DNA of 64,000 nt from the NCBI RefSeq assembly GCF_024979315.1, contig NZ_JANLCK010000011.1, forward strand, positions 1-64,000. The letters are read 5' to 3'. Source of the DNA: Herbiconiux oxytropis. GTDB taxonomy: Bacteria; Actinomycetota; Actinomycetes; Actinomycetales; Microbacteriaceae. The position numbers and the translations under genes are program-made. Below the pieces are notes generated by a model. The model had not been told where the DNA came from. It did no database searches and worked only from the letters and a program-made list of their open reading frames with translations. Below, piece after piece: positions 1 through 64,000 of the stretch (positions are counted from its first letter, which is position 1; each line of letters opens with the position of its first letter).

Positions 1-3000
1 CAGCAGGATCGGAGCACCCGCGACCGTCGCAGCAGGAGCCGCGGACAGCGCATCCGGGAACACAGCACCCGACGCCACATACACCGTGGACGACCCGTCA
101 GGGAACCCCGCCTTCGACGTGTTCACCGCGACCTCGTACCGGTCCGCACCCGCGATCCGATCCACCGCGGTCGGCTCCGGCTCGGGAGTCGGCTCCTCAC
201 GGACGATCGAGATGCGGTACTCCTCGGCGGTGGTGTGGTCCTGAGCCAGCGACCGCAGCACGACCGCCGTGGGTGCGTCACCAGGAGCAACAGCCACCGT
301 GCGAGCGACCGTGTCGTCGATCAGGATGCCGTCGACGTAGATGAGGCCGCTGGGCACCGCCGGGTCGGCGTCGAGCGAGACCGAGGTCGCATCCTTCGGC
401 ACGGTGATCGTGTAGTCGTTCACGCCCTCGGTGAGCGCCGGGGCGAGCGTGCCGCCCTCGACGCGGAGCGCCGAGAGGCCGGCGTCGGTGCCGAACGCCG
501 TGGTGGTGGTCGTGTAGACGCCGAACACGCCTCCCACGTAGCTCGTGCCGTTGCCCTGGAAGCGCACGGTCACGACCGGGATCTTCTGGCCCTCGGAGTC
601 GAGCACGTAGGCGCCGTTCTGGTCGCGCTTGTAGCTGTCGGCCTCCTCGATGCCCGCGAGCACGGCGGCCGGGATCTCGTCGTACTGCACGTACCAGGTG
701 TCGGAGCCCTGCGCGTTCGAGACGCGCTCGGTCTTGAGCTTCACGTCGTTGAGGTACACGTCGAAGGTGCGCCCGTCGTCGCCGCCGTAGTAGCGCACGC
801 CGAGGTAGTTCGTCGGCGCATCCGGGTCGACGATCATGTCGTACTGGAAGTACGCATCCGCCGCCCGCTCGCCGTCGCGGTAGCCCTGGCCGCGCCAGAC
901 ACCCGTGCTCGACTTGTTGAACTCGTAGTTCTTGTCGGCCTCGCTGTTGTTGTTGTCGAACGAGGTCAGCGAGTCCGTCGTCATCTCGGCGATCCGCAGC
1001 TTCTCCTTGTCGCTCAGGATGAGCGCCTGCGCCTCGGCCGAGTCGGGCTCGATGAGGTTCAGGTAGATCGCGTAGCGGGCGTCGTAGAGGTTGTACCAGG
1101 GGCGGAACACGAGCGCCTCGGAGGCCGGGTCGGCGTTCTGGAGCCCGAACCGCATGGTCGAGGTGCCGTTGAGGTCGGTCCCGTCGTCCAACCGCACGAG
1201 GTTCTCGGCGATGGCCGCCTTCCAGGCCTCGGTGTCGGCCACCACGATGTTGTCGTTGACCGACTTGTCGGCCACGCTCATGCGCACCAGCACACCGGCG
1301 ACGTAGTCGGCGTCGACGTTGGTGCGGTTGAGCTCGGTCGCGAGGAGCACGGGGCCGTAGCGGAACGCCACCCAGTCGGGGTTCTCGGTGCCGTCGTCGA
1401 CGGTGACCTCGGCGGGGAGCGTGTACTGCAGGCTGTCGCCCGCGCTCACCGGCACCACCACGTAGCCCTCGCTCGTGAGCGCCGCGACATCCTGCTCGAC
1501 GCCGTTGATGCTGAGCGTCGGGATCGCCGAGGCCCAGCCGGGCACGCGGAGCCGCAGCGTCGTGCCCTCGGGCAGCGCGCCGCCATCGATGCTCTCGACG
1601 GCGAAGCCCACCTCGGGGTCGGCCGGCACGTTCGCCGTCTGCGTGAGCTTGAGGTTCTGCGGCTCGGAGGTGAACACCGTCGAACGGAACATGTTCACGT
1701 AGACCGTCTCGTCCTTGCGGAAGTAGATCGAGTCGCCGAGCTTGGTGAAGCTCTCGGTGGCGGTGCCGTGGTCGCACCAGAACTCGTCCTCGGGAGCACC
1801 GAACACCTTCGCGTAACCCGCCGCCATGGGCTGGAAGTACGTCATCATGCCGGTCTCGGGGTTCTGCTGGGCGAGGATCGTGTTGATGTAGGTGTGCTCG
1901 TAGAAGTCGGGGTACTTCACATCCGGATCCAGCTGGAACAGCGCGTGGGTGAGCTTCAGCATGTTGTACTCGTTGCACACCTCGGAGGTGGAGTTCTCGC
2001 CATAGCCCGAGGTGACGCCGTTGGTGGCGTGCTCGTGCAGGGTGTCGGCGCCGTGGAAGTGCTCGGACTGGCTGTTGCCGCCGTTGGCGTAGGAGTGGTC
2101 GTCGACCACCATCTGCCAGAAGTTCTCGGCCGCGGTGCGGTACATGCCGAGGTCGTCCTTCTCGGCCTGGGTGAGCGTGGCGTAGAGCCGCGGGTTGTCG
2201 GTGAAGACCGTGTAGCGCTTCAGCGCACCGATGAGCTTCGGGATGGTCGTGTTGGCGTGACGGCCGTTCAGCACGTCATTGCCGGCGGCGAGCTCACGGA
2301 ACAGCGAGACCTCGTCGAAGTACTCCGCCGCCCGCTTGTGCACGGGGTTCTCGGTGAGGGCGTAGAGGTTGTAGAGCGCCTCGTTCATACCGCCGTACTC
2401 GGTGTTGAGCATGCTCCCCGGATCGGCCTGACGCGAGGCCCAGCCCTGCAGCCAGGTGCCGAAGCCACCGGCCACCTTCAGCGCCTTCGCCGAGACCTCG
2501 GGAGTGCCGAGCTCCTCGGCGTCGAGCAGGCCCGCGAGCACCTTGTGCAGGTTGTAGAAGGGCACGAGCAGGCCGTCGCGGCCGTGCGGAAGGTAGCTCG
2601 CGGGGAACGGGGAGACGTAGCCCGCGTTGGCGGGATCCTGGGCGGCGTAGGCGGTCTGAGCGCGCTCGAGGCCGTCGACCGCGGCGCTGAGCTTCTCGAG
2701 CAGCGCCGCCTTCTCGATGGGATCGGTCGAGGTCGAGTAGGCCTGCGAGAGCGCCGAGATGAAATGGCCGAAGAAGTGGCCCTGGAACCGGGTGCCGGTG
2801 GCGCGCTCCCAGCCGCCGTACGGCTCGGCGGTGGGCTCGAGGCCCGCCTCGGTGTAGAAGCCGGTGAGGAACCGCTCGGGGTCGAGGGTCAGCAGGTAGT
2901 CGACCATCTTCTGGTTGCCGTTCACGAGATACGGATCCTCGAGCAGCACCTCGCTGAGCTCGGTGTCGTCGATGTAGATCGACTCCGTGGCGCCCTGCCC

Positions 3001-4047
3001 GGCTACGGTGACCGGGAACTGCTTCGAACGCGTCTCGCTGCCGCCGAAGCTCGCGGTGGCCGTGAGGGTGACCTCGACGTCACCGGATGCGGGGCGCGTC
3101 ACGTGCGCGAGGGTTCCGTCGACCTCGATCACCTCGGGGTCGGACGACTCCCAGGTGAGGTCGGCGCCGTTCTGTGCGACGTCGGGGAGCGGGAAATCGG
3201 CGGCCGAGCTCGCGGGCACCGAGAGCGAGTCGAGGGCACGCTGGGCGAGCGCTGCGGGATCGAAGGCGGGGTCGGTCTCCTGCGCGAGGGCCACGACGTC
3301 GGTCGTGGAGGCGACCGAATCGTAGAGGCGGTAGTCGTCGAGCAGTCCCTTGACGTGCGATCCGTTGTAGGTGGGGCCGTTGAAGCCGAGGGTCTTGGTC
3401 GAGGTGGCTTCCGAGCCGAGCACGCCGGTCGAGAGACCCGAGGCCGGGAACTTCACCGTGGACGACTGGAGTTCACCGTTGCGGTAGAACGCCACCGCCT
3501 TGGTGGCGGGGTCGTAGGTGGCGACCACGTGGGTCCAGGTGTCGGCGGGGAAGAAGTCGGCCCGCGGGGTGTCGACCGCGACCTGGTAGGGCTGCGATCC
3601 GCCCGGGCCGATCGAGAGGGCGAGCGGGGTGGTGTCGCTCGCGGAGGTGAGGTACCAGCCGTCGGAGTTGTAGACGGTCTTGCTCCAGCTGAAGACCTGC
3701 TCCCCCGCCATGGCGCCGCTCGGCTTGAACCAGAACGAGGCCGTGAGGCTCGAGGGCTGCAGGTAGGCGGGGGTGCCGAGCGAGATGGCGCTCGAGCCCG
3801 AGAAGGCGAATGCTTCGCCGCGCGCGCCCTCGGAGAAGGCGGCGTCACCCTTCTGCATCGTCACCGCGGTGCCGCGAGGGCCGGAGTCGGCCAGATCGCC
3901 GTCGAAGCGGAGGTCGAGCACCTTCGCGGCTTCGAAGGCCGGGTCGATCGCCGCGACGGCGCTGGGGGCCGGCGCCGTGGCGACGAGGCCGCCGGCGAAG
4001 ACGAGAGGGGCGGCGGCGAGGGCCACCATCCGGAGGAGTCGAGGCAT
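1..4047 (-). CDS. Secreted GH127-type glycosidase with LamG-like, cadherin-like and CWB2 domains (3' end outside window)
   Basis: Likely an extracellular beta-L-arabinofuranosidase-type enzyme (GH127/DUF1680) acting on plant-type glycans. The ATG at 4047 begins a signal peptide ending near APSAVAA. Domains in order: LamG/concanavalin-like (about residues 35-230), Ig-like (240-330), GH127 (345-900), a C-terminal beta domain with YYGGDDGRTFDVYLND, a cadherin-like beta-sandwich, a PEP-rich linker, and the start of a cell-wall-binding repeat 2 (DRIAGADRYEVAV). Over 1345 residues are visible and the frame runs off the left edge. In characterised GH127 enzymes zinc is held by Glu, Cys and a CC pair. 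Here E689 and C691 are present, but the pair is C758-D759 (EFWCDHG), so the second cysteine is replaced. The exact substrate is inferred. Two LacI-type operators and a good promoter lie upstream. Confidence 0.85.
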   Translation of the reverse strand, partial: MPRLLRMVALAAAPLVFAGGLVATAPAPSAVAAIDPAFEAAKVLDLRFDGDLADSGPRGTAVTMQKGDAAFSEGARGEAFAFSGSSAISLGTPAYLQPSSLTASFWFKPSGAMAGEQVFSWSKTVYNSDGWYLTSASDTTPLALSIGPGGSQPYQVAVDTPRADFFPADTWTHVVATYDPATKAVAFYRNGELQSSTVKFPASGLSTGVLGSEATSTKTLGFNGPTYNGSHVKGLLDDYRLYDSVASTTDVVALAQETDPAFDPAALAQRALDSLSVPASSAADFPLPDVAQNGADLTWESSDPEVIEVDGTLAHVTRPASGDVEVTLTATASFGGSETRSKQFPVTVAGQGATESIYIDDTELSEVLLEDPYLVNGNQKMVDYLLTLDPERFLTGFYTEAGLEPTAEPYGGWERATGTRFQGHFFGHFISALSQAYSTSTDPIEKAALLEKLSAAVDGLERAQTAYAAQDPANAGYVSPFPASYLPHGRDGLLVPFYNLHKVLAGLLDAEELGTPEVSAKALKVAGGFGTWLQGWASRQADPGSMLNTEYGGMNEALYNLYALTENPVHKRAAEYFDEVSLFRELAAGNDVLNGRHANTTIPKLIGALKRYTVFTDNPRLYATLTQAEKDDLGMYRTAAENFWQMVVDDHSYANGGNSQSEHFHGADTLHEHATNGVTSGYGENSTSEVCNEYNMLKLTHALFQLDPDVKYPDFYEHTYINTILAQQNPETGMMTYFQPMAAGYAKVFGAPEDEFWCDHGTATESFTKLGDSIYFRKDETVYVNMFRSTVFTSEPQNLKLTQTANVPADPEVGFAVESIDGGALPEGTTLRLRVPGWASAIPTLSINGVEQDVAALTSEGYVVVPVSAGDSLQYTLPAEVTVDDGTENPDWVAFRYGPVLLATELNRTNVDADYVAGVLVRMSVADKSVNDNIVVADTEAWKAAIAENLVRLDDGTDLNGTSTMRFGLQNADPASEALVFRPWYNLYDARYAIYLNLIEPDSAEAQALILSDKEKLRIAEMTTDSLTSFDNNNSEADKNYEFNKSSTGVWRGQGYRDGERAADAYFQYDMIVDPDAPTNYLGVRYYGGDDGRTFDVYLNDVKLKTERVSNAQGSDTWYVQYDEIPAAVLAGIEEADSYKRDQNGAYVLDSEGQKIPVVTVRFQGNGTSYVGGVFGVYTTTTTAFGTDAGLSALRVEGGTLAPALTEGVNDYTITVPKDATSVSLDADPAVPSGLIYVDGILIDDTVARTVAVAPGDAPTAVVLRSLAQDHTTAEEYRISIVREEPTPEPEPTAVDRIAGADRYEVAVNTSKAGFPDGSSTVYVASGAVFPDALSAAPAATVAGAPILL

Positions 4048-4105
4048 CGTTGTCTCTCTTGCTGCTGTGTCGGGTGCCGATGGGGCGCTCGGATCGACGG
4101 CGTCG

Positions 4106-4119
4106 TGTGAGCGCTCACA
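4106..4119. promoter_or_regulatory. LacI-family operator O1
   Basis: TGTGAGCGCTCACA is a perfect 14-bp palindrome with the central CG typical of LacI-family operators. It lies just downstream of the predicted transcription start of the GH127 gene, where a bound repressor would block transcription. Confidence 0.75.
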
Positions 4120-4133
4120 TGCGATTGAGACTC

Positions 4134-4162
4134 AAAGTAGAGGGTGGTCGGGAGACTGTCAA
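4134..4162 (-). promoter_or_regulatory. Sigma-70-type promoter of the GH127 gene
   Basis: On the minus strand, TTGACA (4162-4157) is followed by a 17-bp spacer and TACTTT (4139-4134). The -35 is perfect; the -10 keeps the first, second and sixth consensus bases. It sits between the two LacI-type palindromes. Confidence 0.65.
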
Positions 4163-4192
4163 CGCTCTCGAATATGTTGTGGAGATCGCTAA

Positions 4193-4208
4193 ATGTGAAC
4201 GCTCACAT
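4193..4208. promoter_or_regulatory. LacI-family operator O2 (upstream auxiliary site)
   Basis: ATGTGAACGCTCACAT is palindromic with one mismatch and shares the TGTGA-N4-TCACA core of O1. Its centre is 88 bp from the centre of O1, upstream of the -35 box. Two spaced sites of one type flanking a promoter fit repression by DNA looping. Confidence 0.65.
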
Positions 4209-4319
4209 GGTGGCGCTAACAGGGTCCATACTGCTCAGTGGCGAGCACGACCCTGGGTGCCCGCCACCGATCGCGACCACCCGACGCGATCGGCACCTCT
4301 CAGCCCGAGGAGGACCGCA

Positions 4320-4568
4320 GTGCAGATGAGCGACGTCGATCGCCTGGACAGACTCCCGACGATCCCGGGCCGGCGGGCGTACTTCCGCCAGTCCGACGTG
4401 TCGTACTTCATCTCGGCCCTCGGGCCGGAGGAATGGATCGTGGGGCTGGTGATCACCGGTGAGACGGTGGCCGTGCTCAGCCCGCTGCCCGACGGCGGGT
4501 TCGAGCTCGCCGGGCCGGGGATAGACCTCTCCGGCGAGAGCTGGCTGCTGCTCCTGGCACGCCTGTGA
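4320..4568 (+). CDS. Small hypothetical protein
   Basis: An 82-residue protein that I do not recognise. It reads as a compact alternating-strand fold (YFRQSDVSYFISAL, EEWIVGLVITGE, WLLLLARL) with no signal peptide or membrane segment. A GTG at 4320 is preferred because AGGAGG (4308-4313) lies 6 nt upstream; the in-frame ATG at 4326 would have 12-nt spacing. It is divergent from the GH127 gene and ends just before the convergent metallo-hydrolase gene. Confidence 0.6.
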   Translation: MQMSDVDRLDRLPTIPGRRAYFRQSDVSYFISALGPEEWIVGLVITGETVAVLSPLPDGGFELAGPGIDLSGESWLLLLARL

Positions 4569-4581
4569 CCTCCCGTTGCGC

Positions 4582-5241
4582 TCAGCGACTCCCGCCCGCC
4601 GCCACCCGGGCGATGATCTCGTCGATGCGACGCCGCTTCTCCTCCGGGTCGCTCACCGGGAAGACGGGCGCATCGCCCTCCGTGACGCCCCACGGCACGA
4701 GCACGTCGAAGTCGAGGTCGCGCACGAGGGCGAGGCTCTCGAGGTAGGAGCCGCGGAGCGCGGGATCGAGCACCACGGCCTTCCAGACGCCGTGCTCGAT
4801 CCAGATGAAGTCGCCGGTGAAGAGGAAGCGGTGGGCACCGTCGTCCCAGAGGAACGAGCACGTGCCAGGCGTGTGCCCGGGCGTCGGGATGACCTCCAGG
4901 TCTCCGTCGATCAGCTCCCTGCCCTCGAAGACGCCGGCGATCTCGAGGTCGGCACCCACCTCGGCCCGGTCGGCGCTGTGCATCCAGACCGGGACGTCGA
5001 GCTCGGGGCGCCCGTACATCGATTCATGCGCGTGGTTGACCAGCAGCCTGGCCGGGGAGCCGAGCTCCCGGATCGCGTCGGCCGCCTCGCTCACCCCGGG
5101 CGAGTTGTAGACGATGACGTCGCCGGCCGGCCGGCGCAGCAGATACGACCGCAGGAGCACGTCGTGCTGGTACGGCAGTCGGGACGCCGGGGTGGCCAGC
5201 AGTCCCTCGAACGGCGACTCGAGTGCGCTTCGATCCGTCAC
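4582..5241 (-). CDS. Metallo-beta-lactamase-fold hydrolase
   Basis: A cytoplasmic 219-residue MBL-fold protein, probably a glyoxalase II-like or related thioester/lactone hydrolase. The first metal motif is NHAHES, where the usual HxHxDH lacks the DH pair. It is followed by TPGHTPGT (third histidine ligand) and LFTGDF (bridging aspartate). The C-terminal charged helix EEKRRRIDEIIARV resembles regulatory tails in this superfamily. A GTG start at 5241 is chosen for its AAGGAG Shine-Dalgarno; a longer frame from 5277 has no such site. The promoter has MerR-type spacing. Substrate unknown. The incomplete HxHxDH motif suggests an atypical metal centre. Confidence 0.75.
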   Translation of the reverse strand: MTDRSALESPFEGLLATPASRLPYQHDVLLRSYLLRRPAGDVIVYNSPGVSEAADAIRELGSPARLLVNHAHESMYGRPELDVPVWMHSADRAEVGADLEIAGVFEGRELIDGDLEVIPTPGHTPGTCSFLWDDGAHRFLFTGDFIWIEHGVWKAVVLDPALRGSYLESLALVRDLDFDVLVPWGVTEGDAPVFPVSDPEEKRRRIDEIIARVAAGGSR

Positions 5242-5275
5242 GGTGTCTCCTTCTCCTCGGCGTGGTCGTGGGGCC

Positions 5276-5306
5276 ACGCTAAGAGCTCACCTGCGGTCGA
5301 GGTCAA
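5276..5306 (-). promoter_or_regulatory. MerR-type promoter with 19-bp spacer
   Basis: On the minus strand TTGACC (5306-5301) and TAGCGT (5281-5276) are separated by 19 bp, longer than the optimal 17. The spacer holds the dyad ACCT-N7-AGGT (5289-5303). Overlong spacers with a central dyad are the hallmark of MerR-controlled promoters. No merR gene is adjacent; the nearest is at 11536. Confidence 0.5.
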
Positions 5307-5312
5307 GGGGCC

Positions 5313-5447
5313 TCAGCCGACGGGCGCGGCCTCGGGCTCCGGGATGATGCGGAGGTCGCCACGGTCGGCGGCGGCCGAGAGCTGCTTCAGCCACTCCCGG
5401 TTCAGGGGCCGCCCGTGCGGGTCGTCAGCGCAGAGCAGGACGCCCAC
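5313..5447 (-). CDS. Possible 44-residue ORF overlapping the upstream gene
   Basis: A short frame starting at GTG 5447 and ending at 5313. It overlaps the last 23 nt of the upstream gene in another frame. It encodes VGVLLCADDPHGRPLNREWL followed by a helix and RIIPEPE, which looks protein-like. No good Shine-Dalgarno is visible. It could be a separate small protein or the real C-terminus of the upstream gene reached by a frameshift. Confidence 0.3.
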   Translation of the reverse strand: MGVLLCADDPHGRPLNREWLKQLSAAADRGDLRIIPEPEAAPVG

Positions 5448-5811
5448 GGTCGATGTCTTCTGTTCGCGGGGCCTCGACCCGATGGAGCTCCTCCCGCTCG
5501 CGGGACCTGATCTCGAGGAAGTCGCAGAGGAGGGAGGCGGTCTTGAGCTCTTCGCTCAGCAGCAGGAGCTCGAGGGAGTCGACCGTGATGTCGGCGTCGG
5601 TGCGGGTCAGGGTGATCACGAAGCGCGATGCACCGGGCGAGGCCGGCTCGAGGTAGAGCTCGGTGTCGACTCCGCGCGGCCGCAGCACGACGAGTCCCGT
5701 GTCCTCGTCGAAGCCGTCCTGGCGGAGCACCTCGATGGTGCTCGAGGTCGTGTGGGCGGCCGTGAACTCGGAGACCCATCTCGAGAGGAGGGTGTGGGTG
5801 CGGTACGGCAT
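5425..5811 (-). CDS. Hypothetical protein (128 aa)
   Basis: Not recognised. The ATG at 5811 (MPYRTHTLLSRWVSEF) follows GTGGAG at 7-nt spacing; an upstream GTG at 5835 has no ribosome site. The protein has an N-terminal helix, a strand-rich middle (GLVVLRPRGVDTELYLEP, RFVITLTR) and a helical C-terminus rich in E and R. No signal or membrane segment. It lies downstream of the AraC-family gene on the same strand with a 105-bp gap. Confidence 0.5.
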   Translation of the reverse strand: MPYRTHTLLSRWVSEFTAAHTTSSTIEVLRQDGFDEDTGLVVLRPRGVDTELYLEPASPGASRFVITLTRTDADITVDSLELLLLSEELKTASLLCDFLEIRSREREELHRVEAPRTEDIDRGRPALR

Positions 5812-5916
5812 GGGGTGCTCCACTTCGTGACGCACCCGGGAAGTGCGCAGGAGACAGTGGAACCCACGCGACTTGCGGTCTGCTGGGATCTGTACCGAAA
5901 ACGCGTCGGAGCGCCG

Positions 5917-6870
5917 TCAGCGGGAGAGGGTGCGGCGGGGGTACTCGCCGAAGCGGGCGACGTACGCCCCGGCGAACCGGCCGGGGTTCGTGAACCCCCA
6001 CCGCGCGGCGACCTCGGCGACGGTGCTGTGCTCGGGGGCCAGGTTGGCGAGCTCGGCCCGCACCCGGTCGAGCCGGATGCCGCGCAGATACTCGGTGGGG
6101 CTCACCCCGAGCTGCCGCTGGAAGGCCTGCTGCAGGCTCCGCGGCGACAACCCCGCCTCCTCCGCCACCGCGCTCGTGCTGAGGGGTTCGTGCGCGTGGG
6201 CGTGCAGGAAGTCGACGGCCTGGCGGAGCCGGTGGTTGCGCGGCAGCAGCAGCTCTGGCGGCAGCACGGTGGTCTCGTGCGGAAAGGTGTCGAGCAGCGT
6301 CACGGCGGTGCGCCGGGTGAGTTCGGCCATCTGCAGCGTCGTCGGCGCCTTCTGCAGGATGTGCAGGGCGGTCTCGTCGACCACCGCCTTCCAGCGCGCG
6401 AGCGCCGCCGGCGCCGGTTCGGCGGTGTGGTCGAAGCGGATCGGCGCCTGCAGCGCGCCCTCGTGCTCCGCGGCGACCAGCTCGAGGAAGCCGGCACGGA
6501 AGTGGATGAGGCTCTGCCGGTAGTCCTTGAAATCGAAGGCGAACGGCCGTCCCGTGGGGAACATCGCGGGGCGGCCGAGGGTCAGTTCCGTCTCGTCCCG
6601 GCCGACGTCCATCACTCCGGAGCCCCCGAGGATCCACGACACCACGTACTCGTTCTCGGGCTGGATCGAGCCCTGGATCGAGCCGAGGAACATCGACGAC
6701 CGCAGGGTCATGTTCTCGTCGCCCACCACGGTGTAGCGGTAGGCGAACGACTCGTCGCTGAGCTCGGCGACGAACCCCGATCCGGTGTAGTCGTCCTCGT
6801 ACAGGGCGCGGGCCTCGTCTAGGTCGCGGCCGCCCATCCCCGTCCGGGAGACGGAAGCTTCCTCACTCAT
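5917..6870 (-). CDS. AraC-family transcriptional regulator
   Basis: 317 residues. The N-terminal portion resembles the ligand-binding region of AraC/XylS regulators of amide and aromatic catabolism. The C-terminal 100 residues carry the double helix-turn-helix: STSAVAEEAGLSPRSLQQAF is HTH 1 and STVAEVAARWGFTNPGRFAGAY is HTH 2, ending with the family FGEYPRRTL motif. It is divergent from the anchored hydrolase gene at 7024. The shared intergenic region holds the dyad AGGCCC-GCGT-GGGCCT (6906-6921), a possible site for it. The target is not known. Confidence 0.88.
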   Translation of the reverse strand: MSEEASVSRTGMGGRDLDEARALYEDDYTGSGFVAELSDESFAYRYTVVGDENMTLRSSMFLGSIQGSIQPENEYVVSWILGGSGVMDVGRDETELTLGRPAMFPTGRPFAFDFKDYRQSLIHFRAGFLELVAAEHEGALQAPIRFDHTAEPAPAALARWKAVVDETALHILQKAPTTLQMAELTRRTAVTLLDTFPHETTVLPPELLLPRNHRLRQAVDFLHAHAHEPLSTSAVAEEAGLSPRSLQQAFQRQLGVSPTEYLRGIRLDRVRAELANLAPEHSTVAEVAARWGFTNPGRFAGAYVARFGEYPRRTLSR

Positions 6871-7023
6871 CGAGACGAATCATGACACACGGCAGGCCGC
6901 GAGTCAGGCCCGCGTGGGCCTCTCGTCCGATCCGGAGCGAGGGACGCACCGCGAGGCCCGGAACCGCGCCCGCACAGGATGCCCGTGCATCGATATGCTT
7001 CGGAGAACACCAGGGGGAGAACC

Positions 7024-8784
7024 ATGTTCAGGCGCGGGACGAAGACGACCGACGGATCGATGACGGGTGCCGGGGCGCACCAGGTCGACGAGGAGAAGAT
7101 GCGGGGCCTGAACAGGCGCGCACTGCTCGGCCTCGCCGCCGCCGGAGGGGTGGGAGCGGCGCTCGGCGCCGGCAACCCCGCCGCCGCTGCCGCGGCCGTG
7201 CGAGGTGCCACGATCGGGTCGGTCCCTGCCGCGCCTGCGCCCGCACCGGCTCCCACGACCGCCGTGAGCCTGGTGCCGTTCCCGCAGCAGGACGACCTCA
7301 ACTTCCAGACCCTCTTCAACTACGGAGAGATCGCCTACCGTTCCGGCGAGGCCGGCGAGGTCTCGGTCGCGGTCGCCGCCGTGCAGGCCGCGATCACGGC
7401 GGCGGGCACCACCGCCATCCCCGCGTACCAGCCCTACAATGTCACCTTCGAGGCGCTCGCTGCTCGAACCAAGGCCGAGGCCGACGCCGAGCTCGCCGCC
7501 GGCCGCCTCACGACCGCGCGCGACCGCTACCTGCGGGCCGCCGCCTACTACAACAGCGTGATGTACTTCATCACCGGCGGCGACACTCCGGGCCGCGAGG
7601 GCGAGGTCTACGGCCTCATGCAGGCGTGCTGGGCCTCTGCCGCCGCCCTTCTCGAGCCGGTCTTCGAGCGCGTCGAGATCCCGGCGATCGTGCGGTTCCC
7701 GAACAAGGACGGCGTTGTGAGCACCCGCTCCGTCACCCTCCCGGCGTACTGGTCGCGTGCTGCCGGCGAGGGCCGGCCCACCGTGATCGTGAACAACGGC
7801 AGCGACGCCCAGCTCATCGACACGTACTCTTTCGGGGGCGCCGCCGGAGTCGACCGCGGCTACAACGTGCTCATGTTCGAGGGCCCTGGCCAGGGCTCGC
7901 TCCTGTTCGAGCAGGACATCCCGTTCACCCCCTACTGGCAGGACGTCGTGACCCCGCTGGTCGACTTCATCGTCGCCCAGCCGGGCGTCGACGCCTCGAA
8001 GATCGCGCTCACCGGCTGGAGCTTCGGCGGCGCTCTCGTGATGCGCGCGGCCGCCGCCGAGCCCCGCCTGGCCGCCGTCGTAGCCGACCCCGCCTTCTAC
8101 GACGTGGGCGCCGAGTTCGACGAGCTCAAGAACGCGGTCATCGGCGCCTTCGGCAGCTTCAGCAACGAGAACTGGGCCGAGCTCTACAACTACTCGGACG
8201 TCCATGGCCCTATGGGACAGCTCTCGCTCAACTTCCTGGTGAACAAGCGCGGCGAGATCTTCTCGTCCGAGATCCACCAGCTCGCCCTCACGAAGACCTT
8301 CAACACCGACATCGTGGGCATGCTCGACCTCATCGCCACCTACGACGTGACCCAGGAGCAGTTCGGCGCCATCACCGCGAACGCACTCCTCGTGCGGTAC
8401 GCCACCGATCAGTTCGCGCCCGAGGACCCCTCCCCGCAGGTCGCCGCCTGGCTCACGAAGGCCGCGTCGGTCGAGCGCCTCGTGCTCACGCCCGAGCAGG
8501 GCGCCGACCAGCACTGCTCCCCCGCCGCGCCCCAGGTGCGCAACGAAGCCGTGTTCGCGTGGCTCGACCGCGTGCTCGCCGTGGTGCCGGGACCGACCCC
8601 CGTGCCCGTTCCCATCGTGCCTCCCGCCCCGCCCGCTCCCCCGGTGGGGCCGGCCGGCGGCGGCGAGCTGGCCGCCACGGGAGCGTCGGCCTCCGCCGCG
8701 CCGGTCGCCGCCATCGCCACGGGGCTGGCCACGGCCGGCGCCGGAGCTGCCGCCCTCGCCGCGCGGCTCACGCGCAAGGCCTGA
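7024..8784 (+). CDS. Surface-anchored alpha/beta hydrolase (LAATG sorting signal)
   Basis: 586 residues, related to the dipeptidyl-peptidase / 2,6-dihydropseudooxynicotine hydrolase-like group. The catalytic triad reads as S333 (GWSFGG), D462 (YATDQF) and H497 (ADQHCS). The N-terminus has NRRALLGLAAAGGVGAALG, a Tat-like twin-arginine signal. The C-terminus has a proline linker, LAATG (549-553), an Ala-rich hydrophobic segment and RLTRKA, the layout of a sortase substrate; LAxTG is the class E motif of high-GC actinobacteria. The ATG at 7024 is picked for the preceding GGGGGAG. The enzyme is therefore probably displayed on the cell wall. The next gene starts 4 bp after its stop, which suggests co-transcription with the M1 peptidase. 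Confidence 0.82.
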   Translation: MFRRGTKTTDGSMTGAGAHQVDEEKMRGLNRRALLGLAAAGGVGAALGAGNPAAAAAAVRGATIGSVPAAPAPAPAPTTAVSLVPFPQQDDLNFQTLFNYGEIAYRSGEAGEVSVAVAAVQAAITAAGTTAIPAYQPYNVTFEALAARTKAEADAELAAGRLTTARDRYLRAAAYYNSVMYFITGGDTPGREGEVYGLMQACWASAAALLEPVFERVEIPAIVRFPNKDGVVSTRSVTLPAYWSRAAGEGRPTVIVNNGSDAQLIDTYSFGGAAGVDRGYNVLMFEGPGQGSLLFEQDIPFTPYWQDVVTPLVDFIVAQPGVDASKIALTGWSFGGALVMRAAAAEPRLAAVVADPAFYDVGAEFDELKNAVIGAFGSFSNENWAELYNYSDVHGPMGQLSLNFLVNKRGEIFSSEIHQLALTKTFNTDIVGMLDLIATYDVTQEQFGAITANALLVRYATDQFAPEDPSPQVAAWLTKAASVERLVLTPEQGADQHCSPAAPQVRNEAVFAWLDRVLAVVPGPTPVPVPIVPPAPPAPPVGPAGGGELAATGASASAAPVAAIATGLATAGAGAAALAARLTRKA

Positions 8785-8788
8785 CCGG

Positions 8789-10333
8789 GTGCGGCGCACG
8801 GTCGCTGCCGGAGCGGTCGCGGTCGGAGCGGTTGCGGCCGTGCTGCTCGGCACCGGATGCACGGCGGTTCCGGCGCCCGCCGGCACCTTCACGGCCGGCG
8901 CCCGCGGCATCGGCGACCCCTACTTCCCGCTCGACGGCAACGGCGGCTTCGACGTGCGGCACTACGAGCTCGACCTCGACTACGACGCCAGGACGGGAGC
9001 GATCGAGGGCAGCGCCACCCTCTCGGCGACCGCCACCCAGAACCTCTCGGCCTTCGACCTCGACTTCGACGACCTCGAGGTCGATGAGATCTCGGTCGAC
9101 GGAGATCCGGCCGAGTGGAGTCTCGAGACCACCCCGATCAGTGCGCTGACGGGCCAGCCCGACGCGCCGGGCAGCGACGATCCGCTCACCACGCCCGGCC
9201 GCACCGAGCTCACGATCACGCCGGCAGCGGGCATCACCGAGGGCTCGGAGTTCACCGTCGAGGTGACCTACAGTGGCGTGCCCGAGCTGATCGAGGACGA
9301 GTTCGGGCAGGCCGGAGTGTTCCGCGACGACCGCGACGGCGGGATGCTCGTGGCCGGCCAGCCGCGCGTGGCCGCCACCTGGTTCCCGGTCAACGACCAC
9401 CCCTCCGACAAGGCGACGTTCTCGGTGCGGATGGCGGTGCCGCAGGGACTCACGATGGTCTCGAACGGCCGCCTGGTCGAACAGACCACGGAAGAGGCCG
9501 GCGCAGAAGGAGCCAGCACCGAAGGAGCCAGAACCGTGTGGCACTGGGCCGCCGAGTCGCCCATGGCCCCGTACCTCGTGACCGCGAGCGTCGGCCGGTT
9601 CGAGCTCACGACCTTCAGCGTCGACGGCGTCGACTACTGGAACGCGATCGACCCCGCCCTGTTCGAGCAGGGCGTTCCCGGTGCCACCGAGACCTACGGG
9701 CAGGTGGCCAGGCGCATGTTCGAGGCGCAGCCCGAGATCGTCGCGTTCCTCTCCGGCGTGTTCGGCCCGTACCCCTTCACGGAGGCCGGAGGGATCGCCG
9801 ACGACGTGCCCGAGCTCGAGTTCGCGCTCGAGAACCAGACCCGCCCGATCTACCCGGTCTGGGCGTGGGAGGATCCGGACGACCTGGGCCTCGTCGTGCA
9901 CGAGTACGCGCACCAGTGGTACGGCGACAGCGTCTCGATCGAGCGGTGGTCCGACATCTGGCTGAACGAGAGCTTCGCCACCTACGCGGAGTGGCTCTGG
10001 AGCGAGCACACCGGAGGGCCGGGCCCTGCCGAGCAGGTCGAGTGCCTGATGGCGCTCCCGGGCGACGACGGGTTCTGGCAGGCCGAGGTCGCCGACCCCG
10101 GCCCCACCGGCATCTTCGACGACGCGGTCTACCAGCGCGGGGCCATGACCCTCGAGGCGCTCCGCACCGAGGTCGGCGACGACGCGTTCTTCGAGCTCGC
10201 GCGGTCCTGGGCGAGCTCGAACGCCGGCGGCACGGTGGGCACCGCCGACTTCGTCTCGTTCGCCGAGCAGAGCACGGGGCACGACCTCGACGACCTCTTC
10301 GCGCGCTGGATCTTCAGCACCGGCAAGCCCTGA
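8789..10333 (+). CDS. M1-family metallopeptidase lipoprotein
   Basis: 514 residues. The lipobox LLGTGC near residue 20 predicts an outer-face membrane lipoprotein. Zinc site: H371-E372-x-x-H375, then 18 residues to E394 in LNESFA, exactly HExxH-x18-E. The exopeptidase motif is ALENQ rather than the classic GAMEN, so aminopeptidase specificity may differ. The chain stops soon after the catalytic domain and lacks the long C-terminal domain of PepN-type enzymes, as is usual for short bacterial M1 members. The GTG start, 4 bp behind the hydrolase stop, has no strong ribosome site, so translation is probably coupled. The pair could hydrolyse exogenous peptides at the cell surface. Confidence 0.87.
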   Translation: MRRTVAAGAVAVGAVAAVLLGTGCTAVPAPAGTFTAGARGIGDPYFPLDGNGGFDVRHYELDLDYDARTGAIEGSATLSATATQNLSAFDLDFDDLEVDEISVDGDPAEWSLETTPISALTGQPDAPGSDDPLTTPGRTELTITPAAGITEGSEFTVEVTYSGVPELIEDEFGQAGVFRDDRDGGMLVAGQPRVAATWFPVNDHPSDKATFSVRMAVPQGLTMVSNGRLVEQTTEEAGAEGASTEGARTVWHWAAESPMAPYLVTASVGRFELTTFSVDGVDYWNAIDPALFEQGVPGATETYGQVARRMFEAQPEIVAFLSGVFGPYPFTEAGGIADDVPELEFALENQTRPIYPVWAWEDPDDLGLVVHEYAHQWYGDSVSIERWSDIWLNESFATYAEWLWSEHTGGPGPAEQVECLMALPGDDGFWQAEVADPGPTGIFDDAVYQRGAMTLEALRTEVGDDAFFELARSWASSNAGGTVGTADFVSFAEQSTGHDLDDLFARWIFSTGKP

Positions 10334-10441
10334 CGCTCCCCGGCCCGAACGGGGGGTACCCCGCGGGCGACGCGCACCCCTAGCCTTCGAGTGATCGGTC
10401 GTGCGACGAGACGGCCGGCAGCGACGGAGGAGAACCCACGC

Positions 10442-10666
10442 ATGTCCACCGAGGATCCCTACGCCAACCCCCTCACCCGCAAGACCCCCCTCGGTGGCCG
10501 CACGGGGGTGGCCATCGTGTCGATCGTCCCGCTGGTCGCGCTCGTCGTGTTCCTCCTCATCGGATTCCTCGCCGACGGCTGGGCCTGGGCCTGGGTGTTC
10601 TTCCTCGCCGTGCCTATCGCCGCGATCGTCGTCTACGGCCTCGGCGGGCGCCCGAACGGGCGCTGA
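10442..10666 (+). CDS. Small two-helix membrane protein
   Basis: 74 residues with two predicted transmembrane helices (VAIVSIVPLVALVVFLLIGF and AWVFFLAVPIAAIVVYGL) joined by a short DGWAW turn. This resembles small integral membrane proteins common in Microbacteriaceae; function unknown. ATG at 10442 is preceded by GGAGGAG. A TAGCCT -10 candidate lies at 10381-10386. Its stop codon lies within the strong hairpin shared with the convergent SDR gene. Confidence 0.68.
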   Translation: MSTEDPYANPLTRKTPLGGRTGVAIVSIVPLVALVVFLLIGFLADGWAWAWVFFLAVPIAAIVVYGLGGRPNGR

Positions 10667-10696
10667 GCGCCTCGCCCGGGCACCCGGGCGGCTCAG
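10663..10696. terminator. Bidirectional terminator hairpin
   Basis: CGCCCGGG-CA-CCCGGGCG (10673-10690) is flanked by outer arms CTGAGC and GCTCAG. It sits between, and slightly overlaps, the ends of two convergent genes. No U-tract is present on either strand. Confidence 0.6.
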
Positions 10697-11433
10697 GGAC
10701 GCACGGTGCTGCCGCTGAGCGCCTCGGCGTAGAACTCGGCGGGGTCACGCGAGAGCGACGCCTTCACCAGGCGCGACCAGTCGTCGACGAGCACCTCGAT
10801 CGCATCCGCCTCGACCCCGTCGAGAGCCGCCGCCGCGACCTGGCGCGGGCTCGCCATCGGGCCGTCGTAGCCGGCCATCATGTCGGTGTCCGCGGCTCCG
10901 AGGTGCACGCCCTGCACGAGGGTACCCTGGCCGGCGAGCTCGAGGCGCACGCCGTTGGTCATCGCCCACTCGGCGGCCTTCGCCACGCTGTAGGCGTTCG
11001 CACCGTCGATGGAGAACCACGACAGCGCCGAGTGGATGTCGACGATCGCGCCGCCGCCGTTCGCCGCGAGCACCGGCGCGAAGGCGCGGATGACGCCGAG
11101 CGTGCCGAAGAAGTGGGTGTCGAGCTCGAGCCGGATGTTCTCGAGGGCGCCCTCGGCCAGGAGGTTCGTGCCCGTGGTGATGCCGGCGTTGTTGACGAGG
11201 AGGGTGACGTCGGTGGCGCGGGAGGCGGCATCCGTGACGCTCGCGGCGTCGAAGAGGTCGAGCCGCAGCACCTCGACCCGCTCGTCGGCGAAGGTCCCCG
11301 CCGCCAGCTGACCGGGCCTGCGCACGGCCGCGTAGACCTTCGCCGCGCCTCGAGCGAGCAGCTCGTCGACGAAGCCGCGGCCGATGCCGCGGTTCGCGCC
11401 GGTGACGAGTGCAACGGATCCTCGGATGTTCAT
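10693..11433 (-). CDS. SDR-family NAD(P)-dependent oxidoreductase
   Basis: 246 residues, classical short-chain dehydrogenase. Cofactor motif TGANRGIG near the N-terminus, NNAG at about residue 85, then the catalytic region with Ser (HSALSWF) and YSVAK (Tyr and Lys). The substrate is not evident. AAAGGA precedes the ATG. It is divergent from a MerR regulator gene, and its promoter has the long spacer and central dyad of MerR targets, so induction by that regulator is likely. Confidence 0.88.
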   Translation of the reverse strand: MNIRGSVALVTGANRGIGRGFVDELLARGAAKVYAAVRRPGQLAAGTFADERVEVLRLDLFDAASVTDAASRATDVTLLVNNAGITTGTNLLAEGALENIRLELDTHFFGTLGVIRAFAPVLAANGGGAIVDIHSALSWFSIDGANAYSVAKAAEWAMTNGVRLELAGQGTLVQGVHLGAADTDMMAGYDGPMASPRQVAAAALDGVEADAIEVLVDDWSRLVKASLSRDPAEFYAEALSGSTVRP

Positions 11434-11483
11434 GGGTGTCCTTTCTCACGGGGCGCTCGCGGTCGCGATCGCCTCCATCCGCT

Positions 11484-11515
11484 ACGCTAAGACCTCACGT
11501 TGACGTCAAGGGCAA
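11484..11515 (-). promoter_or_regulatory. MerR-type promoter of the SDR gene
   Basis: On the minus strand TTGCCC (11515-11510) and TAGCGT (11489-11484) are 20 bp apart. The spacer contains ACCTCACGT-TG-ACGTCAAGG (11492-11511), an imperfect inverted repeat similar to tipA-type operators. A TTGACG within it could be an alternative -35. The divergent merR gene makes autoregulation plausible. Confidence 0.55.
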
Positions 11516-11535
11516 GTCGGCGGAGAGGATGCGCG

Positions 11536-11955
11536 ATGCAGAACATGAGGATCGGCGAGCTGGCGGCGCGCGCGCACGTGAGCACCCGGGCGCTGCGCTA
11601 TTACGAGGAGCAGGGCATCCTGCACTCGGAGCGCACCCCGAGCGGCCAGCGCGTCTACGGCGAGGCGGCGGTGGAGCGCGTGCGCCTCATCCAGCACCTC
11701 TACTCCGCCGGGCTCGCGAGCCGCACCATCGCGCTCATCCTCCCCTGTGTCGACACCGGTCACGCCCCGCCCGAGATGCTCTCGAGCCTGCACACCGAGC
11801 GCGATCGCATCAGCACCGTGATCGCCGATCTCGAGCAGGCCCGCCGGCGCCTCGACCAGGTCATCGAGCTCACGGAGCACCCCGACCCGGAGCACTGCGC
11901 GATCGTGCGCGACGCGGCCGGTCGCACCACGGCGATCGCGGGCGTCGCGGCTTGA
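11536..11955 (+). CDS. MerR-family transcriptional regulator
   Basis: 139 residues. The N-terminal winged helix-turn-helix reads MRIGELAARAHVSTRALRYY, followed by EEQGIL and SGQRVYGEAAVERV, the standard MerR DNA-binding domain. A dimerising coiled coil follows (LHTERDRISTVIADLEQARR). The C-terminus is short with a single cysteine (HCAIV), giving no metal-binding pair, so it probably senses a small molecule or redox state. ATG 11536 follows GGAGAGG; an in-frame ATG at 11545 is an alternative. It is divergent from the SDR gene and probably regulates it. Confidence 0.88.
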   Translation: MQNMRIGELAARAHVSTRALRYYEEQGILHSERTPSGQRVYGEAAVERVRLIQHLYSAGLASRTIALILPCVDTGHAPPEMLSSLHTERDRISTVIADLEQARRRLDQVIELTEHPDPEHCAIVRDAAGRTTAIAGVAA

Positions 11956-11989
11956 TCGGCCGGCAGGCCCCGGGCCAACAGCCGCCGGG

Positions 11990-13042
11990 TCAGCAGTCCT
12001 CGGGCATCGGGATGGTGATGCTCGCCATGTCGAACTCCTCCTCGATCGAGCCGACGTTGAGGTAGATGTCGGCGTTCTTCTGCAGAGCGTCGGCCCGGCT
12101 GCCCGAGATGAAGGCGGGCGGCACATCCGCCTTCGCGGCCTCCGGGGTCATGCCGAAGACCGCGGTGAGCTCGCCGAGGTAGGTCTCCTCGTCGTCGAGC
12201 GCGAGCTGCGCACTCGCGGCGAGCGTGCACTGGATGGCCGCCGTGGTGTTCGGGTTGGCCTCCACGAACGAGCGCTTCATGATGTAGCCGGACTCGGCCA
12301 TGCCCTCGTACTCGCCCGATCCGTAGTCGAACACCGTGACCGTGCCGAGGTCGTTCTTCGCGGCGGCGAGCGCAGCCCCCACCGCGCTCGAGGCGTCCAC
12401 GGTGCCCTGCTCGAGTGCCGTCGCGACCTCGCCGTAGGGCAGCTCGACCCAGTTCACGTCGTCGGGGTCGAGGTCGGCCTTCAGCAGCTGGTCCTTGAGC
12501 TTGATGGCGTGGCTGCTGTTGAGCGACACGACGGCCACGGTCTTGCCGATCAGATCCTCCACCGACTCGATCCCCGAGTCCGGCATCGTCTCGAGCGAAC
12601 CGGTGCCCGGCGCACTCGCCCAGCCCTCGGTCACCACCACGATGTCGAGCCCCTGCAGGGCGGCGTCGATCACGCCGAAGTAGCTCGAGTTGGCCGCCAC
12701 GAGGTCGCCCGAGAGCACGCTCGTGACCGCGATGCCGCTGTTGTCGACCCACGAGGGGGTCCACTCGAGGCCGTAGTCGGCGGCGATGCCGGCGCTCTGG
12801 GCGAGCGAGAGCGGGGCGAGGCCGGGGGCGCGGATGCCGCCGACGGCGACGTCGGTCTGCTCGGGGGCGTGCGGATCTGCGGCGGCACCGCCTGAAGCAC
12901 CGTCTCCGGTTCCGGTGGCGGCGGGGTCTCCGGATGCGCCGGAGCAGCCGGCGAGCACGAGCGCGGCGGCCGCGGTGAGCGCGAAGGCCGGCACGAGCCG
13001 GCGGGAACGGGAACGGGCGAGGGAACGGGATGCAGACGTCAT
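11990..13042 (-). CDS. ABC transporter solute-binding lipoprotein (NMT1/SsuA-like)
   Basis: 350 residues with an Arg-rich n-region and lipobox LVLAGC, so anchored outside the membrane. The fold resembles NMT1/THI5/SsuA-type binding proteins for sulfonates, nitrate, pyrimidines or aromatic acids (GGIRAPGLAPLSLAQSAGIA, GLDIVVVTEGWASAPGT). No permease or ATPase genes are near, so it must use components encoded elsewhere. Its ATG overlaps the TGA of the AraC-family gene (ATGA), placing it last in the aromatic operon. The ligand is presumably the aromatic substrate or a precursor (inference). Confidence 0.82.
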   Translation of the reverse strand: MTSASRSLARSRSRRLVPAFALTAAAALVLAGCSGASGDPAATGTGDGASGGAAADPHAPEQTDVAVGGIRAPGLAPLSLAQSAGIAADYGLEWTPSWVDNSGIAVTSVLSGDLVAANSSYFGVIDAALQGLDIVVVTEGWASAPGTGSLETMPDSGIESVEDLIGKTVAVVSLNSSHAIKLKDQLLKADLDPDDVNWVELPYGEVATALEQGTVDASSAVGAALAAAKNDLGTVTVFDYGSGEYEGMAESGYIMKRSFVEANPNTTAAIQCTLAASAQLALDDEETYLGELTAVFGMTPEAAKADVPPAFISGSRADALQKNADIYLNVGSIEEEFDMASITIPMPEDC

Positions 13043-14031
13043 CGTGTACTTCTCCTGGTGTCGGAACGGGATGGGGTGAGGTGGCGGATGTGCGGGCTCA
13101 GCCGGTGGTCAGAGGGCGAGCAGCCGAACTGCGCGCGGTAGGTGCGCGAGAAGTGGGCCAGGGAGCGGAAACCGCTCTGCTCGGCGATCTCGCCCAGCGC
13201 GAGGCCGGCGTGCTCGGGAGAGCTCAGGCGGCTGCGAGCGAAGCGCATCCGGGCCTCGCGGATGGCCTGCGGCACGCTCTGCCCGCTGCGGGCGAAGATG
13301 CGGGAGAGCTGACGCACCGAGACATTGATCGCCGCGGCGATCTCCTCCGCACCGAGCTCGGGATCGGGAAAGCGCTCGGCGATCACGGTTCTCGCGGCGT
13401 GCAGACTGGCCGCTTCGGGCTGCTCGTCGTCGAGCAGGGAGCGCAGGCAGTCGAGCATGCGGGACTGGAGGTCGGCGTCGGCCAGGGCCGGTCGGCCGGT
13501 GACGGCGGAGGCGAGCCGCGCGAGGTGAGCGCCGGCGACGGCCGCCCGCCCGGGTGAGCGGAGGTCGACCGAGGCGACCCCGCGCCGGCATCCCGCATCC
13601 GGGGCGAGCACGGCGGGCAGCGAGTCGCGCGGCATCGTCACGACGTACTCCGCGAGCCCGCGGGGGAAGCTCCGGCGGAACGGGGTGTCGCCGTCGACGA
13701 CGATCATCGAGCCGGGCGACAGCACCGTGCGCCCCGCGGCCACCTCGAACGTGCTCGTGCCGCGGAGTGCGAGGTAGGCGACGAGCCCGTCGACGGGCGC
13801 CTCCGCGATGTGCGCGGCCGATCGCGACACGTCGTGGGAGGTGGCCGCGACCCGCGCCACCCGCAGCCGCGGCAGGGTCACCGTGAGCTCCTCGGCGTGC
13901 AGCGGCGCTCCCGAGCGAGTGCGGGCCGCGAGGGAGACGAGCTCCGCGTCGTTGTGGCTCTCCCAGGCCGCGGTGCGCCGCTCCGGCGGCACGCCACGGG
14001 TGGAGAACCACGTGACGGCGGGGCTCGTCAC
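13039..14031 (-). CDS. AraC-family regulator of the aromatic operon
   Basis: 330 residues. The N-terminal AraC-binding-like domain begins [19 protein letters not shown], like regulators of the AraC/XylS group that act on aromatic catabolism. The C-terminus has the HTH pair ([20 protein letters not shown] and [20 protein letters not shown]) and ends [10 protein letters not shown]. It starts with GTG whose last bases overlap the dioxygenase stop (GTGA) and ends by overlapping the next gene's ATG. Being inside the operon, it is likely autoregulated and senses the pathway substrate. Confidence 0.88.
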
Positions 14032-14969
14032 GCGGCACCGCCGGGGGCGGGCGCGAGCACGATGTCGAAGCGCGAGCGCGACCAGGTGCCCTCGGCCGCC
14101 CGGCCGTCGGGGGTGGCGGTGCCCGCCGGCTGAGACTCGAACCGCTTGATCAAGGAGTCCTTCACGCCGAACACACTGTCGCCGATCTCGAGCCGCTCGT
14201 CGCCCTCCACGAAGATGTGGGTGATGAGCGGGCGCATCCTGGGCGCCGTCACCATGAAGTGCAGGTGCGCGCACCGGATGGGCGAGCGGCCGGTCGCCGC
14301 GAGCATGGCTCCGACCGGTCCGTCGTCGGGAATGGGGTAGGGCGTGGGGGTGATGCCCCAGAACGAGTACCGCCCGGCGTCGTCGGCGAACAGATGCGCG
14401 CGGCCGGCCAGGCGCCCGTCGGAGTACTGCACGTCGTAGAAGCCGTCCTCGTCGGCCTCCCACACCTCGATCCGCGCTCCCGGCACGGGCGCGCCCGCGA
14501 GGTCGGTGACGCTCCCCTCGATCCAGCACGGCTCCCCCGGAGCGCCTCCGGCGATGTCGCCGCCGATGTCGATGAGCGGGGCGTCCTCGAGGAAGAACGG
14601 GCCGAAGACGGTCGCCTCGGTGGCGTCGCCGACCTTCTCGTTGTTGATGTTGATGGTCTGCATCGAGAGGCCGAGCACATCCGAGAGCAGGATGAACTCC
14701 TGGCGGCGGTCGTCGGTGATGTTCCCGACCGCGGTGAGGAAGGCGATGCCGGCGTTCCACTCCTCCTCGGTGAGCCGCACATCGCGGGCGAAGGCGTGCA
14801 GGTGGTGCACGAGCGACGTCATGATCTGCTTCAGCCGCGGATCGGGCGTGCCGGCGAAGCTCTCCACGACCTTCCGGAGCAGCTCCTCCTCCACGACGGT
14901 CTGCTCGGCCGTGACCGGCTTCGGCTCCGGCCCCTGCTCCGGTTTCGGTTCTCCTGCGATCTCGGTCAC
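14028..14969 (-). CDS. Intradiol ring-cleavage dioxygenase, probably hydroxyquinol 1,2-dioxygenase
   Basis: 313 residues. An N-terminal dimerisation domain is followed by the catalytic intradiol domain. Iron ligands can be read as Y178 (GFYDVQ), Y211 (TPYPIP), H235 and H237 (CAHLHF). The spacings 33, 24 and 2 match those I recall for the Nocardioides hydroxyquinol enzyme better than the 36-residue first interval of catechol dioxygenases. Predicted reaction: 1,2,4-trihydroxybenzene to maleylacetate. GTG start at 14969 overlaps the monooxygenase TGA by 4 bp. No maleylacetate reductase gene lies in the window, so the next step must be encoded elsewhere. Confidence 0.85.
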
Positions 14970-16780
14970 GGCGTCTCCTCCGTTCGGCCGAGCACCCTCA
15001 GCAGCGCCTCGCGCAACCGGGTGCCGGGTTCTCCTGGCAGGGCGGAGGCCCGCCACGCCACGTGCTTGTCGGGCCGCACCAGCACGGCTCCGCCCTCGTC
15101 GACCCCGTCGGCCTCGCGCAGCCTCGCCCAATCGAAGTAGAGGTCGGCAGTCTCGGTCCCGGGGGCCACGACGACGGTGCGCACCGCGACGCCGAGGCTC
15201 GCCGTCGCCTGCTCCGCCGCCTCCACCCACGGCGCACCGAGCGCTCCCGTGAAGAGGGTGAAGCCGTCGTAGGGCGCCACGTCGTGGGTCGAGACCTTGC
15301 GCTTCTCGTCCCCCACCCACGCGTGCGGCAGCCGGCCGCCCGGGCGGGTCGAGGGTGCGTAGTAGAGCTCCGGATCGCGGAGCGGCGGGGGAACGTGCGA
15401 CCCGTCGGCCACGATCGCCGCCGACTCGTAGACCTGCCCGAGCTCCACGCCGTGCGCGTTGAACTCGTAGTCCTTCAGCTCGAGTGCCGACCGCAGGGCC
15501 GCGCGCTTCTCGGCACCCGCCTCCGTCGCATCCTTCCGGCTCTCGATCGCCCGCAGCATCTCCTCCTCGCTCTGCCCCGGCTCGAGGCCGAGGGCCTCGA
15601 AGATGCCACCGAACTCCCGCGCCGAGCGATTGGCGCGCAGCACGATCTGCCGGGCGACCGGCGCCCGCTCGGCGGTGTAGGTGTCGAGGAGCGCCGGCGA
15701 GGCCTGCCCACCCAGCACGGCCGCGAGCTTCCAGGCGAGGTTGTAGGAGTCCTGGATGGAGGTGTTCGAGCCGAGGCCGTTCGACGGCGGATGCTTGTGC
15801 ACGGCGTCGCCGGCACAGAACACGCGCCCCCTCTGCAGCACGGTCGCGTACTGCTCGTTGTTGCCCCAGAGCGAGATGCCGGTGATCTCGGCCTCGAGCT
15901 CGGGCACGCCGATGAGGTTGCGCACGATCTGCAGGGCCTCGGCCTCCGAGACCTCGGGGGTGCCCTGGGCGATGTCGAAGCCCCAGACGATGAGCCACTC
16001 GTTCCAGGGCCGCACCATGCGCACGAGCCCCGCGCCGATGCCGCCGATGTCGGAGCCCGGCTGCACGACCCAGTAGAGGATGGAGGGCCGGTGGGCCACG
16101 AGGTGCGAGAGGTCGGCGGTGAACGTGATGTTCATCGATCCGGCGATGTCGGTGCGGCCCTCGTAGGGCAGATCGATGTCGGCGGCGACCCGGGAGCGCG
16201 ATCCGTCGGCACCGATGAGGTACTTCGCCCGGATCGTGTACTCGTCTCCCGAGAGCCGGTTGCGCACCCGCACGCTCACGCCGTCGTCGTCCTGCTCGTG
16301 CGAGAGGTACTCGGTCGAGAACTGGGTCTGCGTGCCGCGCTGGGTGGCGTTCTTCAGCAGGATCGGCTCGAGATAGGTCTGCGGGATGTCGCAGTTCATC
16401 GACGGCGACGCCAGGCGGTAGTCGGCGTGCCGGGCGGGGTGGGTGCCCCAGGTGAGGATGCGGCCGATCTCCTCGCCGGCGACCGCCGTGCAGAACACGG
16501 TGTCGCCCATCAGCTCGTGCGGGGTCGCCTCCTGGAGCACCTGCTCCTCGATCCCCACGTCGCGGAAGATCTCCATCGTGCGCTGGTTCGTGATGTGGGC
16601 CCGCGGTGTGTTCGCGGTCCACCGGTACTTCGTGACCATGATGTTCGGGATGCCGAGGGTGGAGAGGAACAGGGCGGCCGATGCTCCCGCGGGGCCCGAG
16701 CCCACGATCAGGACGTCGGTGGTGACCACCCGGGAGTCGGGCAGCTCGGTCTGTGCGACGCCGTCGTCGAACTCGATCAC
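14966..16780 (-). CDS. FAD-dependent aromatic monooxygenase (PheA/TfdB type)
   Basis: 604 residues, group A flavoprotein hydroxylase. Motifs in order: [17 protein letters not shown] (FAD dinucleotide fold), an APRAH-like segment ([10 protein letters not shown]), an internal DG-type motif ([10 protein letters not shown]) and [16 protein letters not shown] (second FAD motif). The C-terminal thioredoxin-like domain is typical of phenol, resorcinol and 2,4-dichlorophenol hydroxylases. It probably hydroxylates a phenol such as resorcinol to supply the dioxygenase. GTG at 16780 follows AGGAG; the frame extends upstream but without start support. First gene of a four-gene coupled operon. Confidence 0.87.
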
Positions 16781-16787
16781 GCTACTC

Positions 16788-16827
16788 CTTCGTATCGCTC
16801 GTGCTGGCTTCGTATCGCTCGTGCTGG
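16788..16827 (-). repeat. Perfect 20-bp tandem duplication in the leader
   Basis: The unit CTTCGTATCGCTCGTGCTGG occurs twice with no gap, immediately upstream of the ribosome site of the monooxygenase gene. It adds 20 nt to the leader and looks like a recent duplication. Confidence 0.9.
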
Positions 16828-16885
16828 TCGTCTCACAGAACCCCAGCGCACGCGGCCGGGGCAAGCCGAGAGGCCCGACCTGGCG

Positions 16886-16944
16886 GAAATGTGCAAATTG
16901 CGCCGCATTTCGTATGACAATCATGCAGACATTCGAAATCGGCG
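16886..16944. promoter_or_regulatory. Divergent regulatory region with ATTTCG/CGAAAT dyads
   Basis: Between the monooxygenase operon and the divergent monooxygenase gene. GAAATG (16886-16891) pairs with CATTTC (16906-16911). CGCCGCATTTCG (16901-16912) nearly mirrors CGAAATCGGCG (16934-16944). The segment is less GC-rich than its surroundings. It is a good candidate for the AraC-type regulator's sites; exact promoters are not assigned. Confidence 0.45.
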
Positions 16945-16992
16945 TCTAGGGTGGCAGGAGATTCCGCTCAGCAACGACGCCGAGGAGCCGCC

Positions 16993-18249
16993 ATGACCGA
17001 GAGCCTGTACGCCCCGCCCATCCCCTCAGCCACTGCGGCCGCGGCGTCCGTCTCGCAGCCGGACGCCGACGGGCTCGTCCGCACGGCCGCGGCCCTGCGC
17101 CCGCTCATGCGGGAGAAGCAGACGGAGCACGAGGCGCTCGGCGGCTACGGCCGCGAGGTGCACGAGGCGTTCCTCGAGGCCGGCTTCTACCGCATCCTGC
17201 AGCCGCGCCGGTTCGGCGGTCTCGAGCTCGGCCTCGACGCGTTCATGCGCGTGGGGATCGAGATCTCGCGCGGCGATCCGGGTGTCGGCTGGGCCTTCAT
17301 CCTCGGCGCCGGCCACGCCTTCCACGTGGGCTCGTTCTACTCGGAGGAGGGGCAGGCCGAGCTGTTCGGCGGCGGCGACTTCATCGCCCCCTCCCGCACC
17401 GTGCCCTCCGGCCGGGGCGAGAAGGTCGACGGCGGCTATCGGCTGAGCGGCACCTGGGACTACTGCTCGGGCTCGATGTGGAGCACGCACGCCCTCGTCG
17501 TGGCGCCCACCTTCGACGGCGAGCGGATGATCGGGATGCGGATGTACGCGATCCCCCGGAGCGACTACGAGATCCTCGACGACTGGGGTGGCGACACCAC
17601 GATCGGCATGCAGGCGTCGAGCTCGAACTCGATCCGGGTGGCCGGGGCCTTCGTGCCCGAGCACCTCTCGATCGTCTACGAGTTCCGGGAGCACGAGCTC
17701 GGCGAGAGCGGCACCGTGGGCTTCGGGCTGCACGGCGCCGCCGAGTACGTGGGGCGCACGATGACGTTCTTCAATGCCGAGCTCATCGCCACTCAGATCG
17801 GCGCGGCCTGGGCGGCGCTCGACGAGTTCGAGGAGCTCATGACCTCGAAGAAGGCGAGCTTCCCGCCGCGCGGGCCCCGGCTCGACACCCCGGAGTACCA
17901 CCGCTGGTTCGGCAAGGTCCTCGCGCTCACCGATGCCGCCGAAGCACTGCTGCTGGCGGGCACCCGGCAGTACATCGCGCTCGCGCAGCGCTGGATCGAC
18001 ACCCGCGAGGAGTTCACGCCCGAGCAGGACGCGAGGCTCCGAGCCGTGCTGCAGCAGGCCGCCCGGCTGGCCGACCAGGCGGTCGACCTCGCCTTCACGA
18101 CCGCGGGCACGACCTCGGCGAAGAAGGGGTCGCGACTGCAGAAGTACTTCCGCGACGTGTCGATGTACCGCACGCACATCGCGGCGCAGTGGGACGTGAC
18201 CTACTCCTCGGAGTCGCGGTTCCACTTCGGGCAGCCGCTCACGTTCTGA
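16993..18249 (+). CDS. Acyl-CoA dehydrogenase-like flavin monooxygenase (group D)
   Basis: 418 residues with the acyl-CoA dehydrogenase fold: N-terminal helices, a central beta domain (SGTWDYCSGSMWSTHALVV) and a C-terminal helical domain (Acyl-CoA_dh_2 type). It resembles two-component FADH2- or FMNH2-dependent hydroxylases such as HsaA and phenol monooxygenases rather than true dehydrogenases. Such enzymes need a separate flavin reductase. A reductase-domain protein is encoded at 23402-24028, though not adjacent. ATG 16993 follows GAGGAG. It is divergent from the hydroxyquinol operon, so a role in the same aromatic pathway is likely. Confidence 0.8.
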   Translation: MTESLYAPPIPSATAAAASVSQPDADGLVRTAAALRPLMREKQTEHEALGGYGREVHEAFLEAGFYRILQPRRFGGLELGLDAFMRVGIEISRGDPGVGWAFILGAGHAFHVGSFYSEEGQAELFGGGDFIAPSRTVPSGRGEKVDGGYRLSGTWDYCSGSMWSTHALVVAPTFDGERMIGMRMYAIPRSDYEILDDWGGDTTIGMQASSSNSIRVAGAFVPEHLSIVYEFREHELGESGTVGFGLHGAAEYVGRTMTFFNAELIATQIGAAWAALDEFEELMTSKKASFPPRGPRLDTPEYHRWFGKVLALTDAAEALLLAGTRQYIALAQRWIDTREEFTPEQDARLRAVLQQAARLADQAVDLAFTTAGTTSAKKGSRLQKYFRDVSMYRTHIAAQWDVTYSSESRFHFGQPLTF

Positions 18250-18279
18250 GCCGCCGGGTCGGCGATCTGCGATCCGCGA

Positions 18280-18969
18280 TCAACGGTCGGTCTGGGCGTC
18301 GAGCACGGTCTCGAGTGCCGACTCGAAATCCGCCGCCTCCGCGGGCGTGAGGGTCTCGGAGAGGTAGGCCTGCACGAGCGTCCATGACCCGTCGTCTTCG
18401 GCCCACCAGGAGAGGTCCTCGCCGTCGTCGCCGGAGGCGGGACCGCGCACGCCCCGCCAGTCCCCGTGCTCGACCCGCGACTGGGCGGAGCCGTCGAGGC
18501 AGGTGTCGACCTCGGCGTCGATGCGGGCCACGATGCCGGCGGCGTCGGGATTCTGCACCACGGCCACGGCGACGGAGCCGATGAAGTCGGGGTCCTCCCC
18601 GAAGCCGTCGGCGAGATCGAGCGTGACGACCTCGGGCTGCACCTCGCGCCAACCGTCCCAGTAGGCGGCCTGGCGGGCAAGGTCGCAGGCCTCGGAGGTG
18701 TCGCCCCAGTCGGGGGCGTCGATCACGGAGGTGAAGACGGAGTACGACCAGGCGCGGCCGTCGAGGGCGCAGAGCTCGGTGGGCGTGACCACGGGGGTGC
18801 CGCCGTCCGAGCCCGAGGGCGAGGCGGGGGCCGAGATCGGGACGGGGCAGGGATCCGCCGTGGCGGCGCCGGTCTCCGCGGGAGTCACGGTCGCGCAGGC
18901 GGCCAGCGGAGCCGCCACCGCGAGCACGGCGATCGCCGCAAGGCGCCGGGTCACGTGTCGTGCAGTCAT
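18280..18969 (-). CDS. Hypothetical lipoprotein
   Basis: 229 residues. The signal peptide ends in the lipobox LAAC, then a Thr/Ser/Pro linker and an acidic globular domain with several cysteines (DPCPVPI, TELCALDG, SEACDLAR, DTCLDG) that could pair outside the cell. No family recognised. The ATG at 18969 has no Shine-Dalgarno but has TAGCGT 6 nt upstream, so the mRNA is probably leaderless. It is convergent with the monooxygenase gene. Confidence 0.75.
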   Translation of the reverse strand: MTARHVTRRLAAIAVLAVAAPLAACATVTPAETGAATADPCPVPISAPASPSGSDGGTPVVTPTELCALDGRAWSYSVFTSVIDAPDWGDTSEACDLARQAAYWDGWREVQPEVVTLDLADGFGEDPDFIGSVAVAVVQNPDAAGIVARIDAEVDTCLDGSAQSRVEHGDWRGVRGPASGDDGEDLSWWAEDDGSWTLVQAYLSETLTPAEAADFESALETVLDAQTDR

Positions 18970-18975
18970 GCCCTC

Positions 18976-18981
18976 ACGCTA
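18976..18981 (-). promoter_or_regulatory. -10 box TAGCGT of a leaderless gene
   Basis: TAGCGT on the minus strand lies 6 nt before ATG 18969, which would put the transcription start at or next to the start codon. Confidence 0.5.
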
Positions 18982-19049
18982 GCCCCGGGGCGGCGGGGCG
19001 CCGATGGGGAGTTCTCACCACGGCCGCAGGATCCGGGCCCCGCGAGGGC

Positions 19050-19055
19050 TAAGGT
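19050..19055 (+). promoter_or_regulatory. -10 box TAAGGT of a leaderless gene
   Basis: TAAGGT ends 6 nt before ATG 19062. No Shine-Dalgarno is present. Confidence 0.5.
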
Positions 19056-19061
19056 GACCGC

Positions 19062-19808
19062 ATGCGCACCGCCGGAGTCGACCTCGCCGCCGAACCGAAG
19101 GGAACGGCGCTCGCGGTGATCGAGTGGGGGCCCGACGCGGCCGCGCTCGTCGAGCTGCATCGGGGAGTCGCCGATCCGCTCGTCGTGGAGACGGCCCGGA
19201 CAGTCGACAAGCTCGGCATCGACTGCGCGCTCGGCTGGCCCGACGCCTTCGTGGAGTTCGTCTCCCGCCACGCGGCGGGCCGCCTCGACGGCCCGCCGGC
19301 CGATGGCGGCATGGAGTGGCGGCGAACCCTCGCCTACCGCGAGACCGACCGCCGCACCCGCGCGGTGACGGGGCGCTGGCCGCTCAGCGTCTCGACCGAC
19401 CGGCTCGGGCTCACGGCCATGCGCTGCGCCGGACTGCTGGCGCGGCTCTGCGAGGCCGGCCTCGACGTCGACCGCTCGGGGGCCGGCGACATCGCCGAGG
19501 TGTACCCGGGGGCGACGCTGCGCGTCTGGGGCTTCGACACCACCGGGTACCGGGTGGATGCCGGCGCTCGCGCACGGCTCGTCGCGCAGCTGGCGGCCGC
19601 CGCACCGTGGTTCGACGCCGCGGCGTTCGCGGAGCCGATGGCGGCCTCCGCCGACGCGTTCGATGCCGTGATCGCCGCGCTGGCGGCGCGAGGCGCCGCG
19701 CTGGGCCTCTCTGAGCGGCCCACGCCGGATGTGCTCGACCAGGCCCGTCGAGAGGGCTGGATCGCGCTCCCCGGCGCTGCGCTCGGCGATCTCCTGCCGG
19801 TCAGCTGA
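19062..19808 (+). CDS. DUF429 family protein (RNase H-like fold)
   Basis: 248 residues. Begins MRTAGVDLAAEPKGTALAVI, the signature of DUF429 proteins, which are predicted RNase H-like nucleases. The acidic residues D6 and E11 of this strand, with EVYPGATLRVWG and a C-terminal DAFDAVIAALAA, agree with the family. Cellular role unknown. Probably leaderless (see -10 box). Its end overlaps the convergent VOC gene by 8 bp. Confidence 0.82.
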   Translation: MRTAGVDLAAEPKGTALAVIEWGPDAAALVELHRGVADPLVVETARTVDKLGIDCALGWPDAFVEFVSRHAAGRLDGPPADGGMEWRRTLAYRETDRRTRAVTGRWPLSVSTDRLGLTAMRCAGLLARLCEAGLDVDRSGAGDIAEVYPGATLRVWGFDTTGYRVDAGARARLVAQLAAAAPWFDAAAFAEPMAASADAFDAVIAALAARGAALGLSERPTPDVLDQARREGWIALPGAALGDLLPVS

Positions 19809-20244
19809 GGCCGGAACCCGCGCCCTGCCCGGCCGAGTCCGGTGTCGTCGAACCGGGCATCAGCGGCACCGGCGCCAGCCGCGCCCGCAGCAGGCAGAAC
19901 TCGTTGCCCTCGGGGTCGCTCAGCACGTGCCACGACTCCTCGCCCGTCTGCCCCACGTCGGCCGGCTTCGCTCCCAGGGCGAGGAGCCGCTCGAGCTCGA
20001 CATCCTGATCCTGATCGGTGGGATTGAGGTCGATGTGCAGCCGGAGCTGCTCCCGCTTGGGCGCCTCGTTCCGGCTCAGGTAGATCGTGGGCTGCGACCC
20101 GCCGAACCCGTCCCGCGCCCCGATCTCGACCGATCCGTCCTCCGCCCGGTCGACCACCACGAAGTCGAGCACCGCGCACCAGAACTGCGCGAGGGCTTCG
20201 GGGTCGCGGGCTTCGAGGACGAGTTCGCCGATGCGGGAGGCCAT
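19801..20244 (-). CDS. VOC-family (glyoxalase-like) protein
   Basis: 147 residues with one glyoxalase/bleomycin-resistance-like fold: RIGELVLEARDPEALAQFWC at the start and SWHVLSDPEGNEFCLLRA near the end, the usual PF18029-type pattern. The metal site cannot be fully assigned, so it may be a catalytic enzyme or a binding protein. ATG 20244 has TAGGTT 7 nt upstream and no ribosome site, so it is probably leaderless. Confidence 0.82.
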   Translation of the reverse strand: MASRIGELVLEARDPEALAQFWCAVLDFVVVDRAEDGSVEIGARDGFGGSQPTIYLSRNEAPKREQLRLHIDLNPTDQDQDVELERLLALGAKPADVGQTGEESWHVLSDPEGNEFCLLRARLAPVPLMPGSTTPDSAGQGAGSGLS

Positions 20245-20251
20245 GCCAGGC

Positions 20252-20257
20252 AACCTA
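20252..20257 (-). promoter_or_regulatory. -10 box TAGGTT of a leaderless gene
   Basis: TAGGTT on the minus strand lies 7 nt before ATG 20244, with no Shine-Dalgarno between. Confidence 0.45.
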
Positions 20258-20332
20258 CTCCGGTTCCTCCGACTCCGAACTCCGTCCGGGTCCCTCCCGC
20301 CATCGGCACCGAAGAGCTCGGAAACTGCTCGC

Positions 20333-22102
20333 TCACGACCCTGGCAGTCTGCTGCGCATCTCGAGCGCGATCTCGGAGGCGTCGAGGTTGGCGAGCTCCT
20401 CGGCGAGGATGTCTGCATCGAAGGTGCCGTTGTCGCGGGCGTCGAGGAGCGCCGAGCGCTGAGCGGAGAGCACCTGGAGCCGGTACCTCTTGGCGATGTC
20501 GAAGACCGCGGGCGACCGATCGCCCGAGCGCAGTTCGGGCGGCTCCGGGATGTCTTCGAGGCAGGAACGGAGGAGCGCGAAGAGCTCGGTGCGCTCGGCC
20601 TCGAGCTCGGACTCCTCGACCGAGGCCGCATCCTCGACCGCCGCGGCGCGCTGGGGCGAGAGCCTCCGCACGAGCGGCCCCACCGTGCCGCCCTGCACGA
20701 CGAGCGACAGCGCCGCCACCGCGAACGCGATGAGCACGAGGGCCGAGCGCTGCGGTGTGTCCTCGGGCAGCGTCTGGGCTGCCGCGACGGTCACCGCTCC
20801 GCGCATGCCGGCCCACACGACCACCGTGCCCTCCCGCCAGCCGAGCGGCTGCCTCAGGAAGTACTTGATGTCGGCGAGCCCCTGCGTCACCCGCCGCGCG
20901 AACTGGTCGAGCTGCCGCCTCGATGTCGGCCGAGCCCGATCCGCTCGCGAGACCCGGCCGGCCGGACCATCCCGGCCGCCCGAGACGCCCCGGCGACCCC
21001 TGCGAACCCGCCCCGCCGTCAGCTCCTCGTAGGCCGACTGCGCACCACCGGGGCCGTCGAGCGTCGCCTTCATCTGCTCCAGCCGCGGCTGCAGCTGCTC
21101 GTTGCGTCGGCTCCGCCACGCGAGCACGCCGAGCAGGGGGAACACGTAGGCGGCCCGCACGAGCACGGTCAGCAGGAGGGCTCCGAGCGCGACGAGCAGG
21201 GCGGGCCCGACCCCCGAGTGGTCGCGCTCGACATCGGCGATGATCGACGAGATCTGCAGCCCCATGATGAGGAACACCGCGCCCTCGAGCGTGAGCTCGA
21301 CCGTGCGCCAGTTCTGCGTATCCGACAGGCGGTTCTGCGGCGAGAGCTCCCGCGGTGCCCGGATGCCCGTGACCAGCCCCGCCACCACGGCCGCCACGAG
21401 CCCGGATGCGCCGAGCAGCTCCGCAGGGACGGCGGCCAGGAACGGCACGGCGAACGAGATGACGGTGTTGACGGTGGGATCGGTGACCCGCCTGCGCACG
21501 GCGAGGTTGAGCCAGCCGACGAGGCCGCCGAGCACGACGGCCACCACCACGGAATAGGCGAACGTGCCGACGGCACCCCAGAACGAGAACGACGCGGCCG
21601 TCGCCACGATGGCGGTGCGCAGCAGCACGAGGGCGGTGGCGTCGTTCAGCAGGCTCTCGCCGTCGAGGATCGCCACGACCCGCCGCGAGACCGGCGTGCG
21701 CTTGATGATGGAGGTCGCCACGGCATCCGTGGGGCTCACGATCGCGCCGAGCGCCACACCCCAGGCGAACCCGAGGTCGGGGATGACGAGCAGGAAGAAC
21801 ACGCCGAGCAGCAGGGCGGTGCCCACGACCAGCAGCACCGACAGCCCGCTGATGGCGCCGAACTCGCGCCGGAAGTTCATGGCCGGCATCGACACCGCCG
21901 CCGAGTAGAGCAGGGGCGGGAGGATGCCGGCGAGGATCCACTCGGGTTCGATCTCGATCCCGCCGAGCAGTGGGATGAAGCTCGCTCCCACCCCGACCGC
22001 CACGAGCACGAGCGGCGAGGCGATGCGCAACCGCGGGGCGATCAGGGTGGCGGCGGCGATCACCAGGAAACCGCCGACGAGCACCACGAGGAGTTCGGTC
22101 AT
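20333..22102 (-). CDS. Na+/H+ antiporter, CPA1 (NhaP) family
   Basis: 589 residues. About 12 transmembrane helices, followed by a C-terminal cytoplasmic domain of some 100 residues rich in acidic helices. Family signatures visible: SPTDAVATS, GESLLNDATALVL (the conserved ND pair of the ion-binding site) and GMRGAVTVAAAQTLP late in the membrane domain. A cytoplasmic loop near residues 355-405 is unusually Arg/Gly-rich (RVRRGRRGVSGGRDG). It exchanges protons for sodium or potassium to hold pH and salt balance. The ATG has no clear ribosome site. It is downstream of the solute-binding-protein operon but separated from it by a hairpin. Confidence 0.92.
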   Translation of the reverse strand: MTELLVVLVGGFLVIAAATLIAPRLRIASPLVLVAVGVGASFIPLLGGIEIEPEWILAGILPPLLYSAAVSMPAMNFRREFGAISGLSVLLVVGTALLLGVFFLLVIPDLGFAWGVALGAIVSPTDAVATSIIKRTPVSRRVVAILDGESLLNDATALVLLRTAIVATAASFSFWGAVGTFAYSVVVAVVLGGLVGWLNLAVRRRVTDPTVNTVISFAVPFLAAVPAELLGASGLVAAVVAGLVTGIRAPRELSPQNRLSDTQNWRTVELTLEGAVFLIMGLQISSIIADVERDHSGVGPALLVALGALLLTVLVRAAYVFPLLGVLAWRSRRNEQLQPRLEQMKATLDGPGGAQSAYEELTAGRVRRGRRGVSGGRDGPAGRVSRADRARPTSRRQLDQFARRVTQGLADIKYFLRQPLGWREGTVVVWAGMRGAVTVAAAQTLPEDTPQRSALVLIAFAVAALSLVVQGGTVGPLVRRLSPQRAAAVEDAASVEESELEAERTELFALLRSCLEDIPEPPELRSGDRSPAVFDIAKRYRLQVLSAQRSALLDARDNGTFDADILAEELANLDASEIALEMRSRLPGS

Positions 22103-22126
22103 GCCGACAGCCTGGCAGGCGAAGGC

Positions 22127-22146
22127 CGGTCCGGACGACCGGACCG
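22127..22146 (-). terminator. Hairpin terminator of the DUF1989 operon
   Basis: CGGTCCGG-ACGA-CCGGACCG, an 8-bp perfect stem with a 4-nt loop, begins 11 nt after the stop of the solute-binding protein gene. There is no U-tract. Confidence 0.6.
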
Positions 22147-22156
22147 ACCTGATCCG

Positions 22157-23338
22157 TCAGAAGCCGATCGCCGGGTCGATGAACTCGTTCGTGGTGATCG
22201 TCTCGGGCGTGAGCCCGGAGGCGGGCGGGGTCCCCTGCTCCTCGAACAGCGGGGTCGTGATGTCGATGATCTCCTGCACCCGGTCGAGGTCGAAGTTGCC
22301 GACGGTGTCGTCCGATCCGTTGCCCACGAGGCCCAGGTCGACCTGCGCCTTCACGGAGTACTCGGCCACACCGGGGGTGTAGACCCAGCCGTTGTCGAAC
22401 TCCTCGACCGCCTCGAGGATGAGCTCGTTCGTGACCGCGGGGTCGGCGTAGTAGTCGACCGTGGCCTGCTGGATGACCGGCACGAGCTCGGTGAGGCACG
22501 GCGAGAGCTCCTCGAGGTCGCCCGAGCGCACGGAGAGCGCGGAGGCGTAGATGGGGTAGCCGGCGTCGTGGATGAGCTCGAACGCGACGGGCTTCTCCCA
22601 GTCGGCGATCTCGTTCTCGTAGACGAAGGGCTCGACCGTGGCGAAACCCTGCTGCGCATCCGCCCCATTCGCCGCGATGAAGCTCGCCGGCGTGCCGTCG
22701 TAGCTACCGTCGACGTGGTCGGCGGGGAGGACGCCGCTGCCCATCAGGTACTCCATGTAAGCGGCGCCCCCGAAGTAGCGCACCACGGCGTCGGTCTTGC
22801 CGAGGTCGGCGATGGTCTCGACGTCGGGGTAGGTCTCCGGATCCCACATGATGATCTGCGGCCCCACCTCGAACGGCGCGAAGACGGCCGTCGTGGGCAT
22901 CTCGTCCGAGAGCTGCACCGCCTCGTCGGTGTTGGCGTAGCCGAGCGTGATGTCGGGGTCGGTGTACTGCTGGCTCGTGACGGTCTGGAAGCCGATGGCC
23001 GGGCCGCCGGAGCGCACCTCCACGTTCACGCCCGTGTACTCGCCGCTCGCGAACAGCGGGCCCGAGACGGCCTTGTTTTGCGCATCGATCACGGCATCCG
23101 GGCCGATCAGCTGGTAGAGGTTGCCCTGCTCGGCCTCGGGGTTCCAGTCGGTCTGGATCACGACGTTCGCGGGGCAGCCGGCCGCCGCGAGGTCGACCGC
23201 GCCGATCTCGAGGTCGGCGGCGGCCGTGCTGCTCGTGGCGGTGCTGCTCGACGCGCAGCCGCTGAGGGCGGCGACGGAGGCGACGAGTGCGCCCGAGGCG
23301 ATGGCGGCCCGGAGGCGGGGGTGGCGGGTGCGGTGCAT
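22157..23338 (-). CDS. ABC transporter solute-binding lipoprotein (nitrate/taurine-like)
   Basis: 393 residues with lipobox AALSGC. The fold is like periplasmic binding proteins of the nitrate/sulfonate/NMT1 group (VVIQTDWNPEAEQGNLYQLI near the N-terminus). Larger than the other binding protein in this window (350 aa) and clearly different from it. GGAG precedes the ATG. Third gene after DUF1989 and the flavin-reductase-domain gene on the same strand. No permease or ATPase is adjacent. The ligand is inferred to be a nitrogen compound from the DUF1989 neighbour. Confidence 0.82.
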   Translation of the reverse strand: MHRTRHPRLRAAIASGALVASVAALSGCASSSTATSSTAAADLEIGAVDLAAAGCPANVVIQTDWNPEAEQGNLYQLIGPDAVIDAQNKAVSGPLFASGEYTGVNVEVRSGGPAIGFQTVTSQQYTDPDITLGYANTDEAVQLSDEMPTTAVFAPFEVGPQIIMWDPETYPDVETIADLGKTDAVVRYFGGAAYMEYLMGSGVLPADHVDGSYDGTPASFIAANGADAQQGFATVEPFVYENEIADWEKPVAFELIHDAGYPIYASALSVRSGDLEELSPCLTELVPVIQQATVDYYADPAVTNELILEAVEEFDNGWVYTPGVAEYSVKAQVDLGLVGNGSDDTVGNFDLDRVQEIIDITTPLFEEQGTPPASGLTPETITTNEFIDPAIGF

Positions 23339-23401
23339 GGGATCTCCTTCAGGGGGTGGGACTGGTGCAGGGGCGGGGATGGAATGGGGCGGATCGGGCG
23401 G

Positions 23402-24028
23402 TCAGAGCTCGTCGGCGTCGGCCAGGGCCGGGGCGCCGCGCAGGGTGAAGCGGTCGCGGGTGGTGGTGTAGAAGCTCGCGCCGAAGCGGGCCACGGGCGC
23501 GTAGTCGGTGAGGCGCACGCGCCAGGCCTCGGTGTCGATGAGGTCGTCGCGGGTGTGCAGCGACACGATCCGGCCGAGGAACACCTCGCGGCTGGTCGTC
23601 TCGAGCTTCTCGTGCAGCACGCATTCGAACGCCACCGGAGCCTCGACGATCGTGGGCGGCTGCACCCTGCGCGAGGATCGTGTGGCGAGGCCCACGGCCG
23701 CGAGCTCGCTCACACCGTGCGGGAGCGAGTCACCGCAGCGGTCGGCGGCCTCGGCGATCGGCTCGTCGACCATGTGCACCACGAACTCGCCCGAGGAGTC
23801 GATGTTGCGGGCCGTGTCGCGGCGGCCGTGCTCACCCGTGCGGTTGAGGCTGATCAGCACGAGCGGCGGCTCCTCCCCCAGCATGCAGAACATGCTGAAG
23901 GGCGCGGCGTTCGCCGATCCCGCGGGGTCGACCGTCGTGACGAGCGCGATCGGCCGCGGCACGATCAGGCTCGCCATGAGCTTGTAGCGCTCGTACTCGC
24001 CGAGGGTCGTGAAGTCGACGTCAGGCAC
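23402..24028 (-). CDS. Flavin reductase-domain (split-barrel FMN-binding) protein
   Basis: 208 residues, DIM6/NTAB-type flavin reductase domain: YKLMASLIVPRPIALVTTVD at the N-terminus, NAAPFSMFCML for FMN contact, and a central beta barrel. Proteins of this type bind FMN and may supply reduced flavin to two-component monooxygenases; some act as oxidases or hydrolase partners. GTG at 24028 overlaps the end of the DUF1989 gene by 8 bp, so the two are translated together. It may serve a DUF1989-linked reaction or the distant monooxygenase at 16993; the first is favoured by linkage. Confidence 0.8.
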   Translation of the reverse strand: MPDVDFTTLGEYERYKLMASLIVPRPIALVTTVDPAGSANAAPFSMFCMLGEEPPLVLISLNRTGEHGRRDTARNIDSSGEFVVHMVDEPIAEAADRCGDSLPHGVSELAAVGLATRSSRRVQPPTIVEAPVAFECVLHEKLETTSREVFLGRIVSLHTRDDLIDTEAWRVRLTDYAPVARFGASFYTTTRDRFTLRGAPALADADEL

Positions 24029-25115
24029 GGTGCGCCGCCGCCCACCAGGCGAGCAGCACGTCGCGGAGGGCCTCGCCCTCGGTGGCGTAGAGGTCGTGCC
24101 GCCAGAGGCCGGCGAAGGCCTCGGCGGTCTCGGTGTCGAGCTGCACCTCCACGGCCTCGTCGTGGATCGGGGTGTTCGCGAACGCCGGCACGTAGGAGAG
24201 GTCGCGCTGCAACGCGCGCTCCTGGCGGATGACGGGCTGCCGGAACTGCTCGACCGTGCGCTGGGTGTCGTAGGCGCGGAGCTCGGGCACGGCGTCGAGA
24301 TCGGCCGCTCCCGCCCGCCAGCGTTGCACCAGCACCGGCTTGATCGAGAAGTTGCTCGTCTTCATGACGTCGGCGCCGCAGATGTTCGGCACGGCCAGCA
24401 CGTCCATCAGCGCGAGCAGCTCCACGTGGTCTCCGGGCTTCGACGACTGGTGGTGGATGCCGGGCATCCCGTCGTCGACGCTCGTGGCCATGAAGAGGTT
24501 GAACGAGTCGTGCACGTCGTCGGGCGTGAGGCCGTACTCGCGCTGGGCCTCGGCCTGGATGTCGGCGCAGTTGGTGTGCGTGGCGAAGCCGTACGCGGTC
24601 TCGTAGAGGTTGGCGCTGCAGCGCGGGAAGACGACGTCATTGCAGTGCACGGTGTCGGTGAGGATGAACATCATCGCGCGCTCACGGGGCGGAGACGACC
24701 ACAGCACGTCGCCCGCGCCGGGGTTGATGCCGTGCAGCGTGCGGGTGCGGCCGGTGTGGAAGAACTCGCGGTAGTCGTGCAGGTTGAAGACGTTGAAGTC
24801 CACGCACTGGGCGCCCTCGATCTGCTCGATGCGCACGAGCTCGCCCGCTCGCACCTCGAGGGCCTTGCCGGTGCCGGGCTCGAGCACGAACTCCTCGAGC
24901 AGTTCGCGTTCGGTGGGCACCGGATGCGCCAGGCGGCTCCGCCAGTCGAGAGCACGCCCCGAGACAGCCGGCACCGTGAGCGCGGAGACCTCGCCGCGGG
25001 CGGTCTCGAGCACTGCTCGCTTGAGCAGGGCGGAGAGGTCGTCGGCCTCGTCGGCGTCGAGGCTGCGGGCGAGGAGCTCACGCTGCTGGGCGTTGAGGTG
25101 GAGGGTTCCGGTCAT
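24021..25115 (-). CDS. DUF1989 / urea carboxylase-associated family protein
   Basis: 364 residues. The DUF1989 core covers roughly residues 70-270, with GELVRIEQIEGAQCVDFNVF, the cysteine-containing CNDVVFPRCSAN and HTNCADIQ, and a conserved DSFNLFM region. Cys and His residues in these motifs suggest a metal site. Family members sit beside urea carboxylase or allophanate hydrolase genes, but neither is present here. The protein is longer than usual (about 200-280), with an extra N-terminal helical region and a C-terminal extension. ATG 25115 lacks a ribosome site and a CATACT box lies 6 nt upstream, so it may be leaderless. The divergent GntR gene probably controls it. Confidence 0.78.
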   Translation of the reverse strand: MTGTLHLNAQQRELLARSLDADEADDLSALLKRAVLETARGEVSALTVPAVSGRALDWRSRLAHPVPTERELLEEFVLEPGTGKALEVRAGELVRIEQIEGAQCVDFNVFNLHDYREFFHTGRTRTLHGINPGAGDVLWSSPPRERAMMFILTDTVHCNDVVFPRCSANLYETAYGFATHTNCADIQAEAQREYGLTPDDVHDSFNLFMATSVDDGMPGIHHQSSKPGDHVELLALMDVLAVPNICGADVMKTSNFSIKPVLVQRWRAGAADLDAVPELRAYDTQRTVEQFRQPVIRQERALQRDLSYVPAFANTPIHDEAVEVQLDTETAEAFAGLWRHDLYATEGEALRDVLLAWWAAAHRA

Positions 25116-25136
25116 GCGTTCAGTATGCCGTTGATC

Positions 25137-25164
25137 TTGTTTCGGTATACGTAAACTCTATGTT
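25137..25164. promoter_or_regulatory. GntR-type operator in overlapping divergent promoters
   Basis: TTTCGGTATACGTAAA (25140-25155) is a dyad of the form TTTnnGTATACnnAAA. On the plus strand TTGTTT (25137-25142), 16 bp, and TATGTT (25159-25164) form a promoter for the GntR gene. The operator lies in that spacer and about 20 bp from the start of the DUF1989 gene, so one repressor could control both directions. Confidence 0.6.
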
Positions 25165-25213
25165 TCGCATGCGTTTCCGTCGTGGTTCGTCGGCCGTCCT
25201 CTATGATCGGCTC

Positions 25214-25927
25214 ATGGACACCCTCGGCCCGAGCACGGAGAACCGCAGCGCCGCGGCCTACGCCGCCCTGCGGGAGGCCATCATGGAGAACGCGCTGAAG
25301 CCCGGCACGAAGCTGCCCGAGGGCGACCTCGGCGTGCACTTCGGGGTGAGCCGCACGCTCATCCGCGCGGCGATCGCCCGGCTGGCGGCCGAGGGACTCG
25401 TCGACGTCGGCAAGACGAAGTCGGCCACGGTCGCAACGCCCAGCCGCGAGGAGGCCTTCGAGGCCTTCGAGGTGCGGCGCGCCCTCGAGCGCGAGGTGGT
25501 TCGGCTCGTGGCGCTGCGGTGGGACGAGCCCCTGCACGCTGCGCTGCTCGCGCAGATCGACCAGGAGCGCGAGGCCTCCGAGGCCGGACGGCACAAGCTC
25601 TCCGTGCGGCTCGCGGCCGAGTTCCACATCCTCCTCGCCGAGATGACGGGCAACTCGCTGCTCCGGCGCTACGTCTTCGAGGTGCTGGGGCGCACGACGC
25701 TCATCCTCGCCGTGTACGGCGTCGCGCATCCGCAGGACGACAGCCTGGCCGAGCACGTCGCCCTCGTGGAGGCGCTCGCCGCGGGCGACGTCGGAGCGGC
25801 CGAGCGACTGGTCGACGCGCACATCGCGTCGGTCGAGGGCCGGGCACTGCAGCCGCTCCCGGCCGAGGAGCCCGCCGGCCTCGGCGAGATACTGGGGCGG
25901 TTCTCGGGGCGCAGCGTAGGTGCCTGA
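25214..25927 (+). CDS. GntR-family regulator (FCD subfamily)
   Basis: 237 residues. N-terminal winged helix: AAYAALREAIMENALKPGTK, then LGVHFGVSRTLIRAAIARLAAEG. The C-terminal all-helical FCD domain (EVRRALEREVVRLVA, AEFHILLAEMTGNSLL with the metal-binding His) binds an organic acid or similar effector. ATG 25214 is taken because the promoter start would fall near 25171, downstream of the alternative ATG at 25160. It is divergent from the DUF1989 operon and most likely its repressor. Confidence 0.9.
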   Translation: MDTLGPSTENRSAAAYAALREAIMENALKPGTKLPEGDLGVHFGVSRTLIRAAIARLAAEGLVDVGKTKSATVATPSREEAFEAFEVRRALEREVVRLVALRWDEPLHAALLAQIDQEREASEAGRHKLSVRLAAEFHILLAEMTGNSLLRRYVFEVLGRTTLILAVYGVAHPQDDSLAEHVALVEALAAGDVGAAERLVDAHIASVEGRALQPLPAEEPAGLGEILGRFSGRSVGA

Positions 25928-25932
25928 CCGGG

Positions 25933-26802
25933 TCAGAGCTCGCTGAGCTCGCCCCGCAGGATCGAGTCGCCCGAGTGGGTGGGGTCGCCGTCGTCGGTCT
26001 CGGCCGAGATGTCGACCAGGGAGTACTGCGCCAGATCGATCCCCGAGGGGACGTCGAAGCGGCCCTCCCGGCCGTCGAGGAAACCGATGCTCACAAGGCC
26101 CGTGCCGTCGCCGCGGATGAGCCAGACCTCGCGGAGCGGTGCCTCGCCACCTCCGGCTGCCGGGTCGACGGCCGGATCGACGGCGGCGTCGACATCGACC
26201 ACGACCTGGCGGCGTCCGTCGCCCGACTGCTCCACGACCGCGCTGCCGCGCGCATCCGGCCAGTCGGGGAACGGGGCCAGTTCGGCTCCTGCCACCGCGA
26301 TACCGCGCGGGGACTGCTGCGAGCCCTGCCACCAGACGCCGACGCCGGCGCCCGCGACGAGGCCGAGCACGAGCGCCGCCCCGGCGAGTGGCGCCCAGAG
26401 GCGGGCGCGACGGCGGGAGGCAGGCTTCCGGGTGGCCAGGTGGGACGAGGCGGCGGGCGCTGCCGCGCGGGTCGCTGCGGGGCTGGTCGCTGCAGGGCTG
26501 GTCCCTGCGGGGCTGGTCGCCGCGGGGCTGGTCTCTGCAGGGCTGGTCGCTGCGGGCGCCGATCCGCTCGCCGGGAGGTCGATGGAGAGCTGGAGCTCGT
26601 CGTGGATGCGGGCCCACACCGCGGCGGCGGGGTCGACGAGGGGTTCGGCGTCGGCGGCGCGAGCATGCTGCACCGTGCGGGTGAGGGCGTCGAGCTCGTC
26701 GGAGCACACGGCGCAGGAGGCGAGGTGCGCGCGCTCGCGGTCGGTCGCCGTCGTGTCGCCCAGCGCGATCAGCGCGAGCGCATCCGGATCAGTGTGTTCC
26801 AT
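25933..26802 (-). CDS. rskA: Anti-sigma-K factor RskA-like protein
   Basis: 289 residues. The N-terminal zinc-binding anti-sigma domain has H-x3-C-x2-C (HLASCAVC). A linker of five repeated ATSPx units is followed by a transmembrane helix ([20 protein letters not shown]) and an extracellular RskA-type domain ([21 protein letters not shown]). It would hold the SigK-like factor inactive at the membrane. The ATG overlaps the end of the sigma gene by 14 bp, and GGAGGTG provides a strong ribosome site. Release probably needs regulated proteolysis, as in mycobacterial RskA (family knowledge). Confidence 0.88.
26474..26548 (-). repeat. Five 15-bp tandem repeats encoding ATSPx
   Basis: Units related to GCTGCGGGGCTGGTC, with one or two differences each, encode a Thr-Ser-Pro-Ala linker in the anti-sigma factor. 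The copy number may vary between strains. Confidence 0.85.
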
Positions 26803-27475
26803 CGTTCACCTCCAAACGTGTTCGTAGCCGACCGAGACTTCGGCGGATGTGACTTTTCACCGTGCCGAGCGGCAGCCCCAGTCTGTCGGCGATCTGGGCG
26901 TGGGTGAGATCGGCGTAGAAGGCGAGTCGCATCACGCGCTGCGGTTCCGGAGCGAGGCGGGCGAGCTCGTCGGCCACCTGCAGGCTCTCGGCGAGACGGG
27001 CCGCGGCGTCCTCCTCCGGCGGCGGCAGCTGGGCTGCATGGGCCTCCTCGGCCCGGCGGGCCCGGTTGCGGGCCTCGAGGGCGTCGGCGATGCAGTGCCG
27101 GGTGATGCCCACGAGCCACGCGCCCAGCTGCGCCCGCGAGGGGTCGTAGCGGGTGCGACTGCGCCAGGCCTCCACGAACACCTTCTGCGTCACGTCCTCG
27201 GCGTCGCGCGGATCGCCGAGGGAACGGAGCGCGAGGGTGTGCACGAGGGCCGACCAGCGGGCGTAGGCCGCGGCGAGCGCGGACTCGTCGCCGTCGCGGA
27301 ACGACTCGGCCATCGCCGCCTCGACGATCACCGCCGCTGCACGCTCGGCCTCGACGAGGTCGGCAGGATCGACGAGGTCGGCAGGATCGGCGGGTCGTGC
27401 GGCGTCGGCGGGCAGGGCGCCCCGCGCGGCGCCGGCGGCAGGAGCGGGCCTGTCCTCGGTCTCTCGGTCTGTCAC
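26789..27475 (-). CDS. sigK: ECF RNA polymerase sigma factor, SigK-like
   Basis: About 228 residues. Sigma region 2 ([20 protein letters not shown] then [20 protein letters not shown]) and region 4 ([35 protein letters not shown]) are both intact. The paired RskA-like gene downstream supports assignment to the SigK group (ECF19). GTG at 27475 is chosen as the usual-length start with GGAGG about 13 nt upstream; an ATG at 27574 would add 33 residues of unusual composition. It is downstream of the sortase and DUF4397 genes, which may be part of its regulon. Confidence 0.88.
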
Positions 27476-27586
27476 GTCAGAGCGCTGCCTCCTGGTCGTG
27501 GCCGCTCCGTCGCGGGCCGGACCGCTCGGGCGGGGGCGACGCGCAGTCGCCGGCCCCGCCTTCGGTCCGAGCATACTCGCGGCCCC

Positions 27587-28276
27587 TCACGCGGCCGGAA
27601 CGGGGACGGCGGTCACGATCACATTGCTGCGGTAGTGCCCGGTGTCGTAGTCGAACTCGCCGCCGCAGGTGATGAGCACGAGCCGGGCGGGGCCCTCGCG
27701 GTCGAACACCTGACCCCAGTCGATGCCGTCCTTCTCGGCGAGATCGACGTGCTGCACCTCGAAGTCGGCGACCCGGCCGTCTGCGGCGGTGACGCTGATC
27801 CGAGTGCCTGCCGTCGCATCCGGGAGCCGCGCGAACTGGCCGAGGCCGTACTCGAGCGAGTCGACGTGCGAGGCGATCACCGTGGCGCCCTCGGGGTTCC
27901 ACGGCGACGGGCCCCAGCGGTACCAGGAGGCGACGTCCGGGTTCTCGGGCAGGGCCAGGGCTCCGGTGTCGTCGACACTCTCGGCCGCGATCGAGATGTC
28001 GATCCCGAGCGAGGGCACCTCGACCCGCACGGGCGGCACGGTCGGAGCGGTGGCCGCGGCGCCGAGGCTCGCGTCGGAGAGGGGCACGGAGGGTGCGGGT
28101 GCAGGTGCAGGTGGGACGTCCGGCGGGGCCGACGGCGTCGGGGACGAGGAAGGGGTGGAGGCCACCCTGTCATCGGACGCCGTGGCACCGGCGCCGGGCG
28201 CGGTCGCACCGACGGCGCATCCGCTCAGCACGAGCGACGCGGCGAGGGCGATCGCGGCGGGGAGGGCGGGCCGCAC
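27587..28276 (-). CDS. Class F sortase
   Basis: 229 residues from the GTG at 28276. The N-terminus is a signal with a lipobox-like LVLSGC, then a Pro/Ser linker and the sortase domain. The catalytic residues read H137 (VIASHVDS), C204 (LVLITCGG) and R216 (HYRSNVI). This is the small class F type of actinobacteria, which links surface proteins bearing LPxTG-like signals to peptidoglycan. The start is uncertain: no strong ribosome site is seen, and a CTG overlapping the upstream stop is possible. Adjacent DUF4397 protein is the natural substrate candidate. Confidence 0.85.
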   Translation of the reverse strand: MRPALPAAIALAASLVLSGCAVGATAPGAGATASDDRVASTPSSSPTPSAPPDVPPAPAPAPSVPLSDASLGAAATAPTVPPVRVEVPSLGIDISIAAESVDDTGALALPENPDVASWYRWGPSPWNPEGATVIASHVDSLEYGLGQFARLPDATAGTRISVTAADGRVADFEVQHVDLAEKDGIDWGQVFDREGPARLVLITCGGEFDYDTGHYRSNVIVTAVPVPAA

Positions 28277-28323
28277 GGCCGGAGCCGAAGCCCCGGCCGT
28301 GGGCCGACCGGGGCGCCGAGCGG

Positions 28324-29154
28324 TCAGAGCCCGGCCTTCGCGGTGGTCCGGCGACGCAGCAGAGCAGCGCCGGCGAGTCCGGCCAGCACGAGGAACGCGG
28401 CGCCGATCCACAGCGGCGCACCATCGGCGGGCTGGTTCGTCGCGACGAGACCGGCGCTGCCCGCGGGCACTCCACCCGGGTTCGAGTGCAGGCCGTCGAT
28501 GGTCTGCACGGCGAGTGCGAGGTTGCCGTCGGCGAGGCTGCCCCAGGCGTAGACGATCGTGTTGCTGCCCTCGGCGACCGTGACATCCGCCGGGCCGATC
28601 ACGGGGTCGGTGGTGCCGGTGGCGGCCACGGTGGCCGAGACGGTGCCGGCCGGGAGGGTCAGAACCGACTCCCCCGGGTTCGACAGGTTGCTCACCACGG
28701 CGGCACCGCCGGCGAGCACGTCGACCGCGGGGGCCGCGGCGTCGTGGCGCACCGTGAGGCGTCCCTGGCCCGCGGCGAGGGTGGAGGTGTCGTTCGTGTA
28801 GAGCGTGGCCGTGGGTGCGCCGGCGGCGTCGAGGTGGGCCACGGCGGTGTAGTTGCCGTTCGCGGCGAGCGGCAGGTCGATCGGGCCGATCAGGGGTGCG
28901 CTGGCGTCGGCCGCGTCCGAGGCCGTGATCGCCACCGAGTAGGAGCCGGCAGGCAGCGCGAGGGGCCCGGCGAGGGTGCCGGGGGTGAAGTCGTCGAGGG
29001 TGAGCGCGCCGTCGACGTAGACGTCGACCGTCACGCCGGGCACGGCATGCAGCACCGAGAGCGATGCGTCGCCGTCGGCCGCGGCGGCCGGCAGGGCGGC
29101 TCCGGTGGCGATGAGGGCGCCGGCTGCGATGCCGGCGAGAATGGTCGTGCGCAT
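28324..29154 (-). CDS. Secreted DUF4397 surface protein with C-terminal membrane anchor
   Basis: 276 residues. Signal peptide ends LPAAAA. DUF4397 beta-sandwich domains cover residues 30-240 (SLSVLHAVPGVTVDVYVDGA, RLTVRHDAAAPAVDVLAGG), so two tandem repeats are likely. The tail has a possible sorting signal (AGLVATNQ), a hydrophobic helix LWIGAAFLVLAGLAGAALL and RRRTTAKAGL. No canonical LPxTG is present, so anchoring by the neighbouring sortase is inferred. CTGGAGG precedes the ATG. Upstream is a leader with inverted repeats. Confidence 0.86.
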   Translation of the reverse strand: MRTTILAGIAAGALIATGAALPAAAADGDASLSVLHAVPGVTVDVYVDGALTLDDFTPGTLAGPLALPAGSYSVAITASDAADASAPLIGPIDLPLAANGNYTAVAHLDAAGAPTATLYTNDTSTLAAGQGRLTVRHDAAAPAVDVLAGGAAVVSNLSNPGESVLTLPAGTVSATVAATGTTDPVIGPADVTVAEGSNTIVYAWGSLADGNLALAVQTIDGLHSNPGGVPAGSAGLVATNQPADGAPLWIGAAFLVLAGLAGAALLRRRTTAKAGL

Positions 29155-29162
29155 GAGTACCT

Positions 29163-29228
29163 CCAGATCGTGCTCCGGGGAGCAGGGGATGACTTACACC
29201 CCCACTTCTCCCGCTCACCCCGATCTGG
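29163..29228. promoter_or_regulatory. Inverted repeats in the leader of the DUF4397 gene
   Basis: CCAGATCG (29163-29170) and CGATCTGG (29221-29228) are perfect inverted arms. Inside them is the palindrome TGCTCC-GG-GGAGCA. The left arm overlaps the ribosome site region, so folding could affect translation. No known riboswitch is recognised. Confidence 0.45.
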
Positions 29229-29255
29229 ATGCACCTGCGACGAAAAAGTTCTGCG

Positions 29256-30674
29256 CTAGGAGTCGAACCCGATCCCGAAGGCGTCGGCCGCGCGGATGAG
29301 CAGGCCGTCCCGCCCGCCGTTCGCGTCCGACCGCGCGATGGCCCGGCGCATGACGGTGATGGCTGGGGTCGCGAGCGGCTCGGGCGGGATCGGGATGGGC
29401 TTCGACCGCACGAGCTCGAGCTCGGTGAGCTCGGTCGAGCGCCCGCTGAGGAGGTCGAGCACGACCTTCGCGCCGAAGCGGGTCGCCCCCACGCCGAGCC
29501 CCGTGTAGCCCGCGCTGTAGGCCACGCGCCCGCCGAACGCCGTGCCGTAGTAGGCCACGAACCGCGTGCACATGTCGATCATCCCGCCCCACGCATGCGT
29601 GAACCTCACGTCGAGCTGTGGGAAGGTCGTGAAGAAGTGGTCGGCGAGCGTCTCGAACGTCTCGGGCCGCTGGTCGTAGGCGGGGCGGATGCGGCCACCC
29701 GGGTGGTAGACGGCGTCGTAGCCGCCGAAGAGGATCCGGTCGTCGGCGCTCTTGCGGTAATAGTGGAACTGGCGCGAGGAGTCAGTGATGCCGAACCGGT
29801 CGGTCCAGCCGATCGACTCGAGCTGCTCCGCGGAGAGCGGTTCGGTCATGAGCACGTAGTCGTAGACGGGCACCGTGTAGAGGCGGCTGCGCTTCACGAG
29901 CGACGGGAAGCCGTTCGTGGCGAGCACGACGTGGGTGGCGAAGACCTCGCCGCCCGGCGTCTCGACCTTCACGCCTCCGGGCGACTTCGCGAGGGAGGTG
30001 GCGCGGGTGCGCTCGAAGATTTTCACCCCGAGGGCCAGGCACGCCGCCTTCAGGCCCCAGGCGAGCTTCGCGGGATGGATGAGCGCGTTGCCGTGCATCT
30101 CGAGGCGCCCGGCGCGGTAGGCCGGCGAGTCGACGAGGGCGCGGAGGGCGTCGCCCTCGTAGAAGCCCTCGGGCCCCCCGGCCCGCAGCTCCTCGACCTG
30201 GTGCGGTTCGGTCGCCACGGTGAGCGTGCCGGTGGGCTCGTACTCCGCATCGATGCCGTGGCGCTCGAGAGTGGCCACGAACTCCTCCACGTTCTCGTCG
30301 GCGAGGCGGTGCAGCTCGTCGAGCTCGCCGCCGAAGTGCCGCTCGCCGTTCTCCTCGCCGTGGGTGAGGCTCGACTCGAAGAAACCGCCGTTGCGGCCGC
30401 TCGCCGCCCAGGCGATCTCGGCGGCCTCGATCAGCACGACCGAGCGCGCGGGGTCGGCCTCCTTCGCCATGAGCGCGGCCCACAGCCCCGAGTAGCCACC
30501 GCCCACCACGAGGAGATCGGCGGCGTGGGCACCCTTCAATGGCGGTTCCGTCGCCGGCCGATCAGGGCTGTCGAGCCAGAACGGCGTCGACGACGCGCCC
30601 TCGAGCGAACGGCGGATGCGCTCCGCCGGGTTCCGGCGCTCGTGGCTGTAGGTGGGTGGCACCGGTGCGGTCAT
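29256..30674 (-). CDS. FAD-dependent amine/amino-acid oxidoreductase (DAO family, PuuB-like)
   Basis: 472 residues. The FAD motif LLVVGGGYSGLWAALMA is followed by GRNGGFFESSL, both typical of gamma-glutamylputrescine oxidase-like enzymes. Later motifs are VVLATNG and the C-terminal YSAGYTGLGVGATRFGAK. It probably oxidises an amine with oxygen as acceptor; the substrate is inferred from family resemblance only. It is divergent from the acyl-CoA synthetase gene across a repeat-rich intergenic stretch. Confidence 0.84.
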   Translation of the reverse strand: MTAPVPPTYSHERRNPAERIRRSLEGASSTPFWLDSPDRPATEPPLKGAHAADLLVVGGGYSGLWAALMAKEADPARSVVLIEAAEIAWAASGRNGGFFESSLTHGEENGERHFGGELDELHRLADENVEEFVATLERHGIDAEYEPTGTLTVATEPHQVEELRAGGPEGFYEGDALRALVDSPAYRAGRLEMHGNALIHPAKLAWGLKAACLALGVKIFERTRATSLAKSPGGVKVETPGGEVFATHVVLATNGFPSLVKRSRLYTVPVYDYVLMTEPLSAEQLESIGWTDRFGITDSSRQFHYYRKSADDRILFGGYDAVYHPGGRIRPAYDQRPETFETLADHFFTTFPQLDVRFTHAWGGMIDMCTRFVAYYGTAFGGRVAYSAGYTGLGVGATRFGAKVVLDLLSGRSTELTELELVRSKPIPIPPEPLATPAITVMRRAIARSDANGGRDGLLIRAADAFGIGFDS

Positions 30675-30698
30675 GGTTCCCCTGTCGCCGTGGCTTCG

Positions 30699-30774
30699 GT
30701 CTGTGCGGCCTGTGCGGCCTGTTGTCTGTGCGGTCTGCGGTCTGTGGTCTGTGCGGTCTGCGGGTCTGCAGGTC
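30699..30774. repeat. Imperfect CTGTGCGG(C/T) tandem repeats
   Basis: Nine-base units close to CTGTGCGGT, with shortened versions such as CTGCGGT, recur about nine times. They lie in the 230-bp divergent region between the DAO-family and acyl-CoA synthetase genes. Confidence 0.75.
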
Positions 30775-30904
30775 CGGCATCCACTCTGCCACCTCCGTAG
30801 GGCCGGGGGCGCGCCGGTTGCACACAGGGGGCCGGCCGGCGTCGGCTCTGCACAGATCCCTGATCATTCCGCCGGCTGAATGCGCGGCCGGGCAGGATGG
30901 GAGC

Positions 30905-32632
30905 ATGACCACCCCCGAGCAGAGCCCCTACGCCGACCGACCGTGGCTCGCCGCCTATGCAGAGGGCGTGCCCCATGAGATCGACGAGCCGCACGAGACG
31001 CTGCCCGAGATGATCGCGGCGAGCGTCAAGCGCTACGACAAGGCGACCGCCCTGGAGTTCTTCGGTGCCACCACGAGCTACCGCGAGCTCGGCGAGCAGA
31101 TCGAGCGCGCCGCCGAGGGCCTGCGCCGGCTCGGCGTGGGCCACGGCGATCGGGTGGCGATCGTGCTGCCCAACTGTCCGCAGCACGTCGTGGCGTTCTA
31201 CGCGGCGCTCCGGCTCGGCGCCATCGTGATCGAGCACAACCCGCTCTACACGGCCCGCGAGCTCCGGCACCAGTTCGAAGACCACGGCGCGCAGGTCGCG
31301 ATCGTCTGGGACAAGGCGTTCGACACCGTGGCGGAGTTCCCCTCCGACGTGGCGCTCGAGCACATCGTGAGCGTCGACATCACGACCGCGCTGCCGCTCG
31401 GCAAGCGGATGGCCCTCCGGCTGCCGATCCCCAAGGCGCGCACGGCGCGGGCGCAGCTCACGAGCACACCGCGGGCACGGCATCCGCTCACCTGGGAGAA
31501 GCTGCTCGACCACCGGCGGCTCTCGCGGAGAGTCGCCGCTCCCACCCTCGACGACATCGCGCTGCTGCAGTACACGAGCGGCACCACCGGATCGCCGAAG
31601 GGTGCCATCCTCACCCACGCCAACCTGCGGGCCAACGCCATGCAGGGGCGCGCCTGGGTGCCGGGGCTCCGTGAGGGCGGCGGCCGAGGCGGCGCGCAGG
31701 AGACGTTCTACGGCGTGCTCCCCCTCTTCCACGCCTACGGCATGACGCTGTGCCTCACGTTCGCCATGAGCATCGGCGCCAAGCTCGTGCTCTTCCCCAA
31801 GTTCGATCTGGGGCTCGTCACCGACGCGGCGCGCACGAGCCCGCCCACGTTCCTGCCCGCGGTGCCGCCCATCTACGACCAGCTGGCGCGAGCGGCTTCC
31901 CAGGGCGACATCGACCTCTCGACCGTGCGGTTCGCCATCTCGGGCGCGATGAGCCTGCCCGTGGCCACGGTCACGCGTTGGGAGGAGGCGACGGGCGGCC
32001 TCCTCGTGGAGGGCTACGGCATGACCGAGACGTCGCCCGTGGCGCTCGGCAACCCGATCGGGCCCTCCCGGCGACCGGGCACGGTGGGGGTGCCGTTCCC
32101 GAGCACCGAGATCCGCGTGGTCGATCCCGACGACCCGGCGGTCGACCGGCCGTTCGGCGAGGCCGGCGAGCTGCTCATCCGGGGGCCGCAGGTGTTCCAG
32201 GGCTACTGGGGCCGGCCGGGCGACACGGCGGCGGCGCTGCTCGACGGCGGGTGGCTCCGCACGGGCGACATCGCGTCGGTCTCGGCCGACGGGTTCGTGA
32301 CGATCGTCGACCGACTGAAGGAGCTCATCATCACGGGCGGCTTCAACGTGTCGCCGAGCGAGGTGGAGGATGCGCTCGCGTCGCACCCCGATGTCGAGGC
32401 GGCCGCCGTGGTGGCGCTGCCGCGGGCATCCGGGGGTGAAGACGTGGCGGCGGCCGTGGTGCTGAAGACCGGCGCCGCGCTCGACGTCGAGGCGCTCCGT
32501 GACCACTGCCGCACGCGTCTCGCGGCGTACAAGGTGCCGCGGCGCATCGTGGCGGTCGACGACCTCCCGCGCTCCCTCATCGGCAAGGTCCTCCGTAAGC
32601 AGGTTCGCGAGCGCCTCCTCGCCGACCTCTGA
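30905..32632 (+). CDS. Long-chain acyl-CoA synthetase (AMP-binding)
   Basis: 575 residues. ATP-binding motif LQYTSGTTGSPKGA near residue 217, then GYGMTETSPVALG and WLRTGDIASVSADGFVTIVD with DRLKELIITGGFNV, and the C-terminal catalytic lysine region LPRSLIGKVLRKQ. The order and spacing match FadD-type ligases that activate fatty or aryl acids with CoA. A GGATGGGA segment precedes the ATG; the ribosome site is weak. No beta-oxidation genes are adjacent. Its neighbour downstream is a quinone-reductase-like gene. Confidence 0.9.
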   Translation: MTTPEQSPYADRPWLAAYAEGVPHEIDEPHETLPEMIAASVKRYDKATALEFFGATTSYRELGEQIERAAEGLRRLGVGHGDRVAIVLPNCPQHVVAFYAALRLGAIVIEHNPLYTARELRHQFEDHGAQVAIVWDKAFDTVAEFPSDVALEHIVSVDITTALPLGKRMALRLPIPKARTARAQLTSTPRARHPLTWEKLLDHRRLSRRVAAPTLDDIALLQYTSGTTGSPKGAILTHANLRANAMQGRAWVPGLREGGGRGGAQETFYGVLPLFHAYGMTLCLTFAMSIGAKLVLFPKFDLGLVTDAARTSPPTFLPAVPPIYDQLARAASQGDIDLSTVRFAISGAMSLPVATVTRWEEATGGLLVEGYGMTETSPVALGNPIGPSRRPGTVGVPFPSTEIRVVDPDDPAVDRPFGEAGELLIRGPQVFQGYWGRPGDTAAALLDGGWLRTGDIASVSADGFVTIVDRLKELIITGGFNVSPSEVEDALASHPDVEAAAVVALPRASGGEDVAAAVVLKTGAALDVEALRDHCRTRLAAYKVPRRIVAVDDLPRSLIGKVLRKQVRERLLADL

Positions 32633-32678
32633 GCGGAGCGCAGTCCGTCGCACCGCCCCGCGCCGGGCGCGCGCGGCG

Positions 32679-32684
32679 TAGCGT
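32679..32684 (+). promoter_or_regulatory. -10 box TAGCGT of a leaderless gene
   Basis: TAGCGT ends 7 nt before ATG 32692, which would make the mRNA start at or next to the start codon. Confidence 0.5.
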
Positions 32685-32691
32685 GGTGGGC

Positions 32692-33630
32692 ATGGCCAGA
32701 CAGTGGATCGCACGCGACTTCGGAGACCTCGACGTGTTCGAGGAGGTGGAGGTCGACGTGCCGGCGCCCGGGCCAGGTGAGGTCACGATCGAGGTGCGGG
32801 CCGCCGGCATGAACCCCGCCGACTTCAAGCACGTTGCCGCCGGCACCGACCGCAGCCTGCTGCCCGTGGCGGTCGGCTACGAGATCGCCGGGGTCATCTC
32901 CGCCGTGGGGCCGGGCACCGAGATCGCGTCGGGCGGGGGTGCCGTCGGCGACGAGGTGCTCGCGTTCCGCATCAAGGGCGGTTATTCGTCCGCCCGCACC
33001 GTCCCGGCGAAGGACGTCTTCGCCAAGCCTGCGAACGTGCCCTTCGAGCAGGCCGCCAACCTCCTGCTCGCCGGAGCGACCGCCGCCGAGATGCTCGACG
33101 TGACCGCCGTGAAGGCGGGCGACACCGTGCTCGTGCACGGCGCATCCGGATCGGTGGGGGTCAGCATCCTGCAGCAGGTGCGCCTCATCGGCGGCGTGCG
33201 GGTGATCGGCACGGCGAGCGAGCAGAACGCCGACGTCGTGCGCGGGTTCGGCGGGGAGCCCGTTGCCTACGGCGAAGGGCTGGAGGCGCGCGTGCGGGAG
33301 CTCGCTCCCGAGGGCATCGCCGCGGCGCTCGATTGCGTGGGGACCGACGAGGCCGTCGACGTCTCGCTGGCGCTCGTGCCCGACCGCGACCACATCGTCA
33401 CGATCGCCGCCTTCGGCCGCGCGAAGGAGACCGGCATCCGGGCCATCGCGGGCGCCATGCCTGCGAGCGCCGTGTTCCGCGACGCCGTGCGACAGCACCT
33501 GATCGACCTCGCCGGCCGCGGCGACCTCGTGGTGCCGATCGCGCGCACGTACGCGCTCGACGACGCCCGCGCCGCCCTCGACGAGCTGGCGGGCCAGCAC
33601 CCGGGTGGCAAGCTCGCGCTCATCCCCTGA
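32692..33630 (+). CDS. NADPH:quinone reductase-like oxidoreductase (MDR superfamily)
   Basis: 312 residues, zinc-independent medium-chain dehydrogenase. N-terminal GroES-like domain (GEVTIEVRAAGMNPADFKHV), then the Rossmann domain with GDTVLVHGASGSVGVSILQQ and the C-terminal YALDDARAALDELAGQHPGGKLALIP. No zinc-ligand cysteines are seen, consistent with quinone or enone reductases. It reduces quinones or alkenals using NADPH. Probably leaderless from TAGCGT. Confidence 0.88.
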   Translation: MARQWIARDFGDLDVFEEVEVDVPAPGPGEVTIEVRAAGMNPADFKHVAAGTDRSLLPVAVGYEIAGVISAVGPGTEIASGGGAVGDEVLAFRIKGGYSSARTVPAKDVFAKPANVPFEQAANLLLAGATAAEMLDVTAVKAGDTVLVHGASGSVGVSILQQVRLIGGVRVIGTASEQNADVVRGFGGEPVAYGEGLEARVRELAPEGIAAALDCVGTDEAVDVSLALVPDRDHIVTIAAFGRAKETGIRAIAGAMPASAVFRDAVRQHLIDLAGRGDLVVPIARTYALDDARAALDELAGQHPGGKLALIP

Positions 33631-33668
33631 CCTGGCGCCGCGCCGCGCCGCGCCGCGAGTGCTCGATA

Positions 33669-33743
33669 GGCGGACTTCGCCGATCCTCCTGACCTCCGAG
33701 CTGCATGAACGCCCGGTAGCACGCAGACGTGGCGAAGTCCGCC
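33669..33743. terminator. 13-bp inverted repeat between convergent genes
   Basis: GGCGGACTTCGCC (33669-33681) and GGCGAAGTCCGCC (33731-33743) are perfect inverted copies with a 49-nt interval. They end 2 bp from the stop of the acyl-CoA synthetase gene on the minus strand. GCGCC-type repeats lie just upstream at 33636-33657. A shared terminator or an element of a palindrome class are both possible. Confidence 0.55.
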
Positions 33744-33744
33744 G

Positions 33745-35547
33745 TCAGGCGCGGTCGCGGTCCCGCAGGCGGTCGTCGCGGTACTCGTCGCAGGTCTCGG
33801 TGCCTGCCGCGATACGCTCCTCGCGCTGGCGCAGCTCCACCCGGCGGATCTTGCCCGAGATCGTCTTCGGCAGCTCGAAGAACTCCACCCGCCGCACCCG
33901 CTGGAACGGAGCGAGCGCCTCCCGGGCGAACAGCAGGATCGACTCCGCCGTCGCCGCATCCGGAGCATGACCGGCCGCGAGCGCGATGTACGCCTTCGGC
34001 ACGGCCAGCCGCAGGTCGTCCGGTGCCGGCACGATCGCCGCCTCCACCACCGCCGGGTGCTCGATCAGCACGCTCTCGAGCTCGAACGGGCTGATCTTGT
34101 AGTCGGAGGCCTTGAAGACGTCGTCGGTGCGGCCGATGTAGGTGAGGTACCCATCGGCGTCACGCGACGCGAGGTCGCCCGTGTGGAAGCGCCCGCCGAC
34201 GGTCGCCTCGGCGTTCCGCTCCTCATCGGCCACGTAGCCCGTCATCAGGTTGAGCGGTCGCGATCCCGAGAGCTCCAGGCAGATCTCGCCCTCGTCGGTG
34301 TGCTCCCCCGTGAGCGGATCGACGAGCACCACGGGGCAGCCAGGCAACGGCCGCCCCATCGACCCGTCCTTGATCGGCTGCCCGGGCGAGTTCGCCACGA
34401 TCGCGGTCATCTCGGTCTGGCCGTAGCCGTCGCGGATGTCGATCCCCCACTGACGCCGCACCTGCCCGATCACCTCGGGGTTCAGCGGCTCGCCGGCCGA
34501 GACGAGTTCTCGCAGCACCCCGCACCCCTCACCCGCCGTGAGGTCGCTCTGGATGAGCATCCGCCACACCGTCGGCGGCGCGCAGAAGGAGGTGATGCCC
34601 TCGGTGCGGAGGGTCGTGAGCATCCGCTCGGGGTCGAACCGGGTGTAGTTCGACACGAAGATGGTGGCCTCGGCGATCCACGGCGCGAAGAAGCAGCTCC
34701 AGGCGTGCTTCGCCCACCCCGGCGAGCTGATGGCGAGGTGCACGTCGCCCGGGCGGAGCCCCAGCCAGTACATCGTGCTGAGATGCCCCACCGGGTACGA
34801 CACCTGGGTGTGCTCCACGAGCTTGGGCTTCGACGTGGTGCCCGACGTGAAGTAGTGCAGCAGCGGGTCCCCGGGCGCGGTGCCGGGATGCCCCAGCGGC
34901 CCCACCTCCTTCTCGAAGGCTTCCTCATAGACCGCCCACTCCCGACCTTCCCTCGAGACGTCACTTCTCACGCCATCCCGGGCGTCTTCGTGTGAGAGGT
35001 GACGGCTCGGCTGAACGCGGATGCCGGTGAACGGGAGGGTGACCTGGTCGAACTTGGGGGTGTCGTCGGCCGCCGCGATCACGAAGCGCACCCGACCGCG
35101 CTCGAGGCGGTTCTGCAGCTCGTCGCCGCCGAAGGCGACGGTGGTGGGCAGGATGACCGCGCCGATCTTGATGAGCGCGAGCATCGACTCCCAGAGCTCC
35201 ACCTGGTTGCCGAGCATGAGCATGACCGCGTCGCCCTTCGAGACGCCGACGTCGCGGAGCCACACTCCGAGCTGGTCGGAGCGGGTGGCCATCTCGTCGA
35301 AGGAGCGCGTGGTGCGCGATCCGTCCTCCTCCACGATCACGAGGGCGGGCGCGTCGTTGCCGCGGGCGATGGCATCGAACCAGTCGATGCCCCAGTTGAA
35401 GGCCGGGCCGATGGCGGGCCAGGCGAAGCCGGCGGCGGCCTCGACCGGATGCTCGCGGAGCCTGATCAGCCTGTCCCGCACCGAGCGGATGGCCTCGGTG
35501 GCGGGGGCGGGAGCGGGGTTCGGGGCCGTGGCGGCGGTGCCTGTCAT
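33745..35547 (-). CDS. Acyl-CoA synthetase (AMP-binding) containing a palindromic insert
   Basis: 600 residues. Motifs: YFTSGTTSKPKLVEHTQ, GWAKHAWSCFFAPW, DGYGQTEMTAIVANS, FHTGDLASRDADGYLTYIGR and the C-terminal TISGKIRR lysine region. This is the acetyl/medium-chain acyl-CoA synthetase-like group. Residues 180-198 (RHLSHEDARDGVRSDVSREG) are encoded by a palindromic repeat whose other copy is intergenic; it falls between a strand and the WAVYEEAFEKEVGPL helix, probably in a surface loop. The frame stays open, so the protein may still work. ATG at 35547. Confidence 0.88.
   Translation of the reverse strand: MTGTAATAPNPAPAPATEAIRSVRDRLIRLREHPVEAAAGFAWPAIGPAFNWGIDWFDAIARGNDAPALVIVEEDGSRTTRSFDEMATRSDQLGVWLRDVGVSKGDAVMLMLGNQVELWESMLALIKIGAVILPTTVAFGGDELQNRLERGRVRFVIAAADDTPKFDQVTLPFTGIRVQPSRHLSHEDARDGVRSDVSREGREWAVYEEAFEKEVGPLGHPGTAPGDPLLHYFTSGTTSKPKLVEHTQVSYPVGHLSTMYWLGLRPGDVHLAISSPGWAKHAWSCFFAPWIAEATIFVSNYTRFDPERMLTTLRTEGITSFCAPPTVWRMLIQSDLTAGEGCGVLRELVSAGEPLNPEVIGQVRRQWGIDIRDGYGQTEMTAIVANSPGQPIKDGSMGRPLPGCPVVLVDPLTGEHTDEGEICLELSGSRPLNLMTGYVADEERNAEATVGGRFHTGDLASRDADGYLTYIGRTDDVFKASDYKISPFELESVLIEHPAVVEAAIVPAPDDLRLAVPKAYIALAAGHAPDAATAESILLFAREALAPFQRVRRVEFFELPKTISGKIRRVELRQREERIAAGTETCDEYRDDRLRDRDRA
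34954..35009. repeat. Palindromic element copy B, inside a coding region
   Basis: Left arm CGAGACGTCACTTCTCAC (34954-34971), 20-nt loop, right arm GTGAGAGGTGACGGCTCG (34992-35009), two mismatches. It shares stem sequence, loop length and the ACGT/ACGG mismatch with the intergenic copy at 60228-60291. It is read through in frame in the acyl-CoA synthetase gene. Confidence 0.8.
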
Positions 35548-35720
35548 GGATCGTGCTTCCTCGTGGCGGGTGTCTGTCGACCCTACCCGGCCGAGCCGGC
35601 GGCCCGGTCGAGCACCCGCAGCCGATCCCTCCTACGAAGCAGATACCGGTAGTTACAGGCGTAAACTGGAGGCACAGATCGCCGGGTGAACCGCACCCGA
35701 CCCCGTCGAAAGGTCAGTCC

Positions 35721-36503
35721 GTGAACCGTTTCACCGATCGTGTCGTCCTCATCACCGGCGGAGGCTCCGGCCTCGGCCGCGCCGCCGCCGTGCGCCTCGC
35801 CGAGGAGGGCGCGACGCTCTCGCTCGTCGACGTCTCCGAGCCCGGCCTCACCGCCACCGCGGAAGCCATCGCCACCGCCGCCCCCGACGCGAAGGTGCTC
35901 ACCCTCGTGGCCGACGTCTCGAAGGAGGAGGACGTCGAGCGCTACGTCTCCGAGACCCTCGCCGCCTTCGGCCGCATCGACGGCTTCTTCAACAACGCCG
36001 GCATCGAGGGCCGTCAGAACCTCACCGAGGACTTCACCTCCGCCGAGTTCGAGAAGGTCATCGCCATCAACCTCAGCGGCGTCTTCCTCGGGCTCGAGAA
36101 GGTGCTGAAGGTCATGCGCGAGCAGGGCTCCGGCATGGTCGTGAACACGGCGAGCGTCGGCGGCATCCGCGGCGTCGGCAACCAGTCCGGCTACGCTGCC
36201 GCCAAGCACGGCGTCGTCGGCCTCACCCGCAACTCCGCCGTGGAGTACGGGCAGTTCGGCATCCGCATCAACGCGATCGCCCCCGGCGCCATCTGGACCC
36301 CCATGGTCGAGAACTCGATGAAGCAGCTCGACCCGGAGAACCCGCGGGCCGCCGCCGAGCAGTTCATCCAGGCCAACCCCACCAAGCGCTACGGCGAGGC
36401 CCCCGAGATCGCCGCCGTGGTCGCGTTCCTCCTCAGCGACGACGCGAGCTACATCAACGCCGCCGTCGTCCCGATCGACGGCGGCCAGTCGTACAAGTAC
36501 TGA
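35721..36503 (+). CDS. SDR-family oxidoreductase
   Basis: 260 residues, classical short-chain dehydrogenase. TGGGSGLG cofactor motif, NNAGIEG, catalytic Ser in NTASVGG, YAAAKHG (Tyr and Lys) and the C-terminal VVPIDGGQSYKY typical of glucose/3-oxoacyl-type members. The acidic residue after the second strand (LVDVS) favours NAD. GTG at 35721 follows AAAGG. It is divergent from the acyl-CoA synthetase gene, so a link to acyl or alcohol metabolism is possible but not shown. Confidence 0.88.
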   Translation: MNRFTDRVVLITGGGSGLGRAAAVRLAEEGATLSLVDVSEPGLTATAEAIATAAPDAKVLTLVADVSKEEDVERYVSETLAAFGRIDGFFNNAGIEGRQNLTEDFTSAEFEKVIAINLSGVFLGLEKVLKVMREQGSGMVVNTASVGGIRGVGNQSGYAAAKHGVVGLTRNSAVEYGQFGIRINAIAPGAIWTPMVENSMKQLDPENPRAAAEQFIQANPTKRYGEAPEIAAVVAFLLSDDASYINAAVVPIDGGQSYKY

Positions 36504-36582
36504 GAGTGCCGGGCGGGCCGGGCCCCGCGCGAGTAGGTTCTGGCTCGACGGGGAGATGCCTTCCCCACGAGCAGGAGACACC

Positions 36583-36747
36583 ATGAGCGACGAGAAGCAG
36601 CCCGGCACCGACGGCCCCAACCTGGGCGGCGACGGGACCATCCCGAACTCACGGGACGGCATCGCGCTGGGCCACGACCCCGACGGTTCGAACTTCAACC
36701 AGGAGGAGGACGCCGGCGACGCCGCCGGCGATCCCGCCGACGACTGA
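36583..36747 (+). CDS. Small acidic hypothetical protein
   Basis: 54 residues, very acidic C-terminus (EEDAGDAAGDPADD) and a Gly/Asp/Asn-rich middle (GDGTIPNSRDGIALGHDPDG). No signal or membrane segment; probably disordered. GCAGGAG precedes the ATG. A long-stem palindrome follows at 36777. Function unknown. Confidence 0.65.
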   Translation: MSDEKQPGTDGPNLGGDGTIPNSRDGIALGHDPDGSNFNQEEDAGDAAGDPADD

Positions 36748-36776
36748 ACCGAGGCGCAGCCCCGCCGTCCCGTTCA

Positions 36777-36835
36777 GAACCGCACTCGTCGCGGCAACCG
36801 ACGCCTCATAGGGCCCGGATGCCGCGACGAGTGCG
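36777..36835. terminator. Long-stem palindrome between convergent genes
   Basis: CGCACTCGTCGCGGCA (36781-36796) pairs perfectly with TGCCGCGACGAGTGCG (36820-36835) across a 23-nt loop; weaker pairing extends outward. It probably terminates both genes; the right side continues with TTTTC. Confidence 0.6.
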
Positions 36836-36856
36836 TTTTCGAACCAGAAAGTCGGC

Positions 36857-37600
36857 TCAGGGCAGCTGGAGAGCCGGAATCGAAGGCTCACCGGCGCAGG
36901 ATGCGTCGAGTGCACCGACCTCCGCGACACCGGCAGACCCGACGGCCGGCAGCGACACCGTCGTGACGCCGCAGTTCGGGTAGCCGGGGGCCACGCGCGC
37001 TCCCCGCACGAGCAGCGGCACGAGCGACTGCAGCACCGCCCCGTGGGTGACCACGAGCACATCTCCCGAGCCCACGGCCAGGAGCGCCGCGACCGCACGG
37101 CGGAGCCGCTCCCGCACGTCGGCAGACGACTCGGCGAGGCCGGAGGGGTCGCTCGCCGCGATGGCGTCGAGCACGGTGTCGGGGCCGTCGGCGGTGAGCT
37201 CGTCCCAGTGCCCGTCCGCGCCGTAGGTGTAGCCGTGGGCCTCGAACAGCGGGCCCCACAGCGCGGGGTTGGGCTGGCCCTCCCAGCCGCCGAAGTTCCA
37301 CTCGCGGAGATCGGGCGTGTACACGGGCTCGAGCTGCGGATGCCCCGCGAGCGCCGCGAGGGCCGTGGTGCGGGTGCGCGTGAGATCGCTCGCGAAGGCC
37401 GCCACGAGCGGCACCTCGCGGAACCGCTCCCCCAGCGCCTCGATCTGTCGGAGGCCCCGCGGCGTGAGCGGCGAGTCGCACCAGCCCTGCAGCTGGTGCC
37501 GCACGTTGAAGAGCGTCTCGGCGTGCCGCACCAGGTGCAGCCGCAGAGCCGGAGCGGAGGCGGCGGACCCGGGTGCGGGAGCGGAGGCGGGCCCCGTCAC
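36857..37600 (-). CDS. Histidine phosphatase family protein (PGM-like)
   Basis: 247 residues. The catalytic RHAET motif (LVRHAETLFNVRHQLQGW) starts near residue 25, with a second histidine in VVTHGAVLQSL. This is the phosphoglycerate mutase-like acid phosphatase fold. The ATG overlaps the HPr stop by 4 bp, so it belongs to the beta-glucoside PTS operon and may dephosphorylate a sugar phosphate made by that pathway (inference). Confidence 0.87.
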   Translation of the reverse strand: MTGPASAPAPGSAASAPALRLHLVRHAETLFNVRHQLQGWCDSPLTPRGLRQIEALGERFREVPLVAAFASDLTRTRTTALAALAGHPQLEPVYTPDLREWNFGGWEGQPNPALWGPLFEAHGYTYGADGHWDELTADGPDTVLDAIAASDPSGLAESSADVRERLRRAVAALLAVGSGDVLVVTHGAVLQSLVPLLVRGARVAPGYPNCGVTTVSLPAVGSAGVAEVGALDASCAGEPSIPALQLP

Positions 37601-37863
37601 TCGGCGTCGAGGTCCGAGGCGAGCAGAGCCGCGAGCTCGTCGGCCACGCGCGCCTCCTCGTCGCCGGTCACCTCGATCGTGACCTCCTCGCCCTGCGCGA
37701 TGCCGAGCGACATCACGCTGAGCAGGCTCGCCGCGTTGATCGCCTTCTCCTTCGCGGTGAGCTGCACGGCGTGGCCGGAACCGGCGGCCGCCTTCACGAA
37801 GAGTGCGGCGGGGCGGGCGTGGAGGCCGGTGCGGGATCCGATGGTGACGGTGCGGGTGGTCAT
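37597..37863 (-). CDS. ptsH: Phosphocarrier protein HPr
   Basis: 88 residues. The active-site histidine is H15 in GLHARPA; S46 is present in AASLLSV, though HPr kinase is not typical of actinobacteria. It passes phosphate from EI to the EIIBCA permease. AAAGGA precedes the ATG. It is the only PTS general component in the window; EI is not seen. Placing HPr inside a sugar-specific operon suggests a dedicated carrier or the genome's main HPr. Confidence 0.93.
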   Translation of the reverse strand: MTTRTVTIGSRTGLHARPAALFVKAAAGSGHAVQLTAKEKAINAASLLSVMSLGIAQGEEVTIEVTGDEEARVADELAALLASDLDAE

Positions 37864-37896
37864 GGTCGTCCTTTGGTTAGGGGTGGATGGGGAGGC

Positions 37897-38742
37897 TCAC
37901 GCGTCGAGCACGCGCGCGATGTGCAGCGCGAGGAACGCGATCTCCTCGTTCGGCAGCCGCTCGCCGTACTCCTGCTCGACGAGCGTGCGCACGCGCTCCG
38001 CCGCCGCGACGGCCGCCGGGTACCGCGCACTGAGGCTCGTGAAGAGGAAGTCGTCGGGGCTCGTGGCGAGCTTGCCGTCGAAGAAGCGCCTCGCGAAGTA
38101 CTGCAGGTGCGCCACGAACCGGGCCCCGTGCAGATCGTTCCCCTCAGGATCGGAGCCGTGCAGCTGCACACCCGTGGAGTGCGTCACGATCGAGGCCACC
38201 TGGCTCACGAGCGTCACGATCCTGAGCGAGTCGACCCCGGCGTTGCCGGCGTCGGCGTTCACGAGGTGGAAGGCGATGTTCGCCCCCTCCTCCTCGGGCA
38301 GCTCGACGCCGAGCCGGGACTGCAGCAGTGAGACCCCGCGCACGCCGATGGCGTACTGCCGCGGGTAGATCGCGCGCACCTCCCAGGCGAGCCGGTTCAC
38401 GGTCACGAGCCCCTTGCGCTGCCGCTCCACGGCGAACCCCAGGTGGTCGGTGAGCGAGAGGTAGATGTGCGGGTCGAGCTCGAGGCCCTCCGCCGAGGCC
38501 AGGGCCACGATCGAACGGGTGACCTCCACGATCTCGCCCGGGATCTGCGTGAGCAGCTCCACGAGGTTCTGCTGGTCGCTGTCGGGCAGCGACACGAACA
38601 CCTGGTTGGCGTCATCCGGAGCCACGATCTCGCCGGGCTTCCGGCCGTAGCCGATGCCCTTGCCGAGCACCACGAGCTCGGAGCCGTTCTCGTCGACCGC
38701 GAGCACGACGCTCGAGTTGAGCACCTTCTTGATCGTCTGCAC
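37897..38742 (-). CDS. BglG/LicT-family transcriptional antiterminator
   Basis: 281 residues. CAT RNA-binding domain (residues 1-56: VQTIKKVLNSSVVLAVDENG) followed by two PRD domains, with conserved histidines at LTDH, FHLVN, VTHSTG and LALHIAR that are phosphorylated by HPr or EII. It would bind the RAT-like RNA at 42310-42340 and prevent termination when beta-glucosides are present. GTG at 38742 is selected for AGGAGG five nt upstream. It lies 38 bp after the beta-glucosidase gene. Confidence 0.9.
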   Translation of the reverse strand: MQTIKKVLNSSVVLAVDENGSELVVLGKGIGYGRKPGEIVAPDDANQVFVSLPDSDQQNLVELLTQIPGEIVEVTRSIVALASAEGLELDPHIYLSLTDHLGFAVERQRKGLVTVNRLAWEVRAIYPRQYAIGVRGVSLLQSRLGVELPEEEGANIAFHLVNADAGNAGVDSLRIVTLVSQVASIVTHSTGVQLHGSDPEGNDLHGARFVAHLQYFARRFFDGKLATSPDDFLFTSLSARYPAAVAAAERVRTLVEQEYGERLPNEEIAFLALHIARVLDA

Positions 38743-38780
38743 GGGCACCTCCTCTCGCGTGTCGACTCGGACAGCGACGC

Positions 38781-42340
<3,560 letters not shown>

Positions 42341-42348
42341 TGGAAGGG

Positions 42349-42378
42349 AAAATAGCACACGTTCCTGGGACGCCTCAA
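42349..42378 (-). promoter_or_regulatory. Promoter of the beta-glucoside operon
   Basis: TTGAGG (42378-42373), 18-bp spacer, TATTTT (42354-42349), preceded by TGC as an extended -10. Transcription would start near 42342, right at the RAT element. Confidence 0.55.
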
Positions 42379-42383
42379 ACTCT

Positions 42384-43331
42384 TCAGCCGATCTCGACGA
42401 GCACGCGGGGAAGCTCCTGCAGGAGCTCGCGGGCGAGGAAGCCGAGTGGGCCGACGTCGACCGCGAGCCGGTCGCCTGCGGCGGCATGGGCGTGGGTGGC
42501 CCAGACCGCGGCCTGCTCGGGCGAAGCGCCGCGTGCGCAGAGGCCCGCGATCGCGCCGGCGAGCACGTCGCCACTGCCCGACGTGCCGAGGCCGCCGTGG
42601 CCGGTGCCGATCTGCCACGACCGGCCGTCCGGATGCGCGATGAAGCCCTGGCACGACACGACCGCCCCGTAGCCGCGCGCCACCTCGAGCGCGAGCGCGG
42701 CGGGATCGTCGCCCCCATCACCCTCGTCGTGTGCCTCGTCATCGTTCAGGCCGTCACGGAGGAGGCCGGCCTCACCCGTGTTCGGGGTGAGCACGAGGCG
42801 ACCGGCGAACGCGTCGCCCACGGCCGACTGCGGCAGCACGCCGAGGGCGTAGGCGTCGAGCACCACCACGGTCTCCTCCCCCACGAGCCCCGGCAGCAGG
42901 TCGAGCAGGCGGCGGGCCTGGTCGGCGTCGTCGAGGCCGGGGCCCACGAGCACCGCGTCGGCGTTGCCGAGGTCGTCGGCGGCGGCCTCGATCGAGGTGC
43001 CGTCGATGTGGAGCAGTCCACCCTGCTCCGTCTCGGCGAGGGCCACGACGCCGCTCTCGGGCAGCGCCACCGAAGCGGCCACAGCCACCCCTTCCGCGAT
43101 CGCCACCGTGAGTCGTCCGGCGCCCACGCGGAGCGCCGCCTCGGCGGCGAGCAGCGCGGCGCCGGGCGAGCGCCGGTCGCCGCCCACCACCACGACCTGC
43201 CCCCGGTCGTACTTCGACGAACCGGGACCGGGCAGCGACCACTCGCGCAGCAGCAGGAGCGTCACCGCCTCAGCGTGCGGTCGCGCGGAGGCCTCCGTGG
43301 CGTCGTCAGCGGGCGGGTTCTGCGGACTCAT
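42384..43331 (-). CDS. nnrD: ADP-dependent NAD(P)H-hydrate dehydratase
   Basis: 315 residues, YjeF C-terminal (ribokinase-like) fold. Motifs: KYDRGQVVVVGGDRRSPGAA, VLVGPGLDD, VVLDAYAL, LTPNTGEA and the catalytic GLGTSGSGDVLAGAIAGL. It repairs hydrated NAD(P)H. A short acidic insert (DDEAHDEGDGGDD) is unusual. ATG 43331 follows GGAGGAG; the gene overlaps the upstream phosphatase by 26 bp. Its partner epimerase is encoded separately at 54485. Confidence 0.92.
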   Translation of the reverse strand: MSPQNPPADDATEASARPHAEAVTLLLLREWSLPGPGSSKYDRGQVVVVGGDRRSPGAALLAAEAALRVGAGRLTVAIAEGVAVAASVALPESGVVALAETEQGGLLHIDGTSIEAAADDLGNADAVLVGPGLDDADQARRLLDLLPGLVGEETVVVLDAYALGVLPQSAVGDAFAGRLVLTPNTGEAGLLRDGLNDDEAHDEGDGGDDPAALALEVARGYGAVVSCQGFIAHPDGRSWQIGTGHGGLGTSGSGDVLAGAIAGLCARGASPEQAAVWATHAHAAAGDRLAVDVGPLGFLARELLQELPRVLVEIG

Positions 43332-44103
43332 CGGTGTCTCCTCCGTGTCGTGTGGCCTCGACGTCGAGGCGGTCGAGGTGCCCGTGATGGGCGAATTCGG
43401 CGAGCTGCCAGTCGGCGGCAGACGTCGGCGATGCTGCGCCATCGGCGCGCACGAGCCGCGTGATCGAGGCGTTGACCACCACGTTCTCGCGTGCGAAGCC
43501 GAGCAGCTCCTCCTCGCTCCAGCCGAGGCACACGAAGAGGAACAGCATCACGACGGCGTCGTGCGCCACCACGAGCAGCGGGCCGCTCTGCGCTGACGGA
43601 GCGGAGTCCTCGGCATCACGCAGGAACGAGCGGATGCGCAGCGCGACATCCGCCCACGACTCTCCTCCCGGCGGCCGATAGTAGAACTTGCCGAGCCACC
43701 GCCGCCGCTCGGCCTCCTCGGGATGCAGCGCCTGCACCCCGGCCGCCGTGAGCAGGTCGAGTATGCCGAGCTCGCGATCCCGCAGCCGCTCGTCGACCCG
43801 CACCGGCACCGCCGCTTCCATCCCAGCCTCGGCGCCGGCTCCGGCGCCGGCGAGCGCGATGGCCGTCGTCTCCCGGGCGCGGCGGTAGGGCGAGCTCCAC
43901 ACCACCGGCGAGCGCCCGGACGCGTTCTCGCCCAGCCAGACCCCGAGCGCCCCCGCCTGCTCGCGACCCGTCGGGCTCAGCGGCACGTCGGCGTCACGCC
44001 ACTCCACGACGATCCGTTCCTCCCCCGCGCGCTGCGCCTCGGTCGCGACGACGTTCGCCTCGCTCTCCCCGTGCCTCACCAGCCAGATCTCGGATGCGCC
44101 CAT
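43306..44103 (-). CDS. Histidine phosphatase family protein
   Basis: 265 residues. RHGES motif (LVRHGESEANVV) at residue 10, second motif VVAHDAVVMLFL. The C-terminal region (FARENVVVNASITRLVR) is typical of phosphatases that act on small phosphorylated metabolites; substrate unknown. ATG 44103 is preceded by TAGCGT at 6 nt and no ribosome site, so leaderless. Co-transcribed with nnrD. Confidence 0.88.
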   Translation of the reverse strand: MGASEIWLVRHGESEANVVATEAQRAGEERIVVEWRDADVPLSPTGREQAGALGVWLGENASGRSPVVWSSPYRRARETTAIALAGAGAGAEAGMEAAVPVRVDERLRDRELGILDLLTAAGVQALHPEEAERRRWLGKFYYRPPGGESWADVALRIRSFLRDAEDSAPSAQSGPLLVVAHDAVVMLFLFVCLGWSEEELLGFARENVVVNASITRLVRADGAASPTSAADWQLAEFAHHGHLDRLDVEATRHGGDTDESAEPAR

Positions 44104-44109
44104 CCGCTC

Positions 44110-44115
44110 ACGCTA
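44110..44115 (-). promoter_or_regulatory. -10 box TAGCGT of a leaderless gene
   Basis: TAGCGT on the minus strand lies 6 nt before ATG 44103; the next three bases GAG match the copy before 18969 as well. Confidence 0.5.
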
Positions 44116-44192
44116 TTCCGGTCCCGGGCAGTTGCCACCCCCCTCCGGGCGGCCGGTCTGGTCACCGTGGGCTCGCTGCTGCGGGTCGCCGA

Positions 44193-44213
44193 TATAGTTA
44201 TCGCGTTATAACC
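44193..44213 (+). promoter_or_regulatory. AT-rich promoter/operator of the MFS gene
   Basis: TATAGT (44193-44198) is a -10 candidate. Overlapping and following it, GTTAT-CGC-GTTATAAC repeats GTTAT and contains the palindrome GTTATAAC. The AT-rich block stands out in this GC-rich region. A local repressor is not adjacent; a MarR- or TetR-type protein elsewhere may use it. Confidence 0.45.
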
Positions 44214-44226
44214 ATTTGAGGAGACC

Positions 44227-45471
44227 ATGCAGAAGCCGGCCCCGTCGACATCCGCGTCCGCGTCCACGGCCCGGGACGGGCGTGCGGGCATCACCCCAGG
44301 CCTCCTCGTCGTGCTCGCCCTGCTCTCGGCGATCGCGCCGATCGGCACCGACCTCTACCTGCCCGCCTTCACGCAGATGACGGGTGACCTGGATGCCAGC
44401 GCCACCGAGGTGCAGCTCTCGCTCACGGCGTTCCTCCTCGGCGTGGCGGGCGGCCAGCTCGTCTTCGGCCCCCTCTCGGACCGCTTCGGCCGGTTCCGGC
44501 CACTCCTCATCGGCTCCGTCATCTGCGTGGTCGCGAGCGCCGCCGCGGCCCTCGCCCCCACCATCGGCGTCCTCGTCGTCGCGCGCCTCGTGCAGGGCAT
44601 GGCGGGGGCGGCCGGCATGGTGATCGGCCGCGCGATGGTCTCCGACCTCGCCTCCGGCCGGGCCGCCGCCCGAGCCTTCAGCCTCATGATGATCGTGGGC
44701 GGGGTGGCACCCGTGCTGGCCCCGTTCATCGGGAGCCTCCTCACCGACGTCGTCCGCTGGCGCGGGATCCTGTGGGTGGTCACGGGGCTCGCCGTCGTCA
44801 TGCTCGTGGCCGTCGTCGTGGTGGTGCGCGAGACCCACACCGGGCGACGCCCGCTCGACCGGTCGGCCGGCGTGGGAAAGCGGGCGCTCCTCTCCCGCAC
44901 CTATCTCGGCAACCTGCTCGCCTTCGGCTTCGGGTTCTCGGTCATGATGGCCTACATCTCGGCGTCGCCGTTCGTCTACCAGGTGATGGTGGGCATGACT
45001 CCGCTGCAGTACGGCCTGAGCTTCGGCGTCAACGCCGTGGGACTCGTGGGCATGAGCGCCATCTCGGCCCGCCTCACCTCCCGCTTCGCGCCGCGGCGCC
45101 TGCTCGGCACGGGGCTGACCCTCGTGCTCGCGGCGACCGTCGTTCTCCTCACCCTCGTGCTGACCGGCGCTCCCGCCGCCCTGCTGCCGATCCCGATCTT
45201 CGTCGCGGTGGCGAGCCTCGGGCTCGTGATGGGCAATGCCACGGCGGGTGCACTGTCCGCCGTTCCGCACATCGCGGGCCTCGGATCGGCCGTCCTCGGC
45301 GCGCTGCAGTTCGGTCTCGCCGCTCTCGTCTCACCGCTCGTGAGCCTCGGCGGTGAGGCGAGCGCCCTGCCGCTCGCGATCGTGATGTGCAGCTCGGCCG
45401 TGATCGCCGTCACCGCCTTCCTCGTGGCCGGTCCGCGACGAGGATCGCTCACAGCGATCTCCCGGGAATAA
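44227..45471 (+). CDS. MFS exporter, Bcr/CflA family
   Basis: 414 residues, 12 predicted helices. LSAIAPIGTDLYLPAFTQMT at TM1, GPLSDRFGRFRPLLIG (motif A), and RLVQGMAGAAGMVIGRAMVSDL (motif C-like) mark the Bcr/CflA multidrug group. It probably exports drugs or amino acids using proton antiport. GAGGAG precedes the ATG. It lies in a tandem with the HspR-controlled Clp gene. Confidence 0.9.
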   Translation: MQKPAPSTSASASTARDGRAGITPGLLVVLALLSAIAPIGTDLYLPAFTQMTGDLDASATEVQLSLTAFLLGVAGGQLVFGPLSDRFGRFRPLLIGSVICVVASAAAALAPTIGVLVVARLVQGMAGAAGMVIGRAMVSDLASGRAAARAFSLMMIVGGVAPVLAPFIGSLLTDVVRWRGILWVVTGLAVVMLVAVVVVVRETHTGRRPLDRSAGVGKRALLSRTYLGNLLAFGFGFSVMMAYISASPFVYQVMVGMTPLQYGLSFGVNAVGLVGMSAISARLTSRFAPRRLLGTGLTLVLAATVVLLTLVLTGAPAALLPIPIFVAVASLGLVMGNATAGALSAVPHIAGLGSAVLGALQFGLAALVSPLVSLGGEASALPLAIVMCSSAVIAVTAFLVAGPRRGSLTAISRE

Positions 45472-45490
45472 CCTCGCCTCCCCGGCGTTG

Positions 45491-45515
45491 AACTTGAGCG
45501 TAAGGCACTCAAGTT
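45491..45515 (+). promoter_or_regulatory. HspR-associated inverted repeat (HAIR)
   Basis: CTTGAGC-N7-ACTCAAG (45493-45513), nearly the HAIR consensus CTTGAGT-N7-ACTCAAG, extended by AA and TT outside. It lies 20 nt upstream of the Clp gene start, so HspR repression and heat induction are expected. Confidence 0.85.
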
Positions 45516-45533
45516 TTCAAACCAGGAGGTTTC

Positions 45534-48197
<2,664 letters not shown>

Positions 48198-48222
48198 CCC
48201 CCGCCCCCACCCAGACGCACCT

Positions 48223-48291
48223 GTGAGTCGCGTCGAAGTGTCCTCATTCCGCCCGAGAAGGGCCGGGTGACGACACTTCGGCGCGACTCAC
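48223..48291. repeat. Long-stem palindrome after the Clp gene
   Basis: GTGAGTCGCGTCGAAGTGTC (48223-48242) and GACACTTCGGCGCGACTCAC (48272-48291), 20-bp arms with one mismatch (a wobble pair) and a 29-nt loop. It lies 26 nt past the Clp stop and may end its transcript. Similar in design to the palindromes at 36777 and 60228. Confidence 0.75.
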
Positions 48292-48424
48292 CTGCATGTG
48301 GGCGGGGGCTTATGGGACGGGCCGGGTGGCGGCGGGGAGATAGGGCAGACGGCGGAGGTGGACCGGGGTGCTCAGCGAGCACCGTGGAGGTATCGCAAGT
48401 CCATCTCCACGGAAGGTGCTCCTC

Positions 48425-48589
48425 ATGCTGTTCTTCGTCGTCGTCCTCACCGGGCTCGTGCTGTGGGCGGTCTTCGCGGCCGTCGTCGCCACCACGAGCG
48501 ACACCGACCGGCACACCCATCACCACGCGGATGCCGACACGTGGCACCTGGGTACCGCCGAGCACGCGGCATCCGGGACCCGGGACTGA
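48425..48589 (+). CDS. Small single-helix membrane protein
   Basis: 54 residues: one transmembrane helix (LFFVVVLTGLVLWAVFAAVV) and a histidine-rich C-terminal tail (DRHTHHHADADTWH) that could bind metal. ATG 48425 has GGAAGG about 10 nt upstream; a GTG at 48416 or 48368 is also possible. Function unknown. Confidence 0.55.
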   Translation: MLFFVVVLTGLVLWAVFAAVVATTSDTDRHTHHHADADTWHLGTAEHAASGTRD

Positions 48590-48646
48590 TCCGCGGGCTC
48601 CGAGGCTCCGGGAGGATCGGGGAAAGACGATCCGGGAGGTCAGGCC

Positions 48647-49012
48647 ATGTCGGAAGTGTGGTGCATCGTGAGCGAGGACAACGTCGGCGGGAGGGCTCTC
48701 GCCGAGGCCCTGCTCGAGGAGTCGCAGGAGGTCGCCGTGCTCTCGCGCGACGTCGAGCCGTTCGCGTTGCTCGTCAACTCCTACGCCGACTCGATCGTGC
48801 CGGCCGAGCTCCGGCACGCCGACCTGCCCACCATCACCGAGGCGCTCACCTGCATCGAGCAGAGCCTCCCGGCCGTCGACGTCGTCGCCCTGGTGGGCGC
48901 AGACGACGACGAGCGGATGCGCGCGGCCGGCGACTTCCTGCTCGCCAGGTGGCCGGAGGCGGAGCTGGTCATCGTGTCGGCGGCCCGGCCGCTTGCGGCC
49001 GTCACGGCCTGA
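48647..49012 (+). CDS. Hypothetical protein with a Rossmann-like start
   Basis: 121 residues. Begins SEVWCIVSEDNVGGRALAEA, an alternating strand-helix pattern, and continues with VVALVGADDDERMRAAGDFL and ELVIVSAARPLAAV. Resembles a flavodoxin- or NAD-binding half-domain, but no cofactor motif is complete. No signal peptide. Function unknown. Confidence 0.6.
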   Translation: MSEVWCIVSEDNVGGRALAEALLEESQEVAVLSRDVEPFALLVNSYADSIVPAELRHADLPTITEALTCIEQSLPAVDVVALVGADDDERMRAAGDFLLARWPEAELVIVSAARPLAAVTA

Positions 49013-49034
49013 TCAGCGGCGCGACCCAGCCGGT

Positions 49035-49628
49035 CTAGACGGGCGCAGCGGCGCCGGAGCGAGGGCGATGCGCTGCCGCCCGACGCTCGGCCAGGTGGAG
49101 GCGCTTGGGGTCGTGCAGGAGCACCTCGTCGGGCGCCCGCAGCCGATCGATCAGCACCTCCAGCAGCGGATGCCGCTCGAACCCGGCAGGTTGCTGCAAC
49201 GGTGCCGCAGAGAGTGCCCGGGACGGCTTCCGGCGCACCGACGCCCACGCCGCGATGCCTCCCGCGACAGCGGGCACCGGCACGATCCAGAGCACCACCC
49301 AGAGCTCGGGCACGAGCGCGACGGCCGTCACGATGGCCGCGACCACCACGAACAGCGCGGCGCCGATCCCGACGAGCACCGACCCGAGCCGGGTCGGCAG
49401 GAGGCGCGCGCCGTTCCGCCAGCCGAGGGCCGCGCCCACCGCGGAGCAGGCCGCGAGGAGGAGGGCGATCTGCACGCCGAGGACGAGGAACGACCCCGAG
49501 AACCCGAGATCGGCCTTGGCCGACAGCACCACGACGGCCTGGATCGAGAGGAAGCTGGAGAGGAAGGTCGCGACTCCCCCGGCGGTGGAAAAGCGCAGGA
49601 CCGCCCGCCTGTGTGACTCCGTTGTCAT
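49035..49628 (-). CDS. Four-helix membrane protein
   Basis: 197 residues with about four transmembrane helices (VATFLSSFLSIQAVVVL, LVLGVQIALLLAACSAVGAA, VLVGIGAALFVVVAAIV, LWVVLWIVPVPAVAGGIAAW) and a basic cytoplasmic tail of about 60 residues. Not recognised. ATG 49628 has no strong ribosome site. It ends 129 bp before nothing in particular; the tRNA-Cys gene is upstream on the other strand. Confidence 0.62.
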   Translation of the reverse strand: MTTESHRRAVLRFSTAGGVATFLSSFLSIQAVVVLSAKADLGFSGSFLVLGVQIALLLAACSAVGAALGWRNGARLLPTRLGSVLVGIGAALFVVVAAIVTAVALVPELWVVLWIVPVPAVAGGIAAWASVRRKPSRALSAAPLQQPAGFERHPLLEVLIDRLRAPDEVLLHDPKRLHLAERRAAAHRPRSGAAAPV

Positions 49629-49763
49629 GTCCCTACCCTGGCACGACCTCCCTGGCCACCGCCAGCGCCGCCGCTGCCCCGCCGAGGGCCGCCGGGACGA
49701 GCACGGGGGTTCGTAACAATGCCGATCGCCGCCGCAACGTCGACTAGGGTCGTGGAGCACCCC

Positions 49764-49837
49764 GGCGCCTTGGCGGAGTGGCTACGCAGCGGTCTGCAAA
49801 ACCGTGTACACGGGTTCGAATCCCGTAGGTGCCTCCA
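49764..49837 (+). tRNA. tRNA-Cys (anticodon GCA)
   Basis: Acceptor GGCGCCT pairs with AGGTGCC (one wobble). Anticodon loop CTGCAAA gives GCA, discriminator base is T73 (the cysteine identity base), and CCA is encoded. The T-arm is CGGG-TTCGAAT-CCCG. Lies between two minus-strand membrane-protein genes. Confidence 0.97.
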
Positions 49838-49848
49838 CGAACCGACCT

Positions 49849-50421
49849 CTACCCGCGGGCCGCCCGGTCCGCTCGCACCCGAGGGCCGGCTGCCCGCCGG
49901 TCGCGCAGCAGCTGCACCGTGTAGTCGAGGTTCGCGATGGCGTGCAGCAGCACCGCCACACCCACCCACGCCAGCCCGAACAGCACGAGCGCGCCGTTCG
50001 TGGGTGCGAGCCATTCGATCAGGAGCAGCAGCGGGAACCCCACCATGAGCAGCACGGTGCGGAGCCGCCCGATGACGCGCACGGGCACGATGCCGGGCTT
50101 CGTGACGAGCACGGTGACGCCGAGCAGCAGATCGGCCACGAGCAGCACGGCCGCCATCCACATCGGGACGATCCCGGCCGCGACGAGCGTCACGCACACC
50201 GCGAACTGGCTCACCCTGTCGGCGATCGGGTCGAGCTTCTTGCCGAGATCGGTGGTGAGGTCGAAGCGGCGCGCGATGAAGCCGTCGGCCCAGTCGGTGA
50301 TGCCGAGCACGATCAGCACGACGAGCGCCCAGAACGGGCTCTCCCAGACCAGCAGCACCACGACGAACAACGGTGTCAGGACGACGAGGCGCCCGATCGA
50401 GATGGTGTTGGGGACGTTCAC
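49849..50421 (-). CDS. CDP-alcohol phosphatidyltransferase (PgsA-like)
   Basis: 190 residues, integral membrane. The CDP-OH-P motif reads DG-x2-AR-x8-G-x3-D-x3-D (DGFIARRFDLTTDLGKKLDP then IAD). It joins a CDP-diacylglycerol to an alcohol, most likely glycerol-3-phosphate or inositol phosphate; the acceptor is not certain. The GTG start overlaps the preceding small gene's stop by 4 bp (GTGA). Confidence 0.88.
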   Translation of the reverse strand: MNVPNTISIGRLVVLTPLFVVVLLVWESPFWALVVLIVLGITDWADGFIARRFDLTTDLGKKLDPIADRVSQFAVCVTLVAAGIVPMWMAAVLLVADLLLGVTVLVTKPGIVPVRVIGRLRTVLLMVGFPLLLLIEWLAPTNGALVLFGLAWVGVAVLLHAIANLDYTVQLLRDRRAAGPRVRADRAARG

Positions 50422-50633
50422 GCGTCGGGAAGCGGCTCGGTCGTCACGATCGTGCCGGTCCAGCCGGGCTGGGCGGCGATGATCCCGATGAGCTCGGCGT
50501 TGAGGTAGAGCGTTCCCCCGTCGGCGCCCGCCTGATGGAAATAGGAGTCGGCGAACACCATGTCGCTCAGCACGACCTTCACGCCGGGATAGGTCTGCAC
50601 GATGCGCGCGATGGCGCGTTCCGGGTCGGGCAT
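50418..50633 (-). CDS. Small hypothetical protein coupled to the phosphatidyltransferase
   Basis: 71 residues with a mixed alpha/beta pattern (AIARIVQTYPGVKVVLSDMV, then LYLNAELIGIIAAQPG). No membrane segment. AAGGAGAGG gives a strong ribosome site. It overlaps the next gene by 4 bp, suggesting a joint role, perhaps in regulating the membrane enzyme; no family recognised. Confidence 0.6.
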   Translation of the reverse strand: MPDPERAIARIVQTYPGVKVVLSDMVFADSYFHQAGADGGTLYLNAELIGIIAAQPGWTGTIVTTEPLPDA

Positions 50634-50686
50634 GACCTCTCCTTTCGCTAGCCTGGGACCAGCTTACTTCGAGGGGGTATCCGGCA

Positions 50687-51019
50687 ATGGAGTTCCAGAC
50701 CGAATCGATCGGTGACGACATCGTCGTCATCCGTGGCGACGGGCGGTTGAACATGGTCTCGGGCCCCGCCCTCCGGGAGGCGGTCAAGCGCTCGGTCGAG
50801 GCCGGGCGCGCGCGCGTCGTCGTCGACCTCAGCCGCATCCCCTTCATGGACTCCTCCGGCCTCGGCGCCCTCATCGCCGGCCTCAAGACCGCCAGGGAGA
50901 AGGGCGGCGACCTCCGGATCGTGCGGCCATCGACGCAGGTCTCGATGGTGCTGAAGCTCTCCAACGTCGACAGGATCCTGCCCGCCTTCGACAGCACCGA
51001 GGAGGCCTACCGTGACTGA
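50687..51019 (+). CDS. STAS-domain anti-sigma factor antagonist
   Basis: 110 residues, SpoIIAA/RsbV-like. The phosphorylation site is the DSSGLG motif at residues 55-60. When dephosphorylated it binds the kinase encoded next and frees a sigma factor. The gene overlaps the kinase gene by 8 bp. A TAGCCT -10 lies at 50648-50653. Confidence 0.92.
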   Translation: MEFQTESIGDDIVVIRGDGRLNMVSGPALREAVKRSVEAGRARVVVDLSRIPFMDSSGLGALIAGLKTAREKGGDLRIVRPSTQVSMVLKLSNVDRILPAFDSTEEAYRD

Positions 51020-51431
51020 GGAGCGCCAGAACCTCGTCTTCAGCGCACCGCCGGACGACGTGGACGCCGTGCACGAGTTCCTCGAGACCGTGTGGGAGGC
51101 GAACCCCGGGGTGAGCGAGTTCGACCGGATGGCGTTCGAGACCGCCCTCATCGAGCTCGCCTCCAACGTCATCCAGCACGCCGCGGGCGAGGGCGGCGTC
51201 ACGTGCGTGCTGACGGTCGACGCCGACGAGAACGGCCTCTCGGCGTCGCTCGCCGACACCGCGGATGCGGGCGGCATCGTGCTCATGGACCGCTCGATGC
51301 CCGACGAGCTGAGCGAGTCCGGCCGCGGCATCGCGCTCATCCAGGCGCTCGTCGACGACCTCCGCTACGAGCGGGTCGACGAGCGCAACGTGTGGTCGAT
51401 CAGCCGCGCGCGGGAGTCCGGCGGCAGCTGA
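51012..51431 (+). CDS. RsbW-like anti-sigma serine kinase
   Basis: 139 residues, HATPase_c_2. N-box FETALIELASNVIQHA, later G-box ESGRGIALIQALVDDL. It would phosphorylate the STAS protein and sequester a sigma factor. GTG start at 51012 inside the STAS gene end. No sigma gene lies next to it. Its end is 3 bp from the convergent PP2C gene. Confidence 0.9.
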   Translation: MTEERQNLVFSAPPDDVDAVHEFLETVWEANPGVSEFDRMAFETALIELASNVIQHAAGEGGVTCVLTVDADENGLSASLADTADAGGIVLMDRSMPDELSESGRGIALIQALVDDLRYERVDERNVWSISRARESGGS

Positions 51432-51434
51432 CCC

Positions 51435-52634
51435 TCAGCTCCTGCGGAAGACGATCACGGCGGTGACGTCGTCGTCGCCGCCACCGCTGCCGGCGACCAG
51501 CGCCGAGATCGTCTCCGCCGCCGCAGCCGGCGACTCGGAGCCCGCCACGATGGCGGTGATGTCGTCGAGCGAGTCGAGCGTGCCGTCGTAGAGGTCGAGG
51601 AGCCCGTCGGTGAAGGTGATCAGCCGGTCCCCCGGCGCGAGCGTCGTCTCGGCGGCCGTCCACAGGCCGTCCTGCACGATGCCGATCGGCAGCCCGGTGG
51701 CGTCGAGCCGCTCGTAGCCACCGTCCGGGTGCACCACGACGCTGAGCCCGTGACCGGCGTCGGCGAAGCGGATGCGTCCGCTCGCGGTGTCGATGCGGGC
51801 GTGGAAGAGGGTGGCGAACGAACCGGTCTGGCCGAGGTCGTTCGCGAGCTGCGCGTTCACGTGCTCGATCGCCTCCACTACGTCGAAACCCGTCTGCGAC
51901 TGGAACGCCGCGCGCACCGTGGCGGCGAGGATGGCCCCGGCGGTGCCCTTGCCCATCACGTCGGCGAGGGTCAGCTCGATGCCGCCCTCCGAGCCGTGCC
52001 AGGAGTAGAAGTCGCCGGCCACCGTGCGCGCGGGGAGGCACACGCCCGCCACCTCGAAGGCGGGGAGCCCCGGCTGCGCCTGCGGCAGCAGTTGCTGCTG
52101 CACCTCGGCGGCGCGGTCGAGGTCGGCGGAGTCCTGCAGTTCGCGCTCCACCCAGTCGCCTAGCTCCTCGAGCAGTCGCTCCTGGTCGGCGCTGAACTCG
52201 CGCGGAGCCGTGTCGACGAGGCACAGCGTGCCCACGCGGTGGTCGTCGCCGAGGCTGAGCGGGCGTCCGGCGTAGAAGCGGATGTGCCGCTCCCCCGTGA
52301 CGGTGTCGCGCCACGAGAAGCGGTCGTCCTTCGTCGCATCCGGCACCACGAGGATCTCGGGGCGCTGGATGGTGATGTCGCAGAACGACTGCGAACGCGG
52401 GCTGAACGGCTCCGCATCCTTCGGCTGGGGCGACTTCGTGAACTGCCGCGTCGCGTCGAGCAGGTTGATCTCGGCCACCGGAACGGCGAACAGCTCGCGG
52501 GCGATGCGGGTGATGCGGTCGAATCGCTCCTCGCCTGGTGTGGCGAAGAGGTTGAGCCGCTCCACCGCCGCGATCCGCAGCTGCTCGAAGCGCTCCCGAT
52601 CGATGGCCTCGTCGTCGATCCCTGTTTCACCCAT
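51435..52634 (-). CDS. GAF-PP2C (RsbU/SpoIIE-type) phosphatase
   Basis: 399 residues. N-terminal GAF domain (about residues 25-165, RFDRITRIARELFAVPVAEI) and C-terminal SpoIIE-type PP2C domain with GDFYSW, LADVMGKG and FTDGLLDLYDG metal-site motifs. It likely dephosphorylates the STAS protein in response to a signal sensed by GAF. ATG 52634 is preceded by TACGCT at 7 nt and no ribosome site: leaderless. Convergent with the RsbW-like gene. Confidence 0.9.
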   Translation of the reverse strand: MGETGIDDEAIDRERFEQLRIAAVERLNLFATPGEERFDRITRIARELFAVPVAEINLLDATRQFTKSPQPKDAEPFSPRSQSFCDITIQRPEILVVPDATKDDRFSWRDTVTGERHIRFYAGRPLSLGDDHRVGTLCLVDTAPREFSADQERLLEELGDWVERELQDSADLDRAAEVQQQLLPQAQPGLPAFEVAGVCLPARTVAGDFYSWHGSEGGIELTLADVMGKGTAGAILAATVRAAFQSQTGFDVVEAIEHVNAQLANDLGQTGSFATLFHARIDTASGRIRFADAGHGLSVVVHPDGGYERLDATGLPIGIVQDGLWTAAETTLAPGDRLITFTDGLLDLYDGTLDSLDDITAIVAGSESPAAAAETISALVAGSGGGDDDVTAVIVFRRS

Positions 52635-52641
52635 GACTGCC

Positions 52642-52647
52642 AGCGTA
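52642..52647 (-). promoter_or_regulatory. -10 box TACGCT of a leaderless gene
   Basis: TACGCT on the minus strand lies 7 nt before ATG 52634. Confidence 0.45.
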
Positions 52648-52672
52648 GTCAAGCCCTTGTGCTCCGGTGGGA

Positions 52673-52697
52673 CGGATGCCGCCGCTCAGGGCATCCG
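52673..52697 (-). terminator. Hairpin at the end of the DUF385 gene
   Basis: CGGATGCC (52673-52680) and GGCATCCG (52690-52697), 8-bp perfect arms with a 9-nt loop, spanning the stop codon of the DUF385 gene and just upstream of the PP2C promoter. Confidence 0.45.
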
Positions 52698-53171
52698 GGT
52701 GAGGCGGAAGATGCGGAGCGTGCGGCCCGAGGCGCGCTCGTAGCCGCGGTAGCCCGGCCACTGCGCCTCGATGAAGGCCCAGACGGCTTCCCTCTCGTCG
52801 TCGCCCACGAGCTCGGCGCGCACGCGGATGCTCCGGCGCCCCACCTCGACGACCGCGTCGGGATGGGCGATCAGGTTGGCACTCCAGGCGGGATGGTTCT
52901 CTCCGGCGAAGTTGCTGCCGGTCACGAGCAGCGCGCCGTCCGGCTCAGGGCAGTACATGAGCTCGGTGGAGCGGGGCAGCCCGCTCCTCGCTCCGGTCGT
53001 GTGCAGCACGAGCGAGGGCACGAGCACGCCGCTGAGAGGCCGGCCGCCTCGGTTCAGGACCTTCCAGACGCGCTCGAGCGGTGGCATGACGGCCGGCCCG
53101 AACCGCCGGAAGAACCGGGAGCGCGAGAATCTCGCCACGGCCCTGCGGATGCCGCGCTGGAGCGATGCCAT
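52686..53171 (-). CDS. DUF385 / deazaflavin-dependent nitroreductase family protein
   Basis: 161 residues with the split-barrel signature LHTTGARSGLPRSTELMY and HPAWSANLIAHPDAVVEV. Such proteins bind F420 or FMN and reduce diverse substrates; F420 is made by many actinobacteria. ATG at 53171. Substrate unknown. Confidence 0.85.
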   Translation of the reverse strand: MASLQRGIRRAVARFSRSRFFRRFGPAVMPPLERVWKVLNRGGRPLSGVLVPSLVLHTTGARSGLPRSTELMYCPEPDGALLVTGSNFAGENHPAWSANLIAHPDAVVEVGRRSIRVRAELVGDDEREAVWAFIEAQWPGYRGYERASGRTLRIFRLTRMP

Positions 53172-53211
53172 ACAACCATCCTGCACCGCGCGATCGTGGG
53201 CAACCGTCGGA

Positions 53212-54213
53212 TCAGTACCAGTTGACCGACTGCGAGTGCGACCACGCGGAGCACGGGGTGCCGTAGCCGCGCGAGATGTAGTCGAGCCCCCAGGTGATCT
53301 GCGTGACAGCGTTGGTGGCCCAGTCGTCGGCGACCGACGCCATCTTGCTGCCGGGCAGCGACTGCGGGATGCCGTAGGCACCGCTCGAGGCGTTCTCGGC
53401 CTGGTAGTTCCAGCCGGACTCCTTGGTCCAGAGGGAGTCGAGGCACTGCATCTGGTCGCTGCCCCAGCCGCGCTCGGCCACGAGGTCGGCGGCCACGGCG
53501 CGGGCGCCGTCCGGCGTGTTCGCCAGGGCGAGGCGCTCGGCAGCGGCCTGCGCTGCCGCTTCCGCCTCAGCGGCAGCAGCGGCTTCGGCGGCAGCAGCGG
53601 CGGCGGCCGCCTCAGCCGCAGCGTCGGCGACGGCCTTGTCGACGGCCGCGGCCTGCACGGTGGCCGCACCGGTGTGCACGGCGGCGGCGGTGGTGAGGGT
53701 CTGCACGGTCGTCGTGTCGAGGTAGGCGTAGTTCGCGAGCGACGCCAAGGAGGCCACGAGCGGGGCGGTGTCGACTTTGCCCGCCACCGCGCCGAGTGTC
53801 GCGTTGCCGGCATCGAGTGCTGCTGCGGCCCGGGCGTCGGCCTTCTCCGAGGCGCGCACGAAGAAGGCGGAGGAGCCGTCGGCAGGAGCGTCGGCCGAGG
53901 CCGTCGACACCACGCGGGTGCCCGTGACGCTCTCGGCGTGCGCCATGAGGGGGTTCGTGAAGGCGCCGCCGGTCACGAGGAGGCCCGCCACGAGGGTGGC
54001 GGCGACGGGAGCGATCGCGGCGCGACCGCGGTGGCCGGAGCCGCGGACCGAGCGGGCCTCCGCCTCCCGGGCGTCGCGGAGCGAGCGGCGCGTGGGGTGG
54101 CCCGCGGCCGCGGTGCCGGGGGTGGAGGTGCTGCGGGTTGCGGGGGTGCTGCCGGGGGCGGGCGTGCCGGTGGTGGCGGATGTCTCAGGCCGTGCGGGTG
54201 GAGCCGGGTTCAT
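53212..54213 (-). CDS. Lytic transglycosylase-like cell-wall protein
   Basis: 333 residues. A long N-terminal Thr/Ser/Pro/Arg-rich cytoplasmic region precedes a transmembrane or signal helix (IAPVAATLVAGLLVTGGAFT), an Ala-rich helical stalk of about 60 residues, and a C-terminal transglycosylase-like domain with catalytic Glu in LWTKESGWNY, and QSLPGSKMAS. Secreted actinobacterial SLT/aggregation-promoting-factor type protein, cleaving peptidoglycan. AGGGAAG precedes the ATG. Confidence 0.82.
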   Translation of the reverse strand: MNPAPPARPETSATTGTPAPGSTPATRSTSTPGTAAAGHPTRRSLRDAREAEARSVRGSGHRGRAAIAPVAATLVAGLLVTGGAFTNPLMAHAESVTGTRVVSTASADAPADGSSAFFVRASEKADARAAAALDAGNATLGAVAGKVDTAPLVASLASLANYAYLDTTTVQTLTTAAAVHTGAATVQAAAVDKAVADAAAEAAAAAAAAEAAAAAEAEAAAQAAAERLALANTPDGARAVAADLVAERGWGSDQMQCLDSLWTKESGWNYQAENASSGAYGIPQSLPGSKMASVADDWATNAVTQITWGLDYISRGYGTPCSAWSHSQSVNWY

Positions 54214-54484
54214 GTCTTCCCTGGGTTCAGGCCACCTGGGTGTGCCTCGGCCGGACGGCGCGGGGGCGCGCGGGTGCGCCAGGCGGGGCGGTGGCGGTGA
54301 CGGTCGGTGTCGGGTCACGGTGGAGCCACGGCGTCGATGGGTCGATCCGGGCTTCGATGTGTCGTTCGGGGCAGACCGCACCTGGTCACCCGCTCGAACG
54401 ATTGAAGCCACAAGTATGTGCGCGGTTTCTGGGAGAAGACTCCATGCGCCGCTATCGATACACCTGAGCGTCGAGGATGGGCGC

Positions 54485-55225
54485 ATGACTTCGGGATACA
54501 CCGCTCGCCAGGTGCGCGACGCCGAGGCGCCGCATCTGGCCGCAGGAGAACCGCTCATGCAGCGTGCCGCTCACGGCCTGGCGACCGAGATCCGGCGCGT
54601 GCTCGACGGGGCATCCGCTGCATCGGCGGGGCGGGGCCGGCCCCCGGCCGGAGGCGTGCTCCTGCTAGTCGGGTCGGGCGACAACGGCGGCGACGCCCTG
54701 TTCGCGGGTGCCGAACTGGCGGCCTCCGGTGTCGAGGTGCGCGCGATCGGCGTCGGCAGCAGAATGCACGAGGCCGGGAGCGAGGCGGCCCACGCCGCCG
54801 GCGTGCGGTTCGTGGAGACCGCGCCGGAAGCACCGCCCGGTCTCCCCGCCCTCCTCCGGGAGACGGCGGTGATCGTCGACGGCATCCTCGGCACCGGCAC
54901 CACCGCCGACAGCCCTGCCCTCCGCGGTGCAGCGCGCGAGGTCGTCCACGGCATCCGTGCCGAGCTGGCGGCGCTGTCGCGCGAGCTCCCCGAGGGCGTG
55001 ACAGGACCCCTCGTGGTGGCGGTCGACATCCCGAGCGGGATCGACCCTGACTCCGGCGAGACGGCCGACGACATTGTGCTGCCCGCCGACCTCACCGTGA
55101 CCTTCGGCGGCGTGAAGGCGGGGCTGCTGCGCGGGCACGGCGCCCGGCTGGCCGGCGAGGTCGTGCTCGTCGAGATCGGCATCGAGGGCGACCTGGCGGC
55201 GGTCGAGCCGGCCGTCCGCACGTGA
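54485..55225 (+). CDS. nnrE: NAD(P)H-hydrate epimerase
   Basis: 246 residues, YjeF N-terminal fold. EPLMQRAAHGLA, then LLVGSGDNGGDALFAG (phosphate-binding loop) and VVAVDIPSGIDPDSGET motifs. It interconverts R- and S-hydrated NAD(P)H to feed NnrD. The usual fused NnrDE is split here: NnrD is at 42384. Start ATG 54485; weak ribosome site. The 270 bp upstream hold no other gene that I can see. Confidence 0.9.
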   Translation: MTSGYTARQVRDAEAPHLAAGEPLMQRAAHGLATEIRRVLDGASAASAGRGRPPAGGVLLLVGSGDNGGDALFAGAELAASGVEVRAIGVGSRMHEAGSEAAHAAGVRFVETAPEAPPGLPALLRETAVIVDGILGTGTTADSPALRGAAREVVHGIRAELAALSRELPEGVTGPLVVAVDIPSGIDPDSGETADDIVLPADLTVTFGGVKAGLLRGHGARLAGEVVLVEIGIEGDLAAVEPAVRT

Positions 55226-55316
55226 TCGAGGGAGCCGGGAGGTTGCGTTTCTGTTGAAGCGGGTCACGATGGTGTGAACAGGACCGCCACCGGGCGGACC
55301 GGTCAGGAGCATCCTC

Positions 55317-55547
55317 ATGAAGAAGATCGCATTGGTCGCCGCTTTCGCACTCGGCTACGTGCTCGGCGCGCGCGCGGGGCGCCGTCGCTACGAGCAGATC
55401 CGCTCGAAGGCCAAGGAGCTGTGGAACGACGAGCACGTACAGTCGGCCGTGCACTCCGCCGGCGACGCGATCGGCACCGCGGCCGGCAAGGTCGGCGACG
55501 TCGTGGGCGACAAGGCCGACGAGCTGCTCCACAAGGCCCGTCGTTGA
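55317..55547 (+). CDS. YtxH-like small membrane protein
   Basis: 76 residues. MKKIALVAAFALGYVLGARA is a membrane helix with a GxxxG-like pattern, followed by an amphipathic basic helix (GRRRYEQIRSKAKELW). Typical of small actinobacterial envelope proteins. Ends with an ATG overlap (TGATG) into the next gene. Confidence 0.75.
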   Translation: MKKIALVAAFALGYVLGARAGRRRYEQIRSKAKELWNDEHVQSAVHSAGDAIGTAAGKVGDVVGDKADELLHKARR

Positions 55548-55972
55548 TGGAGAAGGCCGCCGACACGAAGAAGCGGGCCGGTGTCCCCGGCCCGACGGGG
55601 AATCCTGCCGATGACCAGCTGAGCATTCCCGGGGCCGTGGCCGAGGTCGCACGAGCGGCGATCAAAGCGCGGTCGGTGCAGCCCGACCAGCCGGTGGGCC
55701 CCGACGGTCAGCCGGCGGAAGCACCGCCGAAGCGGAGCCGTCCAGAGCTGAAGGCCGACATCGCGGCCGAGCGCGCCCGGCTCTCCGAGCTCGTGAAGGA
55801 GCTCGAGTACCGCCTCGACGTGGGCGCCCGCACGCGCGAGGTGGTCGAGGACATCAAGGCCGACCCGGTGGAGGGCGTCAAGCGCCACCCCGCCGCGGCC
55901 GTGGGCGCTGTTGTCGTGGTCGCCGCCGTGGGGACGGGCGTCGCCCTCCTCGTGCGGGCCCTGCTGAAGTAG
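55547..55972 (+). CDS. DUF3618 family membrane protein
   Basis: 141 residues. RPELKADIAAERARLSELVK is the DUF3618 signature, then a C-terminal transmembrane helix (AVGAVVVVAAVGTGVALLVR). Usually encoded near YtxH-like and phage-holin-like genes in actinobacteria, as here. Function unknown. Starts in overlap with the previous gene. Confidence 0.82.
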   Translation: MEKAADTKKRAGVPGPTGNPADDQLSIPGAVAEVARAAIKARSVQPDQPVGPDGQPAEAPPKRSRPELKADIAAERARLSELVKELEYRLDVGARTREVVEDIKADPVEGVKRHPAAAVGAVVVVAAVGTGVALLVRALLK

Positions 55973-56035
55973 CGCCGTTCCCGGGTGGCACCGACCTGAC
56001 CCAAGCTGAATCGACGGAGATCGGGCGGTGAGGTC

Positions 56036-56108
56036 GGAGTCGACGGACCGGCGAGGCCCGTCGACTCCAGCCCTCCGTCGACTCCGCCACGGCGGAGTCG
56101 ACGGAGGG
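56036..56108. terminator. Two strong hairpins between convergent genes
   Basis: GGAGTCGACGG/CCGTCGACTCC (56036-56068, 11-nt loop), then CCCTCCGTCGACTCCGCC/GGCGGAGTCGACGGAGGG (56071-56108, perfect 18-bp arms, 2-nt centre). The motif GTCGACTCC and its complement occur four times. Acts as a bidirectional terminator. Confidence 0.75.
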
Positions 56109-56118
56109 CTTCGGATCC

Positions 56119-57270
56119 CTAGGGCCTGGGGCTCAGAGGTCGGGTGGGCCCCGGTGCAGCCCCGGCCGCCCGCTTGCGCTTCCTCGGCGGCTCGGGCGGT
56201 GGCTCCGGTTCGCCGTTCCACGTCTTGACGATGGCCCAGGCCACGGCGGCGATCGGCACCGAGAGCACCGCGCCGACGATGCCGCCGAGGATGGTTCCCG
56301 CCGTCAGCGCGATCAGGATGACGAGTGGGTGCAGCTTCAGCGACTGCGCCATCACGACGGGCTGCAGGAAGTTGCCCTCGAGCTGGTTGACCGCCACCAC
56401 GATCGCGATCACGATCAGCGCGATCAGCGGCCCGTTGGCCACGAGCGCCACGAGGGCTGCGAGCACTCCGGCGAGGGTGGCGCCGATGAGCGGGATGAAG
56501 GCGCCGACGAACACGATGATCGCGAGCGGCAGCGCAAGCGGCACGCCGAGCACGGCGAGGCCGATCCCGATGCCTGCGGCGTCGACGAACGCGATGGTGG
56601 CCGTGCCCCGCACGTAGCCGCCGAGCACGCGCACGGCGGTGGCGCCGATCCGCTCGCCCCGCTCGTGCCGGTACCCCGAGAACGGCTTCAGCAGGAACTC
56701 CCAGATGCGCGCCCCGTCTTTCATGAAGAAGAACAGGATGACGATCATGAGCACGGCGCCCGTGATGACCTCGCCGGCGGCCGAGACCCCGGCGAGCGCG
56801 CCGGTGCCGAACTGGCTGCTGGTGAGGAAGTCGACGACGGTGTCGCGGAGGCTGTCGAGCTGCTGTTGATCGATGTCGAACGGCAGTCCGAGCACGAAAC
56901 CGTGCAGGTCGTCGATGCCCTGGGCGGCGGAGTCGCGGAGCTCGCCCCACTGCCCGCGCACGGCGAAGACGATGAGCGTGACGAGGCCACCGAACACCAC
57001 GACGCCGGCGAGCAGCGTCACCCAGGTGGCGGCCATGGCGCCGAGCCCCCGCCGCTTCAGCCAGCGCAGCACGGGGCTGAGGGCCGCCGCGATGATGAGG
57101 GCGAGCAGCACCGGGATGACGACGAGCTTGAGCTGGATGAGCGCGAACACCACGATGGTGGCGAGGGCCAGCACGATGATGATCTGCAGGCTGCGCACGC
57201 TGAGCTGGCCGAACTTGTCGGTGAAGAGTGAGCGCAGGCTCGGCCGCGCATTCGGGTCGTCGGTGGACAT
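56119..57270 (-). CDS. AI-2E-family transporter
   Basis: 383 residues, seven or eight membrane helices with the family pattern (VIPVLLALIIAAALSPVLRW, LPLAIIVFVGAFIPLIGATL, NFLQPVVMAQSLKLHPLVIL). Members export small signals or act as Na+/H+ antiporters. A basic tail (PPRKRKRAAGAAPG) ends the protein. Start ATG 57270. Confidence 0.9.
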   Translation of the reverse strand: MSTDDPNARPSLRSLFTDKFGQLSVRSLQIIIVLALATIVVFALIQLKLVVIPVLLALIIAAALSPVLRWLKRRGLGAMAATWVTLLAGVVVFGGLVTLIVFAVRGQWGELRDSAAQGIDDLHGFVLGLPFDIDQQQLDSLRDTVVDFLTSSQFGTGALAGVSAAGEVITGAVLMIVILFFFMKDGARIWEFLLKPFSGYRHERGERIGATAVRVLGGYVRGTATIAFVDAAGIGIGLAVLGVPLALPLAIIVFVGAFIPLIGATLAGVLAALVALVANGPLIALIVIAIVVAVNQLEGNFLQPVVMAQSLKLHPLVILIALTAGTILGGIVGAVLSVPIAAVAWAIVKTWNGEPEPPPEPPRKRKRAAGAAPGPTRPLSPRP

Positions 57271-57342
57271 GGATCAACACTGACACGGATACGACGACCC
57301 CGCCCGCCCCGCACGCGCCGCCGGCCTCCGGTGGTCGTCGGC

Positions 57343-57348
57343 TAGCCT
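57343..57348 (+). promoter_or_regulatory. -10 box TAGCCT of a leaderless gene
   Basis: TAGCCT ends 6 nt before ATG 57355; no ribosome site lies between. Confidence 0.5.
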
Positions 57349-57354
57349 CGTGCC

Positions 57355-58023
57355 ATGCCCGCGAACCCTCCTGCGCCGACCGCGGTGGCGACCGTCGCCG
57401 GTCGCCTGCGCGAGCAGATCCTCGACGCGGAGCTCGCGCCGGGTGCACCGCTCCGCGAGGAGGCGCTCACCGCGGAGCACGGCGTCAACCGCCACACGGT
57501 GCGCGCGGCTGTCCGCGCGCTCGAGGCCGAGCGGCTCGTGACGATCGAGCCCTACCGTGGAGCCCGGGTGCGCGCCTTCGCCGCCGCCGACGTGCGGGCG
57601 CTGCTGGAGTACCGCACGGCACTCGAGGCCGAGGCCGTGCGGCTGCTCGGCGAGCGGATGCGCGGGGTCACCGATGCGGGTGACGCCCTCCCCCTGCCCC
57701 GCCCGGTCATCGAGGCCAACGAGCGCCTCCGCGAGGTGTGCCGCTCCCACCCGCACGACCACCGGGGCATCGAGACCGCTCATGCCGACCTCCACCACGC
57801 TCTCGTGGCGGCAGCGGGGAGCCCGCGCATCACCGAGGCGCACGCCCGGCTCGAGAGCGAGCTGCTGCTCTTCCTCAACCAGCTGCGCCCCCTCCTCCCG
57901 GCCGACGAGATGGCCGACCAGCACGACCGCTTCCTCGAGGCCGTCGCCCGGCGCGGCGCGGAGGCCGTGCGCGAGCATCTCGCCCACTCCGCTCAGCAGT
58001 TGATCGGCCTGCTCGAGCCCTAG
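57355..58023 (+). CDS. GntR-family regulator (FCD subfamily)
   Basis: 222 residues. Winged helix VATVAGRLREQILDAELAPG, then EEALTAEHGVNRHTVRAAVR. The C-terminal FCD domain has metal ligands (DLHHALVAAAGS). Not adjacent to an evident catabolic operon, so the target is unclear; the neighbouring transporter and ligase genes are unlikely effectors. Confidence 0.86.
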   Translation: MPANPPAPTAVATVAGRLREQILDAELAPGAPLREEALTAEHGVNRHTVRAAVRALEAERLVTIEPYRGARVRAFAAADVRALLEYRTALEAEAVRLLGERMRGVTDAGDALPLPRPVIEANERLREVCRSHPHDHRGIETAHADLHHALVAAAGSPRITEAHARLESELLLFLNQLRPLLPADEMADQHDRFLEAVARRGAEAVREHLAHSAQQLIGLLEP

Positions 58024-58055
58024 GCATCCGCGCCACGGGCGAGCAGGATCGACAC

Positions 58056-59129
58056 ATGACCACGAGCTCCCCCGCCCCCGTCTCCCCCATGCTCGCCAAG
58101 GCCGTCGCGGCGGTGCCCGATCAGGGCGCCGTGGCGGGCGGCTTCCTCTACGAGCCGAAGTGGGACGGCTTTCGGGGCATCGTCGTCTTCGACGGCGAGT
58201 CGATCGAGATCGGGAGCCGCGGCTCGAAGCCCCTCACCCGCTACTTCCCCGAGCTCACGAGCGCCCTGGCGCGTCTGCTGCCCGGCCCCTGCGTGCTCGA
58301 CGGCGAGATCGTGGTGCCCACGGGAGATCCGGGTCGCCAGCGGCTCGACTGGGAGGCGCTCTCGCAGCGCATCCACCCCGCCGAGAGCCGCATCCGCACG
58401 CTCTCCGAGGCCACCCCGGCCGTGTTCGTGGCGTTCGACCTGCTCGGCGAGGAGGGCGACGACCTGCAGGAGCGGCCGTTCGGCGAACGGCGCGAGGCGC
58501 TCGAGGCCTTCATCGCACGGGTTCCGGCCGCAGAGGCCCGGGGGGTGCTCGCACTCTCGCGCACGACGCACGACGTCGAGCTGGCCCGGCGCTGGCTCGT
58601 GGAGTTCGAGGGCGCGGGGCTGGACGGCGTCGTCGCGAAGCCGCTCGCCGCGCCCTACGCCCCGGGCAAGCGCGTGCTGCAGAAGATCAAGCACCGGCGC
58701 ACGGCCGACGTCGTGGTCACGGGCTACCGCGTGCACACGAGCGGCACCGGGGTGGGCTCGCTGCTGCTCGGCCTCTACGGAGACGACGGCGAGCTGCACC
58801 AGGTGGGCGGGGCCTCCGCGTTCACCGACAAGCGCCGCCGCGAACTCATCGACGAGCTCGAGCCGCTCGTCGAGCGGGGCGACGACGGCGAGGTGGTGCG
58901 CGCCGAGGGCGAGCGCAACCGCTTCTCGTCGAAGAAGGACGTGTCGTTCGTGCCGCTCGAGCCCCGGCTCGTCGTGGAGGTGCGCTACGACCAGATGGAG
59001 GGATCCCGCTTCCGGCACACCGTGCAGATCGAGCGCTGGCGCATCGACCGCGAACCGGAGTCGTGCCGCTTCGACCAGCTGGAGCAGCCCGAGGGCTACG
59101 ACCTCGCCGAGGTGCTCGGCGGCCCCTGA
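58056..59129 (+). CDS. Stand-alone ATP-dependent DNA ligase (LigC-like)
   Basis: 357 residues. Active-site lysine K35 in EPKWDGFRG, then DGEIVVP, VFVAFDLL and VVAKPL motifs of the adenylation domain, followed by the OB-fold (TADVVVTGYRVHTSGTGVGS). It seals nicks in DNA; LigC types serve repair or non-homologous end joining. Convergent with the LigD-type polymerase gene. GAGCAGGA precedes the ATG. Confidence 0.9.
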   Translation: MTTSSPAPVSPMLAKAVAAVPDQGAVAGGFLYEPKWDGFRGIVVFDGESIEIGSRGSKPLTRYFPELTSALARLLPGPCVLDGEIVVPTGDPGRQRLDWEALSQRIHPAESRIRTLSEATPAVFVAFDLLGEEGDDLQERPFGERREALEAFIARVPAAEARGVLALSRTTHDVELARRWLVEFEGAGLDGVVAKPLAAPYAPGKRVLQKIKHRRTADVVVTGYRVHTSGTGVGSLLLGLYGDDGELHQVGGASAFTDKRRRELIDELEPLVERGDDGEVVRAEGERNRFSSKKDVSFVPLEPRLVVEVRYDQMEGSRFRHTVQIERWRIDREPESCRFDQLEQPEGYDLAEVLGGP

Positions 59130-59165
59130 CCGCTGGCGCCGGCGTCATGCGGGCCTGCGAAGCCG

Positions 59166-60191
59166 TCAGTCGGCGGTCTTCTTGGCGCGGCTCGGCTGCA
59201 CGCGGGGCGGTTCCCCGGGCATCTTCGGGAAGTCGGGCGGGAAGGGCAGCTCCCCGAGCCCGTCGCCGAGATCCCGCTCCCACCAGCCCAGCAGCGTGTC
59301 GATGCGCCCGGGCGCCTCGTGCATCCGCGACCACGGGTCTCCGGTCGCGGCGAGTCGCTCGGGCACGCTCCGCAGGGTGAAGGTGCGGGGATCGACCTCG
59401 GGCAGCTCCTCCCAGGTCACGGGGCACGACACGGGGGCGTGGGCGAGCGCCCGCGGGCTGTAGGCGCCGGCCATGGTGCGGTCGCGGTTGGCCTGGTTGA
59501 AGTCCACGAAGATGCGCTCGCCCCGCTCCTCCTTCCACCAGTGCGTGGTGACCTGCTCGGGCATCCGCCGTTCGAGCTCGCGGGCCGCGGCGATCACCGC
59601 GTGCCTGACGTCGAGGAACTCGTGGGTCGGCTCGATCGGCGCGAAGACATGCAGGCCCCGGTTGCCCGAGGTCTTCACGAACGCGTCGAGCTGCGCCTCG
59701 GCGAGCACCTCGCGCAGGGCGAACGCGGCGGTCACGGCCTCGGCGAATCCCGTTCCCGGTTGCGGATCGAGGTCGATCCTCAGCTGGTCGGGGAGGTCGG
59801 GCTCCCCCGCCCGGGAGGCCCAGGGGTGGAACACGACGGTGTTCATCTGGGCCGCCCAGACCGCCACGGCCGGTTCGTCGACCACGAGCTGCGGATGCAC
59901 GCGGCCGCTCGGGTAGGTCACCGGCACCGCGCGCACGTAGTCCGGTGCGCCCTTCGGCGGGTTCTTCGAGAAGAACCGTTCGCCGTCGATGCCACCGGGG
60001 AAGCGCTCGAGCGAGAGAGGCCGGTCGCCGTTGGCCGCCACGAACGCGTCTCCCACCGCGATGAGGTACTCCGCTAGCTCGCGCTTCGTGATGCCGACCT
60101 CGGGCCACAGCACCCTCGACGGGCTCGACACCCGCACCTCGCGCACCCCGTGGGGGCCCTCGACCGTCAGCACCACAGCTTCGCTCGCCAT
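59166..60191 (-). CDS. LigD-type DNA polymerase/primase domain protein
   Basis: 341 residues, AEP-superfamily polymerase like LigD-Pol. The metal site includes the acidic pair LRIDLDPQP, plus ERFPGGIDGERFFSKNPP and FVKTSGNRGLHVFAPI near the nucleotide pocket. Fills ends in NHEJ. The ligase and nuclease domains of full LigD are absent; the ligase is encoded next to it. Leaderless from TAGCGT. No Ku gene is in the window. Confidence 0.9.
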   Translation of the reverse strand: MASEAVVLTVEGPHGVREVRVSSPSRVLWPEVGITKRELAEYLIAVGDAFVAANGDRPLSLERFPGGIDGERFFSKNPPKGAPDYVRAVPVTYPSGRVHPQLVVDEPAVAVWAAQMNTVVFHPWASRAGEPDLPDQLRIDLDPQPGTGFAEAVTAAFALREVLAEAQLDAFVKTSGNRGLHVFAPIEPTHEFLDVRHAVIAAARELERRMPEQVTTHWWKEERGERIFVDFNQANRDRTMAGAYSPRALAHAPVSCPVTWEELPEVDPRTFTLRSVPERLAATGDPWSRMHEAPGRIDTLLGWWERDLGDGLGELPFPPDFPKMPGEPPRVQPSRAKKTAD

Positions 60192-60197
60192 GGCCTC

Positions 60198-60203
60198 ACG
60201 CTA
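60198..60203 (-). promoter_or_regulatory. -10 box TAGCGT of a leaderless gene
   Basis: TAGCGT on the minus strand lies 6 nt before ATG 60191 and is followed by GAG as in other leaderless promoters here. Confidence 0.5.
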
Positions 60204-60227
60204 CTCCCGCACCCACCCCCTGCCCAT

Positions 60228-60291
60228 CTGTCGAGACGTCACTTTCCACACATCCTGCGACGCGGTGGCGTGGAAAGTGACGGCTCGACAG
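60228..60291. repeat. Palindromic element copy A, intergenic
   Basis: Two 22-nt arms (60228-60249 and 60270-60291) with one mismatch and a 20-nt loop. Core TCGAGACGTCACTTTCCAC / GTGGAAAGTGACGGCTCGA. Shares sequence and architecture with the copy inside the acyl-CoA synthetase gene at 34954-35009. It lies between the SPFH gene end and the LigD-type gene start. Confidence 0.85.
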
Positions 60292-60307
60292 AGGGCGAGT
60301 AGGAGGT

Positions 60308-61876
60308 TCAGGGGGTGGGGTCGGTGGCCGGGGGCGTGACGATCGACGCACGACCCGACGAGGCTGCGGCGAAGCCGCGCCCGGCGGCCTCGCCCGTGAT
60401 GCGGCCCGTGACGATCTCGGCGATGTCGATGCCCACGAGATCCTTGACGATCTGCATCGAGGTGGCGAGCTGGCTCGAGACGTTGCCGCCGACCTGCTCG
60501 GCTCCGCTGCCGTCGCTCGAGATGACCGTCATGTTCGCGATCGCCGCGAGCGGCTCCGAGGCCGCGCGCACGATCGCGGGCAGCTCGGCGATGATCTGCT
60601 GGCGCAGCAGGTCGTCGGCGCGCTCCTCGAGCGCCTCGGCCTTGGCCAGCGTGGCCTCGGCCTCGGCGGCACCCTTCACCCGGATGGAGTTGGCCTCGGC
60701 CTCGCCCTCGGCCCGCAGCGCCTCCGCGGCCGCGATGCGGCGGTTCTTCTCCGCGATGCCCTCGGCCTCGGTCGCCTCGGCGGCCGAGCGGCGACGGTTG
60801 CGCTCGGCGAGACCCTCGGCCTCGACGGCCTCGGCCACGGCCTTGCGGCGATCCCTCTCGGCGTTGGCCGCCGCCACGGCCGCGGCCGCATCGGCCTGGG
60901 CCTTCTTCTCGAGGGAGTAGGCGTCGGCATCGGCCACGGCGCGGATCTCGGCGTCGAGCTCCTGCTTGCGGAGTCCGACGCGCTTGCCTGCGGTGATCTC
61001 CTGCTGCGCGATGACCTCCTGCTGCGAGATGGCCTCGGCGAGCGGGCGCGACGCGGAGGCCTCGGCGCGGGCCTTGTCGGTCTCCTTCTGGATCTCGGCG
61101 TTCCGCAGGTCGAGCTTGCGCTGCTGCTCGGCCACGGCCTGGTCGGCCTCGATCCTGGCCTCCTCGGAGGTGCGGCGCGCCACCGACTCGGCGACCTCGG
61201 CGACCTGCTTCACGCGAGCGGCCTCGGCACGACCGAGGTCGCGGATGTAGCCGTTGTCGTCGTCGATCTCCTTGATCTGCAGGGTGTCGATCTGCAGCCC
61301 CTGCACGTCGAGCGACTCGCGCACGGCATCGAGCACCTGACCCTGGAGGGCCTGACGGTTCGTGATGATCTCGGTCACCGTGAGCTGTCCCACGATCGAT
61401 CGGACGGATCCGGAGAGCACCTCCTCGGTCGAGGTCTCGATCTGGTCCTGCTGGTTGAGGAAGCGCTGGGCTGCGGCTCGCACCATCGACTCCGAGCCGC
61501 CCACCTTGACGACCGCGACGGCGTTGACCTTGATGGTGATGGCATCCTTCGTCTGCGCCGTGGCCTGCACATTGAGCTGACGGCTGCGCAGCGAGAGCTT
61601 GAAGTGGGCCTCGACGATGGGCTTCACGAACACGCGCGAGCCGAAGACCACGCGCTGACCGGCGTTCTCGGTCTCGTGCAGAGACGGCTCTCCCGTCTGC
61701 GCGTGCGCCTCGCCCGGTTTGAGCGGGCGCTGACGAGAAGTGACGATGATCGCCTCATCGGGCTTGGCGACCTTGATGCCGCGCAGCAGCACGATCAGGG
61801 CGATGAGCACGACGACGACGACCACCACCACCACGATGACGGTCACAAGCGATTCGAACGAGAGCAGAGGGGGCAT
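60308..61876 (-). CDS. SPFH-domain (flotillin-like) membrane protein
   Basis: 522 residues. One N-terminal membrane helix (LVTVIVVVVVVVVVLIALIV), the SPFH/PHB domain (about residues 35-230), a long coiled-coil rich in E, A and R with AERNRRRSAAEATEAEGIAE-type repeats, and a C-terminal globular end. Flotillins organise membrane domains. GGAAAGG precedes the ATG at 61876. Confidence 0.9.
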   Translation of the reverse strand: MPPLLSFESLVTVIVVVVVVVVVLIALIVLLRGIKVAKPDEAIIVTSRQRPLKPGEAHAQTGEPSLHETENAGQRVVFGSRVFVKPIVEAHFKLSLRSRQLNVQATAQTKDAITIKVNAVAVVKVGGSESMVRAAAQRFLNQQDQIETSTEEVLSGSVRSIVGQLTVTEIITNRQALQGQVLDAVRESLDVQGLQIDTLQIKEIDDDNGYIRDLGRAEAARVKQVAEVAESVARRTSEEARIEADQAVAEQQRKLDLRNAEIQKETDKARAEASASRPLAEAISQQEVIAQQEITAGKRVGLRKQELDAEIRAVADADAYSLEKKAQADAAAAVAAANAERDRRKAVAEAVEAEGLAERNRRRSAAEATEAEGIAEKNRRIAAAEALRAEGEAEANSIRVKGAAEAEATLAKAEALEERADDLLRQQIIAELPAIVRAASEPLAAIANMTVISSDGSGAEQVGGNVSSQLATSMQIVKDLVGIDIAEIVTGRITGEAAGRGFAAASSGRASIVTPPATDPTP

Positions 61877-62048
61877 GACGGCCTTTCCGTGGCTGGAGCG
61901 GTCACCCTCAGTATGCCCGACGCGAGCGACTGACCGACATGAGTAGATCACGCCGGGCGCGCGCCGCCTGGTTGCACGAAGCCGCCCATCCGGTGTGCCA
62001 GGATGGGGCCGTCCCATCGCGCTGGGCACCTCGACGGAAGGATCGCGC

Positions 62049-62999
62049 ATGACCGAGGAGCACTCCGAGTTCGTGCAGCGACTCGCGGCGGCGCCGAGCA
62101 TCGAGACGCTCCCGCCGATAGCCGACCCCGTGGCACGCGCCCCGCAGAACCCGCCGCGGCAGATCCAGGAGAAGTTCGTCGGCGCGAGCTATGCCACGGC
62201 CTACGCCGAGGCCGAGCGCTTCGTCGATGCCGCTTTCGACGCGTGGCCCGGTGGCCCCGATGCGCCTGACACCGACGAGCAGCTCGTGCTCGACTTCGGC
62301 TCCGGCTGGGGGCGCATCACCCGCATGCTGCTGCGCCGCTTCCGCGCCGATCAGGTGTGGTCGAGCGATGTCGACTCGGAGATGACGACGCTCCTGCACA
62401 GCACCCTCCCCGGCGTCAACGCGGTCACCAACGCCCCCTGGCCGCCCACCGTCTTCGCTCCGGCCCGATTCGACGCGGTCACCGCCTTCAGCGTCTTCTC
62501 CCACCTCTCCGAGGAGGCCCACCTGCAGTGGGCGGGCGAGTTCGCGCGCCTGGTGAAGCCCGGCGGCCGGGTCTACATCACCGTGCTCGAGGAGCAGTTC
62601 CTGACCCTCGTGGCCGGATCCCAGGCGGCGGTGGCGGCCGACGAGGCCGACGCGTTCGCCGTCAATCTCGCCCAGGTGGTGCCGGATGCGCTGGCCGCGC
62701 TCGAGACGGTGCGCCAGGGCGACTTCGTCTACGCGGGCGGCGGCGGAGACGACGACGGCCCCCGGGCCCGCTCGTTCTACGCCTGGGCCGTGGCACCGCG
62801 ACCGTGGGTGGAGCGCATCTGGGGCGAGGCCGGGTTCTCGCTCGAGTCGTGGACCCCCACCGGGGTGCTGTTCGATCAGGCCATGGTGGTGCTGCAGCGC
62901 CGGCTGCCGGAGCCGCCAGTGGTCCCCGTGCACCGTCCGCTCGTGCGCCGTGTCGGCGGCCGCGTCAAGCGAGCACTGAAGCGCGCGCTCAAGCGCTAG
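62049..62999 (+). CDS. SAM-dependent class I methyltransferase
   Basis: 316 residues. SAM-binding motif VLDFGSGWGRITRMLLRRF near residue 80, acidic second strand (VWSSDVDSEM), and RFDAVTAFSVFSHL. C-terminal basic helix (RVKRALKRALKR). The substrate is unknown; in other genomes such proteins modify surface glycans or lipids. GGAAGGA precedes the ATG. Its TAG stop shares a palindrome with the convergent gene. Confidence 0.83.
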   Translation: MTEEHSEFVQRLAAAPSIETLPPIADPVARAPQNPPRQIQEKFVGASYATAYAEAERFVDAAFDAWPGGPDAPDTDEQLVLDFGSGWGRITRMLLRRFRADQVWSSDVDSEMTTLLHSTLPGVNAVTNAPWPPTVFAPARFDAVTAFSVFSHLSEEAHLQWAGEFARLVKPGGRVYITVLEEQFLTLVAGSQAAVAADEADAFAVNLAQVVPDALAALETVRQGDFVYAGGGGDDDGPRARSFYAWAVAPRPWVERIWGEAGFSLESWTPTGVLFDQAMVVLQRRLPEPPVVPVHRPLVRRVGGRVKRALKRALKR

Positions 63000-63009
63000 C
63001 AGCTAGCGC
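62993..63009. terminator. Dyad spanning both stop codons
   Basis: GCGCTAGCAGCTAGCGC holds the TAG stop of both convergent genes. As RNA it would form a 7-bp stem with a 3-nt loop on either strand. Confidence 0.45.
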
Positions 63010-64000
63010 GCCGAGCGGTGCGCCGCCTCGATGATGCGCAGCACGTGCTCGGCCTCGACCGGCAGCACGGGCAGTGCGGCCGTGGACGCATCGGATGCCG
63101 CGGTGAGCCCCGAGGCGAGCTCGCGGTAGAACGCGGCATGGCTGCCGCGCTCGATCGCGACCTCGCGCGCACCGCCGTCCGGGGTGCGCACGACGGCCGT
63201 CTGCGCCTCCGGGTCGAGTCCGTAGGCGGGATCGCCCGGCAGCATGCCCGCGAGAGCCTGCCGCTCCTGCGGATCCAGACCGTGCGTCTCGAGCACCGCG
63301 TCGGCGCCGACCACCCGGAACCTGGGCCTGTTCGCCGGCGAGACGGCGCTCATCCAGAGCCGTGACCGCACGCCGCCCTCGTGCTGCAGCGTCACGAACG
63401 AGTCGTCGTCGGCGAGGCCCCCTTGCCGGCGCACGTCGAGCTCGGCGTGCACACCGTGCTCGAGGTCGACCGGCCCGAACAGGCGAACGGCCTGGTCGAT
63501 GAGGTGCGGACCGAGGTCGTAGAGGATGCCGCCGCCCTGCTCGGCCGTCACGCGATCCTTCCACTTGGCGCCGCGCTCGGGTCGGTAGAACTCGAACGCC
63601 GACTCGAACTGCCGCACCTCGCCGAGCTCGCCGCTCCCGATCAGCGCCTGCACGGTCAGGAAGTCGCCGTCCCAGCGGCGGTTCTGATAGACGGTGACGG
63701 CGCGGCCCACCTGCTCGGCGTGCGCGATCACCTCGAGGGCCTCCGCGGCGGTCAGCGCGAACGGCTTGTCGACCACCACGTCGAGACCGGCGTCGAGAGC
63801 GCGGTGCGCGAGCGCCGCATGCGTGTCGTTGGGGGTCGTGATCACCACGAGGTCGAGCTCGCTGGCGCGCGCGAACAGGGCGTCGGCATCCCGCACGACG
63901 ACACCCTCGCCGTAGCGCTCAGCGGCCTCGGCCCCCCGCTCCGCGTCACCCGTCACGATCGCGACGAGCGCGTAGGCGGGGTCGGCGGCGATGAGCGGGG
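63003..64000 (-). CDS. Gfo/Idh/MocA-family oxidoreductase (5' end outside window)
   Basis: About 332 residues visible; roughly the first 20-25 residues, with the start of the NAD-binding fold, lie beyond the right edge. The frame is open at 64000 (reads PLIAADPAYALVAIVTGD). Conserved DKPFALTAAEALEVI is the catalytic-lysine motif and VYQNRRWDGDFLTVQALI is typical of scyllo-inositol dehydrogenase IolW/YdgJ-like members; GGGILYDLGPHLIDQAV carries the catalytic histidine. A sugar or inositol dehydrogenase with NAD(P) is likely; substrate not fixed. Confidence 0.88.
   Translation of the reverse strand, partial: PLIAADPAYALVAIVTGDAERGAEAAERYGEGVVVRDADALFARASELDLVVITTPNDTHAALAHRALDAGLDVVVDKPFALTAAEALEVIAHAEQVGRAVTVYQNRRWDGDFLTVQALIGSGELGEVRQFESAFEFYRPERGAKWKDRVTAEQGGGILYDLGPHLIDQAVRLFGPVDLEHGVHAELDVRRQGGLADDDSFVTLQHEGGVRSRLWMSAVSPANRPRFRVVGADAVLETHGLDPQERQALAGMLPGDPAYGLDPEAQTAVVRTPDGGAREVAIERGSHAAFYRELASGLTAASDASTAALPVLPVEAEHVLRIIEAAHRSAR

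Follow-up and report, generated by a model that had tools for sequence, protein, structure and literature searches.

Within a 64,000-nucleotide stretch of the Herbiconiux oxytropis genome (the window), a gene for an acyl-CoA synthetase is read in frame through a palindrome whose counterpart lies between two other genes. The question raised by this locus is what kind of element the palindrome is, and what could have carried it into a protein-coding gene. Below, the genome of the window is designated G000, the nearest relative compared is G008, and L numbers denote individual loci.

The palindrome in the synthetase gene

Both palindromes named by the initial annotation are present in the window (Table 1). 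The protein encoded by the interrupted gene matches PF00501 (E 9.9e-61) and PF13193 (E 7.6e-16), and resembles acyl-CoA synthetases and ligases of solved structure. The palindrome within it had been placed at 34954-35009 and at residues 180-198; the unit exists and is indeed read through in frame, but its full extent is slightly wider, covering codons 179-200 (translated QPSRHLSHEDARDGVRSDVSRE).

Table 1. Palindromic elements of family 1 and the interrupted gene, in window coordinates
Feature	Coordinates	Strand	Remarks
Family-1 palindromic element, 64 nt	34950..35013	+	Arms 34950-34973 and 34990-35013, loop 34974-34989
Acyl-CoA synthetase gene, 600 aa	33745..35547	-	ORF with AMP-binding and AMP-binding_C; hosts the in-frame element
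Second window copy of the family-1 element	60228..60291	+	Between two minus-strand genes

The synthetase copy scored 64.6 bits on the plus strand with covariance model R1, which was built from 21 copies of the element. Its stem comprises 24 pairs, 18 of them Watson-Crick and three G-T, and the RNA fold z values are -3.4 for the plus strand and -2.2 for the minus strand. The second window copy is the top R1 match of the whole genome (78.5 bits), with Watson-Crick pairing in 22 of 24 stem pairs and fold z values of -7.7 and -9.0. The arms of the two copies are identical at 37 of 48 positions, which bears out the claimed match of the stems, and the stem mismatch said to be identical in both copies (ACGTC on one side, ACGGC on the other) was confirmed. 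The loops, 16 nt by our delimitation, agree at 5 of 16 positions, and the match reported for a 20-nt loop is therefore true of its length, not of its sequence. A known RNA family was ruled out by an Rfam search of ten sources (the window and nine loci), which returned a tRNA for the window, an FMN riboswitch for L038, and no match to the element.

A genus-wide palindrome family

The 12-base arm core GAGACGTCACTT, with at most one mismatch, occurs 43 times in the genome, compared with nine occurrences of the reversed control pattern; in the window, it was observed three times (0.29 expected). Model R1 gave 72 matches in G000, corresponding to 36 places, each read on both strands. The excess of the core and the covariance-model matches rule out a chance palindrome. 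The element consists of two 24-nt arms around a 16-nt unconserved loop, and is exactly 64 nt long in 35 of the 36 copies. Between copies, identity averages 76% in the outer arms and 79% in the inner arms; it rises to 88% in the core and falls to 35% in the loop. The consensus starts CTGCCGAG and finishes CTCGGCAG.

Covariation was assessed in an alignment of 52 elements, 35 from G000 and 17 from 11 other genomes of the genus; this alignment (A2) left out the single 63-nt copy of G000 and six relatives, i.e., L079-L081 (match length other than 64 nt), L071 (out of register), and the two copies of G008 (L059 and L072). Both sides of the stem change in 18 of 24 pairs, with 155 such cells, a result matched by none of 500 shuffles and well above slid controls. 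Three stem pairs are invariant, and this points to a constraint on the sequence in addition to the structure. A bias in the orientation of the elements was also considered, and was dropped because contig orientation is arbitrary.

When R1 was applied with stricter filters to 60 genomes (E <= 1e-3), matches were found in 14 of 16 genomes of the genus and in none of 44 outside it. With a broader model, 14 of 394 genomes of the class (G000 included), belonging to nine of 138 genera, gave matches. Exact arms were found in named records of Herbiconiux ginsengi, H. solani, Herbiconiux MAG nzgw90, and Microlunatus speluncae. By eye, several class-level matches from other actinobacteria (L333, L336, L341) contain related half-units in tandem as well as inverted, like mosaic REP arrays.

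Two in-frame insertions

The insert in the synthetase is common to G000 and G008, whose proteins are 95% identical; none of the 29 homologues inspected from other genera has it (the family search gave matches in 57 genomes including G000; 29 loci were inspected and the other 27 left out). Eight hits within the genus that are 58-60% identical (L084-L091) were set aside as probable paralogues and are uncounted. The nearest homologue outside the genus (76% identity) has five residues against 24 in G000 at this place, which amounts to 57 nt. The element is thus not an ancestral segment of the synthetase, an explanation ruled out by its lack in the 29 homologues. Both the dispersed family and the in-frame insertion that had been proposed from the window are upheld, since the core does recur elsewhere in the genome and the segment is not common to all synthetase homologues.

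The second coding copy of G000 (C12:108361-108424) lies in frame in a variable-length loop of a luciferase-like monooxygenase (PF00296). It is translated LPKRHFSRENAALGAESDVSAE, in the same reading frame as the synthetase copy, and both copies are open in frame. The insert is missing in all 21 homologues and at the corresponding site of G008, and the difference from the nearest homologue (87% identity) is 48 nt. One of the 21 homologues, L157 of G010, has its own longer loop at the place of the insert, which by eye is different from the family-1 palindrome. At both coding insertions, the gain is less than 64 nt, and some local sequence therefore seems to have been lost or replaced.

A predicted nuclease gene bracketed by the palindrome

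The reading offered by the initial annotation is partly supported and is incomplete: the most important feature lies outside the window, namely a nuclease gene that matches the palindromes and is bracketed by them. On contig C5 of G000, two family-1 copies about 1 kb apart enclose one ORF, of which 305 aa were used; the frame continues into the downstream hairpin, to 322 codons. The G000 protein matches REase_MTES_1575 weakly (E 0.00057; 20.3 bits against a curated cut-off of 38.2). Among 16 aligned members, 15 match DUF559 and 14 match MTES_1575 at E <= 0.05. Residues D236, E247, H253, D263, and R266, which we take to be of catalytic type, are invariant in all 43 ORFs of at least 240 aa without internal stops. 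On these sequence matches, the gene (ca. 300 aa) is predicted to encode a C-terminal Vsr/DUF559-like PD-(D/E)XK nuclease motif, while its middle part (residues 61-146) weakly resembles AbiEi-type proteins (E 0.0017 with PADLOC, and 0.0027). A profile search of solved structures with the nuclease gave no meaningful match. The gene that follows the G000 ORF is on the opposite strand, and at this locus no toxin gene lies behind it.

Nuclease matches (49 in all 16 genomes of the genus) fall in 46 loci, and all were scanned for hairpins. The score threshold of 13 was fixed in the scan of the nuclease loci and then applied to control genes; control genes were delimited by called starts and stops and nuclease loci by tblastn ends, and nuclease genes lying within the control stretches were retained. 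Hairpins were found on both sides in 19 of 46 loci versus 0 of 663 control genes (Fisher 4e-25), and on at least one side in 39 of 46 loci versus 79 of 663 controls (Fisher 2e-26); in 27 loci the two sides do not both carry such a hairpin, and seven have none on either. Since a good number of the 46 loci are alleles occupying shared positions, they are not independent of one another, but the difference from 0 of 663 is large all the same. With model R2, applied to the first 30 loci, matches were obtained in 16 of 30 nuclease loci and in three of 32 control loci.

The two hairpins of a locus match each other. At a score of at least 11, the pair shares an 8-mer in 28 of 28 two-hairpin loci, compared with 136 of 756 cross-locus pairs. 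Nuclease identity is correlated with the similarity of flanking hairpins (Mantel r = 0.38, n 41, 0 of 5000 permutations). Of the 29 loci whose downstream hairpin is strong, 13 (e.g., L095 and L345) have a nuclease frame that ends inside the hairpin or beyond its start, and the downstream hairpin may supply the stop codon of the nuclease where the frame enters it.

Divergent nuclease alleles at one chromosomal site

On both sides, the sequence flanking the G000 nuclease can be aligned, at 80-96% identity, with nuclease loci from eleven further genomes of the genus. The nucleases at this syntenic site are 46-54% identical to that of G000 and have differing hairpins. In the comparison with G008, the flanks are 96.5 and 94.7% identical, the nuclease is 51% identical, and the hairpins belong to different families.

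At the G000 site, the left hairpin occupies positions 1364-1427 and the right hairpin positions 2417-2480 of the locus. In four of five pairwise comparisons, homology on the left is lost at 1348-1360, no more than about 20 nt from the outer edge of the left hairpin; on the right it returns at 2476-2490, where the right hairpin ends, in three of five and inside the gene in a fourth. Homology therefore stops at both outer edges in three of the five comparisons. In the fifth, with G008, the alignment is continuous at 84%, so that divergence in place is possible. The allele difference may have arisen through recombinational replacement or through very rapid divergence in place.

For 23 sampled dispersed elements, the best-matching nuclease hairpin was in the same genome in six cases (1.7 expected) and in another genome in 17, at a low score in some of them; the elements were sampled with the G000-family model, a choice that may favour old copies. 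Allele replacement could be the cause of the 17 best matches in other genomes. G006 has a nuclease with one hairpin (score 14) and G009 has nuclease matches, and neither genome has a dispersed copy under R1. A nuclease lies beside the sampled element in one of 25 class-level or pattern loci. Beyond the genus, matching hairpin pairs of other sequence bracket the nuclease in L166 (another genus of the same family) and in an Arthrobacter plasmid (L392), while a hairpin on one side was found at two further Arthrobacter plasmid loci and on one phage-like contig from faeces. A search of a phage collection yielded one distant nuclease match with a hairpin on one side, and a search of viral contigs for the nuclease gave nothing informative.

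Turnover of palindromes between G000 and G008

Shared loci of G000 and G008 are mostly 91-97% identical. At the G008 places matching 16 G000 copies, a family-1 hairpin is present, with one pair (L116/L177) just 81% identical. For 14 of the other 20 copies, alignment of the flanks resolved the G008 site; the remaining six (L095 twice, L096, L098, L121, L125) were left out. Half of the 14 resolved sites carry a hairpin of a different family (family 2, CACGAGTGG...); one carries a third family together with its nuclease, one a degenerate family-1 hairpin, and five have no hairpin of these families. A scan of 399 kb of G008 revealed seven family-1-like and four family-2-like hairpins, one of each being doubtful by eye. 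At such a low density, a different family at seven of 14 sites is far above random coincidence. Four of the 20 G008 loci fetched have no partner among the G000 element loci, and none of the four corresponding places in G000, two of them with one well-aligned flank only, contains a family-1 copy. The family-2 core was not found in about 568 kb of partly overlapping G000 sequence.

Two further observations concern individual sites. L119, L234, and L247 represent one orthologous gene end in G000, G008, and G015; the arms differ, and an unusual TCAGAA core (for TCACTT) is common to all three, as if the outer arms had been rewritten in a hairpin that was itself inherited. At L243, which in G000 corresponds to the family-1 element L193 of G008, there is GCGAGTGGGCACT, a single half arm resembling family 2.

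Other repeats in the window

The window contains three more repeats. A long hairpin at 48223-48291 (GTGAGTCGCGTCGAAGTGTC...) shares a 20-nt arm with the hairpin at 2536-2610 of L388, about 300 nt from a G008 nuclease homologue, and the window may therefore hold a copy of a second nuclease-associated family. A 73-nt hairpin at 36772-36844 (GTTCAGAACCGCAC...) has similar counterparts in G008 (L310, 18664-18736; L316, 9068-9144), and is perhaps a further dispersed palindrome family. A G+C-rich repeat at 26440-26559 consists of six copies in 15-nt steps.

Position of the copies and alternative roles

Gene context was determined with a simple gene caller based on codon usage. Of 36 copies, 16 are between convergent genes, 18 between tandem genes, none between divergent genes, and two inside ORFs; a called ORF overlaps the edge of three of the 34 extragenic copies. 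Divergent pairs make up 61 of 363 gene pairs in 400 kb of G000, and the lack of copies between them has P = 0.002 by gene pairs and 5e-8 by intergenic bases. The copies are enriched between convergent gene pairs (P = 4e-5), and a called stop codon lies within 30 nt of 33 of the 34. No target-site duplication was recognised when filled and other sites were compared, the flanks being too variable. At L098, L105, and L116 (contigs C14, C30, and C28 of G000), three paralogous genes, presumably for cell-wall-binding-repeat proteins, have a family-1 copy near the stop in each case, and two of these copies have the same loop.

Positions just behind stop codons are those of intrinsic terminators, and the palindromes could be bidirectional terminators, or stabilisers of mRNA 3' ends, that were selected and spread by ordinary recombination, with the nuclease gene merely having two of them. 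The strong stems with covariation agree with this, as does the different hairpin family at half of the resolved gene ends in G008, as if position outweighed sequence. We nevertheless consider this reading unlikely. Terminators need neither a shared primary sequence nor a fixed 16-nt loop, and the matching pairs at every two-hairpin nuclease locus, like the two copies in frame inside genes, are not what it predicts. Long hairpins are also not general at gene ends, since 400 kb of contig C1 contains eight of score at least 15, compared with one per control in two Markov controls. Inspected by eye, the 36 flanks show no obvious T-tract behind the element; actinobacterial terminators may lack a U-tract.

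Somewhat less probable still is the view that the palindromes are operator-like sites, i.e., that the protein autoregulates its gene by binding two 24-bp half-sites through its AbiEi-like part, with the dispersed copies being extra sites, regulatory or self-marking, and not mobile. The weak AbiEi matches and the hairpin of score at least 13 found 40-186 nt before the gene match in 29 of 46 loci fit such a role. So does the layout of 24 + 16 + 24 nt, which is close to that of AbiEi and Rv2827c, for which PMC7319586 describes binding to paired inverted repeats in the promoters, each of 23 bp and with 3 or 13 bp between them. An operator, however, is not expected at the 3' end of the gene, where the second matching hairpin lies, and the dispersed copies are at gene ends, never between divergent genes. 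That the palindrome is mobilised by a Y1 (RAYT) transposase as a classical REP/REPIN, or as a MITE by some unrelated transposase with its gene elsewhere, is highly improbable: the extragenic inverted doublet with its spacer and lineage-specific variants is that of the REPIN picture outlined in PMC3116915, but a search for PF01797 (Y1, IS200/IS605-type), the one transposase profile used and positive as a control in five of 14 named genomes, found it in one of 16 genomes of the genus (G001) and not in G000 or G008, the consensus has no GTAG foot, and no target duplication was recognised.

A putative two-part system

Our preferred reading is that the palindrome is a REPIN-like non-autonomous element whose probable partner is a nuclease of the PD-(D/E)XK type and not a Y1 transposase. 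The palindrome would be the dispersed, non-autonomous part of the system, and the nuclease gene bracketed by two copies of its own palindrome would be the other part. The protein would first recognise its cognate palindrome, either as an extruded hairpin or as two 24-bp half-sites at fixed spacing in the duplex, the latter alternative being suggested by the resemblance of the spacing to AbiEi-type operator pairs. A nick or cut at the palindrome would follow, and repair or replication would copy the 64-nt unit to new places. Copies would persist mainly at gene ends, where a hairpin would do little harm and may end transcripts; an occasional copy would survive within a protein loop that tolerates it, in frame, as seen in the window. 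Whenever a different allele arose at the chromosomal site of the nuclease gene, by replacement or by divergence, a new palindrome family would begin to appear, sometimes at the same gene ends, and the old family would decay. We infer the nuclease activity, the recognition and copying steps by which the nuclease would move the palindrome, and the cause and direction of the allele change.

Among the readings weighed, this pairing of palindrome and nuclease ranks first, terminators second, and operator-like sites third. A bolder formulation may be considered tentatively, with somewhat less than even confidence: a new intragenomic pair of element and enzyme, in which a Vsr/DUF559-type nuclease, whose divergent alleles occupy a fixed site, spreads a 64-nt palindrome of its own through the genome, a new allele overwrites old palindromes at the same gene ends, and pairs exist in several actinobacterial groups, occasionally adding in-frame peptides to proteins. 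The established enzyme partners of REP-type palindromes are Y1 transposases, called RAYTs. The system may be new in kind, as its enzyme class is unrelated to that of the RAYTs and no such pair was met in the literature search; the titles and abstract openings covered by that search, which left subscription papers mostly outside its scope, describe no nuclease-palindrome pair.

If the preferred reading is true, a PD-(D/E)XK-type nuclease would be a second, independent kind of palindrome partner, giving a concrete enzyme-substrate pair, and a possible function would be suggested for DUF559-like orphan genes of actinobacteria. G000 and G008, with their different alleles, would provide a natural series for following family turnover site by site. 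Should the nuclease be irrelevant, a genus-wide palindrome family with rare in-frame insertion remains, which is of more modest interest.

Comparison with known systems

EDxHD homing endonucleases are akin to the Vsr fold, and we know of none with bracketing palindromes that have dispersed copies. EDxHD is one of six known homing endonuclease families according to PMC6083498, and PMC3710099 describes MTES_1575 as a Vsr-type domain that forms part of a multidomain HEPN protein. AbiEi-type antitoxins and DUF559/MTES_1575 nucleases share with our protein the C-terminal nuclease motif, the weak AbiEi match, and the 23-24 bp inverted repeats upstream of the gene. In contrast to the AbiEi type IV antitoxin, the G000 copy has no toxin gene behind it, and its repeats are at both ends of the gene and dispersed.

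Rickettsia palindromic elements (RPE), named by the initial annotation as a precedent for the synthetase copy, also insert in frame in protein genes, and to that extent the comparison holds. RPE are about 150 bp long and common in ORFs according to the review PMC10969869, whereas the present element is 64 nt long, differs in sequence, belongs to an unrelated host, and is exceptional in coding regions (two of 36 copies in ORFs).

CGTC-tagged REPs, as presented in PMC3733652, are likewise dispersed palindromes found mostly downstream of coding regions, with some inside genes, and their authors found no dedicated transposase for them. They have an unpaired CGTC at one end; in family 1, CGTC is inside the paired stem (columns 10-13).

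The closest parallel is with REPIN/REP elements and their RAYT (REPtron). Membership of that system was rejected on the enzyme, as G000 and G008 have no Y1 transposase, and on the GTAG tag. Further differences are the Vsr/DUF559-like nuclease in place of the Y1 HUH transposase, a copy number in the tens, and divergent alleles at one syntenic site. The likenesses are in architecture: conserved arms form an inverted doublet around a variable loop at fixed spacing, the units are dispersed and mostly extragenic, and variants are lineage-specific. As in the REPIN-RAYT systems outlined in PMC3116915 and PMC8049555, a dedicated enzyme gene is bracketed by, and matched to, the dispersed inverted doublet, the place of the transposase being taken here by a different, putative nuclease.
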